The notes beneath the pieces were generated by a model that saw only the letters and a program-made list of their open reading frames with translations, was not told the DNA's origin and ran no database searches. From positions 1 through 34,844 of the IMG/VR virus record IMGVR_UViG_3300032322_001045: DNA of 34,844 nucleotides; one strand, given 5' to 3'. Below, piece after piece: positions 1 through 34,844 of this stretch; positions within the stretch are counted from its first letter, which is position 1, and each line of letters starts with the position of its first letter. The position numbers and the translations under genes were made by a program. Origin of the DNA: a virus.

Positions 1-180
1 AATCGCCCGCCATGCCGGTCGCCACACCTCGCAATCCAGACAAGTCGGATCACCACAGTCTGGCTCGACATGAATGAGCAGCCTCTCGATGATCTTTACC
101 AACTGCGAGACGATCCAGTCGTGCTCGGTCACCGTCATTGTTGGAATACCGTCGATGATGCGTGTGAATTTTGGTTTCAT
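1..180 (-). CDS. Hypothetical phage protein, C-terminally cut by window edge
   Basis: The leftward reading frame starts at the ATG at 178-180 and stays open to base 1, so only the first 60 codons are visible. The start follows GAGGTGAGAG, the same ribosome-site block used by the next genes upstream. The visible protein begins MKPKFTRIIDGIPTMTV and contains a Cys-rich stretch, CGDPTCLDCEVW, near residues 46-57. That could bind a metal (inference). No family was recognised. It is the last gene in the window of the leftward chain that runs from 9271. Confidence 0.7.
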   Translation of the reverse strand, partial: MKPKFTRIIDGIPTMTVTEHDWIVSQLVKIIERLLIHVEPDCGDPTCLDCEVWRPAWRAI

Positions 181-183
181 CTC

Positions 184-423
184 TCACCTCTGCTTAAAGC
201 CCAGACGCCGGATACCGAGTTCGATCAGCATGGCTGCGTCCTCAAGGCTGTTCTGACTGCTGCTCATGGCTGTCTGCCACTCGCCACCGATCCTCTTGCC
301 GACCAGACCGACCGTGACGATCTGCCCGTCTTTAGCATCCTCCAGCCATTGCTCAAGCATTGCAATCGCGTCGGAGTTGTCGGGCGTAGTGGCTTTGATG
401 AATGGTTTGATGTTGTCGGTCAT
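184..423 (-). CDS. Small hypothetical phage protein (79 aa)
   Basis: This 79-residue protein (MTDNIKPFIKATTPDNSDA...) has no recognised domain. The start at 423 follows AAGAGGTGAGAG at good spacing and overlaps the stop of the upstream gene by 4 bases (ATGA), which indicates translational coupling. Its own stop lies inside the ribosome site of the next gene. The sequence is mildly acidic and mostly helical in character. Function unknown; the coding call rests on tight packing with its neighbours. Confidence 0.75.
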   Translation of the reverse strand: MTDNIKPFIKATTPDNSDAIAMLEQWLEDAKDGQIVTVGLVGKRIGGEWQTAMSSSQNSLEDAAMLIELGIRRLGFKQR

Positions 424-674
424 CTCTCACCTCTTGCTTCAAGCATGGCGTACGCGTGGATGTATCGAGCGATCTGTCTTGCGTTGTGTGGGTATCCTCT
501 TTTCATGACTTTGGTTCCGTCGCCCAGTTCTTCAATTACGTCCACTTTCCCTACCCGATCCAAAGCCACGCAAACATCTTCTTCTGAAGCATGCGCCGCA
601 AAGTAGTCGAGCAGCGTCATGCCTTGATATGCCGTCCCCGTTGGAAACGCTGGGCCACCTGTTGGTTTATTCAT
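420..674 (-). CDS. Small conserved phage protein with GGPAFP motif (84 aa)
   Basis: The N-terminus contains GGPAFP, then GMTLLDYFAAHA near residues 18-29, and ends with ARYIHAYAMLEARGER. From memory of the family, small proteins with a GGPAFP...GMTLRDYFAA signature and a C-terminal helix are widespread in proteobacterial phages and have no assigned function. The start at 674 follows AAGAGGTGAGAG and overlaps the upstream stop (ATGA). Its C-terminal ARGER is written by the ribosome site of the downstream gene. Confidence 0.8.
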   Translation of the reverse strand: MNKPTGGPAFPTGTAYQGMTLLDYFAAHASEEDVCVALDRVGKVDVIEELGDGTKVMKRGYPHNARQIARYIHAYAMLEARGER

Positions 675-955
675 CTCTCACCTCTTGCTCTGATTGCTTG
701 TCCGATGCTGTAAACATCAGCGCGTCCGACAGGCCAGTCATCACACAACTTCGCACACGCCTCGCGCTCGGCTTCTATTGCCCGCTCAATCCATTTTTGA
801 CTTGCGCCCCACGCTGTAGCTTCTAGACGCTTGCGCTCGGCTGCGGCGACAAGGGCGGCGAACCGCATAAGCCTCTCCCCAAACCCATCGGACAGGTCGT
901 TTCCCATCTCCCAGCCAGCCGTCTGCGCCATCTTGATAATGTCGTCCTTGGTCAT
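671..955 (-). CDS. Small conserved phage protein, AAERKR/EREACAK type (94 aa)
   Basis: This 94-residue, mostly helical protein has the segments GFGERLMRFAALVAAAERKRLE and EREACAKLCDDW. The pattern (rFAaLVAAaEReaCAkvc) recurs in many small phage proteins of unknown function (family recollection). The start at 955 overlaps the preceding stop by 4 bases. The C-terminus is again ARGER. A Cys pair near residues 67-71 is the only chemical feature that stands out. Role unknown. Confidence 0.8.
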   Translation of the reverse strand: MTKDDIIKMAQTAGWEMGNDLSDGFGERLMRFAALVAAAERKRLEATAWGASQKWIERAIEAEREACAKLCDDWPVGRADVYSIGQAIRARGER

Positions 956-1254
956 TTCTCCATCTCCTTCATGTAGAACTTCATCTCAACGATCCGGGCG
1001 CATTCCCTGAGCTTGCCGACGTTGGTTCGCTTCATGACTTCAATCGCAATCGCAACAAACGTCTCGACCTCGGCTCGCTCGTCATCACCCCACCCGATCA
1101 GTGCTGCCACGCAGGACTTCAGCCGCTCGTCCTTCATCTTGTCTAACTTCTCTACAAGATAGGCTAAGTCTTCTTGCGGCAGCGCCGCCCTCATTTGGAG
1201 CAGCTCAGTCATGCGCTGAGACTGCTCTTCGACGAAGTGCTTATCGGGTTTCAT
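952..1254 (-). CDS. Helical hypothetical protein (100 aa)
   Basis: The frame is open further upstream, but the ATG at 1254 is preferred because it forms TGATG with the stop of the upstream gene. The longer version would be nested inside that gene. The protein (MKPDKHFVEEQSQRMTELLQM...) is rich in Glu, Lys and Leu and looks entirely helical, possibly a coiled coil. No motif was recognised. It is coupled to genes on both sides. Confidence 0.7.
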   Translation of the reverse strand: MKPDKHFVEEQSQRMTELLQMRAALPQEDLAYLVEKLDKMKDERLKSCVAALIGWGDDERAEVETFVAIAIEVMKRTNVGKLRECARIVEMKFYMKEMEK

Positions 1255-1499
1255 CAGTCGCTCAACAACGCGCCGATGTTGGACTGGGGCCGGTACGTCG
1301 GTTCGATCAGATCCCTGATCTCTTGCGGGATCTTTGGCAGAGGGAACCAACCCACATACCACTGATCTTTCCCGTCCCACCACCCGGTTGAAGCGATTCC
1401 TGCCTTGTTCAGAAGTAAGACCTTCGGCCCCGTAGGGCAGTCGGCCATAGGACGGAAGACAAGTGCAGGGTCGGTGATCGCTGCTTTATTTGTGGTCAT
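1254..1499 (-). CDS. DUF551-like small phage protein (81 aa)
   Basis: Residues 14-56 contain VFRPMADCPTGPKVLLL, then WWDGKDQWYVGWFPLPK. This order (W/F-x-PMAd-P-G-x-vLl ... GWxxLP) resembles the DUF551 family found in phages and prophages, whose function is unknown. Assignment is by pattern only. The start at 1499 overlaps the stop of the upstream gene by 4 bases (ATGA), and the stop overlaps the next start, so it sits inside a tightly coupled operon. Confidence 0.75.
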   Translation of the reverse strand: MTTNKAAITDPALVFRPMADCPTGPKVLLLNKAGIASTGWWDGKDQWYVGWFPLPKIPQEIRDLIEPTYRPQSNIGALLSD

Positions 1500-1717
1500 T
1501 TCTTCTTCCTCGCTTGCCGTCCCGGATACGGATACAGGAAGCCTTCCATCGGGATGATACTCTCGGGCTCGTCGTAGAACCGACGCTCTTTCAACTCATG
1601 CTCCTGCAAGAACATGTGGGGGTACTTCGACCGCACGATCTCGATTGCCTTCTCAAGGGCTGCGTTGGGGCGGCTGCGGTCTTTGGTCTTCTTGATTGCT
1701 TTCAGTTCTTCAAACAT
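1496..1717 (-). CDS. Small basic hypothetical protein (73 aa)
   Basis: The frame is open to 1831, but the ATG at 1717 follows AGGAGAGCAGC and gives a 73-residue protein starting MFEELKAIKKTKDRSR. It has a helical N-terminal half and ends in a basic PGRQARKKK tail, consistent with nucleic-acid binding (inference). It overlaps the upstream gene by 8 bases. No family was recognised. Confidence 0.7.
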   Translation of the reverse strand: MFEELKAIKKTKDRSRPNAALEKAIEIVRSKYPHMFLQEHELKERRFYDEPESIIPMEGFLYPYPGRQARKKK

Positions 1718-1886
1718 TGCTGCTCTCCTGTTGTTGCGGTTGTGAGTGCTGCTCGGTGTCGAGCTTGCGGAAGAAGTGCCACTTGGTTTGGTACTCGGCT
1801 TGCTCTGACGGTGGTACCCACCCGTACTCACGCCATGTGCGCTGCACGTCGGTGGTCTTGCGGAACTTCAGAATCTGTTCGTTCAT
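1710..1886 (-). CDS. Small hypothetical protein (58 aa)
   Basis: The ATG at 1886 (MNEQILKFRKTTDVQR) follows GGAGATGTGAC and is preferred over an upstream in-frame ATG at 1922 that lies inside a strong hairpin. The 58-residue product has a Trp-rich centre (TWREYGWVPPSEQ, WHFF) and a Gln/His-rich tail. Function unknown. It is the first gene after the hairpin downstream of the DUF932 gene. Confidence 0.65.
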   Translation of the reverse strand: MNEQILKFRKTTDVQRTWREYGWVPPSEQAEYQTKWHFFRKLDTEQHSQPQQQESSNV

Positions 1887-1908
1887 GTCACATCTCCAAG
1901 GGTTAGCC

Positions 1909-1932
1909 GCCGCCCTCGACATTGAGGGCGGC
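1909..1932 (-). terminator. GC-rich stem-loop after DUF932 gene
   Basis: Arms GCCGCCCTC and GAGGGCGGC form a perfect 9-bp stem with a 6-base loop. It lies 18 bases past the stop of the DUF932 gene on the leftward strand. No T-run follows, so it may stabilise or trim the mRNA 3' end rather than stop transcription. Confidence 0.5.
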
Positions 1933-1949
1933 GAAGTGAAACAAAGAGA

Positions 1950-2921
1950 TCAGGCGAGCGCGAGGACGGCGTTGACTGCACGCTGCTTCAGGTCAGCGCC
2001 CTGACCCCACTGCGCAGCCACGAAGCGGTTCTCATCTGAGCGAGCGCGAGTCCAGTGGTCGATGTACTCGGTCACCGCGTTGACGTAGCCCCAGCCCGTG
2101 CCGTAGACACCGTCGAGCATCGCGCCCTTGCCGTCGCCATTGAACAGGTCGAGGATCTTGTTGAAGCCTGCGGAGGCGATGACCTTCTCGCCGCCGCCCA
2201 GCACCGCTGCCGTCATCTCCTCGGCCTTGTCCTTGTCGACCGGGATGTTGGCGAGTCGGGTGATCTGATGGCGGAACGCATCCCACGCTGCTTCGTTCAA
2301 GCCCATGAACTGCTTGATCTCCTCGGGATCGAACTCGGTGCGGTGGCTGATCTTGACCCACGGTGCGGCCTCGCCCACAGCCACAGCCAGCGTGTTGCGG
2401 CAGACAACCCGGATGGAAGTCCGCCGTGCTTCAGTCCGTTGCGAACCGTCGGCGCTTGTAGACAGCAGCAGATATCCCCCGATCTTATCCTTGACACTGG
2501 TCGGGCTGGCCTCCCCGATCTTGGCTGTCGCCCAGAAGCGCTTGCCTCCGTAGATCGTCCCAGCGGCAGAGAGTTCGAGGCCACCGACCTTCACGATGTC
2601 ACGGAAGAACTCGATGACCTGTGCGGGCTGCACGACCTTATAGGAGTCAGAGACAACGCCGAGGGCGTCCTTCGTATCCGAGCGCAGCAGGACATGCTTG
2701 TCGGCGATCTCCCGCATGGGGACAGCCGGATCGTGAGAGACGGGGTAGCGCACCTTGGCGCGCTGGATGCGCCAGTCCATCCCGGCAGCGACGCGCCACG
2801 CGTCGATGCTCGCACCGTCGGGCATGGCCTGCCCGAGACCGTGCCAAGGCAGACCGTCGGACTGGAGGTAGGCAAACTCGACTTGCTTGGTGATGGCGTT
2901 CGTGGTGAGTTCGTGAGACAT
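1950..2921 (-). CDS. DUF932 phage/plasmid-like protein (TIGR03299 type, 323 aa)
   Basis: The protein starts MSHELTTNAITKQVEFAYL at 2921 after CAGGAGAAACACC; an in-frame extension to 3131 is rejected because it crosses a terminator. Residues 25-60 carry LPWHGLGQAMPDGASIDAWRV, followed by a hydrophobic core and VVCRNTLAVAVGE near residues 170-182. This order is typical of the DUF932 (phage/plasmid-like, TIGR03299) family, which is usually 300-400 residues long. The function is unknown; it is common in phage early regions and on plasmids. The gene lies between its own candidate promoter and a downstream hairpin, so it may be separately controlled. Confidence 0.88.
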   Translation of the reverse strand: MSHELTTNAITKQVEFAYLQSDGLPWHGLGQAMPDGASIDAWRVAAGMDWRIQRAKVRYPVSHDPAVPMREIADKHVLLRSDTKDALGVVSDSYKVVQPAQVIEFFRDIVKVGGLELSAAGTIYGGKRFWATAKIGEASPTSVKDKIGGYLLLSTSADGSQRTEARRTSIRVVCRNTLAVAVGEAAPWVKISHRTEFDPEEIKQFMGLNEAAWDAFRHQITRLANIPVDKDKAEEMTAAVLGGGEKVIASAGFNKILDLFNGDGKGAMLDGVYGTGWGYVNAVTEYIDHWTRARSDENRFVAAQWGQGADLKQRAVNAVLALA

Positions 2922-2943
2922 GGTGTTTCTCCTGAAAGTTAAG

Positions 2944-2972
2944 ATGCTGCCATGCAGCGAAGGACTTGTCAA
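2944..2972 (-). promoter_or_regulatory. Candidate leftward promoter for DUF932 gene
   Basis: On the leftward strand a perfect -35 TTGACA (2967-2972) is followed after 17 bases by CAGCAT (2944-2949), a poor -10 with 3 of 6 matches. It sits just after the terminator at 2986-3024 and just before the DUF932 start, where a new promoter would be needed. Confidence 0.35.
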
Positions 2973-2985
2973 ACCATATACTACT

Positions 2986-3024
2986 TCAAACAAAGAAAGG
3001 GGGCAAGCCTTGCGGCAAGCCCCC
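2986..3024 (-). terminator. Rho-independent terminator, leftward
   Basis: On the leftward strand GGGGGC, a TT/TT internal loop, then GCC-GCAA-GGC (a GNRA tetraloop) and GCCCCC are followed directly by TTTCTTTGTTT. This is a classic intrinsic terminator. It closes the gene that ends at 3032 and separates it from the DUF932 gene. Confidence 0.85.
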
Positions 3025-3031
3025 GTGCTGC

Positions 3032-3382
3032 TTACTGCCGAACGATCTTGAGCTGCGACAAGGCGTCGTTGATTGCCTCCTCGATCTGCTCGTTGATGTC
3101 GTGCTGATCCAGCACGTCGCGCACCTGACATTCCCAGTCGATCTCGCTGAGTGCGTCCTCGATCAGGGAGTTGACCTGATTGGCGGTGAGGGCGTCCTCG
3201 ACGTGGGCCTCGAGCCTGTCGACGCGGCTGTCCAGCCTGTGCAGCAGGGCGTGGTCTTCCGTGGCGGTGTTCTCGGCGATAGCCTGCGCCTCGAGGCGCT
3301 CGATGCGAGCGATCAAGGGCTTGGTCGCCTGCTCGATGGCTTGGGCGAGGGCTTGGGCGATGATGGTGTTGAGATCAAACAT
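3032..3382 (-). CDS. Coiled-coil hypothetical protein (116 aa)
   Basis: The protein starts MFDLNTIIAQALAQAIEQ at 3382 after AAGGAGAAGTACC. It is almost wholly helical. Heptad-like stretches LIARIERLEAQAIAE and LLHRLDSRVDRLEAHVEDAL span residues 23-66, followed by a very acidic region (EDALSEIDWECQVRDVLDQHD). This suggests an oligomerising protein with no enzyme motif. The neighbours are cassette-like early genes, and the gene is followed immediately by an intrinsic terminator. Function unknown. Confidence 0.78.
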   Translation of the reverse strand: MFDLNTIIAQALAQAIEQATKPLIARIERLEAQAIAENTATEDHALLHRLDSRVDRLEAHVEDALTANQVNSLIEDALSEIDWECQVRDVLDQHDINEQIEEAINDALSQLKIVRQ

Positions 3383-3401
3383 GGTACTTCTCCTTGGTTG
3401 T

Positions 3402-3425
3402 GGGGGCGTTGATGTGTGTGCCCCC
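3402..3425 (-). repeat. GGGGGC/GCCCCC stem-loop (family B)
   Basis: Inverted arms GGGGGC and GCCCCC flank a 12-base loop, immediately before the ribosome site of the 116-aa gene. It belongs to a set of eight GC stem-loops in spacers between 3.4 and 5.8 kb. Confidence 0.6.
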
Positions 3426-3433
3426 GATGAAAA

Positions 3434-3451
3434 CCGGGACGGATGTCCCGG
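3434..3451 (-). repeat. CCGGGAC-N4-GTCCCGG stem-loop (family A, copy 1)
   Basis: Perfect 7-bp stem with loop GGAT (as read on the + strand), followed on the leftward strand by TTTTCATC. It is terminator-like and is the leftmost of eleven copies of this palindromic repeat. Confidence 0.7.
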
Positions 3452-3460
3452 CTTGGTTGT

Positions 3461-3474
3461 GCCCCCGAGGGGGC
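3461..3474 (-). repeat. GCCCCCGAGGGGGC palindrome (family B)
   Basis: A compact inverted repeat just 3 bases after the stop of the 73-aa gene. Together with the two stem-loops at 3402-3451 it makes a triple-hairpin spacer. Confidence 0.6.
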
Positions 3475-3476
3475 GG

Positions 3477-3698
3477 TTACTTGACAATCCGAACATCGTG
3501 CTGCGTCTCGATCCAGACCCGTGCCCCGCACGAAAGGGGCTTATTCGGCGAGTAGACGATCTTGCTCGGGCCTTTGATCTCTACTTCGTGGGCGTAGGTG
3601 TTGCCCTTGTAGGTCTTGATCGTTAGCACCGGATCTTCCGCCCCGGTCTTTGCGTTAGCTTTGACCACGTGCTGGTTCACGTGGATGATGGTTTTCAT
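3477..3698 (-). CDS. Small hypothetical protein, beta-rich (73 aa)
   Basis: The start at 3698 (MKTIIHVNQHVVKANAKTG) follows AAGGAGAATGAG. The product alternates hydrophobic and polar residues (PVLTIKTYKGNTYAHEVEIKGPSKIVYS), suggesting a small beta barrel, and ends in a basic IVK. No family was recognised. It is isolated from its neighbours by stem-loops on both sides. Confidence 0.72.
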   Translation of the reverse strand: MKTIIHVNQHVVKANAKTGAEDPVLTIKTYKGNTYAHEVEIKGPSKIVYSPNKPLSCGARVWIETQHDVRIVK

Positions 3699-3716
3699 CT
3701 CATTCTCCTTGGTTGT

Positions 3717-3732
3717 GCCCCCGTGAGGGGGC
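3717..3732 (-). repeat. GCCCCC-GTGA-GGGGGC stem-loop (family B)
   Basis: On the leftward strand this reads GCCCCC-TCAC-GGGGGC and is followed by ACAACCAAGGAGAA, the ribosome site of the 73-aa gene. The same block recurs at 5016-5031. Confidence 0.65.
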
Positions 3733-3739
3733 GGTTGGT

Positions 3740-3928
3740 TTACTCGATCCGATCCCTGACCCACGTCACCAGCAGGTGCGCATCGAGCGCTGCTTCCATG
3801 ACGCCCTCGAAGTACTCGGGGGTGTAGTCCTGCGGGTTGTCCAAGTAGTTGCCGAGGTCATTGGCGATAGCCATACTGAGTCGATGCAGTTGCAGCAGCG
3901 CTTCGCTGACGTTCTTGGGTTGTTGCAT
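3740..3928 (-). CDS. Small helical hypothetical protein (62 aa)
   Basis: The start at 3928 (MQQPKNVSEALLQLHRL) follows AAAGGAGAAGCACC. The sequence is acidic and predicted helical (SEALLQLHRLSMAIANDLGNYL, then a Tyr/Pro turn, then GVMEAALDAHLLVTWVRDRI). No motif was recognised. Like its neighbours it is one gene between two stem-loops. Confidence 0.7.
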   Translation of the reverse strand: MQQPKNVSEALLQLHRLSMAIANDLGNYLDNPQDYTPEYFEGVMEAALDAHLLVTWVRDRIE

Positions 3929-3947
3929 GGTGCTTCTCCTTTGTTGT

Positions 3948-3963
3948 GCCCCCCGAGGGGGGC
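3948..3963 (-). repeat. GCCCCCCGAGGGGGGC palindrome (family B)
   Basis: A perfect 16-base palindrome between the stop of the GP88-like gene (3971) and the ribosome site of the 62-aa gene. No T-run follows. Confidence 0.6.
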
Positions 3964-3970
3964 GGTTGGG

Positions 3971-4648
3971 TTAGTGTGCTTCGTACGACACGGTCGTGTC
4001 GCGTGACCAGCAGGTGCGGCAGTCCATGCACTTGCCGTCCTGCGCAGGGGCTGCGCAGCGCTCGCCTGTGGGGGTGGTGTGCTTGCTGTGCACGTTGGAT
4101 GTGGTGATACCCCGAACCCCTCTTAACGATTTAGGCAGCACCGCCGCCTTATCTATGTACATCGCAGACAAGCGGATCGTCAGGTTGGAGGGGATACCCT
4201 CCGGGCCGTGCTTGGCAACAAACTCTTTCACAATCCCGTACTCCCTCGTAGGCAACCAATGCTTGGTCTTGGGCGTACGCCTGCACACCTCGACGATCAT
4301 CTCAAGGTGCAGCAGGGACTGCACGTCCCCCGCATCGAACCAGCGGAAGTAGGGATCGATGTTGATGAGTGCTGTCATACCCCCGACCCACAGGTCGGGT
4401 TCGTCGAGTGCAGCGAGGCGTGCGTGCTGCGCAGGCTCGACGGTGGCGTGGTACTTAGAATAGTTGCCCTTGTCGGCGTAGCAATCAAAGCAGATGGTGC
4501 CGGGGATCTGCGCCATCTTCCAACCCGTCTGGCATGCCGCCACCGGGATAGACCACGACTTGCAGGGCATCTTGCTGGTCTGCGTGAGACCGCCCGTTGC
4601 TGCGATAGCGTCCTTCTTACGGGCGAAGGTGATGACTTGGAACTGCAT
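3971..4648 (-). CDS. GP88-like cysteine-rich phage protein (225 aa)
   Basis: The start at 4648 (MQFQVITFARKKDAIAATGG) follows CAGGAGAGTACC; the 17-codon extension upstream is rejected. Seen: SIPVAACQTG (33-42), ICFDCYADKGNYSK (52-65), RWFDAGDVQS (102-111), HWLPTRE (130-136), and a C-terminal cysteine knot with C198, C207, C210 and C213 (GKCMDCRTCW). This order matches the mycobacteriophage Gp88 family (gene product 88). The clustered cysteines suggest metal or Fe-S binding (inference). The biochemical role is not established to my knowledge. The gene lies mid-chain among small early genes. Confidence 0.82.
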   Translation of the reverse strand: MQFQVITFARKKDAIAATGGLTQTSKMPCKSWSIPVAACQTGWKMAQIPGTICFDCYADKGNYSKYHATVEPAQHARLAALDEPDLWVGGMTALINIDPYFRWFDAGDVQSLLHLEMIVEVCRRTPKTKHWLPTREYGIVKEFVAKHGPEGIPSNLTIRLSAMYIDKAAVLPKSLRGVRGITTSNVHSKHTTPTGERCAAPAQDGKCMDCRTCWSRDTTVSYEAH

Positions 4649-4665
4649 GGTACTCTCCTGAAAGA

Positions 4666-4681
4666 GGGGGCCGAAGCCCCC
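4666..4681 (-). repeat. GGGGGC-CGAA-GCCCCC stem-loop (family B)
   Basis: A 6-bp GC stem with a 4-base loop, just upstream of the ribosome site of the GP88-like gene and right after the family A palindrome at 4690-4709. Confidence 0.65.
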
Positions 4682-4689
4682 GATGAAAA

Positions 4690-4709
4690 GCCGGGACACG
4701 TGTCCCGGC
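4690..4709 (-). repeat. 20-bp perfect palindrome (family A, copy 2)
   Basis: GCCGGGACACGTGTCCCGGC is perfectly self-complementary and is followed on the leftward strand by TTTTCATC. It lies 15 bases after the stop of the 90-aa gene. It could act as a weak terminator or a protein-binding dyad. Confidence 0.75.
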
Positions 4710-4723
4710 GGTTGGTTAACTGC

Positions 4724-4996
4724 TTACTCGGTCACGCGCTTGCGACTTTTGTACTCGACCATGTTGAGGATGAACGCCCCCTCCACCTGCGGGCGGTACA
4801 TTGCGATGTCGTACTTGGAGGTCACCTCACCCGGCACGTACCAGATCCAATACGTCTGCTTGTGCTTGTCCATCGCCTTCATCAAGGCGTGCAGGTCGTC
4901 ACCCATACGCCACTCGAAGATGTTGTGCACATAGAAGTGGAAGGTGGGGTAGTTGAGGGGTACAAGTCCCTCGGTCATATCGATGTATTGCGTCAT
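4724..4996 (-). CDS. Hypothetical protein, aromatic-rich (90 aa)
   Basis: The start at 4996 (MTQYIDMTEGLVPLNYP) follows CCAAGGAGAGTAAGC. The protein is rich in aromatic residues (TFHFYVHNIFEWRMG, TYWIWYVPGE) with no signal peptide or membrane segment. It probably folds as a small alpha/beta domain (inference). No family was recognised. Stem-loops flank it on both sides. Confidence 0.75.
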   Translation of the reverse strand: MTQYIDMTEGLVPLNYPTFHFYVHNIFEWRMGDDLHALMKAMDKHKQTYWIWYVPGEVTSKYDIAMYRPQVEGAFILNMVEYKSRKRVTE

Positions 4997-5015
4997 GCTT
5001 ACTCTCCTTGGTTGT

Positions 5016-5031
5016 GCCCCCGTGAGGGGGC
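5016..5031 (-). repeat. GCCCCC-GTGA-GGGGGC stem-loop (family B)
   Basis: Identical in stem and loop to the copy at 3717-3732, including the ACAACCAAGGAGA ribosome site that follows on the leftward strand. This is a duplicated spacer. Confidence 0.65.
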
Positions 5032-5038
5032 GGTTGGT

Positions 5039-5212
5039 TTACTCTTCGCCGAAAACGATGTCGTCGCCGAGACGCTCGGCGGCTTCGTTTTGCAGGGCAT
5101 AAATCAAACGTAGGATGCCCGTAAGATCCTCCGCCACGGCTGGCGGGCTTTTAGAGATCACCAGCATGAGGGTTAGCTTCTGGCTGCGGAGCAGCGCCCA
5201 ATCGATGTTCAT
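5039..5212 (-). CDS. Small hypothetical protein (57 aa)
   Basis: The start at 5212 (MNIDWALLRSQKLTLML) follows AAGGAGAGTGAG. The 17-codon extension to 5263 would read through the family B hairpin and is rejected. The product has one amphipathic, weakly hydrophobic N-terminal helix and an acidic end (LGDDIVFGEE). No function was recognised. Confidence 0.68.
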   Translation of the reverse strand: MNIDWALLRSQKLTLMLVISKSPPAVAEDLTGILRLIYALQNEAAERLGDDIVFGEE

Positions 5213-5230
5213 CTCACTCTCCTTGGTTGT

Positions 5231-5246
5231 GGGGGCCGAAGCCCCC
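5231..5246 (-). repeat. GGGGGC-CGAA-GCCCCC stem-loop (family B)
   Basis: Same stem and loop as the copy at 4666-4681, in the spacer between the 154-aa gene (stop at 5254) and the 57-aa gene. Confidence 0.65.
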
Positions 5247-5253
5247 GGTTGGT

Positions 5254-5718
5254 TTACTCGCACACGATCTCGCGGATCTCTTCCTCGACCACGCGCTGCG
5301 TCACGCCCTTGACCACGACCCGACAGGTGGGCGAGTCGCTCTTGACGTAGGCGTAGATGCCTACGCGGAAGGTGAGTCCGTATGGATGCTTGTAGGTGAA
5401 GTAGAAGTCCCGGTTGGGTGCTCCGAAGGTGTAGTCCCTAGTGTCTGCCGTCCAGTCTGCGAACTTCTCGAGTAGACGCGTGAGATTCTTGTCCTTGAAC
5501 GAGGACAGACCGTCGAACGACAGGCTGAACCGCACGATCTGATCCCAGACCTCAGCGCCGACCCAGACGTCCCTCCGCAAGGACGGAGGGAACATCTCGA
5601 AGACCTTCTGGATCTCCGGCGCAGCCATCTTGAGCTTGCCGTCGAACTCCTTGATCTTGGCAGCTTCGGCACGGAGGGACTTACGCGCATTGAACAGCTT
5701 GCTGTTGATGAGAGACAT
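5254..5718 (-). CDS. Hypothetical phage protein (154 aa)
   Basis: The start at 5718 (MSLINSKLFNARKSLRAEAA) follows CAGGAGAAGTACC. A helical N-terminus (residues 1-40) leads into an alpha/beta body with many aromatics (DYTFGAPNRDFYFTYKHPYGLTF) and an acidic C-terminus (VVEEEIREIVCE). There is no catalytic motif, signal peptide or membrane segment. A frame-shifted 109-aa open frame inside it is a shadow. Function unknown; it sits in the stem-loop-separated early gene chain. Confidence 0.75.
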   Translation of the reverse strand: MSLINSKLFNARKSLRAEAAKIKEFDGKLKMAAPEIQKVFEMFPPSLRRDVWVGAEVWDQIVRFSLSFDGLSSFKDKNLTRLLEKFADWTADTRDYTFGAPNRDFYFTYKHPYGLTFRVGIYAYVKSDSPTCRVVVKGVTQRVVEEEIREIVCE

Positions 5719-5736
5719 GGTACTTCTCCTGAAAGA

Positions 5737-5758
5737 GGGGCGTTGGTTGGTGTGCCCC
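5737..5758 (-). repeat. GGGGC/GCCCC stem-loop, 12-base loop (family B)
   Basis: Arms GGGGC (5737-5741) and GCCCC (5754-5758) resemble the long-loop copy at 3402-3425. It sits between the family A copy at 5768-5785 and the ribosome site of the 154-aa gene. Confidence 0.5.
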
Positions 5759-5767
5759 GTTGAAAAG

Positions 5768-5785
5768 CCGGGACGTGTGTCCCGG
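5768..5785 (-). repeat. CCGGGAC-N4-GTCCCGG stem-loop (family A, copy 3)
   Basis: Seven-bp stem, loop GTGT, followed on the leftward strand by CTTTTCAACG. It lies 18 bases after the stop of the 107-aa gene. Confidence 0.7.
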
Positions 5786-5802
5786 ATCTTTGCTACTACT
5801 TC

Positions 5803-6126
5803 TTACTTGACTCGGACGCCTGCCGCACGCATCGCCCACCGCCAGTACTTGGCATAGCGTGCGTGGTTCTTGATGGTGTCGTAGTGGATACTCTTCACCG
5901 TCCAGTCACCCGTGCGGAAGTCCTGCTCGTTCTCCGCACTCAGCCACTCGTAGACAGAGCCAGAGGCAGGGGAGGACGACGGGTGCGTGTAGCCCCGCAT
6001 GAGCGCGACCAATTCCTTGAACCCCACCTCGACCTCCTCGGTGGACGTGTCGCCATCGGGACAGTAATCGTCCTCGTCGAACTCAGGCGCAGGGTAGACC
6101 GTCTCGATCAGTACGATTCTCAGCAT
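5803..6126 (-). CDS. Acidic hypothetical protein (107 aa)
   Basis: The ATG at 6126 (MLRIVLIETVYPAPEFDEDD) follows TTAAGGAGAGTGTC and is preferred over an in-frame ATG at 6159. The N-terminal strand is followed by a very acidic loop (EFDEDDYCPDGDTSTEEVEV) and a more basic, Trp/Tyr-rich C-terminus (NHARYAKYWRWAMRAAGVRVK). No family was recognised. It begins 11 bases past the stop of the membrane protein upstream. Confidence 0.73.
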   Translation of the reverse strand: MLRIVLIETVYPAPEFDEDDYCPDGDTSTEEVEVGFKELVALMRGYTHPSSSPASGSVYEWLSAENEQDFRTGDWTVKSIHYDTIKNHARYAKYWRWAMRAAGVRVK

Positions 6127-6136
6127 GACACTCTCC

Positions 6137-6349
6137 TTAAAAAGAAAACACAACGACAACGAACAGATAGAACACTGCGAGAATCACGAGCGCGGAGGCA
6201 AGCTCCTTGACCCGCTCTTTGAACCCCACTTTATCCTCCTCGACCACCCGCCTTACCTGCACAGGCTCGTCCTCCACTACGTGGAACGTCCGGTTGCGCA
6301 CGTCCACCCGGATGGTGCGCGGTAACTTCCTCTCTTGCTTCTCGTCCAT
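6137..6349 (-). CDS. Tail-anchored small membrane protein (70 aa)
   Basis: The start at 6349 (MDEKQERKLPRTIRVDVRNR) follows GGAGAGTGAG. The first 48 residues are charged and soluble. Residues about 49-70 (ELASALVILAVFYLFVVVVFSF) form one strongly hydrophobic helix ending at the C-terminus, as in tail-anchored membrane proteins. It may act at the host inner membrane during takeover (inference). No homologue was recognised. Confidence 0.75.
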   Translation of the reverse strand: MDEKQERKLPRTIRVDVRNRTFHVVEDEPVQVRRVVEEDKVGFKERVKELASALVILAVFYLFVVVVFSF

Positions 6350-6365
6350 CTCACTCTCCAAAAAA

Positions 6366-6381
6366 CGGGACACCTGTCCCG
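6366..6381 (-). repeat. CGGGAC-ACCT-GTCCCG stem-loop (family A, copy 4)
   Basis: A 6-bp stem followed on the leftward strand by GTTTTTTGGAGAG: a T-run fused to the ribosome site of the membrane-protein gene. It is also immediately 3' of the zinc-finger gene's stop, so one element can end one message and lead the next. Position is accurate to about one base. Confidence 0.75.
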
Positions 6382-6382
6382 G

Positions 6383-7144
6383 CTAAAGACTGGGCGTACG
6401 TCCAGCAGCCCGCCCCTCCAACACCGCCTGATAGGCGGCGAACAAACACTCCCTCTCCTGCTCCGGCAAGAGCAGCGTCCAGTCAGACAAACACTCTTCG
6501 GAAACCTCAAGGCCATCGTCGACACGACGCTCGACCTCGATAAGCGCTTGCTTGAGGCACGCTAAACGTAAGGGGTAAAAGGATGTGGGGGTTTCGTCGG
6601 CTTTTCTCTTCGTGTCCTTGATCTTGCGCTCGAGCAACTGCTTCAGGCGGGTGTAGGTTGAGCTTTTGGCGAGTCGTCGCCGAACCGCCGCACGCTTCCT
6701 GCGCACACCATTCTCGTGACACGCCTTGCAATGATTGTCATACACCCAACGAACCTTGGTGTGGGGCGTTCTCCATCCGTAAGCACGACACTCGGCAGCG
6801 GTAGCCTGCCGCTTGAAAAGATCCAAGTGCTTGATCCGCTCGCACGTCGCACACCACTTGTGGCGCTCCGGGACATTCGTACTCTGCGGTACTCGGGCAA
6901 TCGGACTCTCGCGTACCCAGCCCGTGAGCACCTTCGCACGGGCTAACAGCCGCTCGATCTTGGGCGCGGGGAACTCCACCACACCCTGCGTATGGGCAAG
7001 GTGCTCAACCGTCTCCAACATCAACGCGTAGGCGTTGTAGCGCCTAGAAGGGCGCGGGGACTGCGCCAGCCGCCGCTTCAACCATGCAACAAGCTCGAAG
7101 TCAGACAGCGAATCACGGTTCCCAATAAAGGTTCTGAGCGTCAT
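6383..7144 (-). CDS. Zinc-finger protein, endonuclease VII-type Cys4 knuckle (253 aa)
   Basis: The ATG at 7144 (MTLRTFIGNRDSLSDFEL) follows GTGAAGGCTTTTTTGCT. An alternative GTG start at 7177 adds 11 residues. Seen: C98-x2-C101 (KWCATCERIKHLDLF), C119, and C139-x2-C142-H143 (DNHCKACHENG), followed by a very basic helix (GVRRKRAAVRRRLAKSS). This spacing is like the zinc knuckle of recombination endonuclease VII and related HNH proteins. No catalytic HNH/LDHDH motif is visible after it, so a DNA-binding role is more likely than nuclease. It is preceded by an unusually long non-coding stretch with a candidate promoter. Confidence 0.72.
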   Translation of the reverse strand: MTLRTFIGNRDSLSDFELVAWLKRRLAQSPRPSRRYNAYALMLETVEHLAHTQGVVEFPAPKIERLLARAKVLTGWVRESPIARVPQSTNVPERHKWCATCERIKHLDLFKRQATAAECRAYGWRTPHTKVRWVYDNHCKACHENGVRRKRAAVRRRLAKSSTYTRLKQLLERKIKDTKRKADETPTSFYPLRLACLKQALIEVERRVDDGLEVSEECLSDWTLLLPEQERECLFAAYQAVLEGRAAGRTPSL

Positions 7145-7275
7145 AGCAAAAAAGCCTTCACGATCAATGGGTTGCACAAGGGTTGCATAAACTACCGGAC
7201 ATTTTGCACGTTAAGCACGTGTTCGTGCGGACGGAAATCCCCTTACGAATCAACAACCTGCCCGGATGCTTACAT

Positions 7276-7281
7276 ATTATA
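7276..7281 (-). promoter_or_regulatory. Candidate leftward -10 box for zinc-finger gene
   Basis: A perfect TATAAT on the leftward strand lies about 130 bases upstream of the zinc-finger gene start. No good -35 is found at 17 bases (ATGAAG), so an activator may be needed or the match may be chance. Confidence 0.35.
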
Positions 7282-7368
7282 CAGGGGGTTTTTGAGTACT
7301 TCATTACGAGAACGTCAAAGCATCTTCCTCTTCCCACCAACCAGCAAGTCTGATTTTGGTGGGGGTGT

Positions 7369-7412
7369 ATATATCTATCTATCTATCTAATAATATATAT
7401 ATATATATATAG
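7369..7412. repeat. TATC and AT microsatellite
   Basis: About four TATC units run into a stretch of about ten AT units within the non-coding spacer. It is sharply AT-rich against a GC-rich surrounding and would melt easily. Confidence 0.9.
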
Positions 7413-7491
7413 TATAGAAAGTAAGAACGTCGGCAAGCGCTTGTTTTGCTTGAGTTTTGTCGAGCGCACGAGAGGGCGCTGAATGGGATTC

Positions 7492-7519
7492 TGGGGGGCC
7501 GGTTGCACACGACCCCCCA
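7492..7519. repeat. G6/C6 inverted repeat
   Basis: TGGGGGG and CCCCCCA form a 7-bp stem around a 14-base loop. It is followed on the + strand by AAAAGAG, and on the - strand it is preceded by TTTT, so it is not an obvious terminator for leftward transcription. Confidence 0.5.
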
Positions 7520-7536
7520 AAAGAGTTTACATAATA

Positions 7537-7551
7537 CGGGACATTGTCCCG
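7537..7551 (-). repeat. CGGGAC-ATT-GTCCCG stem-loop (family A, copy 5)
   Basis: A 6-bp stem with a 3-base loop lies 7 bases after the stop of the 115-aa gene. No strong T-run follows (TATTATGT). Confidence 0.65.
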
Positions 7552-7558
7552 GCATTCT

Positions 7559-7906
7559 TCAGTAGTTCCGGTACGCTGAGACGCGTACCGAGTACTCCCG
7601 CGTGCTCACCCTCTGGACGGACACCGTCCGTCCGATGCACCCGCAGCAGTCCCACTCGTGGCGGCAGGACGTGCCGCCCAGCGTGTGGTAGATCGCCCGC
7701 TTGATGTTGGCGTGCTCTTTCCGGGACAGTTGTCCCGGCACTCTGATGGTGTACCGCAGTACACCTGCGTGTTCCCCTCCCCAGTCCTCCTCGATCACAC
7801 GAGGTGCGGGAGCGCGGACGGTGTGAAGGTATGAGTGCTGGTCGTTGGATGACCAACCGTCTGCGTACCGGAAGGTATGACGAAGGTAAAGGTTGATGTG
7901 TTGCAT
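7559..7906 (-). CDS. Hypothetical protein with embedded palindrome (115 aa)
   Basis: The start at 7906 (MQHINLYLRHTFRYADGW) follows CAGGAGAGAACC. This frame is chosen over an overlapping 144-codon frame because it alone begins at the ribosome site. Two similar beta stretches flank the centre: HAGVLRYTIRVPGQL (46-60) and REYSVRVSAYRNY (103-115). A Cys/His cluster CRHEWDCCGC (81-90) might bind a metal. Codons 57-62 (VPGQLS) are written by a full copy of the spacer palindrome, so the repeat lies inside the gene. Function unknown. Confidence 0.72.
   Translation of the reverse strand: MQHINLYLRHTFRYADGWSSNDQHSYLHTVRAPAPRVIEEDWGGEHAGVLRYTIRVPGQLSRKEHANIKRAIYHTLGGTSCRHEWDCCGCIGRTVSVQRVSTREYSVRVSAYRNY
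7721..7738 (-). repeat. CCGGGAC-AGTT-GTCCCGG palindrome inside a gene (family A, copy 6)
   Basis: A 7-bp-stem copy of the spacer repeat lies inside the 115-aa gene and keeps the frame open. All the other copies are intergenic. Confidence 0.8.
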
Positions 7907-7926
7907 GGTTCTCTCCTGAGAAAAAG

Positions 7927-7942
7927 CGGGACACGTGTCCCG
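7927..7942 (-). terminator. CGGGACACGTGTCCCG palindrome plus T-run (family A, copy 7)
   Basis: A perfect 16-bp palindrome, followed on the leftward strand by CTTTTTCTC and the AGGAGAG ribosome site of the 115-aa gene. With the stronger terminator at 7944-7972 it forms a tandem pair. Confidence 0.75.
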
Positions 7943-7943
7943 G

Positions 7944-7972
7944 AAAAAGAGAGGGCGACACTGGTCGCCCTC
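7944..7972 (-). terminator. Strong rho-independent terminator, leftward
   Basis: On the leftward strand GAGGGCGAC-CAGT-GTCGCCCTC (9-bp perfect stem) is followed by TCTTTTT. It directly follows the stop of the 38-aa membrane peptide gene and is followed by the family A terminator-like hairpin. Confidence 0.88.
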
Positions 7973-7977
7973 CCGGC

Positions 7978-8094
7978 TCATTTCTTCATGTCGTCCCACG
8001 CGGCGAGCGCGAGGGAACAGACGATGAATATGGGGCCGATCACGACCGCGAGGGCCGTGATCCAAGCACACGCGAGGATGATTACTTCAAGCAT
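7978..8094 (-). CDS. 38-aa single-pass membrane peptide
   Basis: ATG at 8092-8094 and TGA at 7978-7980 encode 38 residues starting MLEVIILACAWITALAVVIG and ending LAAWDDMKK. Residues about 3-31 are almost wholly hydrophobic, with a polar Lys/Asp tail, so it should span the inner membrane once. GGAG 8 bases before the ATG is a good ribosome site. The start overlaps the end of the 80-aa gene by 13 bases, and a strong terminator follows its stop directly. Those three facts support a real gene despite its length. The role may resemble host-takeover or lysis-modulating microproteins (speculation). Confidence 0.65.
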   Translation of the reverse strand: MLEVIILACAWITALAVVIGPIFIVCSLALAAWDDMKK

Positions 8095-8324
8095 GTTGGT
8101 GCCTCCAAGCGGGTTGGTTCAAAGCAACCCCCAAAAACACTGCAGTAATAGCTGCGCCCGTAGGGCGCAGCCTGAATGGCGCGAATTGCTTCGCGCCTCG
8201 AGGGAGCCGGACGTCCGGCAAAGAAGTTGTGGGCGTCAACCCACACAGCCCCGTAGTGGGACGCTACAGCTACAGCCACGCCGCCCGTAGGCGTGGCGTC
8301 TCTTTTGAAGCCGATTACAACCAT
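8082..8324 (-). CDS. Hypothetical protein (80 aa)
   Basis: The start at 8324 (MVVIGFKRDATPTGGVAVAV) follows CAGGAGAGTGAA. The N-terminal half is hydrophobic but not a clear membrane helix (TGGVAVAVASHYGAVWVD). The centre is basic (GRPAPSRREAIRAIQAA) and the end has three cysteines. No family was recognised. Its message begins just after hammerhead ribozyme 1 and a family A hairpin. Confidence 0.7.
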   Translation of the reverse strand: MVVIGFKRDATPTGGVAVAVASHYGAVWVDAHNFFAGRPAPSRREAIRAIQAAPYGRSYYCSVFGGCFEPTRLEAPTCLK

Positions 8325-8344
8325 TTCACTCTCCTGAGAAAAAG

Positions 8345-8359
8345 CGGGACATTGTCCCG
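8345..8359 (-). terminator. CGGGAC-ATT-GTCCCG stem-loop plus T-run (family A, copy 8)
   Basis: A 6-bp stem followed on the leftward strand by CTTTTTCTCAGGAGAG. It lies 12 bases 3' of hammerhead ribozyme 1 in a module shared with the copy at 8710. Confidence 0.75.
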
Positions 8360-8371
8360 AAAGTTGCCGAC

Positions 8372-8423
8372 GGACTCGTCAGTAGGCGCGATACGCCTAG
8401 ACCCGCTCACGCGGGTTTCGTCC
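8372..8423 (-). ncRNA. Type II hammerhead self-cleaving ribozyme 1
   Basis: Read leftward from 8423: GGAC (stem II, 5' arm), GAAA (8419-8416), stem III CCCGC-GUGA-GCGGG (8415-8402; the last A of GAAA also pairs with U8401), cleavage triplet GUC ending at C8400, stem I UAGGCG-UAUCG-CGCCUA (8399-8383), core CUGACGA (8382-8376), GUCC (stem II, 3' arm, 8375-8372). All catalytic-core positions of the hammerhead consensus (CUGANGA, GAAA, NUH) are present, with stem II open, which is type II topology. The element starts 4 bases after the stop of the 87-aa gene on the transcribed strand. Cleavage is predicted between 8400 and 8399. Confidence 0.93.
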
Positions 8424-8427
8424 TGTT

Positions 8428-8691
8428 TTACCGAGTATTGATCTGATACATCTTCGCCTTCAGCCTGCGAGCTATGCTCACAAGCTTCCTCGCCTCACGG
8501 GTTCCCTCGCGGGCCTCCGCAGAGGACGAAAGGGGTTTGCTAGGGTAGTCTAGGACTACCCATCCGTTCGCTCGGTACAATCGAAGCCCGGAGTCCTCAC
8601 CCGCCTCTAGGCGGGCTGCTACCCGCTCGCCCCAAGGGGCGAGAAGGGATGAGGTCTGGTTCATGAGAGAGATGATGTTGGCGCGTTGCAT
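8428..8691 (-). CDS. Hypothetical protein flanked by two ribozymes (87 aa)
   Basis: The start at 8691 (MQRANIISLMNQTSSLLAPW) follows CAGGAGAGCACC. The body is WGERVAARLEAGEDSGLRLYRANGWVVLDYPSK, then a basic helical tail (REARKLVSIARRLKAKMYQINTR). The fold looks alpha/beta with no known motif. It is the only gene lying between the two hammerhead ribozymes, so it should be released as a monocistronic 365-nt RNA with a 73-base leader and a 28-base 3' end. Function unknown. Confidence 0.75.
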   Translation of the reverse strand: MQRANIISLMNQTSSLLAPWGERVAARLEAGEDSGLRLYRANGWVVLDYPSKPLSSSAEAREGTREARKLVSIARRLKAKMYQINTR

Positions 8692-8709
8692 GGTGCTCTC
8701 CTGAAAAAA

Positions 8710-8724
8710 CGGGACAATGTCCCG
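8710..8724 (-). terminator. CGGGAC-AAT-GTCCCG stem-loop plus T-run (family A, copy 9)
   Basis: A 6-bp stem followed on the leftward strand by TTTTTTCAGGAGAG, the ribosome site of the 87-aa gene. It lies 12 bases 3' of hammerhead ribozyme 2, the same arrangement as at 8345-8359. Confidence 0.75.
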
Positions 8725-8736
8725 GAAGTTGTTGAC

Positions 8737-8786
8737 GGACTCATCAGCGTGCGCATCACGCACGGACGCCTCGCGGCGTTTCGTCC
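8737..8786 (-). ncRNA. Type II hammerhead self-cleaving ribozyme 2
   Basis: Read leftward from 8786: GGAC (stem II), GAAA (8782-8779), stem III CGCC-GCGA-GGCG (8778-8767; A8779 also pairs with U8766), cleavage triplet GUC ending at C8765, stem I CGUGCG-UGAUG-CGCACG (8764-8748), core CUGAUGA (8747-8741), GUCC (stem II, 8740-8737). The core matches the hammerhead consensus exactly. Compared with ribozyme 1 the core and stem II are the same (one allowed C/U change in CUGANGA), while stems I and III differ in sequence but stay fully paired. That is covariation within one window. It lies in the leader of the 87-aa gene. Confidence 0.93.
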
Positions 8787-8793
8787 TGAAAAG

Positions 8794-8809
8794 CGGGACA
8801 AGTGTCCCG
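8794..8809 (-). repeat. CGGGAC-AAGT-GTCCCG stem-loop (family A, copy 10)
   Basis: A 6-bp stem followed on the leftward strand by CTTTTCAGGAC, so its T-run abuts the 5' end of hammerhead ribozyme 2. Confidence 0.7.
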
Positions 8810-8812
8810 GAA

Positions 8813-8844
8813 CCTCGTCCCCACCCTCGCAGGCAGGGACGAAG
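8813..8844 (-). repeat. GC-rich stem-loop 3' of the 135-aa gene
   Basis: On the leftward strand CTTCGTCCC pairs with GGGACGAGG (one G-U pair), with an inner CCT-GCG-AGG hairpin. No T-run follows. It may stabilise the 3' end of the 135-aa message. Confidence 0.45.
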
Positions 8845-8851
8845 CAGCGCG

Positions 8852-8872
8852 GCGAAGTGTCAATCACTTCGC
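8852..8872 (-). repeat. Perfect 8-bp hairpin carrying a stop codon
   Basis: GCGAAGTG and CACTTCGC form a perfect stem with a 5-base loop at the end of the 135-aa gene. The TGA stop (8866-8864) lies at the loop edge. Confidence 0.5.
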
Positions 8873-9271
8873 GAAGGCAGCGGCCAGCGCACGAGCCGCA
8901 AGCTTCCTCGCGCCCTCGTACTCGTTCGCGGCCTTGGCAAGCTTCGCGGCCAGCGCGATAAGCTCGGCGGGAATCTCCACCTCGTCCTCGCTCTGGCCCG
9001 TCTCGTACAGCGCCTTGACCAAGCGCTGCACTCGCTTGCGTGCCGTCTCGTATTTCTCCGCGCTGCTATCGAACACGATGCGCCCCGTCTTTTTCTCGAT
9101 CAGCGGCACGTCGTACTTCGTGCTGGCAAGCCGCTGCGCGAGCGGCTCAAAGGTCTCGCGCTTCATGCGCGCAGCCTTCGCAATGCGGACGACGTCCGCG
9201 AGCGCGGTTTCGTCGTCGTCGCCGGTCTTGAACGTCTTGAGGATCGCCGCTTCCAATGCTTTCATAGCCAT
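8864..9271 (-). CDS. First gene of the leftward chain, helical protein (135 aa)
   Basis: The start at 9271 (MAMKALEAAILKTFKTGDDD) follows CCGGAGAGTAGTC; a 64-codon extension upstream crosses the promoter and is rejected. The sequence is Ala/Lys/Glu-rich and predicted largely helical: residues 20-50 (ETALADVVRIAKAARMKRETF) and 100-133 (IPAELIALAAKLAKAANEYE, then ARKLAARALAAAF). No known motif. It is closest to the leftward promoter, which suggests early expression (inference). Function unknown. Confidence 0.77.
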   Translation of the reverse strand: MAMKALEAAILKTFKTGDDDETALADVVRIAKAARMKRETFEPLAQRLASTKYDVPLIEKKTGRIVFDSSAEKYETARKRVQRLVKALYETGQSEDEVEIPAELIALAAKLAKAANEYEGARKLAARALAAAFAK

Positions 9272-9290
9272 GACTACTCTCCGGAAAAAA

Positions 9291-9306
9291 CGGGACACGT
9301 GTCCCG
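9291..9306 (-). repeat. CGGGACACGTGTCCCG palindrome in the leader (family A, copy 11)
   Basis: A perfect 16-bp palindrome between the leftward promoter and the first leftward gene, followed by TTTTTTCCGGAGAG. Lying inside a leader, it could act as an attenuator. Its core is identical to the copy at 7927-7942. Confidence 0.75.
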
Positions 9307-9340
9307 GGGGTTGCGCTGGCCGGACTGCCAACGTGACTAC

Positions 9341-9349
9341 AGTATAGCA
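9341..9349 (-). promoter_or_regulatory. Leftward extended -10 promoter (early operon)
   Basis: On the leftward strand TGCTATACT is an extended -10 (TGn plus TATACT, 5 of 6 matches). No good -35 is present, which extended -10 promoters tolerate. It lies about 70 bases upstream of the first leftward gene and just above the family A palindrome. Confidence 0.55.
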
Positions 9350-9374
9350 TATAGGGCTTTTTTGCCATCTAATT

Positions 9375-9535
9375 TCGGTCGGCCCCCACCCCCCAAAACT
9401 GCAATGAGCCTCTCGGGTGCGTGGCAAGAACAGTGTTCCAGACCTACGCCGCCCATTTTTCAAAATCTCCTGTTTCCCCTCACGCCAAACACCCCCCGCC
9501 CTCTTTCAAACTCCCGACCCCCCACTCCCTATATA
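9375..9535. other. C-rich tract in the divergent intergenic region
   Basis: This non-coding stretch has several C3-C6 runs on the + strand (G-runs on the - strand), densest at 9480-9530. It sits between the leftward and rightward promoters. No gene is seen. It could form G-quadruplexes on the - strand. Confidence 0.6.
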
Positions 9536-9584
9536 AAAAACGCCGGTAAAATCCTGTCAAACATTACACACCACCACGCCATTC

Positions 9585-9613
9585 TTGCGCCCGCGCCATT
9601 TGTTCTATATATT
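9585..9613 (+). promoter_or_regulatory. Candidate rightward promoter (virion genes)
   Basis: TTGCGC (9585-9590), 17 bases, then TATATT (9608-9613, 5 of 6). The -35 matches only at TTG. It is the best-placed candidate for the terminase-capsid operon, about 60 bases before the terminase genes. Confidence 0.4.
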
Positions 9614-9636
9614 GTTTGAAATGGGAGCACAGTCTC

Positions 9637-9678
9637 ATGGATATTTATGAAGTGCAGTCGGGGACTGCGCATGTTTGA
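9637..9678 (+). CDS. Possible 13-aa leader peptide
   Basis: ATG at 9637 after GGGAGCACAGTCTC opens a 13-codon frame (MDIYEVQSGTAHV) whose TGA overlaps the ATG of the next gene at 9671. The better ribosome site belongs to this frame, so it may translationally couple expression of the small terminase gene. It is very short and may be chance. Confidence 0.25.
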   Translation: MDIYEVQSGTAHV

Positions 9679-10324
9679 ACAGCTTATCGACTTCACGCCA
9701 GAACCCGGTATGGCGGAAGATTTTCAGCCGCTTGAAAAAGTCGCGCCTGCTGCGCTGCTATCTGCGCAGAAAGAAACTGCCGACTGGCTGAAAGAGCTGG
9801 GTGTACCGCCCGATGACGCAATTACCGAGCGTCAAGAACAGGCAGCAGCGCGAGAAGCCTTCAACGCGCTGAACTTTAGCCCGGACACCGACGCTCAGCG
9901 CACCGCCCTAGTCGCCATCAAAACTCCTCCGGCTGTTCAACAGCTCGTCGGCATGTTGACCGCCTACGATTGGGAGTTTGTTGAGCGTGCGAAAGAGCTG
10001 AGAAGCTACACGGTATCGAAGATACTGGAAGAAACGACCCATCCGGATGCCCGGATACGCCTCAAGGCGCTTCAGATGCTTGGTAATGTCACCGAGGTGG
10101 CGCTATTTACTGAGCGCGTGGAGGTGACGAAGAAGGATGTGTCGGAAGAAGAGATCGAAAAACGCCTGCGCGAACGCCTCGAGAAGCTCCTGACGCCAAT
10201 GGACGGAGCACTGATCCTAGAAAAACCCGACGCCCCCGCTATAAACACAGAAGAAACCGGTCTCGACGACGAGATTGGAAGCGTAGCGGAGCGAGCAGAG
10301 CATTCGGAGCGCACGAATGCTTGA
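9671..10324 (+). CDS. terS: Predicted terminase small subunit (217 aa)
   Basis: The ATG at 9671 (MFEQLIDFTPEPGMAEDFQP) after GGGGACTGCGC is preferred; an in-frame ATG at 9647 adds 8 residues and lacks a ribosome site. The C-terminal half contains HPDARIRLKALQMLGNVTEVALFTERVEV and a charged helix (EEEIEKRLRERLEKLL), a layout seen in small terminases, where the N-terminus binds packaging-site DNA and the C-terminus oligomerises and contacts the large subunit. The assignment rests mainly on position: its end overlaps the large terminase gene by 8 bases. No clear helix-turn-helix could be identified by eye. Confidence 0.7.
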   Translation: MFEQLIDFTPEPGMAEDFQPLEKVAPAALLSAQKETADWLKELGVPPDDAITERQEQAAAREAFNALNFSPDTDAQRTALVAIKTPPAVQQLVGMLTAYDWEFVERAKELRSYTVSKILEETTHPDARIRLKALQMLGNVTEVALFTERVEVTKKDVSEEEIEKRLRERLEKLLTPMDGALILEKPDAPAINTEETGLDDEIGSVAERAEHSERTNA

Positions 10325-11846
10325 AAGCCTAGACGAAAAAGCCCTCTCCTCCCTCCTAAAATCACTGCCGACGCTTCCGAAGGCAGAAAAACAGGCGCTG
10401 CTCGAAGAGTTAGAGTCTTTCGCGCACAAAAAAGCCCTCAAAGCGGCGCGAGATGACTTTCTGCGGTTCTGCGCCCGTCTGTATCCAGACTGGAAAGAGG
10501 GTCCGCACCATCGATTTCTGAAACCGATCCTGCATGAGGTGCGAGACGGTACGCAAACACGGGTCACTGTCTCGATGCCCCCGCGTTTTGGCAAGTCTGA
10601 AACCATCGCGTATCTCTTCGTTGCATGGTACCTCGGGCACAACCCGCATCATCACATTATGATGGCGACGCACACGGCAGCGCTGTCCGCCGACTTCGGG
10701 CGCAAGGTCAGAAACCTGATCGATAGCCCCGCTTACCAAGAAATTTTCCCCGGAACACAGGTCTCCAAGGACAAAAGCGCGTCTGATAACTGGACGACGA
10801 CCGCTGGAGGCAAGTATCTGGCGATTGGTATCGGTGCAAACGTCGCCGGTCACGGCGCACACCTGCTTATCGCAGATGACCTTGTTTCTGAACAGGCGGT
10901 GCTTGCCAATCCTGACACGGCTTTTGCCGTGGCTTGGGAGTATATGCAGGTCGGTCCGCTCCAGCGTCTGATGCCGGGTGGACGGATCGTGATGATCGGC
11001 ACCCGCTGGGGTAAAAAAGATCCGATTGGGCGTGCGCTGCAGTGGGCTGTGGACAATCCCGAGAGTATCCCTTGGAGAGAAGTGCGGTTCCCCGCCATTC
11101 TGCCTTCCGGCAGGAGTCTCTGGCCTGAGCAGTGGCCTGTTGAGCAGTTGCAGGCTAAGAAAGCGGGGATGCAGGCGCAGTTTTGGTCTGCGCAGTACAT
11201 GCAGGATCCGACCTCTGAAGAGGGCGCGATCCTCAAGCGCGAGTGGTGGAAGCTCTGGGATCACGATTCTCCGCCCCCAGTGGAGTTCACTATACAAGTG
11301 TGGGACACCGCGCACGACACAAAGAGTCACAACGACTACAGTGCATGCGTCACGATGGGGGTGTTTTTTAATGAAGAGCGCAGCCGTCACGAGATCATTC
11401 TCTTGAACGCGCTCAAAGATCGGCTGGAGTTTCCGGACCTCAAGAAGAAATGTCTGGAGCACTTCAAGGAGTGGAACCCGGACTGCTTGCTGATTGAGAA
11501 GAAAGCGGCAGGTGCGCCGCTGATTCAAGAACTGCGGCAGATGGACATGTACGTGGAAGAGTACAGTCCCTCGAGGGGCAAAGCCGGAGTTTCAAACGAT
11601 AAGCGAGCGCGTGTGAATGCCGTAGCTCCTGTGCTTTTTGATGGTGCCGTCTGGGCACCCGACCTCCGCTGGGCGCACGAATTGATCAACGAATGCGCTG
11701 AATTTCCCAACGGAGAGCACGACGACTATGTAGACTGTGTCACTATGGCGCTGATGCGCTTTCGTCGTGGGGGGTTTGTTTCCTTATCAGACGACCGGCG
11801 CGAAGATCAGAAGTACTTCAAGGCGCGTCGAAAGGCGTACTACTGA
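10317..11846 (+). CDS. terL: Terminase large subunit (509 aa)
   Basis: ATP-driven DNA packaging motor and headful/end nuclease. Seen: Walker A variant PPRFGKS (88-94) after VSM, Walker B LLIADD (183-188), coupling motif GTRW (228-231), then an RNase H-like nuclease domain with D330 (VWDTAHDTKS), E394 (LLIEKKAAG) and the D469-D470-D473 cluster (HDDYVDC). The length is normal for the family, and the C-terminus resembles the TIGR01630-type large terminases. The start overlaps the small-subunit stop. The protein acts at the portal of the prohead. All key residues are present, so it should be functional. Confidence 0.95.
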   Translation: MLESLDEKALSSLLKSLPTLPKAEKQALLEELESFAHKKALKAARDDFLRFCARLYPDWKEGPHHRFLKPILHEVRDGTQTRVTVSMPPRFGKSETIAYLFVAWYLGHNPHHHIMMATHTAALSADFGRKVRNLIDSPAYQEIFPGTQVSKDKSASDNWTTTAGGKYLAIGIGANVAGHGAHLLIADDLVSEQAVLANPDTAFAVAWEYMQVGPLQRLMPGGRIVMIGTRWGKKDPIGRALQWAVDNPESIPWREVRFPAILPSGRSLWPEQWPVEQLQAKKAGMQAQFWSAQYMQDPTSEEGAILKREWWKLWDHDSPPPVEFTIQVWDTAHDTKSHNDYSACVTMGVFFNEERSRHEIILLNALKDRLEFPDLKKKCLEHFKEWNPDCLLIEKKAAGAPLIQELRQMDMYVEEYSPSRGKAGVSNDKRARVNAVAPVLFDGAVWAPDLRWAHELINECAEFPNGEHDDYVDCVTMALMRFRRGGFVSLSDDRREDQKYFKARRKAYY

Positions 11847-11860
11847 AAAGGTAAGTAAGC

Positions 11861-14368
11861 ATGGCAACGAATATCGATAAAGCCCTCTATCAGGCACCCC
11901 AAGGCATGCTTAGTCTCGAAGAGACAGCACCGCCTATTGAAATTGAAATCGAGAATCCCGATGCCGTCAGCATTGGAATGGGCGACCTTGAGATTGAGCT
12001 GGTAAAAAGCAAAGCCGGTGAAGGCGGCGAATCGTTCGACGCCAATCTGGCCGAGTACATTGATGACAATGAACTGCAGTCGCTGGCTTCCGAGCTTTTG
12101 TCCGATTTTGAAGACGACGTTTCCAGCCGCAAAGACTGGATGCAGACGTACGTGGACGGTCTCGAATTGCTCGGGATGAAGATTGAGGAGCGCTCGGAGC
12201 CGTGGGAAGGCGCGTGTGGCGTGTACCACCCGATGCTCTCGGAAGCCCTCGTGAAGTTTCAGTCTGAGACCATGATGTCGACCTTCCCGGCGGCAGGCCC
12301 GGTGAAGACCAAGATCATCGGACGTGAGACTCCCGCCAAGAAAGAATCCGCAGATCGTGTCCAAGAAGACATGAACTATCAGTTGATGGAGCGGATGGTC
12401 GAGTACCGGCCTGAGCACGAGCGCATGCTCTGGGGTCTGGGACTGGCAGGCAACGCATTCAAGAAGGTCTACTACGACCCGCACATGGAGCGGCAGGTCT
12501 CCGTTTTTGTGCCCGCTGAAGACATCGTTGTGCCGTACGGAGCCTCAGATATTGAGACTGCGCCCCGTGTAACGCATGTGATGCGCAAGACCGAGAATGA
12601 GCTACGACGCCTGCAAGTCGCGGGCTTCTACTGCGACGTGGACTTGGGCGAACCCCTGAACACACTCGATGAGATTGAGAAGAAGATTGCGGAGAAGATG
12701 GGCTTTCGAGCCACCTCTGACGACCGCTTCAAGCTCCTCGAAATGCAGGTTGATCTGGACTTGCCCGGATACGAACACGAAGACGGCATCAAACTGCCAT
12801 ACATTGTGACTATCGAAAAGGGCACGCAGAAGGTTTTGGCTATCCGTAGGAACTGGGAAGAGACGGACAAGACCTACGCGAAGCGACAGCATCTCGTGCA
12901 TTACGGGTACATCCCCGGCTTTGGCTTCTATTGCTTTGGCCTGATCCACCTGATCGGTGCGTACGCCAAGAGCAGCACGTCGATTCTCCGGCAGCTTGTT
13001 GATGCAGGCACGCTGTCGAATCTTCCGGGCGGGTTCAAGTCTCGTGGGATGAGACTGAAAGACGACGATACGCCGATCTCTCCGGGAGAGTGGCGGGATG
13101 TTGACGTCCCGAGCGGAGCGATCCGCGACAACCTTCTGCCGCTGCCGTACAAAGAGCCTAGCCAAGTTTTGGCGGGCTTGATGGACAAGATCATTCAGGA
13201 AGGCCGTCGCTTTGCCAATACGGCGGACCTTCAGATCAGTGATATGTCCGCTCAAGCTCCGGTGGGTACCACGCTGGCTATTCTGGAGCGAACGCTCAAG
13301 ACGATGTCCGCCGTGCAGGCACGGATCCACTACTCGATGAAACAGGAGCTGAAACTCCTGAAGAACATCATCGCAGCCTACACGCCGGATGATTACAGCT
13401 ACGAGCCGGAAGTGGGCGACCGACGAGCCAAAAGGTCGGACTACGATGACGTTGACGTCATTCCGATCAGCGACCCCAACGCCAGCACGATGGCGCAGAA
13501 GATTGTTCAGTATCAGGCAGTCCTTCAGCTTGCGCAGGCCGCGCCTCAGATCTACAACATGCCGCTGTTGCACCGTCAGATGCTGGACGTGCTGGGCATC
13601 AAGAACGCCGAGAAACTCGTGCCGCTGGACGACGACCAGAAGCCGACAGATCCGGTGTCTGAGAATCAGAACGTGCTGATGATGAAGCCGGTCAAGGCGT
13701 TCATGTACCAAGACCATCAGGCCCACATCACGGTGCACATGTCGGCGATGCAGGATCCGAAGATTCAGGCGTTGCTGCAGAACAATCCGGCTGCGCCGCA
13801 GCTTATGCAGGCCATGCTCGCGCACATTAACGAGCATCTCGGGTTCGAGTATCGCAAGCAGATCGAGCAGCAGATGGGCATGCCTCTGCCTCCGCAGAAA
13901 GACGAGACTGGGGAGGATATCAATATGGACCCGTACGTCGAGGCGCAGTTGGCTCCGATGCTGGCGCAGGCGGCACAGAAGCTGTTGCAGCAGAACCAGC
14001 AACAAGCTGCACAACAGAAAGCTCAGCAGCAAGCACAGGATCCGCTGGTGCAGATGCAAATGCAGGAGCTTCAGATCAAGGCGCAAGAGCAGCAGCGTAA
14101 AGCTGCTAAGGATCAGGCCGATAACGCGCTGCGACAGCAGCAGTTGCAGATCGAGCGCGAAAAAATGGCCGCGCAGCAAGCCGTCGAGAACCAAAGAACG
14201 CAGGTTGATGCGCTCAAGACTGTTGCACAGCTAAAGAATAACGAGGCACAAGCCAGTCGGAAGCTTAACGTGGACGCGCTCAAACACGTGGCAGACATGA
14301 ACGTCGAGCGTGAGTTGCGTGCGATGCAGGAGCGGATGCGTGCGCGGCAGGAAAAAACAAAGGGGTAA
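11861..14368 (+). CDS. P22-type portal protein with long Gln-rich tail (835 aa)
   Basis: The portal forms the dodecameric ring at the packaging vertex. Seen: SRKDWMQTYVDGLELLGMK and the conserved stretch SEPWEGACGVYHPMLSEALVKFQSE near residues 85-130, then FPAAGPVKTKIIG, a central stem/wing region with RNLLPLPYKEPSQ, and from about residue 680 a Gln-rich helical segment (KLLQQNQQQAAQQKAQQQ) leading into a predicted coiled coil to the end. P22-like portals carry a C-terminal helical barrel, which this tail matches. At 835 residues it is longer than the P22 portal (725). The ribosome site is AAAGGTAAGTAAGC. It follows directly after the large terminase gene. Confidence 0.9.
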   Translation: MATNIDKALYQAPQGMLSLEETAPPIEIEIENPDAVSIGMGDLEIELVKSKAGEGGESFDANLAEYIDDNELQSLASELLSDFEDDVSSRKDWMQTYVDGLELLGMKIEERSEPWEGACGVYHPMLSEALVKFQSETMMSTFPAAGPVKTKIIGRETPAKKESADRVQEDMNYQLMERMVEYRPEHERMLWGLGLAGNAFKKVYYDPHMERQVSVFVPAEDIVVPYGASDIETAPRVTHVMRKTENELRRLQVAGFYCDVDLGEPLNTLDEIEKKIAEKMGFRATSDDRFKLLEMQVDLDLPGYEHEDGIKLPYIVTIEKGTQKVLAIRRNWEETDKTYAKRQHLVHYGYIPGFGFYCFGLIHLIGAYAKSSTSILRQLVDAGTLSNLPGGFKSRGMRLKDDDTPISPGEWRDVDVPSGAIRDNLLPLPYKEPSQVLAGLMDKIIQEGRRFANTADLQISDMSAQAPVGTTLAILERTLKTMSAVQARIHYSMKQELKLLKNIIAAYTPDDYSYEPEVGDRRAKRSDYDDVDVIPISDPNASTMAQKIVQYQAVLQLAQAAPQIYNMPLLHRQMLDVLGIKNAEKLVPLDDDQKPTDPVSENQNVLMMKPVKAFMYQDHQAHITVHMSAMQDPKIQALLQNNPAAPQLMQAMLAHINEHLGFEYRKQIEQQMGMPLPPQKDETGEDINMDPYVEAQLAPMLAQAAQKLLQQNQQQAAQQKAQQQAQDPLVQMQMQELQIKAQEQQRKAAKDQADNALRQQQLQIEREKMAAQQAVENQRTQVDALKTVAQLKNNEAQASRKLNVDALKHVADMNVERELRAMQERMRARQEKTKG

Positions 14369-14374
14369 GCAGGC

Positions 14375-14563
14375 ATGGACGTTTTTGAAGTGCTGATTCA
14401 GCAGACTGACGAGAAAGTCGAGCAGTTGAAAGAACACTTGGCGGAAGGAAAAGCGTCCAGCTTTGAAGAGTACAAACGATTGTGCGGGGAGATTCGAGGT
14501 CTACTCCTTGCGCGTGGCTACGTCATAGACCTTCAACAAAAAATGGAGTACTCGGATGAATGA
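14375..14563 (+). CDS. Small helical protein between portal and GroES-like gene (62 aa)
   Basis: MDVFEVLIQQTDEKVEQLKE starts 6 bases after the portal stop, with GGGGTAAGCAGGC upstream. It is an acidic, fully helical 62-residue protein ending MEYSDE. Similar small genes next to portals in related phages are usually unannotated (recollection). It overlaps the next gene by 8 bases. It may be a minor head or portal-associated factor (inference). Confidence 0.78.
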   Translation: MDVFEVLIQQTDEKVEQLKEHLAEGKASSFEEYKRLCGEIRGLLLARGYVIDLQQKMEYSDE

Positions 14564-14972
14564 AATTTTGCTGGCTACAAACCCCAGCAGCCCACAAGTT
14601 GTCGGAATGTATCGTCCCGACGCGACGGCAGAAGAGAAAGCAACACAACTCCCAGCTCCGTCTGGCTATCGCATCCTGTGTGCGGTGCCTGACATCGAGA
14701 AAGAGTTTGAAAGCGGTCTCGTCAAATCGGATGAGACGATCCGGATGGAAGAAACGCTCACAACCGTGCTGTTTGTTGTGGAGCTGGGTCCGGATTGTTA
14801 TAAAGATCCTGCGCGGTTCCCGACGGGGCCGTGGTGCAAGCAAGGAGATTTTGTACTGGTGCGCCCGTACTCAGGCTCTCGGCTTGTCATTCACGGCAAA
14901 GAGTTCCGACTCATCAATGATGACTCGGTTGAAGGTGTAGTTCAAGATCCACGCGGCATCCGCCGCAAGTAA
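14556..14972 (+). CDS. GroES-like co-chaperonin (Cpn10 fold, 138 aa)
   Basis: After a 35-residue N-terminal extension the sequence runs GYRILCAVPDIEKEFESG (37-54), VLFVVELGPDCYKDP (71-85), then KQGDFVLVRPYSGSRLVIHGKEFRLI (95-120) and NDDSVEGVV (121-129). This matches the Cpn10 order: strand, mobile loop, V.avG, GD.V, G....I....y.i and ..di.avv. The mobile-loop region (about 51-66) is present but diverged, so GroEL binding is plausible, not shown. No GroEL gene is in the window. Its place among the head genes suggests it assists capsid folding, as T4 gp31 does with host GroEL. Confidence 0.82.
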   Translation: MNEILLATNPSSPQVVGMYRPDATAEEKATQLPAPSGYRILCAVPDIEKEFESGLVKSDETIRMEETLTTVLFVVELGPDCYKDPARFPTGPWCKQGDFVLVRPYSGSRLVIHGKEFRLINDDSVEGVVQDPRGIRRK

Positions 14973-14984
14973 GAGGAGTACAAG

Positions 14985-15929
14985 ATGCCTCAATTTGAAC
15001 AGGAAGAGTTTAAGTTCCCTGACGAAACCAACCAGAAAAAGGGTGGTGCCGAGCAGGATCAGTTTGAAATCGAGATCGAAGACGATACGCCCGAAGAAGA
15101 TCGCGGACGTACGCCGCTACCAAAGCCGCTGGTTGAAGAGCTTGAGCAGGATGAGCTTGACGACTACGACGAGAAGGTCAAGACCAAATTTAAGCAGATG
15201 CGGAAAGTTTGGCACGACGAGCGTCGGGAAAAGGAAGCCGCTCTCAGGGAACAACAAGAAGCCATCACGCTTGCGCAGCGCCTGCTTGAAGAAAACAAGC
15301 AGATCAAAAGCATTTTGATCACAGGCGAGAAGGAGTATGTTGCCACTGCGCAACATGCTGCCGAGATGGAGCTTAATGCAGCAAAGCAGGCTTTGAAACA
15401 GGCACACGAAGAGTTTGATGCCGACAAGATTGTTGAAGCTCAACAAGCTTTGCAAACGGCGAACTTCAAATTGATGCAGGCAAAGAGTTTCAAGCTTCCT
15501 GCTTTACAACAGGAAGAAAATGCGGTACAAAGTGTTCCAAGAGCTGAATCAGCCGCTCCTAAAGCCGATACCAAGGCGCTTGCGTGGCAAGAGCGCAATC
15601 CTTGGTTTGGGGCGAATAAGGGGATGACCGCCTTTGCTCTCGGGCTTCACTCAGAGCTTGAAGAGAGTGGGGTGCAGGTTGGTTCAGACATGTATTACTC
15701 CGAGTTGGACAAAACACTTCGGAAAAGATTCCCAGACTATTTTGGGAATGACAGTGATAGGAACTCTCAGAAAACGAGAGCTAACACCGTAGTCGCTCCG
15801 GCAACGCGCAGCACGTCTTCAAACAAGATCAAGCTGAAGCAGAGCCAAGTCCAGTTGGCAAAGAAACTGGGCCTTACGCCGGAACAATACGCACGGGAAC
15901 TTGTGAAAATGGAGTCTCAAAATGGCTGA
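14985..15929 (+). CDS. Scaffolding-like head protein (314 aa)
   Basis: The acidic N-terminus (EFKFPDETNQKK, IEIEDDTPEED) is followed by a long charged coiled coil (residues about 65-165, DEKVKTKFKQMRKVWHDERR onward), then WQERNPWFGANKGMTAFALG (about 205-224), YYSELDKTLRKRFPDYFG and a basic C-terminal helix. Acidic, coiled-coil, with a basic end placed just before the capsid genes is the usual scaffold pattern. It would act inside the prohead and leave before packaging finishes. The ribosome site is AAGAGGAGTACAAG. It overlaps the next gene by 8 bases. Confidence 0.8.
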   Translation: MPQFEQEEFKFPDETNQKKGGAEQDQFEIEIEDDTPEEDRGRTPLPKPLVEELEQDELDDYDEKVKTKFKQMRKVWHDERREKEAALREQQEAITLAQRLLEENKQIKSILITGEKEYVATAQHAAEMELNAAKQALKQAHEEFDADKIVEAQQALQTANFKLMQAKSFKLPALQQEENAVQSVPRAESAAPKADTKALAWQERNPWFGANKGMTAFALGLHSELEESGVQVGSDMYYSELDKTLRKRFPDYFGNDSDRNSQKTRANTVVAPATRSTSSNKIKLKQSQVQLAKKLGLTPEQYARELVKMESQNG

Positions 15930-16371
15930 AAGTCGCACGCCCCGTGATGTTGAAACGCGGGAATCCAAATCGCGCCCTAAACAGTGGCAGCAACCCGAGT
16001 CGCTTCCTGAGCCTGACAAAATGCCGGGATACGCGTACCGATGGATTCGTGTTTCTACGCTGAATACGGCTGATCCTCGCAACCTTTCTGGAAAACTTCG
16101 TGAAGGTTGGGAGCCTGTTCCTGTCGAAGAACAGCCCAAATTCAAACTGCTGGTCGATCCGTCGTCACGGTTTCGTGACAACATTGAGATTGGCGGGTTG
16201 CTTCTCTGCAAAACCCCGGCTGAGTTTGTTGATCAGCGTACAGCGCACTTCAACAAACAGGCCGCAGGGCAAATGGAGTCTGTCGACAACAATCTAATGC
16301 GTCAGAGTGACCCGAGGATGCCGCTCTTCAAAGAGCGTAAGTCTTCGACCAGCTTTGGCAAAGGCATCTAA
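15922..16371 (+). CDS. Conserved head-region protein (149 aa)
   Basis: The protein starts MAESRTPRDVETRESKSRPK with a long charged, probably disordered N-terminus, then GYAYRWIRVSTLNTADPRNL, KLREGWEPVPVEEQPKFKLL and DNIEIGGLLLCKTPAEFVDQ. A small protein of this type often sits between scaffold and capsid genes in related phages and is assumed to be a minor head component. The exact role is not known. The start overlaps the scaffold stop by 8 bases. Confidence 0.75.
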   Translation: MAESRTPRDVETRESKSRPKQWQQPESLPEPDKMPGYAYRWIRVSTLNTADPRNLSGKLREGWEPVPVEEQPKFKLLVDPSSRFRDNIEIGGLLLCKTPAEFVDQRTAHFNKQAAGQMESVDNNLMRQSDPRMPLFKERKSSTSFGKGI

Positions 16372-16386
16372 TTTTAGGAGTCTTAA

Positions 16387-17223
16387 ATGGCTTATCCTGT
16401 TATTGCAGCCCCTTACGGCTATCGACCGATCAATCTGATCGGTGGACAGGTTTTTTCGGGGTCCACCCGAAACTACCCGATTGCGTACAACTACAACCAG
16501 AACATCTTCTACGGTGATCCGGTTACGATCTCATCGGGCTTTGTGGTTGTTGCAACCGCCCCGATGAGCACGACCAACACCACGGTTGGTATCTTCTTGG
16601 GTTGCTCGTTCACGAACCCCATCACCAAGCAGAAGCAGTTCCAGCAGTACTATCCGCTGAACACCGCTGCCGGTGATATTGAAGCAATCGTCTGCGACGA
16701 TCCGGACACGGTCTTCCGTATGGCAGTTGTTCAGACTGCTAGCGGTGCGACCGGAACGGCCATTGGTTCGATGTCGCAACTGGCGGTAGGTGTTAACGTC
16801 GCAGGTTCGACAATTACCACGGGCAACATCAGCACTGGCAACAGTACGCTGGGTGTGGTTGGCGTAACGGCTAACCAAGCGGGTGGTGGCTGGCGGGTTC
16901 TGGGGCTTGTCCCTGACACGCAGATCGATACGGGCTGCACCTACGTTTCCGGGACGGGTACGACTTCGATTGTTGTGTCGGGCCTGACGATTGGGCAGGT
17001 GATTCAGATTGGTACGGACATGTACCAACAGCAGACCAACGGTCAGTTGCAGTGGGTTGGAGCGGTTAACTCTCAGGTTACCGTGTCCTCGACGACCTCG
17101 CAGACGCTGACGATGTCGGCGAACACGACTATCAGTGGTTCGAGCACCCCGCTTACGCTGGTTCAGTCGCCGGAGATCTTTGCGAAGATCAACTTCAGCG
17201 CCCACCGTTATTACGTTGCTTAA
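16387..17223 (+). CDS. Predicted capsid decoration/structural protein (278 aa)
   Basis: The N-terminus MAYPVIAAPYGYRPINLIGGQ, followed by GSTRNYPIAYNYNQNIFYGD, is a recurring signature in phage head proteins encoded just before the capsid gene. The rest is Thr/Ser/Gly-rich and beta-stranded (VSGTGTTSIVVSGLTIGQVI, TSQTLTMSANTTISGSS). It ends INFSAHRYYVA. The ribosome site TTAGGAGTCTTAA is strong. It probably coats or stabilises the shell (inference from position). Confidence 0.75.
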   Translation: MAYPVIAAPYGYRPINLIGGQVFSGSTRNYPIAYNYNQNIFYGDPVTISSGFVVVATAPMSTTNTTVGIFLGCSFTNPITKQKQFQQYYPLNTAAGDIEAIVCDDPDTVFRMAVVQTASGATGTAIGSMSQLAVGVNVAGSTITTGNISTGNSTLGVVGVTANQAGGGWRVLGLVPDTQIDTGCTYVSGTGTTSIVVSGLTIGQVIQIGTDMYQQQTNGQLQWVGAVNSQVTVSSTTSQTLTMSANTTISGSSTPLTLVQSPEIFAKINFSAHRYYVA

Positions 17224-17235
17224 GGAGTAACTTAA

Positions 17236-18144
17236 ATGGCTATTTCACGCGCACAACTGCTTAAGGAACTCCTGCCGGGTCTGAACGCGCTGTTCGGTCT
17301 GGAGTACGCTCGTTACGGCGAAGAGCACAAAGAGATCTACGAAACCGAGACTTCGGAACGTAGCTTTGAAGAGGAGACCAAGCTGTCGGGCTTCTCTGCT
17401 GCTCCCGTCAAGAACGAGGGTCAAGCCATTGCGTACGACAATGCGCAGGAAGCTTGGACGGCTCGTTATAACCACGAAACCATCGCTCTGGGTTTCTCGC
17501 TGACGGAAGAGGCCATTGAGGACAACCTCTATGACTCGCTGTCGGCGCGTTATACCAAAGGACTGGCTCGTGCGATGGCGTACACCAAGCAGGTTAAATC
17601 TGCTGCAGTTCTGAACAACGGCTTCAACAACGCCTTCCTCGGTGGAGACGGTGTTGCGCTGTTCAGTACCGCCCACCCGCTGGTTAACGGCGAAACCAAC
17701 AGCAACCGTCCTTCGACTGCTGCCGACCTGAATGAGACCTCGCTTGAGGCTGCTGTGATTCAGATCGCTGCGTGGACCGACGAGCGTGGGCTGCTGATCG
17801 CTGCCAAGCCCAAGAAGCTGATTGTTCCTCCCAACCTGATGTTCGTTGCAACCCGCCTGCTTGAAACTGAGCTGCGTGTTGGTACGGCTGACAACGACAT
17901 CAACGCGCTCAAGAATAACGGTTCGATCCCCGGTGGCTACACCGTGAACCACTTCTTGACCGACACTAACGCTTGGTTCCTGACCACCGACGTTCCCAAC
18001 GGCATGAAGCATTTTGTGCGGACTCCGCTGCAGAACTCGATGGACGGAGACTTCGACACGGGTAACGTGCGGTACAAGGCTCGTGAGCGTTATTCGTTCG
18101 GTTGGTCCGATCCGCTCGGTATGTTCGGAAGCCCCGGTGCTTAA
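17236..18144 (+). CDS. Major capsid protein, gpT-like HK97 fold (302 aa)
   Basis: Main shell subunit. Seen: YEVE-like segment EIYETETSERSFEEETKLSG (34-53), YDNAQEAWTARYNHETIALGF, EEAIEDNLYDSLSARYTKGLARAMAYTK, then FSTAHPLVNG (near 140-150), AAKPKKLIVPPNLMFVATRL and the C-terminal RYSFGWSDPLGMFGSPGA. The order agrees with the Mu-like gpT family of HK97-fold capsid proteins, about 300 residues. The ribosome site is AAGGAGTAACTTAA. Codon use is strongly biased compared with the early genes, as expected for an abundant protein. A strong terminator follows it. Confidence 0.9.
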   Translation: MAISRAQLLKELLPGLNALFGLEYARYGEEHKEIYETETSERSFEEETKLSGFSAAPVKNEGQAIAYDNAQEAWTARYNHETIALGFSLTEEAIEDNLYDSLSARYTKGLARAMAYTKQVKSAAVLNNGFNNAFLGGDGVALFSTAHPLVNGETNSNRPSTAADLNETSLEAAVIQIAAWTDERGLLIAAKPKKLIVPPNLMFVATRLLETELRVGTADNDINALKNNGSIPGGYTVNHFLTDTNAWFLTTDVPNGMKHFVRTPLQNSMDGDFDTGNVRYKARERYSFGWSDPLGMFGSPGA

Positions 18145-18165
18145 TAAGCGCTGAGCTGAGAACAG

Positions 18166-18195
18166 GAAGGGGGCTTGCGCCCCCTTTTCTTTTGT
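18166..18195 (+). terminator. Rho-independent terminator after capsid gene
   Basis: GGGGGC-TTGC-GCCCCC followed by TTTTCTTTT, 25 bases after the capsid stop. It is a textbook intrinsic terminator and likely sets a high ratio of capsid to downstream tail transcripts. Confidence 0.92.
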
Positions 18196-18224
18196 GCTAA
18201 AACGCTGTTATCCGTAACCCCCAA

Positions 18225-18286
18225 CCCATCAGACCGGTACGGCGGACGTCATGCAGACTGGTGGGTGACTCGCATGTGAGGATTAA
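18225..18286 (+). ncRNA. Possible H-type pseudoknot leader of the 172-aa gene
   Basis: CCCATCAG (18225-18232) can pair with CTGGTGGG (18258-18265; 8 bp, one G-U). CATGC (18250-18254), in its loop, can pair with GCATG (18272-18276) just downstream. Together they make a pseudoknot that ends 2 bases before the GAGGA ribosome site at 18278. It could control translation or be a riboswitch-like element; no known class was recognised. Confidence 0.35.
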
Positions 18287-18805
18287 ATGGCTAACACTAC
18301 TTTCTCCGGCCCAGTTCGTTCGCAGAACGGTTTTCAAACCATTTCCGTAAATTCCACTACGGGTGCGGTTACCACGACTTCTACTCTTGGCCCCGCTACT
18401 AGCGTGACCGATCTGACGACCACAAATTTGGTCTTTACTGACCAGAACCACCCAACGACTGCCGCAATCAACGCATCGGCCACCGCCACCCCAGCAGAAG
18501 TTTTAACTGGCTACATCACCTCCACCTCTGCTTCCGCAACGACCATTACGTTGCCCACGGGTACGTTGCTTGGCGCTGCTATTGGTGCGGTCAGAGGTAC
18601 CGTGCTTGAGTTGTATGTTGATAATACTGCTGGCGCAAACACAGTGACCATTGCGGTTGCTGTCAACGGCATCTTGTCCACCGCTGCTACGGACAGTTCA
18701 GGCTCGTTTGGCGACTTGACGATTGCCTCTGGTGCCACGGGCCTTGCCCGGTTCACCATCATGTTCTCCAGCCCTACCGCATACGTGTTCACTCGCACTG
18801 CCTAA
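18287..18805 (+). CDS. Predicted virion structural protein, FSGPVRSQNGF type (172 aa)
   Basis: MANTTFSGPVRSQNGFQTIS is a motif I associate with small beta-rich head or decoration proteins in environmental phages. The body is Thr/Ala/Ser-rich with strands (ATTITLPTGTLLGAAIGAV, NTVTIAVAVNGILSTAATDS, ARFTIMFSSPTAYVFTRTA). Few charges, no membrane segment. It is a free-standing transcription or translation unit: terminators lie on both sides and a possible structured leader precedes it. A shell or vertex protein is likely; not proven. Confidence 0.72.
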   Translation: MANTTFSGPVRSQNGFQTISVNSTTGAVTTTSTLGPATSVTDLTTTNLVFTDQNHPTTAAINASATATPAEVLTGYITSTSASATTITLPTGTLLGAAIGAVRGTVLELYVDNTAGANTVTIAVAVNGILSTAATDSSGSFGDLTIASGATGLARFTIMFSSPTAYVFTRTA

Positions 18806-18814
18806 TCAACCCAA

Positions 18815-18840
18815 GGGGCTTCGGCCCCCTGTTTAGCTTT
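18815..18840 (+). terminator. Rho-independent terminator (UUCG loop)
   Basis: GGGGC-TTCG-GCCCC with the very stable UUCG tetraloop, followed by CCTGTTTAGCTTT. The T-run is moderate. It ends just before the ribosome site (AAGGAG) of the 959-aa gene. Confidence 0.75.
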
Positions 18841-18851
18841 AAGGAGTTGCT

Positions 18852-21731
18852 ATGTCTGGCGGATGGACTGCGGTCGACCCAGTTACGAATAAATCTATCC
18901 CGATTACCGGTACTAATGCTGGTGGCGCGGTAGCCCCTTATATCATGCCGTCCCCCATGCAGCAGGATGCTGTTGGGAAGATGCGCATCTCTCAGCCGAC
19001 GTCGCTGATCGACACGGACTTTGAGTATGGTCCGCAGCCGTCGAAGTGGGAGTCTCTGAACCTACAGAACAACCGCCCAGCACAATACTACGATCCGCAA
19101 GCTCCGCTGACGGTGACTAGCGTTACTCCTTCTAGCGGCACACGAAACATTACTGTTGCCGGTACTTTCGTTGTCCCTGCTGCATCTCTGATCTACATTC
19201 AGAACCCAACCAATCCTTTGGCAGGGGGGTGGGGCTTTACCGCTGTTGGCGGCACCAACAGCATGACTGTGGTGATGGATACTTTGCAAACTACGTCTAG
19301 TAACGTATTTAATACCGCTGGAACGTATGTTTATGTAGGGTTTAACTATTCAAACAGTGGTATGGGGCTTAGTACTACAACCTCGTTTAGTACCAACGGC
19401 ACTTCTACTGTTACGGTCACTACTGGTAGTTTTCACGGGCTTTCCGTAGGCTCACTTATCTACGTCGTAGGTACTACCTCAACTGGCACAAGCGTTAATG
19501 GCCCGCAGATTGTAGCTTCAGTCCCCACCAACACTAGTTTTACGTTTACTAATATTAACGGAACCGTTGCCTCTTTAGCCATCACTAACTCTACGGGACA
19601 AGTAAATATTTTTGCGCGGTCTGCTGGTTCGGTGGAGTCGCGTCCCTACGATGGTGGTGTCAGTTTTACCGCAGGTTCGGTTGGGGTTGGGCAGCAGCTT
19701 ATCCGTCAGACGCGTCGGTACTTCCGATATCAGTCTGGTAAGAGCGTTCAGTTTTCGACTGGCACTGCGCTGTGTCCTTCGCTTTTCGTCACCAACATTA
19801 CTTCGTCCGGTACGACTGTTACTGTAACGACGCGCTTCCCTCACAACCTCTCCACGAACTGCCGTGTGTTGGTGTCAGGGTGTAGTCCGGGGCAGTACAA
19901 CGGCAATTTCCAAGTTGCTACTGTCCCCAGCGCAACAACTTTTACCTACACTGCCGCCACTGCACCGACTTCAACACCCGCTACAGGTTTCCCGATGCGC
20001 GTCAGCCCCATCAACTGGGCGGGCGCGTCAAACCGTGTGGGGATGTTTGACCAGCAGAACGGAATGTTCTTTGAGTACGACGGTCAAACGCTGTTTACTG
20101 TTTGGCGTTCTAGCGTCTTGCAGTTGAACGGCATTGTGACGGTTACTCAAGGGTCAGGTACTGTTTCTGGTGCGAGCACCCAGTTTTCTACCCAACTAGA
20201 TGTCGGCGATTTTATTGTTATTCGGGGGCAGACTTATCGAGTTGTTGCCATAGCTTCCAATACACTGCTACATATTTCCCCCGAGTATCGCGGGACGACT
20301 ATCAGCTCGCCCTCCTACGCGCTTGTTTCAAAAACCATCGACACGCGTATCCCTCAGTCTCAGTGGAATCTGGATAAGTGCGACGGTACGGGTCCGTCTG
20401 GGTACAGAATTGATCTGACTCGGATGCAGATGCTGTACATAGACTACTCTTGGTATGGCGCGGGTACGATTCGTTGGGGTGTCCGTGCTACGAGTGGGCA
20501 AATCATCTGGTGCCATCAGCAGCAGAATAACAACGTACAGTTTGAAGCGTACCTGCGTTCAGGTAACCTCCCGGCGCACTACGAATCTAATGGTATCGTT
20601 GGGTATACGAGTAGTACAGATAATGTGGTCAATATTTTTTACGCTCCGAATTATCCCGGTTTAGGTATGGCTTTAACAAATGCTATTACGGAGACAGCCA
20701 ATTCAATTACGGTCACATCCGGTAGCACTTACCTACCCTCAACCGGGGGTATTATTTCGATTGGTACCGCACCAAACAATGAGTTTGTGTATTACGCATC
20801 GAGGTCTGGAACTACGTTAGATGGGTGTGTTCGTGGGTTGCCGGGTGGTGTACCACCTAGAGCTTGGGCGACTTCAACAACCGTTACTTGTGCCGGTATT
20901 ACTGTAAGAAATCTGTACGGCTTCCCCACGACGGGCGGCACTGTTAGATTGACTGGTAGTGGGTCTGCTTCAGGTATTACAACGTGGGCTTACACAAACA
21001 TTTACAGCAATATTTTGTATAGTTCAAATACTGCCGCAGATTCAGTGTTTTCAACCGGCGCTTCTTCAACTTCTCCCCTAGGTGTCGAATACGCCTCCCC
21101 CGATACCGCTGCGCCGCTGTCTCATTGGGGTTCGTCAGTCATCATGGACGGTGGCTTCGACGACGACAAGTCGCTGGTGTTCAACTACGGTACGACATCC
21201 ACCATCTCGATTAACGCCGGAACCACAGTTCCTATTCTTGCTATTCGACTGGCTCCGGCAGTTGATAACGGTCGAATCGGTATCATGGGTGACAAAGAAA
21301 CCCTCAACCGTGGTCAGTTGCAGCTTCTGGACATAGCGGTAGTTAGCTCAGGCGCGGTGCTGGTTAACCTGATCCTGAACGGGTATACCACAGGGTTCAC
21401 TGGCAGTTTTGTATCGGCCAACCTTGGTACTACGGTTACTTCGTCTCTCGCTCAGGTGGCGGTTAACACCAGTAATACAGCTACGGTTACGGGTGGTGAG
21501 TCGGTTACGGCTCTGTACTCCAACGGTGTTAACCAGCTTGACCTGTCGCAAGTCCGAGATTTGGCAAACTCTATTCTTGGGGGCGGTACAAGCAACGTGG
21601 TGCCGACTTTAGCTTCTCGCACTAACGTCTACCCTGACGGGCCTGATGTGATGTACGTGGTTGTGACTAACACCACTGCGAGCGCAGTCACGGCACTTGC
21701 GCGTCTTAACTGGAAAGAGGCTCAGGCGTAA
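18852..21731 (+). CDS. Large virion appendage protein with repeated beta modules (959 aa)
   Basis: The start (MSGGWTAVDPVTNKSIPITG) follows AAGGAGTTGCT. Seen: GKMRISQPTSLIDTDFEYG (42-60), two copies of a module T-VTV-T...HGLS-x4-V.V.G...NG...V..V...TTFT (about 178-235 and 316-365), RRYFRYQSGKS (about 286-297), VGMFDQQNGMFFEYDG (about 393-410), a WDFIV-type module (426-490) and a LPGG-type module (610-685). The ending is LARLNWKEAQA. The 42-60, 286-297 and 393-410 landmarks recur in the truncated gene at 34266, so the two are paralogues. It probably forms a tail or head appendage (inference). Confidence 0.75.
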   Translation: MSGGWTAVDPVTNKSIPITGTNAGGAVAPYIMPSPMQQDAVGKMRISQPTSLIDTDFEYGPQPSKWESLNLQNNRPAQYYDPQAPLTVTSVTPSSGTRNITVAGTFVVPAASLIYIQNPTNPLAGGWGFTAVGGTNSMTVVMDTLQTTSSNVFNTAGTYVYVGFNYSNSGMGLSTTTSFSTNGTSTVTVTTGSFHGLSVGSLIYVVGTTSTGTSVNGPQIVASVPTNTSFTFTNINGTVASLAITNSTGQVNIFARSAGSVESRPYDGGVSFTAGSVGVGQQLIRQTRRYFRYQSGKSVQFSTGTALCPSLFVTNITSSGTTVTVTTRFPHNLSTNCRVLVSGCSPGQYNGNFQVATVPSATTFTYTAATAPTSTPATGFPMRVSPINWAGASNRVGMFDQQNGMFFEYDGQTLFTVWRSSVLQLNGIVTVTQGSGTVSGASTQFSTQLDVGDFIVIRGQTYRVVAIASNTLLHISPEYRGTTISSPSYALVSKTIDTRIPQSQWNLDKCDGTGPSGYRIDLTRMQMLYIDYSWYGAGTIRWGVRATSGQIIWCHQQQNNNVQFEAYLRSGNLPAHYESNGIVGYTSSTDNVVNIFYAPNYPGLGMALTNAITETANSITVTSGSTYLPSTGGIISIGTAPNNEFVYYASRSGTTLDGCVRGLPGGVPPRAWATSTTVTCAGITVRNLYGFPTTGGTVRLTGSGSASGITTWAYTNIYSNILYSSNTAADSVFSTGASSTSPLGVEYASPDTAAPLSHWGSSVIMDGGFDDDKSLVFNYGTTSTISINAGTTVPILAIRLAPAVDNGRIGIMGDKETLNRGQLQLLDIAVVSSGAVLVNLILNGYTTGFTGSFVSANLGTTVTSSLAQVAVNTSNTATVTGGESVTALYSNGVNQLDLSQVRDLANSILGGGTSNVVPTLASRTNVYPDGPDVMYVVVTNTTASAVTALARLNWKEAQA

Positions 21732-21732
21732 C

Positions 21733-22209
21733 ATGCAATTCGACGAAGCCTTTCATCACCTCCTCGGGCACGAGGGAGGATACTCGAACCACCCGGAAGA
21801 TCCGGGTGGCGAGACTATGTGGGGGGTAACGAAGGTTGTTGCTCGGGAGAACGGCTACAACGGGCTTATGAAAGATATGCCCACTGAGGTCGCCAAGAGC
21901 ATCTACCGGGAAAAGTATTGGGATGCTGTTCAAGCTGAGAAACTTCCCCCGACAATCCGTTACGCTGTCTTTGATGCTGCGGTGAACTCGGGTCCGGGTA
22001 CGTCCATCAAGTGGTTGCAGGAAGCGGTGGGTGCCACGCCTGACGGAGTACTTGGGCCTAAGACGCTTGCAGCGATCAATGAGCTGCACCCTGACGGTAT
22101 CCTGCGCCGGATGCTGGGTAAACGACTTAGGGCTATGACCAACATGCGGGGCTGGCCTTCGTTCTCTGCTGGTTGGGCGCGTCGAGTGGCGACACTGCTG
22201 GAGGCGTAA
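21733..22209 (+). CDS. Endolysin, GH108 N-acetylmuramidase (158 aa)
   Basis: Cuts the glycan strands of peptidoglycan at lysis. The ATG at 21733 lies 1 base after the upstream stop; the 12-codon extension is inside the previous gene. Seen: HEGGYSNHPEDPGGETMWGVT (13-33), where E14 is the expected catalytic acid of GH108, then YREKYWDAVQAEKLPPTIRYAVFDAAVNSG and the C-terminal peptidoglycan-binding type 3 region (ATPDGVLGPKTLAAIN). No signal peptide, so export needs a holin. The length is normal for the family. Three small membrane-protein genes follow. Confidence 0.93.
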   Translation: MQFDEAFHHLLGHEGGYSNHPEDPGGETMWGVTKVVARENGYNGLMKDMPTEVAKSIYREKYWDAVQAEKLPPTIRYAVFDAAVNSGPGTSIKWLQEAVGATPDGVLGPKTLAAINELHPDGILRRMLGKRLRAMTNMRGWPSFSAGWARRVATLLEA

Positions 22210-22626
22210 GTGCAGAACCTTCGGCAAGAGATTGCTAGGTTGAAAGCTGAAGCGGAGATCGAACTCCGTAAGCTGGATGCTCAGTCCCCCGCCAAAGAGG
22301 TAGCTGGTAAAGCGATTGGCAAGCACGGGCTCTTCTACATCACACTGATCGTTATTATCGGTGTTGTGTCGAGCCTGTATCTGGAGTCAGATAAGATTGC
22401 CGCCGTTATGGGGCTCCTTGGCGCTTCGCTTACTGCTTTGATCTCAATGCTCAACGGCATTGCCGGTGCTAATCCTAAGCAGGAAAAGCCTGAGTTCCAA
22501 GTCATTCAGACGCTGATCGACAAGCTCGACAAGCTGGATCGCCAAGAGCCGCCGATGCGGGTCGATGTAACGGAAGGTCGGGTCACGGTCACCAAGGGTG
22601 ACGACCAAATCACCACGAGCAAATGA
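22210..22626 (+). CDS. Membrane protein of lysis cassette (138 aa)
   Basis: A GTG start at 22210 directly after the endolysin stop, with GGAGG 5 bases upstream. The charged helical N-terminus (QEIARLKAEAEIELRKLD) leads to two membrane segments, HGLFYITLIVIIGVVSSLYL (39-58) and IAAVMGLLGASLTALISMLN (63-82), then a charged cytoplasm-like tail. This could be a holin or a spanin-like accessory protein; topology alone cannot decide. It ends 1 base before the next gene. Confidence 0.72.
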   Translation: MQNLRQEIARLKAEAEIELRKLDAQSPAKEVAGKAIGKHGLFYITLIVIIGVVSSLYLESDKIAAVMGLLGASLTALISMLNGIAGANPKQEKPEFQVIQTLIDKLDKLDRQEPPMRVDVTEGRVTVTKGDDQITTSK

Positions 22627-22627
22627 C

Positions 22628-23128
22628 ATGGCACCTTTACTCGCAGGTATCGTCTCCTCTCTGATTCAGAACAACCTGCCTAAGGTCGCGCAAGCGGTCG
22701 TCGACAAGGGTTTGGACTACGTGCAGGAGAAGACCGGGCTGGAGCTAAAGCCTGACATGAGCGCAGAGGAAGTTAAAGCTCTGCGTGAAGCGGCTCAGAA
22801 GCACGAAGAGTTCAAGATTGAGCAAGCCAACAAGAACACGGCTGATGCTCGGGCGATGCAGGTTGCTGCGCTGGGTCAGGACGATAAGTTCGCCAAACGA
22901 TATGTTATGTATCTGGCCTCTTTTTGGTCATTTACGGCGGTCGTGTACATTTTCCTCATCACTTTTACCCATATTCCTGAACTCAACATTCGGTTCGCCG
23001 ACACGATCTTGGGCTTCCTGTTGGGTACGGTAGTGGCTACCATTCTGAACTTCTTCCTCGGATCTTCGGCCAGCAGCAAGGAGAAGACCGAGGTTCTGGC
23101 GGCAGAGCTTAAAGAGCAGAAGAGGTAA
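22628..23128 (+). CDS. Holin-like protein, GTA_holin_3TM type (166 aa)
   Basis: The ATG at 22628 (MAPLLAGIVSSLIQNNLPKV) lies 1 base after the previous stop; an earlier in-frame ATG at 22598 is inside the upstream gene. A helical linker (residues 20-88) precedes two membrane helices, YVMYLASFWSFTAVVYIFLITF (94-115) and TILGFLLGTVVATILNFFLG (127-146). The layout and the RFADTILGFLLGTVVATILNF stretch resemble the holin of 3TMs family from gene transfer agents. It would make the inner-membrane holes that release the endolysin. Confidence 0.72.
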   Translation: MAPLLAGIVSSLIQNNLPKVAQAVVDKGLDYVQEKTGLELKPDMSAEEVKALREAAQKHEEFKIEQANKNTADARAMQVAALGQDDKFAKRYVMYLASFWSFTAVVYIFLITFTHIPELNIRFADTILGFLLGTVVATILNFFLGSSASSKEKTEVLAAELKEQKR

Positions 23129-23130
23129 TC

Positions 23131-23385
23131 ATGGCTAAGACGCCTGCGTGGCAACGTGCTGAAGGTAAGAACCCGAAGGGTGGGTTGAACGCCAAAGGTC
23201 GAGCTAGCTACAACGCTGCCAATCCGGGTAAGCCGGGGCTGAAGGCTCCGCAGCCTGAAGGCGGCTCTCGCAGGGACTCATTCTGTGCCCGGATGAAAGG
23301 GATGAAGAAGAAGCTGACTTCTGCAAAGACAGCGAACGACCCTAACAGCCGTATCAATAAATCACTTCGCGCATGGAAGTGTTGA
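23131..23385 (+). CDS. Small basic conserved phage protein (84 aa; DUF6321-like)
   Basis: Seen: KTPAWQRAEGKNPKGGLNAK, then GRASYNAANPGKPGLKAPQP, RRDSFCARMKGMKKKLTSAK and TANDPNSRINKSLRAWKC. The whole sequence is highly basic, Gly/Asn-rich and extremely conserved in environmental tailed phages as I recall; I believe the family is DUF6321, name not certain. It may bind DNA or be packaged in the head (inference). It starts 2 bases after the holin-like gene. Confidence 0.8.
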   Translation: MAKTPAWQRAEGKNPKGGLNAKGRASYNAANPGKPGLKAPQPEGGSRRDSFCARMKGMKKKLTSAKTANDPNSRINKSLRAWKC

Positions 23386-23386
23386 C

Positions 23387-23614
23387 ATGACCGAGCACAA
23401 CCAAGAAACGGTTAAGGCCACACTGGACGGGTTGTCTGTTGTAACCGTTGTTGGTACCCTTGTCGATATGCTTCCGTCTTTTGCCGCGCTGTTTACCATT
23501 ATCTGGACGGGCATTCGGATATGGGAAACGGACACCGTTCAAAAACTGTTGGGGCGTAAAGATGCCGAGCAAGAGTCGAGCACAACACAATCTGATGGCG
23601 ATGGTCGCCAATGA
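23387..23614 (+). CDS. Small holin-like membrane protein (75 aa)
   Basis: MTEHNQETVKATLDGLSVVT starts 1 base after the previous stop. Residues about 15-45 (GLSVVTVVGTLVDMLPSFAA, then LFTIIWTGIRIW) form one long or two short membrane helices. The polar tail is TDTVQKLLGRKDAEQESSTT. This pattern (LPS.AAl.tiiWt.IRiyEt.TVq) is seen in holins of marine and freshwater podoviruses (recollection). With the endolysin nearby a holin role is likely. Its last 53 bases overlap the next gene in another frame. Confidence 0.72.
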   Translation: MTEHNQETVKATLDGLSVVTVVGTLVDMLPSFAALFTIIWTGIRIWETDTVQKLLGRKDAEQESSTTQSDGDGRQ

Positions 23615-23927
23615 CCCCGCCGCTGCTAAGCGCCTTGGCATTCCCCAAAGGGTAGGCAAGGATTTTGTTCAGGCCGATAAAGGCCGTAAATTTGCAGAAG
23701 GTGGTCAAATGAAAGAGTCAAAAGCGATGATTGGTAAGGAGCTTGCCTTCATGAAGAAGAAGGGCGCTCCGAAGTCGATGATCAAACACGAGATGGCTGA
23801 AGCCAAGGGCATGAAGAAGATGGCTTCGGGCGGTCTTGCTGCGGGGCATAAGTCCGCTGACGGTGTTGCGTCCAAAGGCAAGACCAAGGCGAAACAGGTC
23901 AAGATGGCATACGGCGGGAAGTGCTGA
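23562..23927 (+). CDS. Small basic phage protein, SKSRAQHNLMAMVANDP type (121 aa)
   Basis: The ATG at 23562 after GGGGCGTAAAG starts MPSKSRAQHNLMAMVANDPA; the longer frame to 23448 is unlikely as it covers the holin gene. Then comes AAKRLGIPQRVGKDFVQADKGRKF, a Lys-rich middle (MKKKGAPKSMIKHEMAEAKG) and a tail ASGGLAAGHKSADGVASKGK leading to AYGGKC. The first part is a recurrent family in environmental phages with no known role. The tail resembles the SASKRADG...RGKTRGKMV tail of two later genes. Confidence 0.78.
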   Translation: MPSKSRAQHNLMAMVANDPAAAKRLGIPQRVGKDFVQADKGRKFAEGGQMKESKAMIGKELAFMKKKGAPKSMIKHEMAEAKGMKKMASGGLAAGHKSADGVASKGKTKAKQVKMAYGGKC

Positions 23928-23928
23928 C

Positions 23929-24279
23929 ATGACGCAACCCGCCAAAGAAAAGCCTAAAGCTAGGCCGCGTGTGGTCGGCCCGTTTCAAGGCGTAAACCCT
24001 CCTGAGATGGGTGCTGACGAAAGAGCCGCCCGCGAGGTTCGCCCTCCGCCTCCCCCGCCGAGCATGACCCCTACTCCCGAAGTACAGCGCAAAATGGAAG
24101 AGCAGTTGCGCGACCAACGGCAACAAGAGGAAATGGATCGCGCTGCCGAAATCTCTCGTCGTAGCTCTCTAGGGACGCTCAAGATCGAGAAAAAAGCCAA
24201 AGGTGGTATGGTCGGCTCTGCTTCCAAACGTGCTGATGGCTGTGCTCAACGCGGTAAGACCCGTGGGAAAATGGTGTAA
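23929..24279 (+). CDS. Proline-rich protein with SASKRADG tail (116 aa)
   Basis: The ATG at 23929 lies 1 base after the previous stop. MTQPAKEKPKARPRVVGPFQ is basic; then a polyproline tract (VRPPPPPPSMTPTP, about 38-51), a charged helix (VQRKMEEQLRDQRQQEEMDR) and a C-terminal motif KGGMVGSASKRADGCAQRGK followed by TRGKMV. The same motif ends the 122-aa protein at 24570. Possibly a structural or packaged protein (inference). Not recognised otherwise. Confidence 0.72.
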   Translation: MTQPAKEKPKARPRVVGPFQGVNPPEMGADERAAREVRPPPPPPSMTPTPEVQRKMEEQLRDQRQQEEMDRAAEISRRSSLGTLKIEKKAKGGMVGSASKRADGCAQRGKTRGKMV

Positions 24280-24281
24280 CC

Positions 24282-24566
24282 ATGATGGCATCACGTGGGA
24301 TGGGCGCAATCAACGCGTCAAAAATGCCGAAAGGCAAAACGCAACGGCGTAAAGACGGCGATGCGTTTGAGATGTATGCTGAAGGCGGTTCAACATCCCG
24401 CGTGAATCAGGCTGGCAACTACACCAAGCCCGGTATGCGGAAGTCGTTGTTTGAGTCCATCAAGTCTCGGGCAGTGCAGGGAACTGCGGCAGGTCAGTGG
24501 TCTGCGAGGAAAGCGCAGCTTCTGGCAAAGCAGTACAAAGCCAAAGGCGGCGGGTATAAGGGGTAA
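24282..24566 (+). CDS. Small basic phage protein, WSARKAQLLAKQYK type (94 aa)
   Basis: MMASRGMGAINASKMPKGKT (basic) precedes FEMYAEGGSTSRVNQAGNYT, KPGMRKSLFESIKSRAVQGT and the signature GQWSARKAQLLAKQYKAKGG at the end. The C-terminal signature recurs in phages and, as I recall, in a giant-virus family. Its function is unknown, but the basic, compact make-up fits a nucleic-acid-binding virion protein. It starts 2 bases after the preceding stop. Confidence 0.78.
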   Translation: MMASRGMGAINASKMPKGKTQRRKDGDAFEMYAEGGSTSRVNQAGNYTKPGMRKSLFESIKSRAVQGTAAGQWSARKAQLLAKQYKAKGGGYKG

Positions 24567-24569
24567 GCA

Positions 24570-24938
24570 ATGGCACGCGGAAGAAATCTTGCGGCACTTG
24601 GCGCGTTGTTAGGGGCCGGAGCGATGGCGGCATCTCGCAAAAGCTCGGCGGGCGATACGCCGGTTGACGACGATGCGCAGGCGTTGCAGTTCCTGAAGGA
24701 CTATAAGGAGTCAAACCTGAAGATGACGCCGGGTGAAGAAGCCGCCGTTCGTCGGCGGGCACTACGGGAGGAACCCGGCGGACGTAATCTGGTTCTTTCT
24801 GAGGGAGCGTACCCTGTTTCGACGGAGAGTGGTAAGTTCCTTCGTTCTGGCATGAAGAAGGGCGGCAAGGTTTCGTCAGCATCAAAGCGGGCGGATGGCG
24901 CGGCTCAGCGTGGTAAAACACGTGGAAAGATGGTCTGA
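24570..24938 (+). CDS. Protein with hydrophobic N-terminus and SASKRADG tail (122 aa)
   Basis: MARGRNLAALGALLGAGAMA is a short Ala/Gly-rich hydrophobic helix after two arginines, compatible with a membrane insert or a signal-like peptide. The middle is charged (DDDAQALQFLKDYKESNLKM). The C-terminus KKGGKVSSASKRADGAAQRG followed by KTRGKMV is nearly identical to that of the gene at 23929. Its stop overlaps the next start by 1 base (TGATG). Confidence 0.72.
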   Translation: MARGRNLAALGALLGAGAMAASRKSSAGDTPVDDDAQALQFLKDYKESNLKMTPGEEAAVRRRALREEPGGRNLVLSEGAYPVSTESGKFLRSGMKKGGKVSSASKRADGAAQRGKTRGKMV

Positions 24939-25171
24939 TGAAAGCGCCGCAGCAAAGCCTGAAAGATTGGTCGGACCAGAAATGGAGAACCAAAAGTGGT
25001 AAACGATCTTCTGACACGGGTGAAAGATATCTTCCAGAAGCTGCGATCAAAGCTCTTTCCCCCCAAGAATACGCCTCAACAACCCGAGCCAAGCGAGCAG
25101 GCAAAGCCTCCGGGAAGCAGTTTGTAAAGCAGCCGCCCAAAGTGGCGCAGAAAACTGCACGATACAGGTGA
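24938..25171 (+). CDS. Small basic phage protein, SLKDWSDQKWRTKSGK type (77 aa)
   Basis: MKAPQQSLKDWSDQKWRTKS, then GERYLPEAAIKALSPQEYAS, TTRAKRAGKASGKQFVKQPP and a basic end. The motif QKWRTKSGK...GERYLPEKAIK is a strongly conserved small phage family of unknown role. It is coupled by a 1-base overlap to the preceding gene. It belongs to the same cluster of tiny, Lys/Gly-rich proteins and may be part of one packaged complex (inference). Confidence 0.8.
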   Translation: MKAPQQSLKDWSDQKWRTKSGKRSSDTGERYLPEAAIKALSPQEYASTTRAKRAGKASGKQFVKQPPKVAQKTARYR

Positions 25172-25207
25172 TGTAAACAGGTTCAACAAACAACCGTAGA
25201 GGTCAAC

Positions 25208-25417
25208 ATGATTACTTTGGAACGTGCTGAAGTTCTGCTACCCCTTGTTAAGGATATGGTTTTTAACCGGATGTCGGTTAACCAAGTGACCGCTGAAATT
25301 TACGATGCCGTTATGGCATTGGAGGAGGCGATCTTGGCAGCGGTGGAAGAGGTCGTCGCTGAAGAAGCTCCGGTCGAGGAAGTTGTTGCTGAAGAAGCTC
25401 CGGTGCAAGCGGAGTAA
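25208..25417 (+). CDS. Small acidic protein with 10-aa tandem repeat (69 aa)
   Basis: MITLERAEVLLPLVKDMVFN is a helical start. The C-terminus carries two copies of VEEVVAEEAP (about residues 46-65), encoded by a 30-bp direct tandem repeat. Very acidic, the opposite of the basic cluster just before it. GTAGAGGTCAAC precedes the start. Function unknown; copy number of the repeat may vary between strains (inference). Confidence 0.68.
   Translation: MITLERAEVLLPLVKDMVFNRMSVNQVTAEIYDAVMALEEAILAAVEEVVAEEAPVEEVVAEEAPVQAE
25358..25404 (+). repeat. 30-bp-period tandem repeat in acidic gene
   Basis: GCTGAAGAAGCTCCGGT occurs at 25358-25374 and again at 25388-25404, in frame at 10-codon spacing, with a diverged linker. 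Confidence 0.9.
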
Positions 25418-25420
25418 ACG

Positions 25421-26380
25421 ATGACAACGACTGGCACCGCCACGTTCAATCTTGACGTCAATGACCTGATTGAAGAGGCGTTTGAGCGTTGCGGACAAGA
25501 GCTTCGCACCGGATATGACTTCCGGACGGCTCGGCGCAGTCTTAACTTGCTGACGATTGAGTGGGCTAACCGGGGCATTAATCTTTGGACGATTGAGCAA
25601 GGGCAGATCCCGCTGTACCCAAACCAAGCCATTTATGCGCTGCCCAATGACACCATCGATCTACTTGATCAGGTGACGCGCACAAATGCGGGTGTGGGTA
25701 CGACGCAGGTCGATATCAACATCAATCGTATCAGCGAGTCCACGTACTCGACGATTCCCAACAAGTACGCTCAAGGACGCCCTATTCAGGTCTGGATCAA
25801 TCGGCAGACGGCAGAGACAAACGCCACAACGGCAACTGTCTCTACGCAAAACGTCGGTACGACGGACACCACCATCTATATCAGCGATGTCACGCAGTTA
25901 CCCGCAGCAGGATTTGTCAGGATTGGTAACGAGCTGATTAGCTACAGTAACTTGACGCAGCCGAGTCCAAGTTCGACGGCGGGCTACATCAGCTATTGCG
26001 GACGTGGGCAGCAGAATACGATTGCGGCAACGCACAATATCGGAGCTGCAATTTCTGTTGCGCGTCCTCCGTCAATCAATATCTGGCCGATCCCGAATCA
26101 GGGGGCAGTGGGCGATCCGTTCTACATGTTCGTGTACTGGCGCTTGCGTCGGATGCAAGACACGGGGACGGGCACGAAGACGGAAGACATTCCGTTTCGG
26201 CTGCTGAACTGTATGGTGGCGGGGCTGTCCTACTATCTATCCATCAAACTGCCGGATGTGACGCCTGATCGGATTGCGATGCTCAAGGCTGATTACGAAC
26301 AGCAGTGGCAGCTTGCGGCTGAAGAAGATCGGGACAAGGCGAGTGCGCGTTTTGTGCCTCGCAGCATGTTCTACAGGTGA
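25421..26380 (+). CDS. Predicted head-tail adaptor/tail accessory protein (319 aa)
   Basis: The N-terminus LDVNDLIEEAFERCGQELRT, then GYDFRTARRSLNLLTIEWAN and RGINLWTIEQGQIPLYPNQA, is typical of a conserved phage tail-accessory protein. A beta insert at about 140-215 (TDTTIYISDVTQLPAAGFVR, IGNELISYS, CGRGQQNT) resembles a module in the 959-aa protein. The C-terminus is helical with KADYEQQWQLAAEEDRDKAS. It likely helps join portal to tail in the manner of P22 gp4 or T7 gp11; analogy, not sequence identity, supports this. Confidence 0.72.
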   Translation: MTTTGTATFNLDVNDLIEEAFERCGQELRTGYDFRTARRSLNLLTIEWANRGINLWTIEQGQIPLYPNQAIYALPNDTIDLLDQVTRTNAGVGTTQVDININRISESTYSTIPNKYAQGRPIQVWINRQTAETNATTATVSTQNVGTTDTTIYISDVTQLPAAGFVRIGNELISYSNLTQPSPSSTAGYISYCGRGQQNTIAATHNIGAAISVARPPSINIWPIPNQGAVGDPFYMFVYWRLRRMQDTGTGTKTEDIPFRLLNCMVAGLSYYLSIKLPDVTPDRIAMLKADYEQQWQLAAEEDRDKASARFVPRSMFYR

Positions 26381-26383
26381 TGT

Positions 26384-26815
26384 ATGGCGGGGCCAAAGTA
26401 TGCATCCGGTAAGTACAGCATCGCAGAATGTGACCGCTGTGGGCAGCGCTATAAACTGACGCAGTTGCGCAAGCTGACCATCAAGACAAAAATGGTCAGT
26501 ATCAAAGTCTGTCCGGAGTGTTGGGAGCCGGATCAGCCGCAGTTGCAGTTGGGGATGTATCCGGTTTATGATCCTCAAGCGGTGCGAGATCCGCGTCCCG
26601 ATGTTAGTTATCAACAGTCAGGCACAAGCGGTTTGCAAATTGAGCTGACTGGAGGCACAGGCCCAAACGCCGTCGGGTATCCAGAAGGGGGCAGTCGCAT
26701 TATTCAGTGGGGCTGGAACCCCGTAGGCGGGGCAAGTGGAGTGGACGCAGGACTAACTCCGAACAATCTTGCCTTGAATATTCAGCTCGGTTCTGTCACT
26801 GTGGTGACTACGTAA
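26384..26815 (+). CDS. Zinc-ribbon phage protein (143 aa)
   Basis: C16-x2-C19 (CDRCG) and C43-x2-C46 (CPECW), 24 residues apart, form a zinc ribbon at the N-terminus. Then PDQPQLQLGMYPVYDPQAVR and DPRPDVSYQ. The C-terminus is Gly-rich and stranded (GWNPVGGASGVDAGL). The ribbon plus the PQL.LG..PV.DPQA.R.PRPD segment recurs among environmental phage virion-region genes, with no known function. It starts 3 bases after the adaptor-like gene. Confidence 0.76.
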   Translation: MAGPKYASGKYSIAECDRCGQRYKLTQLRKLTIKTKMVSIKVCPECWEPDQPQLQLGMYPVYDPQAVRDPRPDVSYQQSGTSGLQIELTGGTGPNAVGYPEGGSRIIQWGWNPVGGASGVDAGLTPNNLALNIQLGSVTVVTT

Positions 26816-26824
26816 AGGACTATC

Positions 26825-26992
26825 ATGGACGCTAAGAAAGCTGTACACAAGCACGAACGTGCTATGCACCCCGGCAAGCCCCTCACCAAGATGGCTAAAG
26901 GCGGTAAGACTAACGCTCAGATGCGAGCCATGGGGCGTAATCTGGCAAAGGTCGCCAACCAGAAAAAATCGTCTTTCAAGTACGGGGGCTGA
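26825..26992 (+). CDS. Small basic phage protein, HKHERAMHPGKP type (55 aa)
   Basis: ATG at 26825 after AAAGGACTATC, TGA at 26990-26992, giving 55 residues: MDAKKAVHKHERAMHPGKPL, TKMAKGGKTNAQMRAMGRNL, AKVANQKKSSFKYGG. A clear coding signature that I recognise from environmental tailed phages (VHKHE.AMHPGKP.TK.AKGG). The whole frame is missed at a 60-codon cut-off. Very basic. Its end is 1 base before the next start. Function unknown. Confidence 0.8.
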   Translation: MDAKKAVHKHERAMHPGKPLTKMAKGGKTNAQMRAMGRNLAKVANQKKSSFKYGG

Positions 26993-26993
26993 C

Positions 26994-27287
26994 ATGCCCA
27001 AGTACAGTATGAAGAAAGGTGGCAAAGAGGTCGGCCCCGCGTCGGTCTACGCCCCTCCCCACACCATGGAAGGTGCTAAGATGAACGTCAAGTCTGCGCA
27101 GGATCAGTTCATGCTGAAGGGCAAAGATCCTAACAAGCTGACTGCTGATCAGATGGGGCCGCGCAGTGCTGTTCCTCGTGTCAGTATGGGCGACCCGGCT
27201 GCGGATGACGTCAAGACGACCGGCATGAAGATGCGCGGTACCGGTGCTGCGACTAAAGGTGTTATGTCGAGAGGACCGATGGCGTGA
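26994..27287 (+). CDS. Basic phage protein, MKKGGKEVGPASVYAPP type (97 aa)
   Basis: The ATG at 26994 (MPKYSMKKGGKEVGPASVYA) is preferred because the longer frame to 26859 covers the 55-aa gene. Then GAKMNVKSAQDQFMLKGKDP and the C-terminal KTTGMKMRGTGAATKGVMSR followed by GPMA. The Gly/Lys/Met tail resembles those of the other tiny genes in this region. Conserved but uncharacterised in related phages (recollection). The stop overlaps the GTG start of the next gene (GTGA). Confidence 0.76.
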   Translation: MPKYSMKKGGKEVGPASVYAPPHTMEGAKMNVKSAQDQFMLKGKDPNKLTADQMGPRSAVPRVSMGDPAADDVKTTGMKMRGTGAATKGVMSRGPMA

Positions 27288-27949
27288 ATTACACGCAACT
27301 CTCAGCCGCGCTTGTTGCTTACACAGAGAACACGGGCAGTGATTTTGCTGCGCAGATTCCTGTGTTTGTGCAACAGGCAGAGCAGCGTATCTACAATTCG
27401 GTTCAGTTTCCCTCTTTGCGGAAGAACCAGACCGGTACGCTCTCTACTGCCACGCCTTACTTGTCCGCTCCGAATGATTTTTTGGCGGCGTATTCGTTTG
27501 CCGTGATTGATGCGACTGGGCAGTACAGCTATCTGCTAAATAAGGATGTGAACTTCATCCGTGAGGCGTACCCTGATCCCGCTTCGTCGGGACTTCCAAA
27601 ATACTACGCGCTCTTTGGCCCGACGGTAACTGGCGGAGTGATTGGTACGGATTTGTCGTTCATTCTTTGTCCTAAGCCCGATGCAACTTACACCGTTGAG
27701 CTGCATTACTACTATTATCCAGAGTCTATCGTTACGGCGGGTACGACTTGGTTGGGTGACAACTTTGATTCGGTGTTGCTGTACGGGTCTTTGATGGAAG
27801 CCTACACGTACATGAAAGGCGAGACCGATCTGCTGGCGCTGTACGACGGCAAGTACAAAGAGGCGCTGGCGCTTGCTAAACGTCTGGGTGACGGCATGGA
27901 GCGTCAAGACGCGTATCGCTCTGGTCAGTACAGGCAGAAGGTGACCTGA
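27284..27949 (+). CDS. Head-tail adaptor protein, SU10-type (221 aa)
   Basis: A GTG start at 27284 with GAGAGGA upstream. MNYTQLSAALVAYTENTGSD, then FAAQIPVFVQQAEQRIYNSV (about 20-40) and ADLL-like helices at the C-terminus (GDNFDSVLLYGSLMEAYTYM, then ETDLLALYDGKYKEAL) match the SU10-type adaptor family that joins portal to nozzle in podoviruses. The centre is a beta domain (PKYYALFGPT, VELHYYYYPE). It assembles as a ring under the portal (family knowledge). Overlaps the previous gene by 4 bases. Confidence 0.8.
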   Translation: MNYTQLSAALVAYTENTGSDFAAQIPVFVQQAEQRIYNSVQFPSLRKNQTGTLSTATPYLSAPNDFLAAYSFAVIDATGQYSYLLNKDVNFIREAYPDPASSGLPKYYALFGPTVTGGVIGTDLSFILCPKPDATYTVELHYYYYPESIVTAGTTWLGDNFDSVLLYGSLMEAYTYMKGETDLLALYDGKYKEALALAKRLGDGMERQDAYRSGQYRQKVT

Positions 27950-28374
27950 TGGCTTTCACCGGCAACTACACCTGCAATGTGTTCAAGACGGGGCTGCTGA
28001 ACGCGGACTTTGATTTTACGTCGGATACGTTCTACATCGCACTGTACACAAACACAGCTACGCTCGACGCGAGCACGACGGCGTACACGGCAGTTGGCGA
28101 AGCGTCTGGTGGCAGTTATTCGCCCGGTGGCCTTCTGTTGTCTGTCACACAGACGCCTACTATGGGGCCGTCCAATAGCACCGTTGCGTACATCTCGTTT
28201 GCCGACGCTGTCTGGACTGGTGCGATCACCGCTCGGGGCGCACTGATCTACAAGCCGGGGGCAAATGGTGCCGTCTGTGTACTGGATTTTGGCAACGACA
28301 AGACCTCCCTCAACACCTTCACCGTTCAGTTCCCGCCTGTCAGCAACACATCCGCCATCATTCGTCTGGGGTGA
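27949..28374 (+). CDS. Conserved virion protein, YIALYTNTATLDASTTAY type (141 aa)
   Basis: MAFTGNYTCNVFKTGLLNAD, SDTFYIALYTNTATLDASTT, GGSYSPGGLLLSVTQ and TWTGAITARGALIYKPG-like segments form a compact beta protein. The pattern (DTFkIALYt..A.L...TTaYt...E....Y..GG..L, ITaRGALIY) is common in phage tail/appendage regions and often called a structural protein. The start forms TGATG with the adaptor stop. Exact place in the virion unknown. Confidence 0.78.
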   Translation: MAFTGNYTCNVFKTGLLNADFDFTSDTFYIALYTNTATLDASTTAYTAVGEASGGSYSPGGLLLSVTQTPTMGPSNSTVAYISFADAVWTGAITARGALIYKPGANGAVCVLDFGNDKTSLNTFTVQFPPVSNTSAIIRLG

Positions 28375-28376
28375 CC

Positions 28377-28571
28377 ATGACTTGGACGAACATAAACACG
28401 GACGCTAACGCAAACTGGCAGAATATTAATACCGCAGTTAATCCTAACTGGTCTGGATTTAACATGGCGGGTTACGCTCGCGGCAGTGTGTCTGGCGCGT
28501 GTCTTTGCGAAGTGCCGGTGTCCGGACTAACAGACGTTCCCCCTGACTGGACCGTTATCGAGACCGCATAA
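28377..28571 (+). CDS. Small Trp/Asn-repeat protein (64 aa)
   Basis: The ATG at 28377 (MTWTNINTDANANWQNINTA) after GGGGTGACC; an in-frame GTG at 28371 is possible. Three loose repeats with W-x-N-I or W-x-G-F spacing: TWTNI, NWQNI and NWSGF, about ten residues apart. The rest is MAGYARGSVSGACLCEVPVS and DVPPDWTVIE. Similar W-repeat small proteins lie near tail genes in related phages; no role known. The stop overlaps the next ATG (TAATG). Confidence 0.68.
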   Translation: MTWTNINTDANANWQNINTAVNPNWSGFNMAGYARGSVSGACLCEVPVSGLTDVPPDWTVIETA

Positions 28572-29416
28572 TGCCACTCGCAATTGAAGATCGAGTTCGT
28601 GAGGTTACTAGTACAACAGGCACGGGTGCGGTTACGCTTGCCGGTCCTGTTCTTGGGTATCAAGCGTTTTCCGTTATCGGTAACGGCAACACCACGTACT
28701 ACTGTATCGCCGGGCAACTGACCAACGAGTGGGAAGTCGGACTCGGGACGTATACTGCTTCGACAAACACTCTCGCTCGCACGACGGTCTTTTCGTCCAG
28801 CAATGGTGGGGCGGCGGTACCGTTTTCTACGGGCGTTAAGGATGTGTTCGTTGTCGGCCCCCCGGCGGATCGGTTTGTGGACAACCAAGGCAACTTCGCT
28901 ACGGGGACTTGGGGTATCAGTATCTCGGGGAATGCGGCTACTGCTACCAGTGCTACCACTGCTGGCACGGCTGGGTATGCAACTTTTGCCGGGACTGCTG
29001 AAAACTTGAACGGTGGTGTGATGTTTAACACCAAAGAGAAAGTCACGGTTTCGGCTACAGCGGCTAATGGAACGATTAACTACGACATAGAAACGCAGAG
29101 TGTATTGTTTTACACATCTAACGCTTCTGGAAACTGGACTGTGAATTTTCGTTCTTTTTCGGGAGAGACACTCAATGCCGCGATGTCTGTCGGGCAGTCT
29201 TTCAGCACCGTTTTTATGGTTACGCAAGGTGCGACCCCTTACTACAACACAACGGTGCAAGTGGACGGCACTACTGTAGGGGTTACTACTCGTTGGCAAG
29301 GCGGTGCGCCTACGGCGGGTAACGCTAACAGCGTGGATGTGTACTACTACACGATCATCAAGACTGCAGCTACGCCGACGTACTCTGTGTTCGCTAACCA
29401 AGTACGGTTTGTGTGA
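28571..29416 (+). CDS. Predicted tail appendage/fibre protein (281 aa)
   Basis: MPLAIEDRVREVTSTTGTGA, VTLAGPVLGYQAFSVIGNGN and GTYTASTNTLARTTVFSSSN give the characteristic N-terminus of a beta-rich distal tail protein (D.V.E.t.T.GtG..tL.G), followed by GNAATATSATTAGTAGYATF and a beta domain ending QVRFV. Resembles fibre-region proteins of marine and freshwater podoviruses by pattern. It is coupled to the previous gene by a 1-base overlap. Confidence 0.75.
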   Translation: MPLAIEDRVREVTSTTGTGAVTLAGPVLGYQAFSVIGNGNTTYYCIAGQLTNEWEVGLGTYTASTNTLARTTVFSSSNGGAAVPFSTGVKDVFVVGPPADRFVDNQGNFATGTWGISISGNAATATSATTAGTAGYATFAGTAENLNGGVMFNTKEKVTVSATAANGTINYDIETQSVLFYTSNASGNWTVNFRSFSGETLNAAMSVGQSFSTVFMVTQGATPYYNTTVQVDGTTVGVTTRWQGGAPTAGNANSVDVYYYTIIKTAATPTYSVFANQVRFV

Positions 29417-29417
29417 T

Positions 29418-30113
29418 ATGCCGCTTTCCGCAACCGTTGGCGCTGCCTCTGCTGCTTCTTTCGGTGCGGGCAACACTACCCCCATTTTGACTTTTCAAGC
29501 CGGTACGTTCACAACTACTGATACGTCAAGCCCGTCTTTCTCGATGGCGATTGGCACCGCAGTGCCTTACCGGCGTGTTATTGTTTGTTTAGCTTTTCGG
29601 TTGGATACTAGTACTAACCCAAATTTTCCAACCGTAACAGTGGCGGGCCAAAGCTGTACTAGGGTAACCGGGGTCATACAAGATACGACTACCAGCAACG
29701 TGACCCGCGTTGGTTCTGCTATTTATTTGACCGATGCCGATGTCACATCGGGTACTACTGCCACCGTGGCTATATCTCGCTCCGGCACCCTATTCACCAG
29801 AACCTTTGCTGCCACATACAGTATCGTCAAAAACAACCCGCTCGTTGCGGTCAATACGCAGGCACAGTTAGCAAACCCAACTACGTTCACTTCGCCTAAA
29901 CAGGCGAGCCAAGTAGGTGTTGCAGTAGGTGGAGCGGGCACTTTGAGCACCCTCACTTCTTTCAGCCTTACCGGCGCAGTGACGTCAAACTATAACTCTG
30001 GTGTTCAGGAGTTTGGGGGGCTAGTGACCGGTGTTGCCGGGACTGGTAACATCACGTACACCTCTGTGGGTACAAGCGCATCCATGTACGCACTTCTTGC
30101 TGTTTGGAGATAA
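29418..30113 (+). CDS. Predicted tail fibre-associated protein (231 aa)
   Basis: The ATG at 29418 (MPLSATVGAASAASFGAGNT) lies 1 base after the previous stop; the upstream extension is out of pattern. Thr/Ser/Ala/Gly-rich, all beta in appearance (YRRVIVCLAFRLDTS, TPTVTVAGQSC-like, TRTFAATYSIVKNNPLVAV), ends SMYALLAVWR. No motif for an enzyme. Possibly a fibre shaft or receptor-binding accessory, inferred from its neighbours. Its start sequence MPLSA/MPLAI resembles that of the preceding gene. Confidence 0.68.
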   Translation: MPLSATVGAASAASFGAGNTTPILTFQAGTFTTTDTSSPSFSMAIGTAVPYRRVIVCLAFRLDTSTNPNFPTVTVAGQSCTRVTGVIQDTTTSNVTRVGSAIYLTDADVTSGTTATVAISRSGTLFTRTFAATYSIVKNNPLVAVNTQAQLANPTTFTSPKQASQVGVAVGGAGTLSTLTSFSLTGAVTSNYNSGVQEFGGLVTGVAGTGNITYTSVGTSASMYALLAVWR

Positions 30114-30116
30114 AGA

Positions 30117-31664
30117 ATGCCCACGCAATACACATCCCTTCTTGGTCTGGCTAAGCCGCAAACGGGCGAGCTTAGCGGGACGTGGGGCACGACGGTCAAC
30201 GAATATATCACTGACTATCTTGACGCTGCCGTAGCGGGTGCGCAGGTTATCAGTGGGGCGCAGACGGCGGTCACGCTCTCGACGACTAACGGCAGTGCGC
30301 TTGTACAGGCGGGGGCGGCTGCGGCAGGTTCATCCCAGTACGCGATTATTCGGTGCACGGGTAATCCTGCGAGTCAGTTGACTGTCACCGCTCCTGCGGC
30401 CAGCAAAGTCTATCTCGTCATCAACGCCACCTCCACCAATCAGTCCGTCAAGCTGGTTGGAGCGGGCCCGACCACTGGCGTGACCGTTGCGGCGGCTCAA
30501 GCAGCGTTGCTTGCTTGGAGTGGTACGGATTTTGTACTGATTGCTACGACTGATGTGTCAAAGCTAAGTGGGGTGTTGCCAGTAGCAAATGGTGGCACGG
30601 GTATAACTTCTTTTGGTACAGGCGTAGCCACTGCGCTTGGACAGAACGTCACGGGGTCTGGCGGGATCGTACTTGCTACGTCACCAACGATCACTACGCC
30701 TACGCTTGCTACGCCCTCTGTAACCGGGCAACTGACAGCGGCTGCAGGTGCTGTTGGAGCCCCGGCAATCACGACAACCGGAGACCTTAACACCGGTATT
30801 TTTTTCCCCGCTGCTGACACCATCGCGTTTTCAGAGGGCGGTGTTGAATCGCTGCGGATCGACGCCGTAGGTAACGTGGGAATTGGGACGAGTTCTCCGG
30901 TAAGCGCTTTACAAGTTGCAAAGGGCGAAATTCGAGGGGGAGGTGCTAGTTTAATAGAGAGTTTACAATTAATTGGGGGATCATCCGGTACCAATAATCA
31001 AATTCTTGTTAGTGGAAGTTCTGCCCTATTTGCACCTAACTCAATTTTGTTTTACACAAATAACGCAGAAAGCGTGCGTATCGACTCCTCTGGCAACGTA
31101 GGGATTGGGGGCATTACCACACCTCTTAGTCGCCTTGACGTTTTAACAGCCGGAGGAAATTGTCTTGGCACTTTTAGAAACGGCACAACGACAGCGCAAG
31201 TCGGAGTAACGTCTTCAGGTGGCGGGCAAGCGTATTTTGGTTCAACAACAAACCACCTGACGCGGTTGATCCAAAACGGAACAACACAGTTCCAAATAAG
31301 CACAACAGGTCTTGTGCAAATGGATAACGGCTACGGGTCGTTAGCAACCTTTTACGGCTGCCGCGCTTGGATTAACTTCAATGGTACGGCGGTAATTAGT
31401 CCTGCATCGATGACCGGAGTGCGCGCTAGCGGCAACGTGAGCAGCGTACTGGATAACGGTACGGGCGACTACACAATCAATTTTACTAACGCTATGCCGG
31501 ATGTCAACTACGCGGTCGTGGGGACGGCGATGCTAACAAACGAGATTATTGTGACCACGCCCGGTACGATTGCGTACAACACTGGCTCAATTCGCATCGG
31601 AACTCGCGGTGGAGCGGGTGGCCTAGCGGACCCCACCTACGTTAACCTAGCCGTTTTTAGGTGA
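30117..31664 (+). CDS. Tail fibre protein, receptor-binding candidate (515 aa)
   Basis: N-terminal head MPTQYTSLLGLAKPQTGELS, GTWGTTVNEYITDYLD (1-36), then a beta domain, LPVANGGTGITSFGTGVATA (about 155-175), and repeated units ESLRIDAVGNVGIGTSSP (about 243-260) and ESVRIDSSGNVGIGGITTP (about 318-336), the familiar fibre shaft repeat. The C-terminal domain has NVSSVLDNGTGDYTINFTNA, MPDVNYAVVGTA and YVNLAVFR, as in phage fibre tips. It probably binds the host surface. It starts 3 bases after the previous stop. Confidence 0.82.
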   Translation: MPTQYTSLLGLAKPQTGELSGTWGTTVNEYITDYLDAAVAGAQVISGAQTAVTLSTTNGSALVQAGAAAAGSSQYAIIRCTGNPASQLTVTAPAASKVYLVINATSTNQSVKLVGAGPTTGVTVAAAQAALLAWSGTDFVLIATTDVSKLSGVLPVANGGTGITSFGTGVATALGQNVTGSGGIVLATSPTITTPTLATPSVTGQLTAAAGAVGAPAITTTGDLNTGIFFPAADTIAFSEGGVESLRIDAVGNVGIGTSSPVSALQVAKGEIRGGGASLIESLQLIGGSSGTNNQILVSGSSALFAPNSILFYTNNAESVRIDSSGNVGIGGITTPLSRLDVLTAGGNCLGTFRNGTTTAQVGVTSSGGGQAYFGSTTNHLTRLIQNGTTQFQISTTGLVQMDNGYGSLATFYGCRAWINFNGTAVISPASMTGVRASGNVSSVLDNGTGDYTINFTNAMPDVNYAVVGTAMLTNEIIVTTPGTIAYNTGSIRIGTRGGAGGLADPTYVNLAVFR

Positions 31665-31669
31665 TCAAC

Positions 31670-31915
31670 ATGAAAGATCTAATTATATTTTCGATGCCAG
31701 AAGGCGGTGTGGTTGTCGTACATCCCACTGGCGAACTGCCGATTGAGGTGGTCGCCCGTAAAGATGTGCCACAGGGTATCCCGTACAAATTCATCAATGC
31801 GGCTGACGTACCTACTGACCGGACGTTCAGGAACGCTTGGGTGGCCGAGCCATTTGAGCCGGACGGGTACGGCGACCCGGATGGATACTGGAGTGAGCAA
31901 AATGATCAAAGTTGA
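31670..31915 (+). CDS. Small protein downstream of tail fibre (81 aa)
   Basis: The ATG at 31670 after AGGTGATCAAC (MKDLIIFSMPEGGVVVVHPT) is preferred to a GTG at 31661. The sequence has a short strand-rich start, then DVPTDRTFRNAWVAEPF near residues 46-62. The DR.FR.AW pattern is common in small genes next to fibre genes, sometimes described as fibre-assembly or chaperone-like (recollection; not proven). It overlaps the next gene by 14 bases. Confidence 0.72.
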   Translation: MKDLIIFSMPEGGVVVVHPTGELPIEVVARKDVPQGIPYKFINAADVPTDRTFRNAWVAEPFEPDGYGDPDGYWSEQNDQS

Positions 31916-32132
31916 TCTTGGTAAGGCGCGGCTCATCGCGCATGAACGCCGCCGTGCAGCCCGAGAAAAAGAGTTTGCGCCGCTTGACGACATCATCGCC
32001 AAGCAGATCCCCGGCAAGTCCGCGCAGGAAGCTGAAGCTGAGCGCCAAAAGATCCGCGACAAGTACGCCGCCATACAGACTGCGATTAATGCAGCTCAGA
32101 CGCCCGACGAGATTAAAGCCGCTCTGGGTTAA
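31902..32132 (+). CDS. Small charged helical protein (76 aa)
   Basis: The ATG at 31902 after GGAGTGAGCAAA (MIKVDLGKARLIAHERRRAA). Basic helix, then REKEFAPLDDIIAKQIPGKS, a charged helix (EAEAERQKIRDKYAAIQTAI) and TPDEIKAALG. The KA..IAH..RR..RE.EFAP.D..I..QIPG pattern recurs near tail genes of environmental phages. It may pair with the preceding gene as a fibre-assembly or stem component (inference). Confidence 0.73.
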   Translation: MIKVDLGKARLIAHERRRAAREKEFAPLDDIIAKQIPGKSAQEAEAERQKIRDKYAAIQTAINAAQTPDEIKAALG

Positions 32133-32134
32133 TC

Positions 32135-34264
32135 ATGCCGCTCAAAAAAGTCATATTCAAAGCCGGGGTCAACCGCGAGAACACGCGGTACACCACTGAG
32201 GGTGGGTGGTATGACTGCGACAAGATTCGTTTTCGTCAGGGCAATCCCGAAACGCTTGGCGGTTGGGAGCCGTACTCGCTCACCACGTTTCAAGGTGTGT
32301 GTCGCTCCCTTGGCACATGGGTTACGCTAAACAACGAGAACTTGGTTGGTGTCGGAACAAACCTGAAGTTCTATATCGAGAATGGTGGCGCGTACTACAA
32401 CATCACACCGATTCGTGAAACGGCAACCATCAACACCAACCCGTTTGCATTGACCGCTTCAACGACGGTTACGGTTACTGACACAAATCACGGGTGCTCG
32501 ACAGGCGACTTCGTTACTTTTAGCGGAGCTGTCAATATTGGTGGTGCGGGCACAAACGTGACGGCGGCAGTACTCAACCAAGAGTTCCAAGTTACTGTTC
32601 TGACGGCTAACACCTACACGATCACAATTTCGGTCACGCCCAACGCCACGGCTATTGCGGGTTCTCCGGGCGGAGGTGGTGCAGTTGTAGCTGCATATCA
32701 GCTTAACGTCGGTCCTGCCTTTGCCGTGCCGCTAACAGGCTGGGGTGCTGGAACGTGGAGTAGCGGTACGTGGGGCAGCACAACTTCTTCGCTGCCCTCG
32801 GTTATCCGTCTGTGGAACCAGCAGAACTACGGTGAAGATTTGGTCTACGGCCCTCGAGGCGGCGGCATCTACTACTGGGATGCGACGACGGGCTTGACTG
32901 TTCCGGGGGTTTTGCTCAGCTCGTTGGGTGGTACTGTAACCTTTACGACGTCCAGTCCGACCGTTGCCACCTTCACGAAAGCGCTGACAGAAGGTACTGC
33001 CGTTCAGTTCTCAGTCTCTTCTGGCGGCACGCTGCCAACCGGCATTAGTGCGGCCACCACTTACTATTTGTTTAACGTCCTTGGGTTGACGGCAAATCTG
33101 ATTGACGCTGCAGGCAATTTGATTAACGTGACCGGTGCGGGTAGTGGCACCTTCTCGATCTCTTTGCTGGTTGATGTGCCGACGGCGCAGAACTACCTTG
33201 TAGTTTCTGACACTAGTCGTTTTGTTTTTGCGATGGGCTGTAACGATTACGGCGCGACAACACTTGATCCGATGCTGATTCGTTGGTCTGATCAAGATAA
33301 CGTACTGCAGTGGACGCCCGACGCCACCAATCAAGCGGGATCAATTCGACTCTCAAAAGGCTCCGAGATCGTAACCGCCTTGCAGACACGACAAGAGATC
33401 GTCGTGTTTACCGACTCCAGCGTTTACAGCTTGCAGTATCTTGGACCGTCGGTTGTTTGGGGAAGCCAGATTCTAGGCGACAACATATCGATCTCGGGAC
33501 CGAATGCTGCCACGATTGGATCCGGCGTTATCTACTGGATGGGGGTGGATAAGTTCTACACCTATGACGGACGTGTGCAAACGCTTAGCTGCGATGTGCG
33601 ACGCTATGTGTTTGGAGACTTCAATCTGGACCAGCGGGGACAAGTGTTTGCCGGAACGAACGAGGCGTTCAACGAGGTATGGTGGCTGTACTGTTCTTCG
33701 GGGTCTAACTATCCTGACCGGTATGTCATCTACAACTATCTGGAGCGTGTCTGGTATTACGGCACTTTGAGTCGTTCGGCATGGCTTGACTCGGGGCTGT
33801 TGGCGTACCCGTATGCTACGACGTACGATTCGACTACGCAGACCGGGCGTTTGATTACGCACGAGAACGGAATCAACGATAATACGGACGGGACCACACT
33901 ACCAATCAACGCATACATCTCGTCGTCCGAGTTTGATATCGGTGACGGGCACAACTTTGGTTTTGTGTGGCGTGTGTTGCCCGATCTGACGTTTAACAAC
34001 TCTACGCTTTCACCAACGCTGGCTAGTCCGCAAGTAACGATGACGTTGCGAGCGTTGTACAACTCCGGCTCAGGTCAGATTGATTCGGCAAGCGGTGTCG
34101 TTGCGCAAGGCGCGTCATACGTCATCACAGAAGAATTTACGGGCCAGATCTATACCCGTGTGCGGGGACGGCAGATGATCTTTGAGATTTCATCTGATCA
34201 GATCAATACTTGCTGGCAGCTTGGTGCACCACGAATCGACATCAAACCGGACGGCAGGCGCTAA
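32135..34264 (+). CDS. Predicted tail nozzle/stabilisation protein (709 aa)
   Basis: The start MPLKKVIFKAGVNRENTRYT with EGGWYDCDKIRFRQGNPETL and GGWEPYS (1-47) is typical of the P22 gp10-like/stabilisation proteins. A beta module T-VTVTDTNHGCSTGD...NQEFQVTVL (about 107-168) and a second (TGISAATTYYLFNVLGLTAN, about 300-320) are inserted. Then a propeller-like section (RQEIVVFTDSSVYSLQYLGP, MGVDKFYTYDGRVQTLSCDV, NEAFNEVWWLY) ends in IYTRVRGRQMIFEISSD. It likely closes the portal channel and holds the packaged DNA. Confidence 0.78.
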   Translation: MPLKKVIFKAGVNRENTRYTTEGGWYDCDKIRFRQGNPETLGGWEPYSLTTFQGVCRSLGTWVTLNNENLVGVGTNLKFYIENGGAYYNITPIRETATINTNPFALTASTTVTVTDTNHGCSTGDFVTFSGAVNIGGAGTNVTAAVLNQEFQVTVLTANTYTITISVTPNATAIAGSPGGGGAVVAAYQLNVGPAFAVPLTGWGAGTWSSGTWGSTTSSLPSVIRLWNQQNYGEDLVYGPRGGGIYYWDATTGLTVPGVLLSSLGGTVTFTTSSPTVATFTKALTEGTAVQFSVSSGGTLPTGISAATTYYLFNVLGLTANLIDAAGNLINVTGAGSGTFSISLLVDVPTAQNYLVVSDTSRFVFAMGCNDYGATTLDPMLIRWSDQDNVLQWTPDATNQAGSIRLSKGSEIVTALQTRQEIVVFTDSSVYSLQYLGPSVVWGSQILGDNISISGPNAATIGSGVIYWMGVDKFYTYDGRVQTLSCDVRRYVFGDFNLDQRGQVFAGTNEAFNEVWWLYCSSGSNYPDRYVIYNYLERVWYYGTLSRSAWLDSGLLAYPYATTYDSTTQTGRLITHENGINDNTDGTTLPINAYISSSEFDIGDGHNFGFVWRVLPDLTFNNSTLSPTLASPQVTMTLRALYNSGSGQIDSASGVVAQGASYVITEEFTGQIYTRVRGRQMIFEISSDQINTCWQLGAPRIDIKPDGRR

Positions 34265-34265
34265 G

Positions 34266-34844
34266 ATGACGCTGATTGTCACGACCGATTATGAAATTGA
34301 CAACGTCGCCGCGCCTAACCTGCCGCTAGCGCCGCCGCAGTGGGATCCGCGTTTTCAGGATCAGTACAGCAATGTGCTGCGTCTGTACTTCAACCGTCTT
34401 GACGCATTCATCGCAAAACTTATGGCAACCTCCACACCTCTGCCGATTTCAGGTTCGGTCACGCTGCCCGCTGTGGGGTACGACGCGTTTGGTCGTTTGC
34501 GCGTCAGTGAGCCGTACACCCTGTTCGATAGTCAGAACCGCTACGCTGCTGACAATCAGTTTGATGTTGCCACGACCGGCACTGGCACAACCACATTCCT
34601 TTCCAATGAGGCAACAGTCAAGATGGAAGTCACTGGAGCCGGTGTCGGCTCTGTGACCCGTCAGTCTTATCGCTCTTTTCCCTATCAGCCGGGTAAGGGT
34701 CTTTTGCTGCTTGCGACTTTCGTGATGGACTCCAGCACCAGCGTCAATTTGACGCAGAGCGTGGGTTACTTCAACGCCAGCAACGGGGTGTTTTTTAAGC
34801 GCACCGGGTCAACCAACTCGTTTGTGCTGCGCTCCAGTTCCACC
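34266..34844 (+). CDS. Virion appendage protein, cut by window end
   Basis: The ATG at 34266, 1 base after the nozzle gene, begins MTLIVTTDYEIDNVAAPNLP; 193 codons are visible with no stop. Seen: PPQWDPRFQDQYSNVLRLYF (24-43), YDAFGRLRVSEPYTLFDSQN (71-90), RQSYRSFPYQPGKGLLL (131-147) and VGYFNASNGVFFKRTGSTN (165-183). The last three match landmarks in the 959-aa protein at 18852 in the same order, so it is a paralogue without the inserted beta modules. Probably a tail or appendage protein. Confidence 0.78.
   Translation, partial: MTLIVTTDYEIDNVAAPNLPLAPPQWDPRFQDQYSNVLRLYFNRLDAFIAKLMATSTPLPISGSVTLPAVGYDAFGRLRVSEPYTLFDSQNRYAADNQFDVATTGTGTTTFLSNEATVKMEVTGAGVGSVTRQSYRSFPYQPGKGLLLLATFVMDSSTSVNLTQSVGYFNASNGVFFKRTGSTNSFVLRSSST

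What the first reader, a model, noticed from the sequence alone, without database searches (positions are those of the whole stretch)
8372..8786. Two type II hammerhead ribozymes flank one gene and should excise a discrete 365-nt mRNA
On the leftward transcript, complete hammerhead motifs lie both before and after the 87-codon gene, with nothing else between them. Cleavage after C8765 and after C8400 would release nucleotides 8764-8400: a 73-base leader, the gene and a 28-base tail, with 5'-OH and 2',3'-cyclic phosphate ends. Hammerheads are known in bacterial, phage and metagenomic DNA, but a phage gene cut out by a matched pair is to my knowledge undescribed. This is the best candidate for a new system here.
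Basis: partly seen in the sequence, partly recalled or inferred. Interest (0 to 1): 0.92.

Follow-up and report, generated by a model that had tools for sequence, protein, structure and literature searches.

The report
Phage hammerhead ribozymes between small genes
Two real self-cutting RNAs sit just before two neighbouring small phage genes and should cut the long message into one-gene pieces; that arrangement was described in 2011, but many of these phage ribozymes also carry a conserved second fold that ties up their own catalytic strand, for which I found no earlier report.

Summary
Two canonical type II hammerheads lie on the minus strand (8786-8737, 8423-8372), and the predicted cuts would free an RNA of 365 nt around an 87-codon gene. 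Chance is excluded.

The reading as a new matched pair does not hold. Perreault et al. 2011 already described hammerheads flanking single prophage genes and proposed processing into single-gene mRNAs. In 99 close viral pairs (≤1 kb), 77 enclose one ORF. A relative with a 99% identical gene keeps the upstream hammerhead but lacks the downstream one together with the next gene. Other relatives keep two hammerheads around a different gene. So each hammerhead is an intercistronic leader element, and the pair is two neighbouring leaders.

Follow-up showed something less ordinary. Part of the viral type II set can form an alternative hairpin between the catalytic strand CUGANG and the tail CN'UCAG, exclusive with the active fold. 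In 130 such ribozymes, the variable core base N7 matches the tail base 126 times by Watson-Crick, 4 by G-U, never mismatched (Fisher about 1e-24, de-replicated). Stem II also covaries. The window's hammerheads have weaker versions.

Best explanation: co-transcriptional cutting into single-gene mRNAs, with the alternative hairpin as product lock or off-switch. Cleavage itself is untested.

The parts
8737..8786 (-). HHR1, type II hammerhead in the leader of gene B
8764..8765 (-). predicted HHR1 cleavage, after C8765
   Evidence: core geometry (UC^ before stem I); not tested
8733..8746 (-). HHR1 alternative hairpin: UGAUG (8746-8742) with CGUCA (8737-8733), one G-U at N7
   Evidence: weak: -3.7 against -4.4 kcal/mol for stem II; lost in L124
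8372..8423 (-). HHR2, type II hammerhead in the leader of gene C
8399..8400 (-). predicted HHR2 cleavage, after C8400
   Evidence: core geometry; not tested
8367..8382 (-). HHR2 alternative hairpin: CUGACG (8382-8377) with CGUCGG (8372-8367)
   Evidence: -7.5 against -4.4 kcal/mol for stem II
8400..8764 (-). predicted 365-nt single-gene RNA if both ribozymes cut
   Evidence: arithmetic on the two cut sites
8428..8691 (-). gene B, 87 aa, no Pfam or PHROG match
8864..9271 (-). gene A, 135 aa, first gene of the leftward operon
8082..8324 (-). gene C, 80 aa, absent in L124 together with HHR2
8795..8808 (-). GGGACACUUGUCCC hairpin just before HHR1
8711..8723 (-). GGGACAUUGUCCC hairpin plus U-run between HHR1 and the SD of gene B
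8346..8358 (-). GGGACAAUGUCCC hairpin plus U-run between HHR2 and the SD of gene C
9341..9368 (-). promoter-like site (ATGGCA-16-TATACT); a similar -10 (TATAAT) precedes the equivalent gene in L137
   Evidence: consensus match only

Best explanation
The two elements are genuine type II hammerhead ribozymes, each in the intercistronic leader of the gene after it (HHR1 for gene B, HHR2 for gene C). As the leftward operon is transcribed, each should cut the polycistronic RNA between the previous stop codon and the next ribosome-binding site, giving single-gene mRNAs. Cutting a type II hammerhead leaves closed hairpins on both sides of the cut: stem III with a 2',3'-cyclic phosphate on the upstream RNA, and stem I with a 5'-OH on the downstream RNA. 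Both ends should resist exonucleases and RNase E (inferred). In part of the family, and more weakly here, the catalytic strand CUGANG can then pair with the tail CN'UCAG. This hairpin cannot coexist with the active core. I think it mainly captures the catalytic strand after the cut, making the cut irreversible and covering the mRNA's 5' end; before the cut it could act as an off-switch. Shown: motif, location, family distribution, cassette behaviour, covariation of both folds. Inferred: cleavage in this phage, mRNA stabilisation, role of the hairpin.
For: Intact cores and chance excluded. Relatives have compensatory stem II changes (GGGC/GCCC in L136 and L137). Of 211 viral type II hammerheads in 119 loci, 132 lie both ≤60 nt after a stop and ≤60 nt before an SD-led start, against 7.8% of random positions; none of the loci has them on both strands; up to 8 occur on one strand of a locus. 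215 of 313 start within 3 nt of a stop codon or overlap it. 77 of 99 adjacent pairs ≤1 kb enclose one ORF. Cassette comparison. Of the 191 four-base stem III loops, 137 are GNRA or UNCG. N7-tail covariation: 126 Watson-Crick, 4 G-U, 0 mismatches in 130; Fisher about 1e-24 on cluster representatives; alternative hairpin favoured over stem II by nearest-neighbour energy in 119 of 120. Precedent for tandem cleavage in vitro and in E. coli: PMC3088659.
Against: No cleavage or RNA data for this phage. In the full leaders, the predicted MFE structures replace stem II by other pairing, so cutting may be partial. HHR1's alternative hairpin is weak and is deleted in L124. Close relatives such as L128 and L133 lack hammerheads in these leaders, so they are dispensable. 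ORF counts are heuristic, and the viral sample is capped and was chosen with GGAC/GTCC stems or RTCAG tails.
Confidence: 0.72

Rival explanations
1. Matched-pair excision: the two hammerheads act together to release gene B's RNA as a special product, possibly circularised by RtcB-type ligation of the 5'-OH and cyclic phosphate ends.
For: Both motifs are intact and the geometry would give a 365-nt RNA; a pair at the same place occurs in L136 and L137.
Against: The enclosed gene differs between relatives, and gene B keeps only the upstream hammerhead in L124. Perreault et al. looked for circular or spliced products and detected none.
Confidence: 0.08
2. Regulated off-switch: the alternative hairpin normally keeps the catalytic strand inactive, and cleavage happens only when something (a terminating ribosome on the overlapping stop codon, polymerase pausing, or 30S binding to the tail) shifts the balance.
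For: Stem II and the core-tail hairpin both covary in the same molecules; the hairpin is favoured in 119 of 120; the stop codon usually touches the first stem II base.
Against: No condition or ligand is known. Energies ignore the hammerhead's tertiary stabilisation. Most unbiased viral hammerheads (about 80%) lack a strong version. The position at the stop may be mere compactness.
Confidence: 0.25
3. Relics or passengers: the hammerheads are carried along with exchanged gene cassettes and have little effect on expression.
For: They come and go between close relatives at cassette boundaries.
Against: Cores are intact and stems change in a compensatory way; no decayed copy turned up in the terminase relatives with a relaxed core.
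Confidence: 0.1
4. The core-tail match is a DNA-level inverted repeat, kept by quasi-palindrome templated mutation or a DNA-binding protein, not an RNA hairpin.
For: Templated correction can make inverted repeats perfect without selection on RNA (general knowledge); nothing here measures RNA.
Against: The repeat always sits at the tail of a hammerhead on the gene-sense strand, in many contigs with different stems and loops, with zero mismatches.
Confidence: 0.1

Closest known systems
Clustered type I/II/III hammerheads flanking genes in prophages (Perreault et al. 2011, PMC3088659)
   Same: Type II architecture, position between small phage genes, several per operon, proposed processing to single-gene mRNAs, tandem cleavage shown.
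   Different: That paper reports a loop I-tail pseudoknot for most type II motifs; in the core-tail set here loop I holds the exact tail complement in only 11 of 130, while the core does in 126. Its text has no 'sequester', 'misfold', 'switch' or 'mutually exclusive'; its figures could not be read.
Rfam RF02276 Hammerhead_II
   Same: Best Rfam match of HHR2 and of both L137 copies.
   Different: Scores 23-30 bits against a gathering score of 37; no gathering hit in the window or in six hammerhead-bearing loci.
RNase III-processed early mRNAs of T7-like phages (from general knowledge)
   Same: Long phage transcript cut at intercistronic structures into stable single-gene mRNAs.
   Different: There a host protein cuts; here the RNA would cut itself and leave 5'-OH and cyclic phosphate ends.

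Membership tests
Hammerhead ribozyme, type II | Core CUGANGA ... GAAA ... UH with A15.1-U16.1 | tested here: met
   both copies
Hammerhead ribozyme, type II | Stems I and III closed by loops, stem II open | tested here: met
Hammerhead ribozyme, type II | Stems kept by compensatory change in relatives | tested here: met
   stem II GGAC/GUCC to GGGC/GCCC in L136/L137; many stem II pairs in the wider set
Rfam RF02276 Hammerhead_II (the library model, not the ribozyme class) | Gathering score of 37 bits | tested here: not met
   HHR2 23.3 bits; HHR1 only a 14.1-bit type III match. All six hammerhead-bearing relative loci tested also fail, so this reflects model sensitivity; membership of the ribozyme class rests on core and stems.
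Hammerhead ribozyme, type II | Loop I-tail pseudoknot (reported for most type II motifs by Perreault 2011, not required) | tested here: inconclusive
   HHR1 loop UGAU could pair with tail GUCA (3 Watson-Crick plus one G-U, read from the sequence); HHR2 has no clear partner; loop I-tail runs did not clearly exceed tail-swapped controls in the viral set
Hammerhead ribozyme, type II | Self-cleavage at the predicted site | not testable with these tools
   needs in vitro transcription
Gene-flanking phage hammerhead arrays (Perreault 2011) | Several co-oriented hammerheads between phage genes | tested here: met

The most novel reading that the evidence does not exclude
Many phage type II hammerheads are bistable RNA switches: fused to the stop codon of the upstream gene, they fold either into the active ribozyme or into a hairpin that captures their own catalytic strand, so mRNA cutting is gated by upstream translation or by transcription kinetics.
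Probability: 0.22. Interest if true: 0.8.

Novelty: new variant of a known kind. Interest (0 to 1): 0.5.

Why it matters
What prokaryotic hammerheads do has been called an open question (PMC6155905). The comparison here puts them at stop-codon/leader junctions of phage operons, at up to 8 per locus strand, and shows a case where one is lost together with the gene after it. If the core-tail hairpin is functional, natural hammerheads contain a built-in lock or switch, and position N7, the variable position of the core, has a role that can be tested by single-base swaps.

Tried and rejected
Similarity of the region to named phages: no DNA match. Pfam and PHROGs gave nothing for genes A-C. Gene-B relatives: only two, both near-identical. 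A scan for hammerheads with purine N7 and a matching tail gave five matches, none a hammerhead, so A7-U and G7-C pairs could not be tested. The genome-contig scan gave almost only chance matches; one real hammerhead, L414, fits U7-A. Loop I-tail pseudoknot as the reason for the tail motif: rejected as general, because loop I holds the exact complement in 11 of 130 and runs do not exceed swapped tails except marginally at 5 or more. A switch between stem II (GGAC/GUCC) and the GGGAC/GUCCC leader hairpin: considered and dropped, because stem II changes to GGGC/GCCC in L137 while the hairpin stays. Papers on an alternative core-tail fold: none found, but a JBC 2011 paper on microbiome hammerheads that I know of is not held. 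One search stopped with an error after printing the pair and loop counts; its energy part was redone.

Full report
What was checked. A descriptor requiring the core and three stems finds exactly these two in the window; 300 dinucleotide shuffles give 3 hits with loose settings and none with strict ones, and 1.78 Mb of fetched loci give 220 hits against 0 in reversed sequence. Each 50-52 nt element folds into the hammerhead as its MFE. Rfam's type II model places HHR2 first but below threshold; close relatives score 29-30 bits and six loci with hammerheads give no gathering hit, so the threshold misses this lineage.

Surroundings. The window is a 34.8-kb IMG/VR record. Its terminase is related to that of several phages (best 44.7% identity, Pelagibacter phage HTVC027P). 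To the right are rightward terminase, portal and structural genes. To the left is a leftward run of small genes, most without family matches, starting after a promoter-like site at 9368-9341. Most of these genes are preceded by a GGGACANNUGUCCC hairpin, a U-run and a Shine-Dalgarno. HHR1 and HHR2 sit just upstream of that hairpin in the leaders of genes B and C.

Pair or leaders? Contig 3300036770_003562 (L124/L131) carries gene B at 99% protein identity with HHR1 in front, plus an extra small gene before HHR1; after gene B, HHR2 and gene C are missing and the next gene follows directly behind a plain hairpin leader. L137 and L136 (terminase 89% identical) have two hammerheads at the same place, but around a different small gene, with stem II changed on both sides to GGGC/GCCC. 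L143 has one, and L128 and L133 none. The simplest unit that explains this is hammerhead plus following gene; the pair is two such units side by side.

How common. A capped scan of viral contigs plus terminase relatives gave 211 hammerheads in 119 loci; 40 loci have two or more on one strand, up to eight, and none has both strands. 132 of 211 lie within 60 nt of both an upstream stop and a downstream SD-led start, against 7.8% of random positions. In the enlarged set, 215 of 313 begin within 3 nt of the stop codon or overlap it, most often with the stop's last base as the first base of stem II. 77 of 99 adjacent pairs within 1 kb enclose one ORF. Perreault et al. 2011 had described this arrangement in prophages, proposed processing to single-gene mRNAs and shown cleavage; a 2017 review repeats it and calls the role open.

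The alternative fold. Folding the full leaders replaced stem II by a hairpin between the catalytic strand and the tail. In the viral set, the tail often reads N'UCAG directly after stem II, complementary to CUGAN of the core. N7 is free in the hammerhead consensus, so it offers a clean test. With a pattern that allowed all combinations of C/U at N7 and A/G in the tail, de-replicated hammerheads gave C7-G 47, U7-A 44, U7-G 2, C7-A 0 (Fisher 1.4e-24). Over all 130 with tail NUCA, 126 are Watson-Crick, 4 G-U and none mismatched; two contigs carry both U7-A and C7-G, L137 within 300 nt. Loop I, the known pseudoknot partner, holds the exact complement in only 11 of 130. Stem II varies in a compensatory way in the same molecules (GGCC/GGCC, GGAC/GUCC, GGUC/GACC, GGGC/GCCC, AGGC/GCCU), so both folds are kept. 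In a set chosen without regard to the tail, 34 of 179 have five or more Watson-Crick pairs including N7, against 4.3 with shuffled tails and 21 with tails swapped between ribozymes. Nearest-neighbour energies favour the hairpin over stem II in 119 of 120 of the tail-selected set (median -7.0 against -4.4 kcal/mol), without tertiary terms. The window's copies are weaker: HHR2 six pairs with one G-U, -7.5; HHR1 five pairs with U7-G, -3.7.

Mechanism. Most likely the nascent RNA cuts itself at each leader. Because type II opens at stem II, both new ends are hairpins; of the 191 four-base stem III loops in the set, 137 are the stable GNRA or UNCG kind. After the upstream piece leaves, the catalytic strand is free to pair with the tail, which would block religation and add a second hairpin at the mRNA's 5' end. 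The opposite order, hairpin first and ribozyme off, is equally allowed by the pairing data; the overlap with the stop codon suggests a link to translation. The data show that the pairing is kept, not what it does.

Verdict. Its absence from the literature could only be checked in open-access papers.

Noticed in passing
window minus strand: 9305, 8808, 8723, 8358, 7941, 7736, 7550, about 6380, 5783, 4703, 3445: A terminator-like palindrome GGGACANNUGUCCC, mostly followed by a U-run, recurs in gene leaders just before the SD. More distant terminase relatives use other arms (L143 CGGATGCA, L147 TCGGGGGA, L157 TCGGAAC), as if each phage clade had its own leader hairpin.
   Followed up: partly
L124/L131 against window 8810 and 8430-8100: Small-gene cassettes appear to be gained and lost between these leader hairpins: an extra 52-aa gene before HHR1, and HHR2 plus gene C missing. 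The repeats may serve as recombination boundaries.
   Followed up: partly
L003, L009, L013, L124, L137, L143 and the window: Rfam's Hammerhead_II gathering threshold misses every one of these viral type II hammerheads, so annotation pipelines probably undercount them.
   Followed up: partly
L047 and L078: Viral contigs with six or seven type II hammerheads within about 6 kb, some with long stem III and non-GGAC stem II.
   Followed up: no
window 3971-4648, minus strand: A GP88-like protein (Pfam PF17338) among the otherwise mostly unassigned leftward genes.
   Followed up: no
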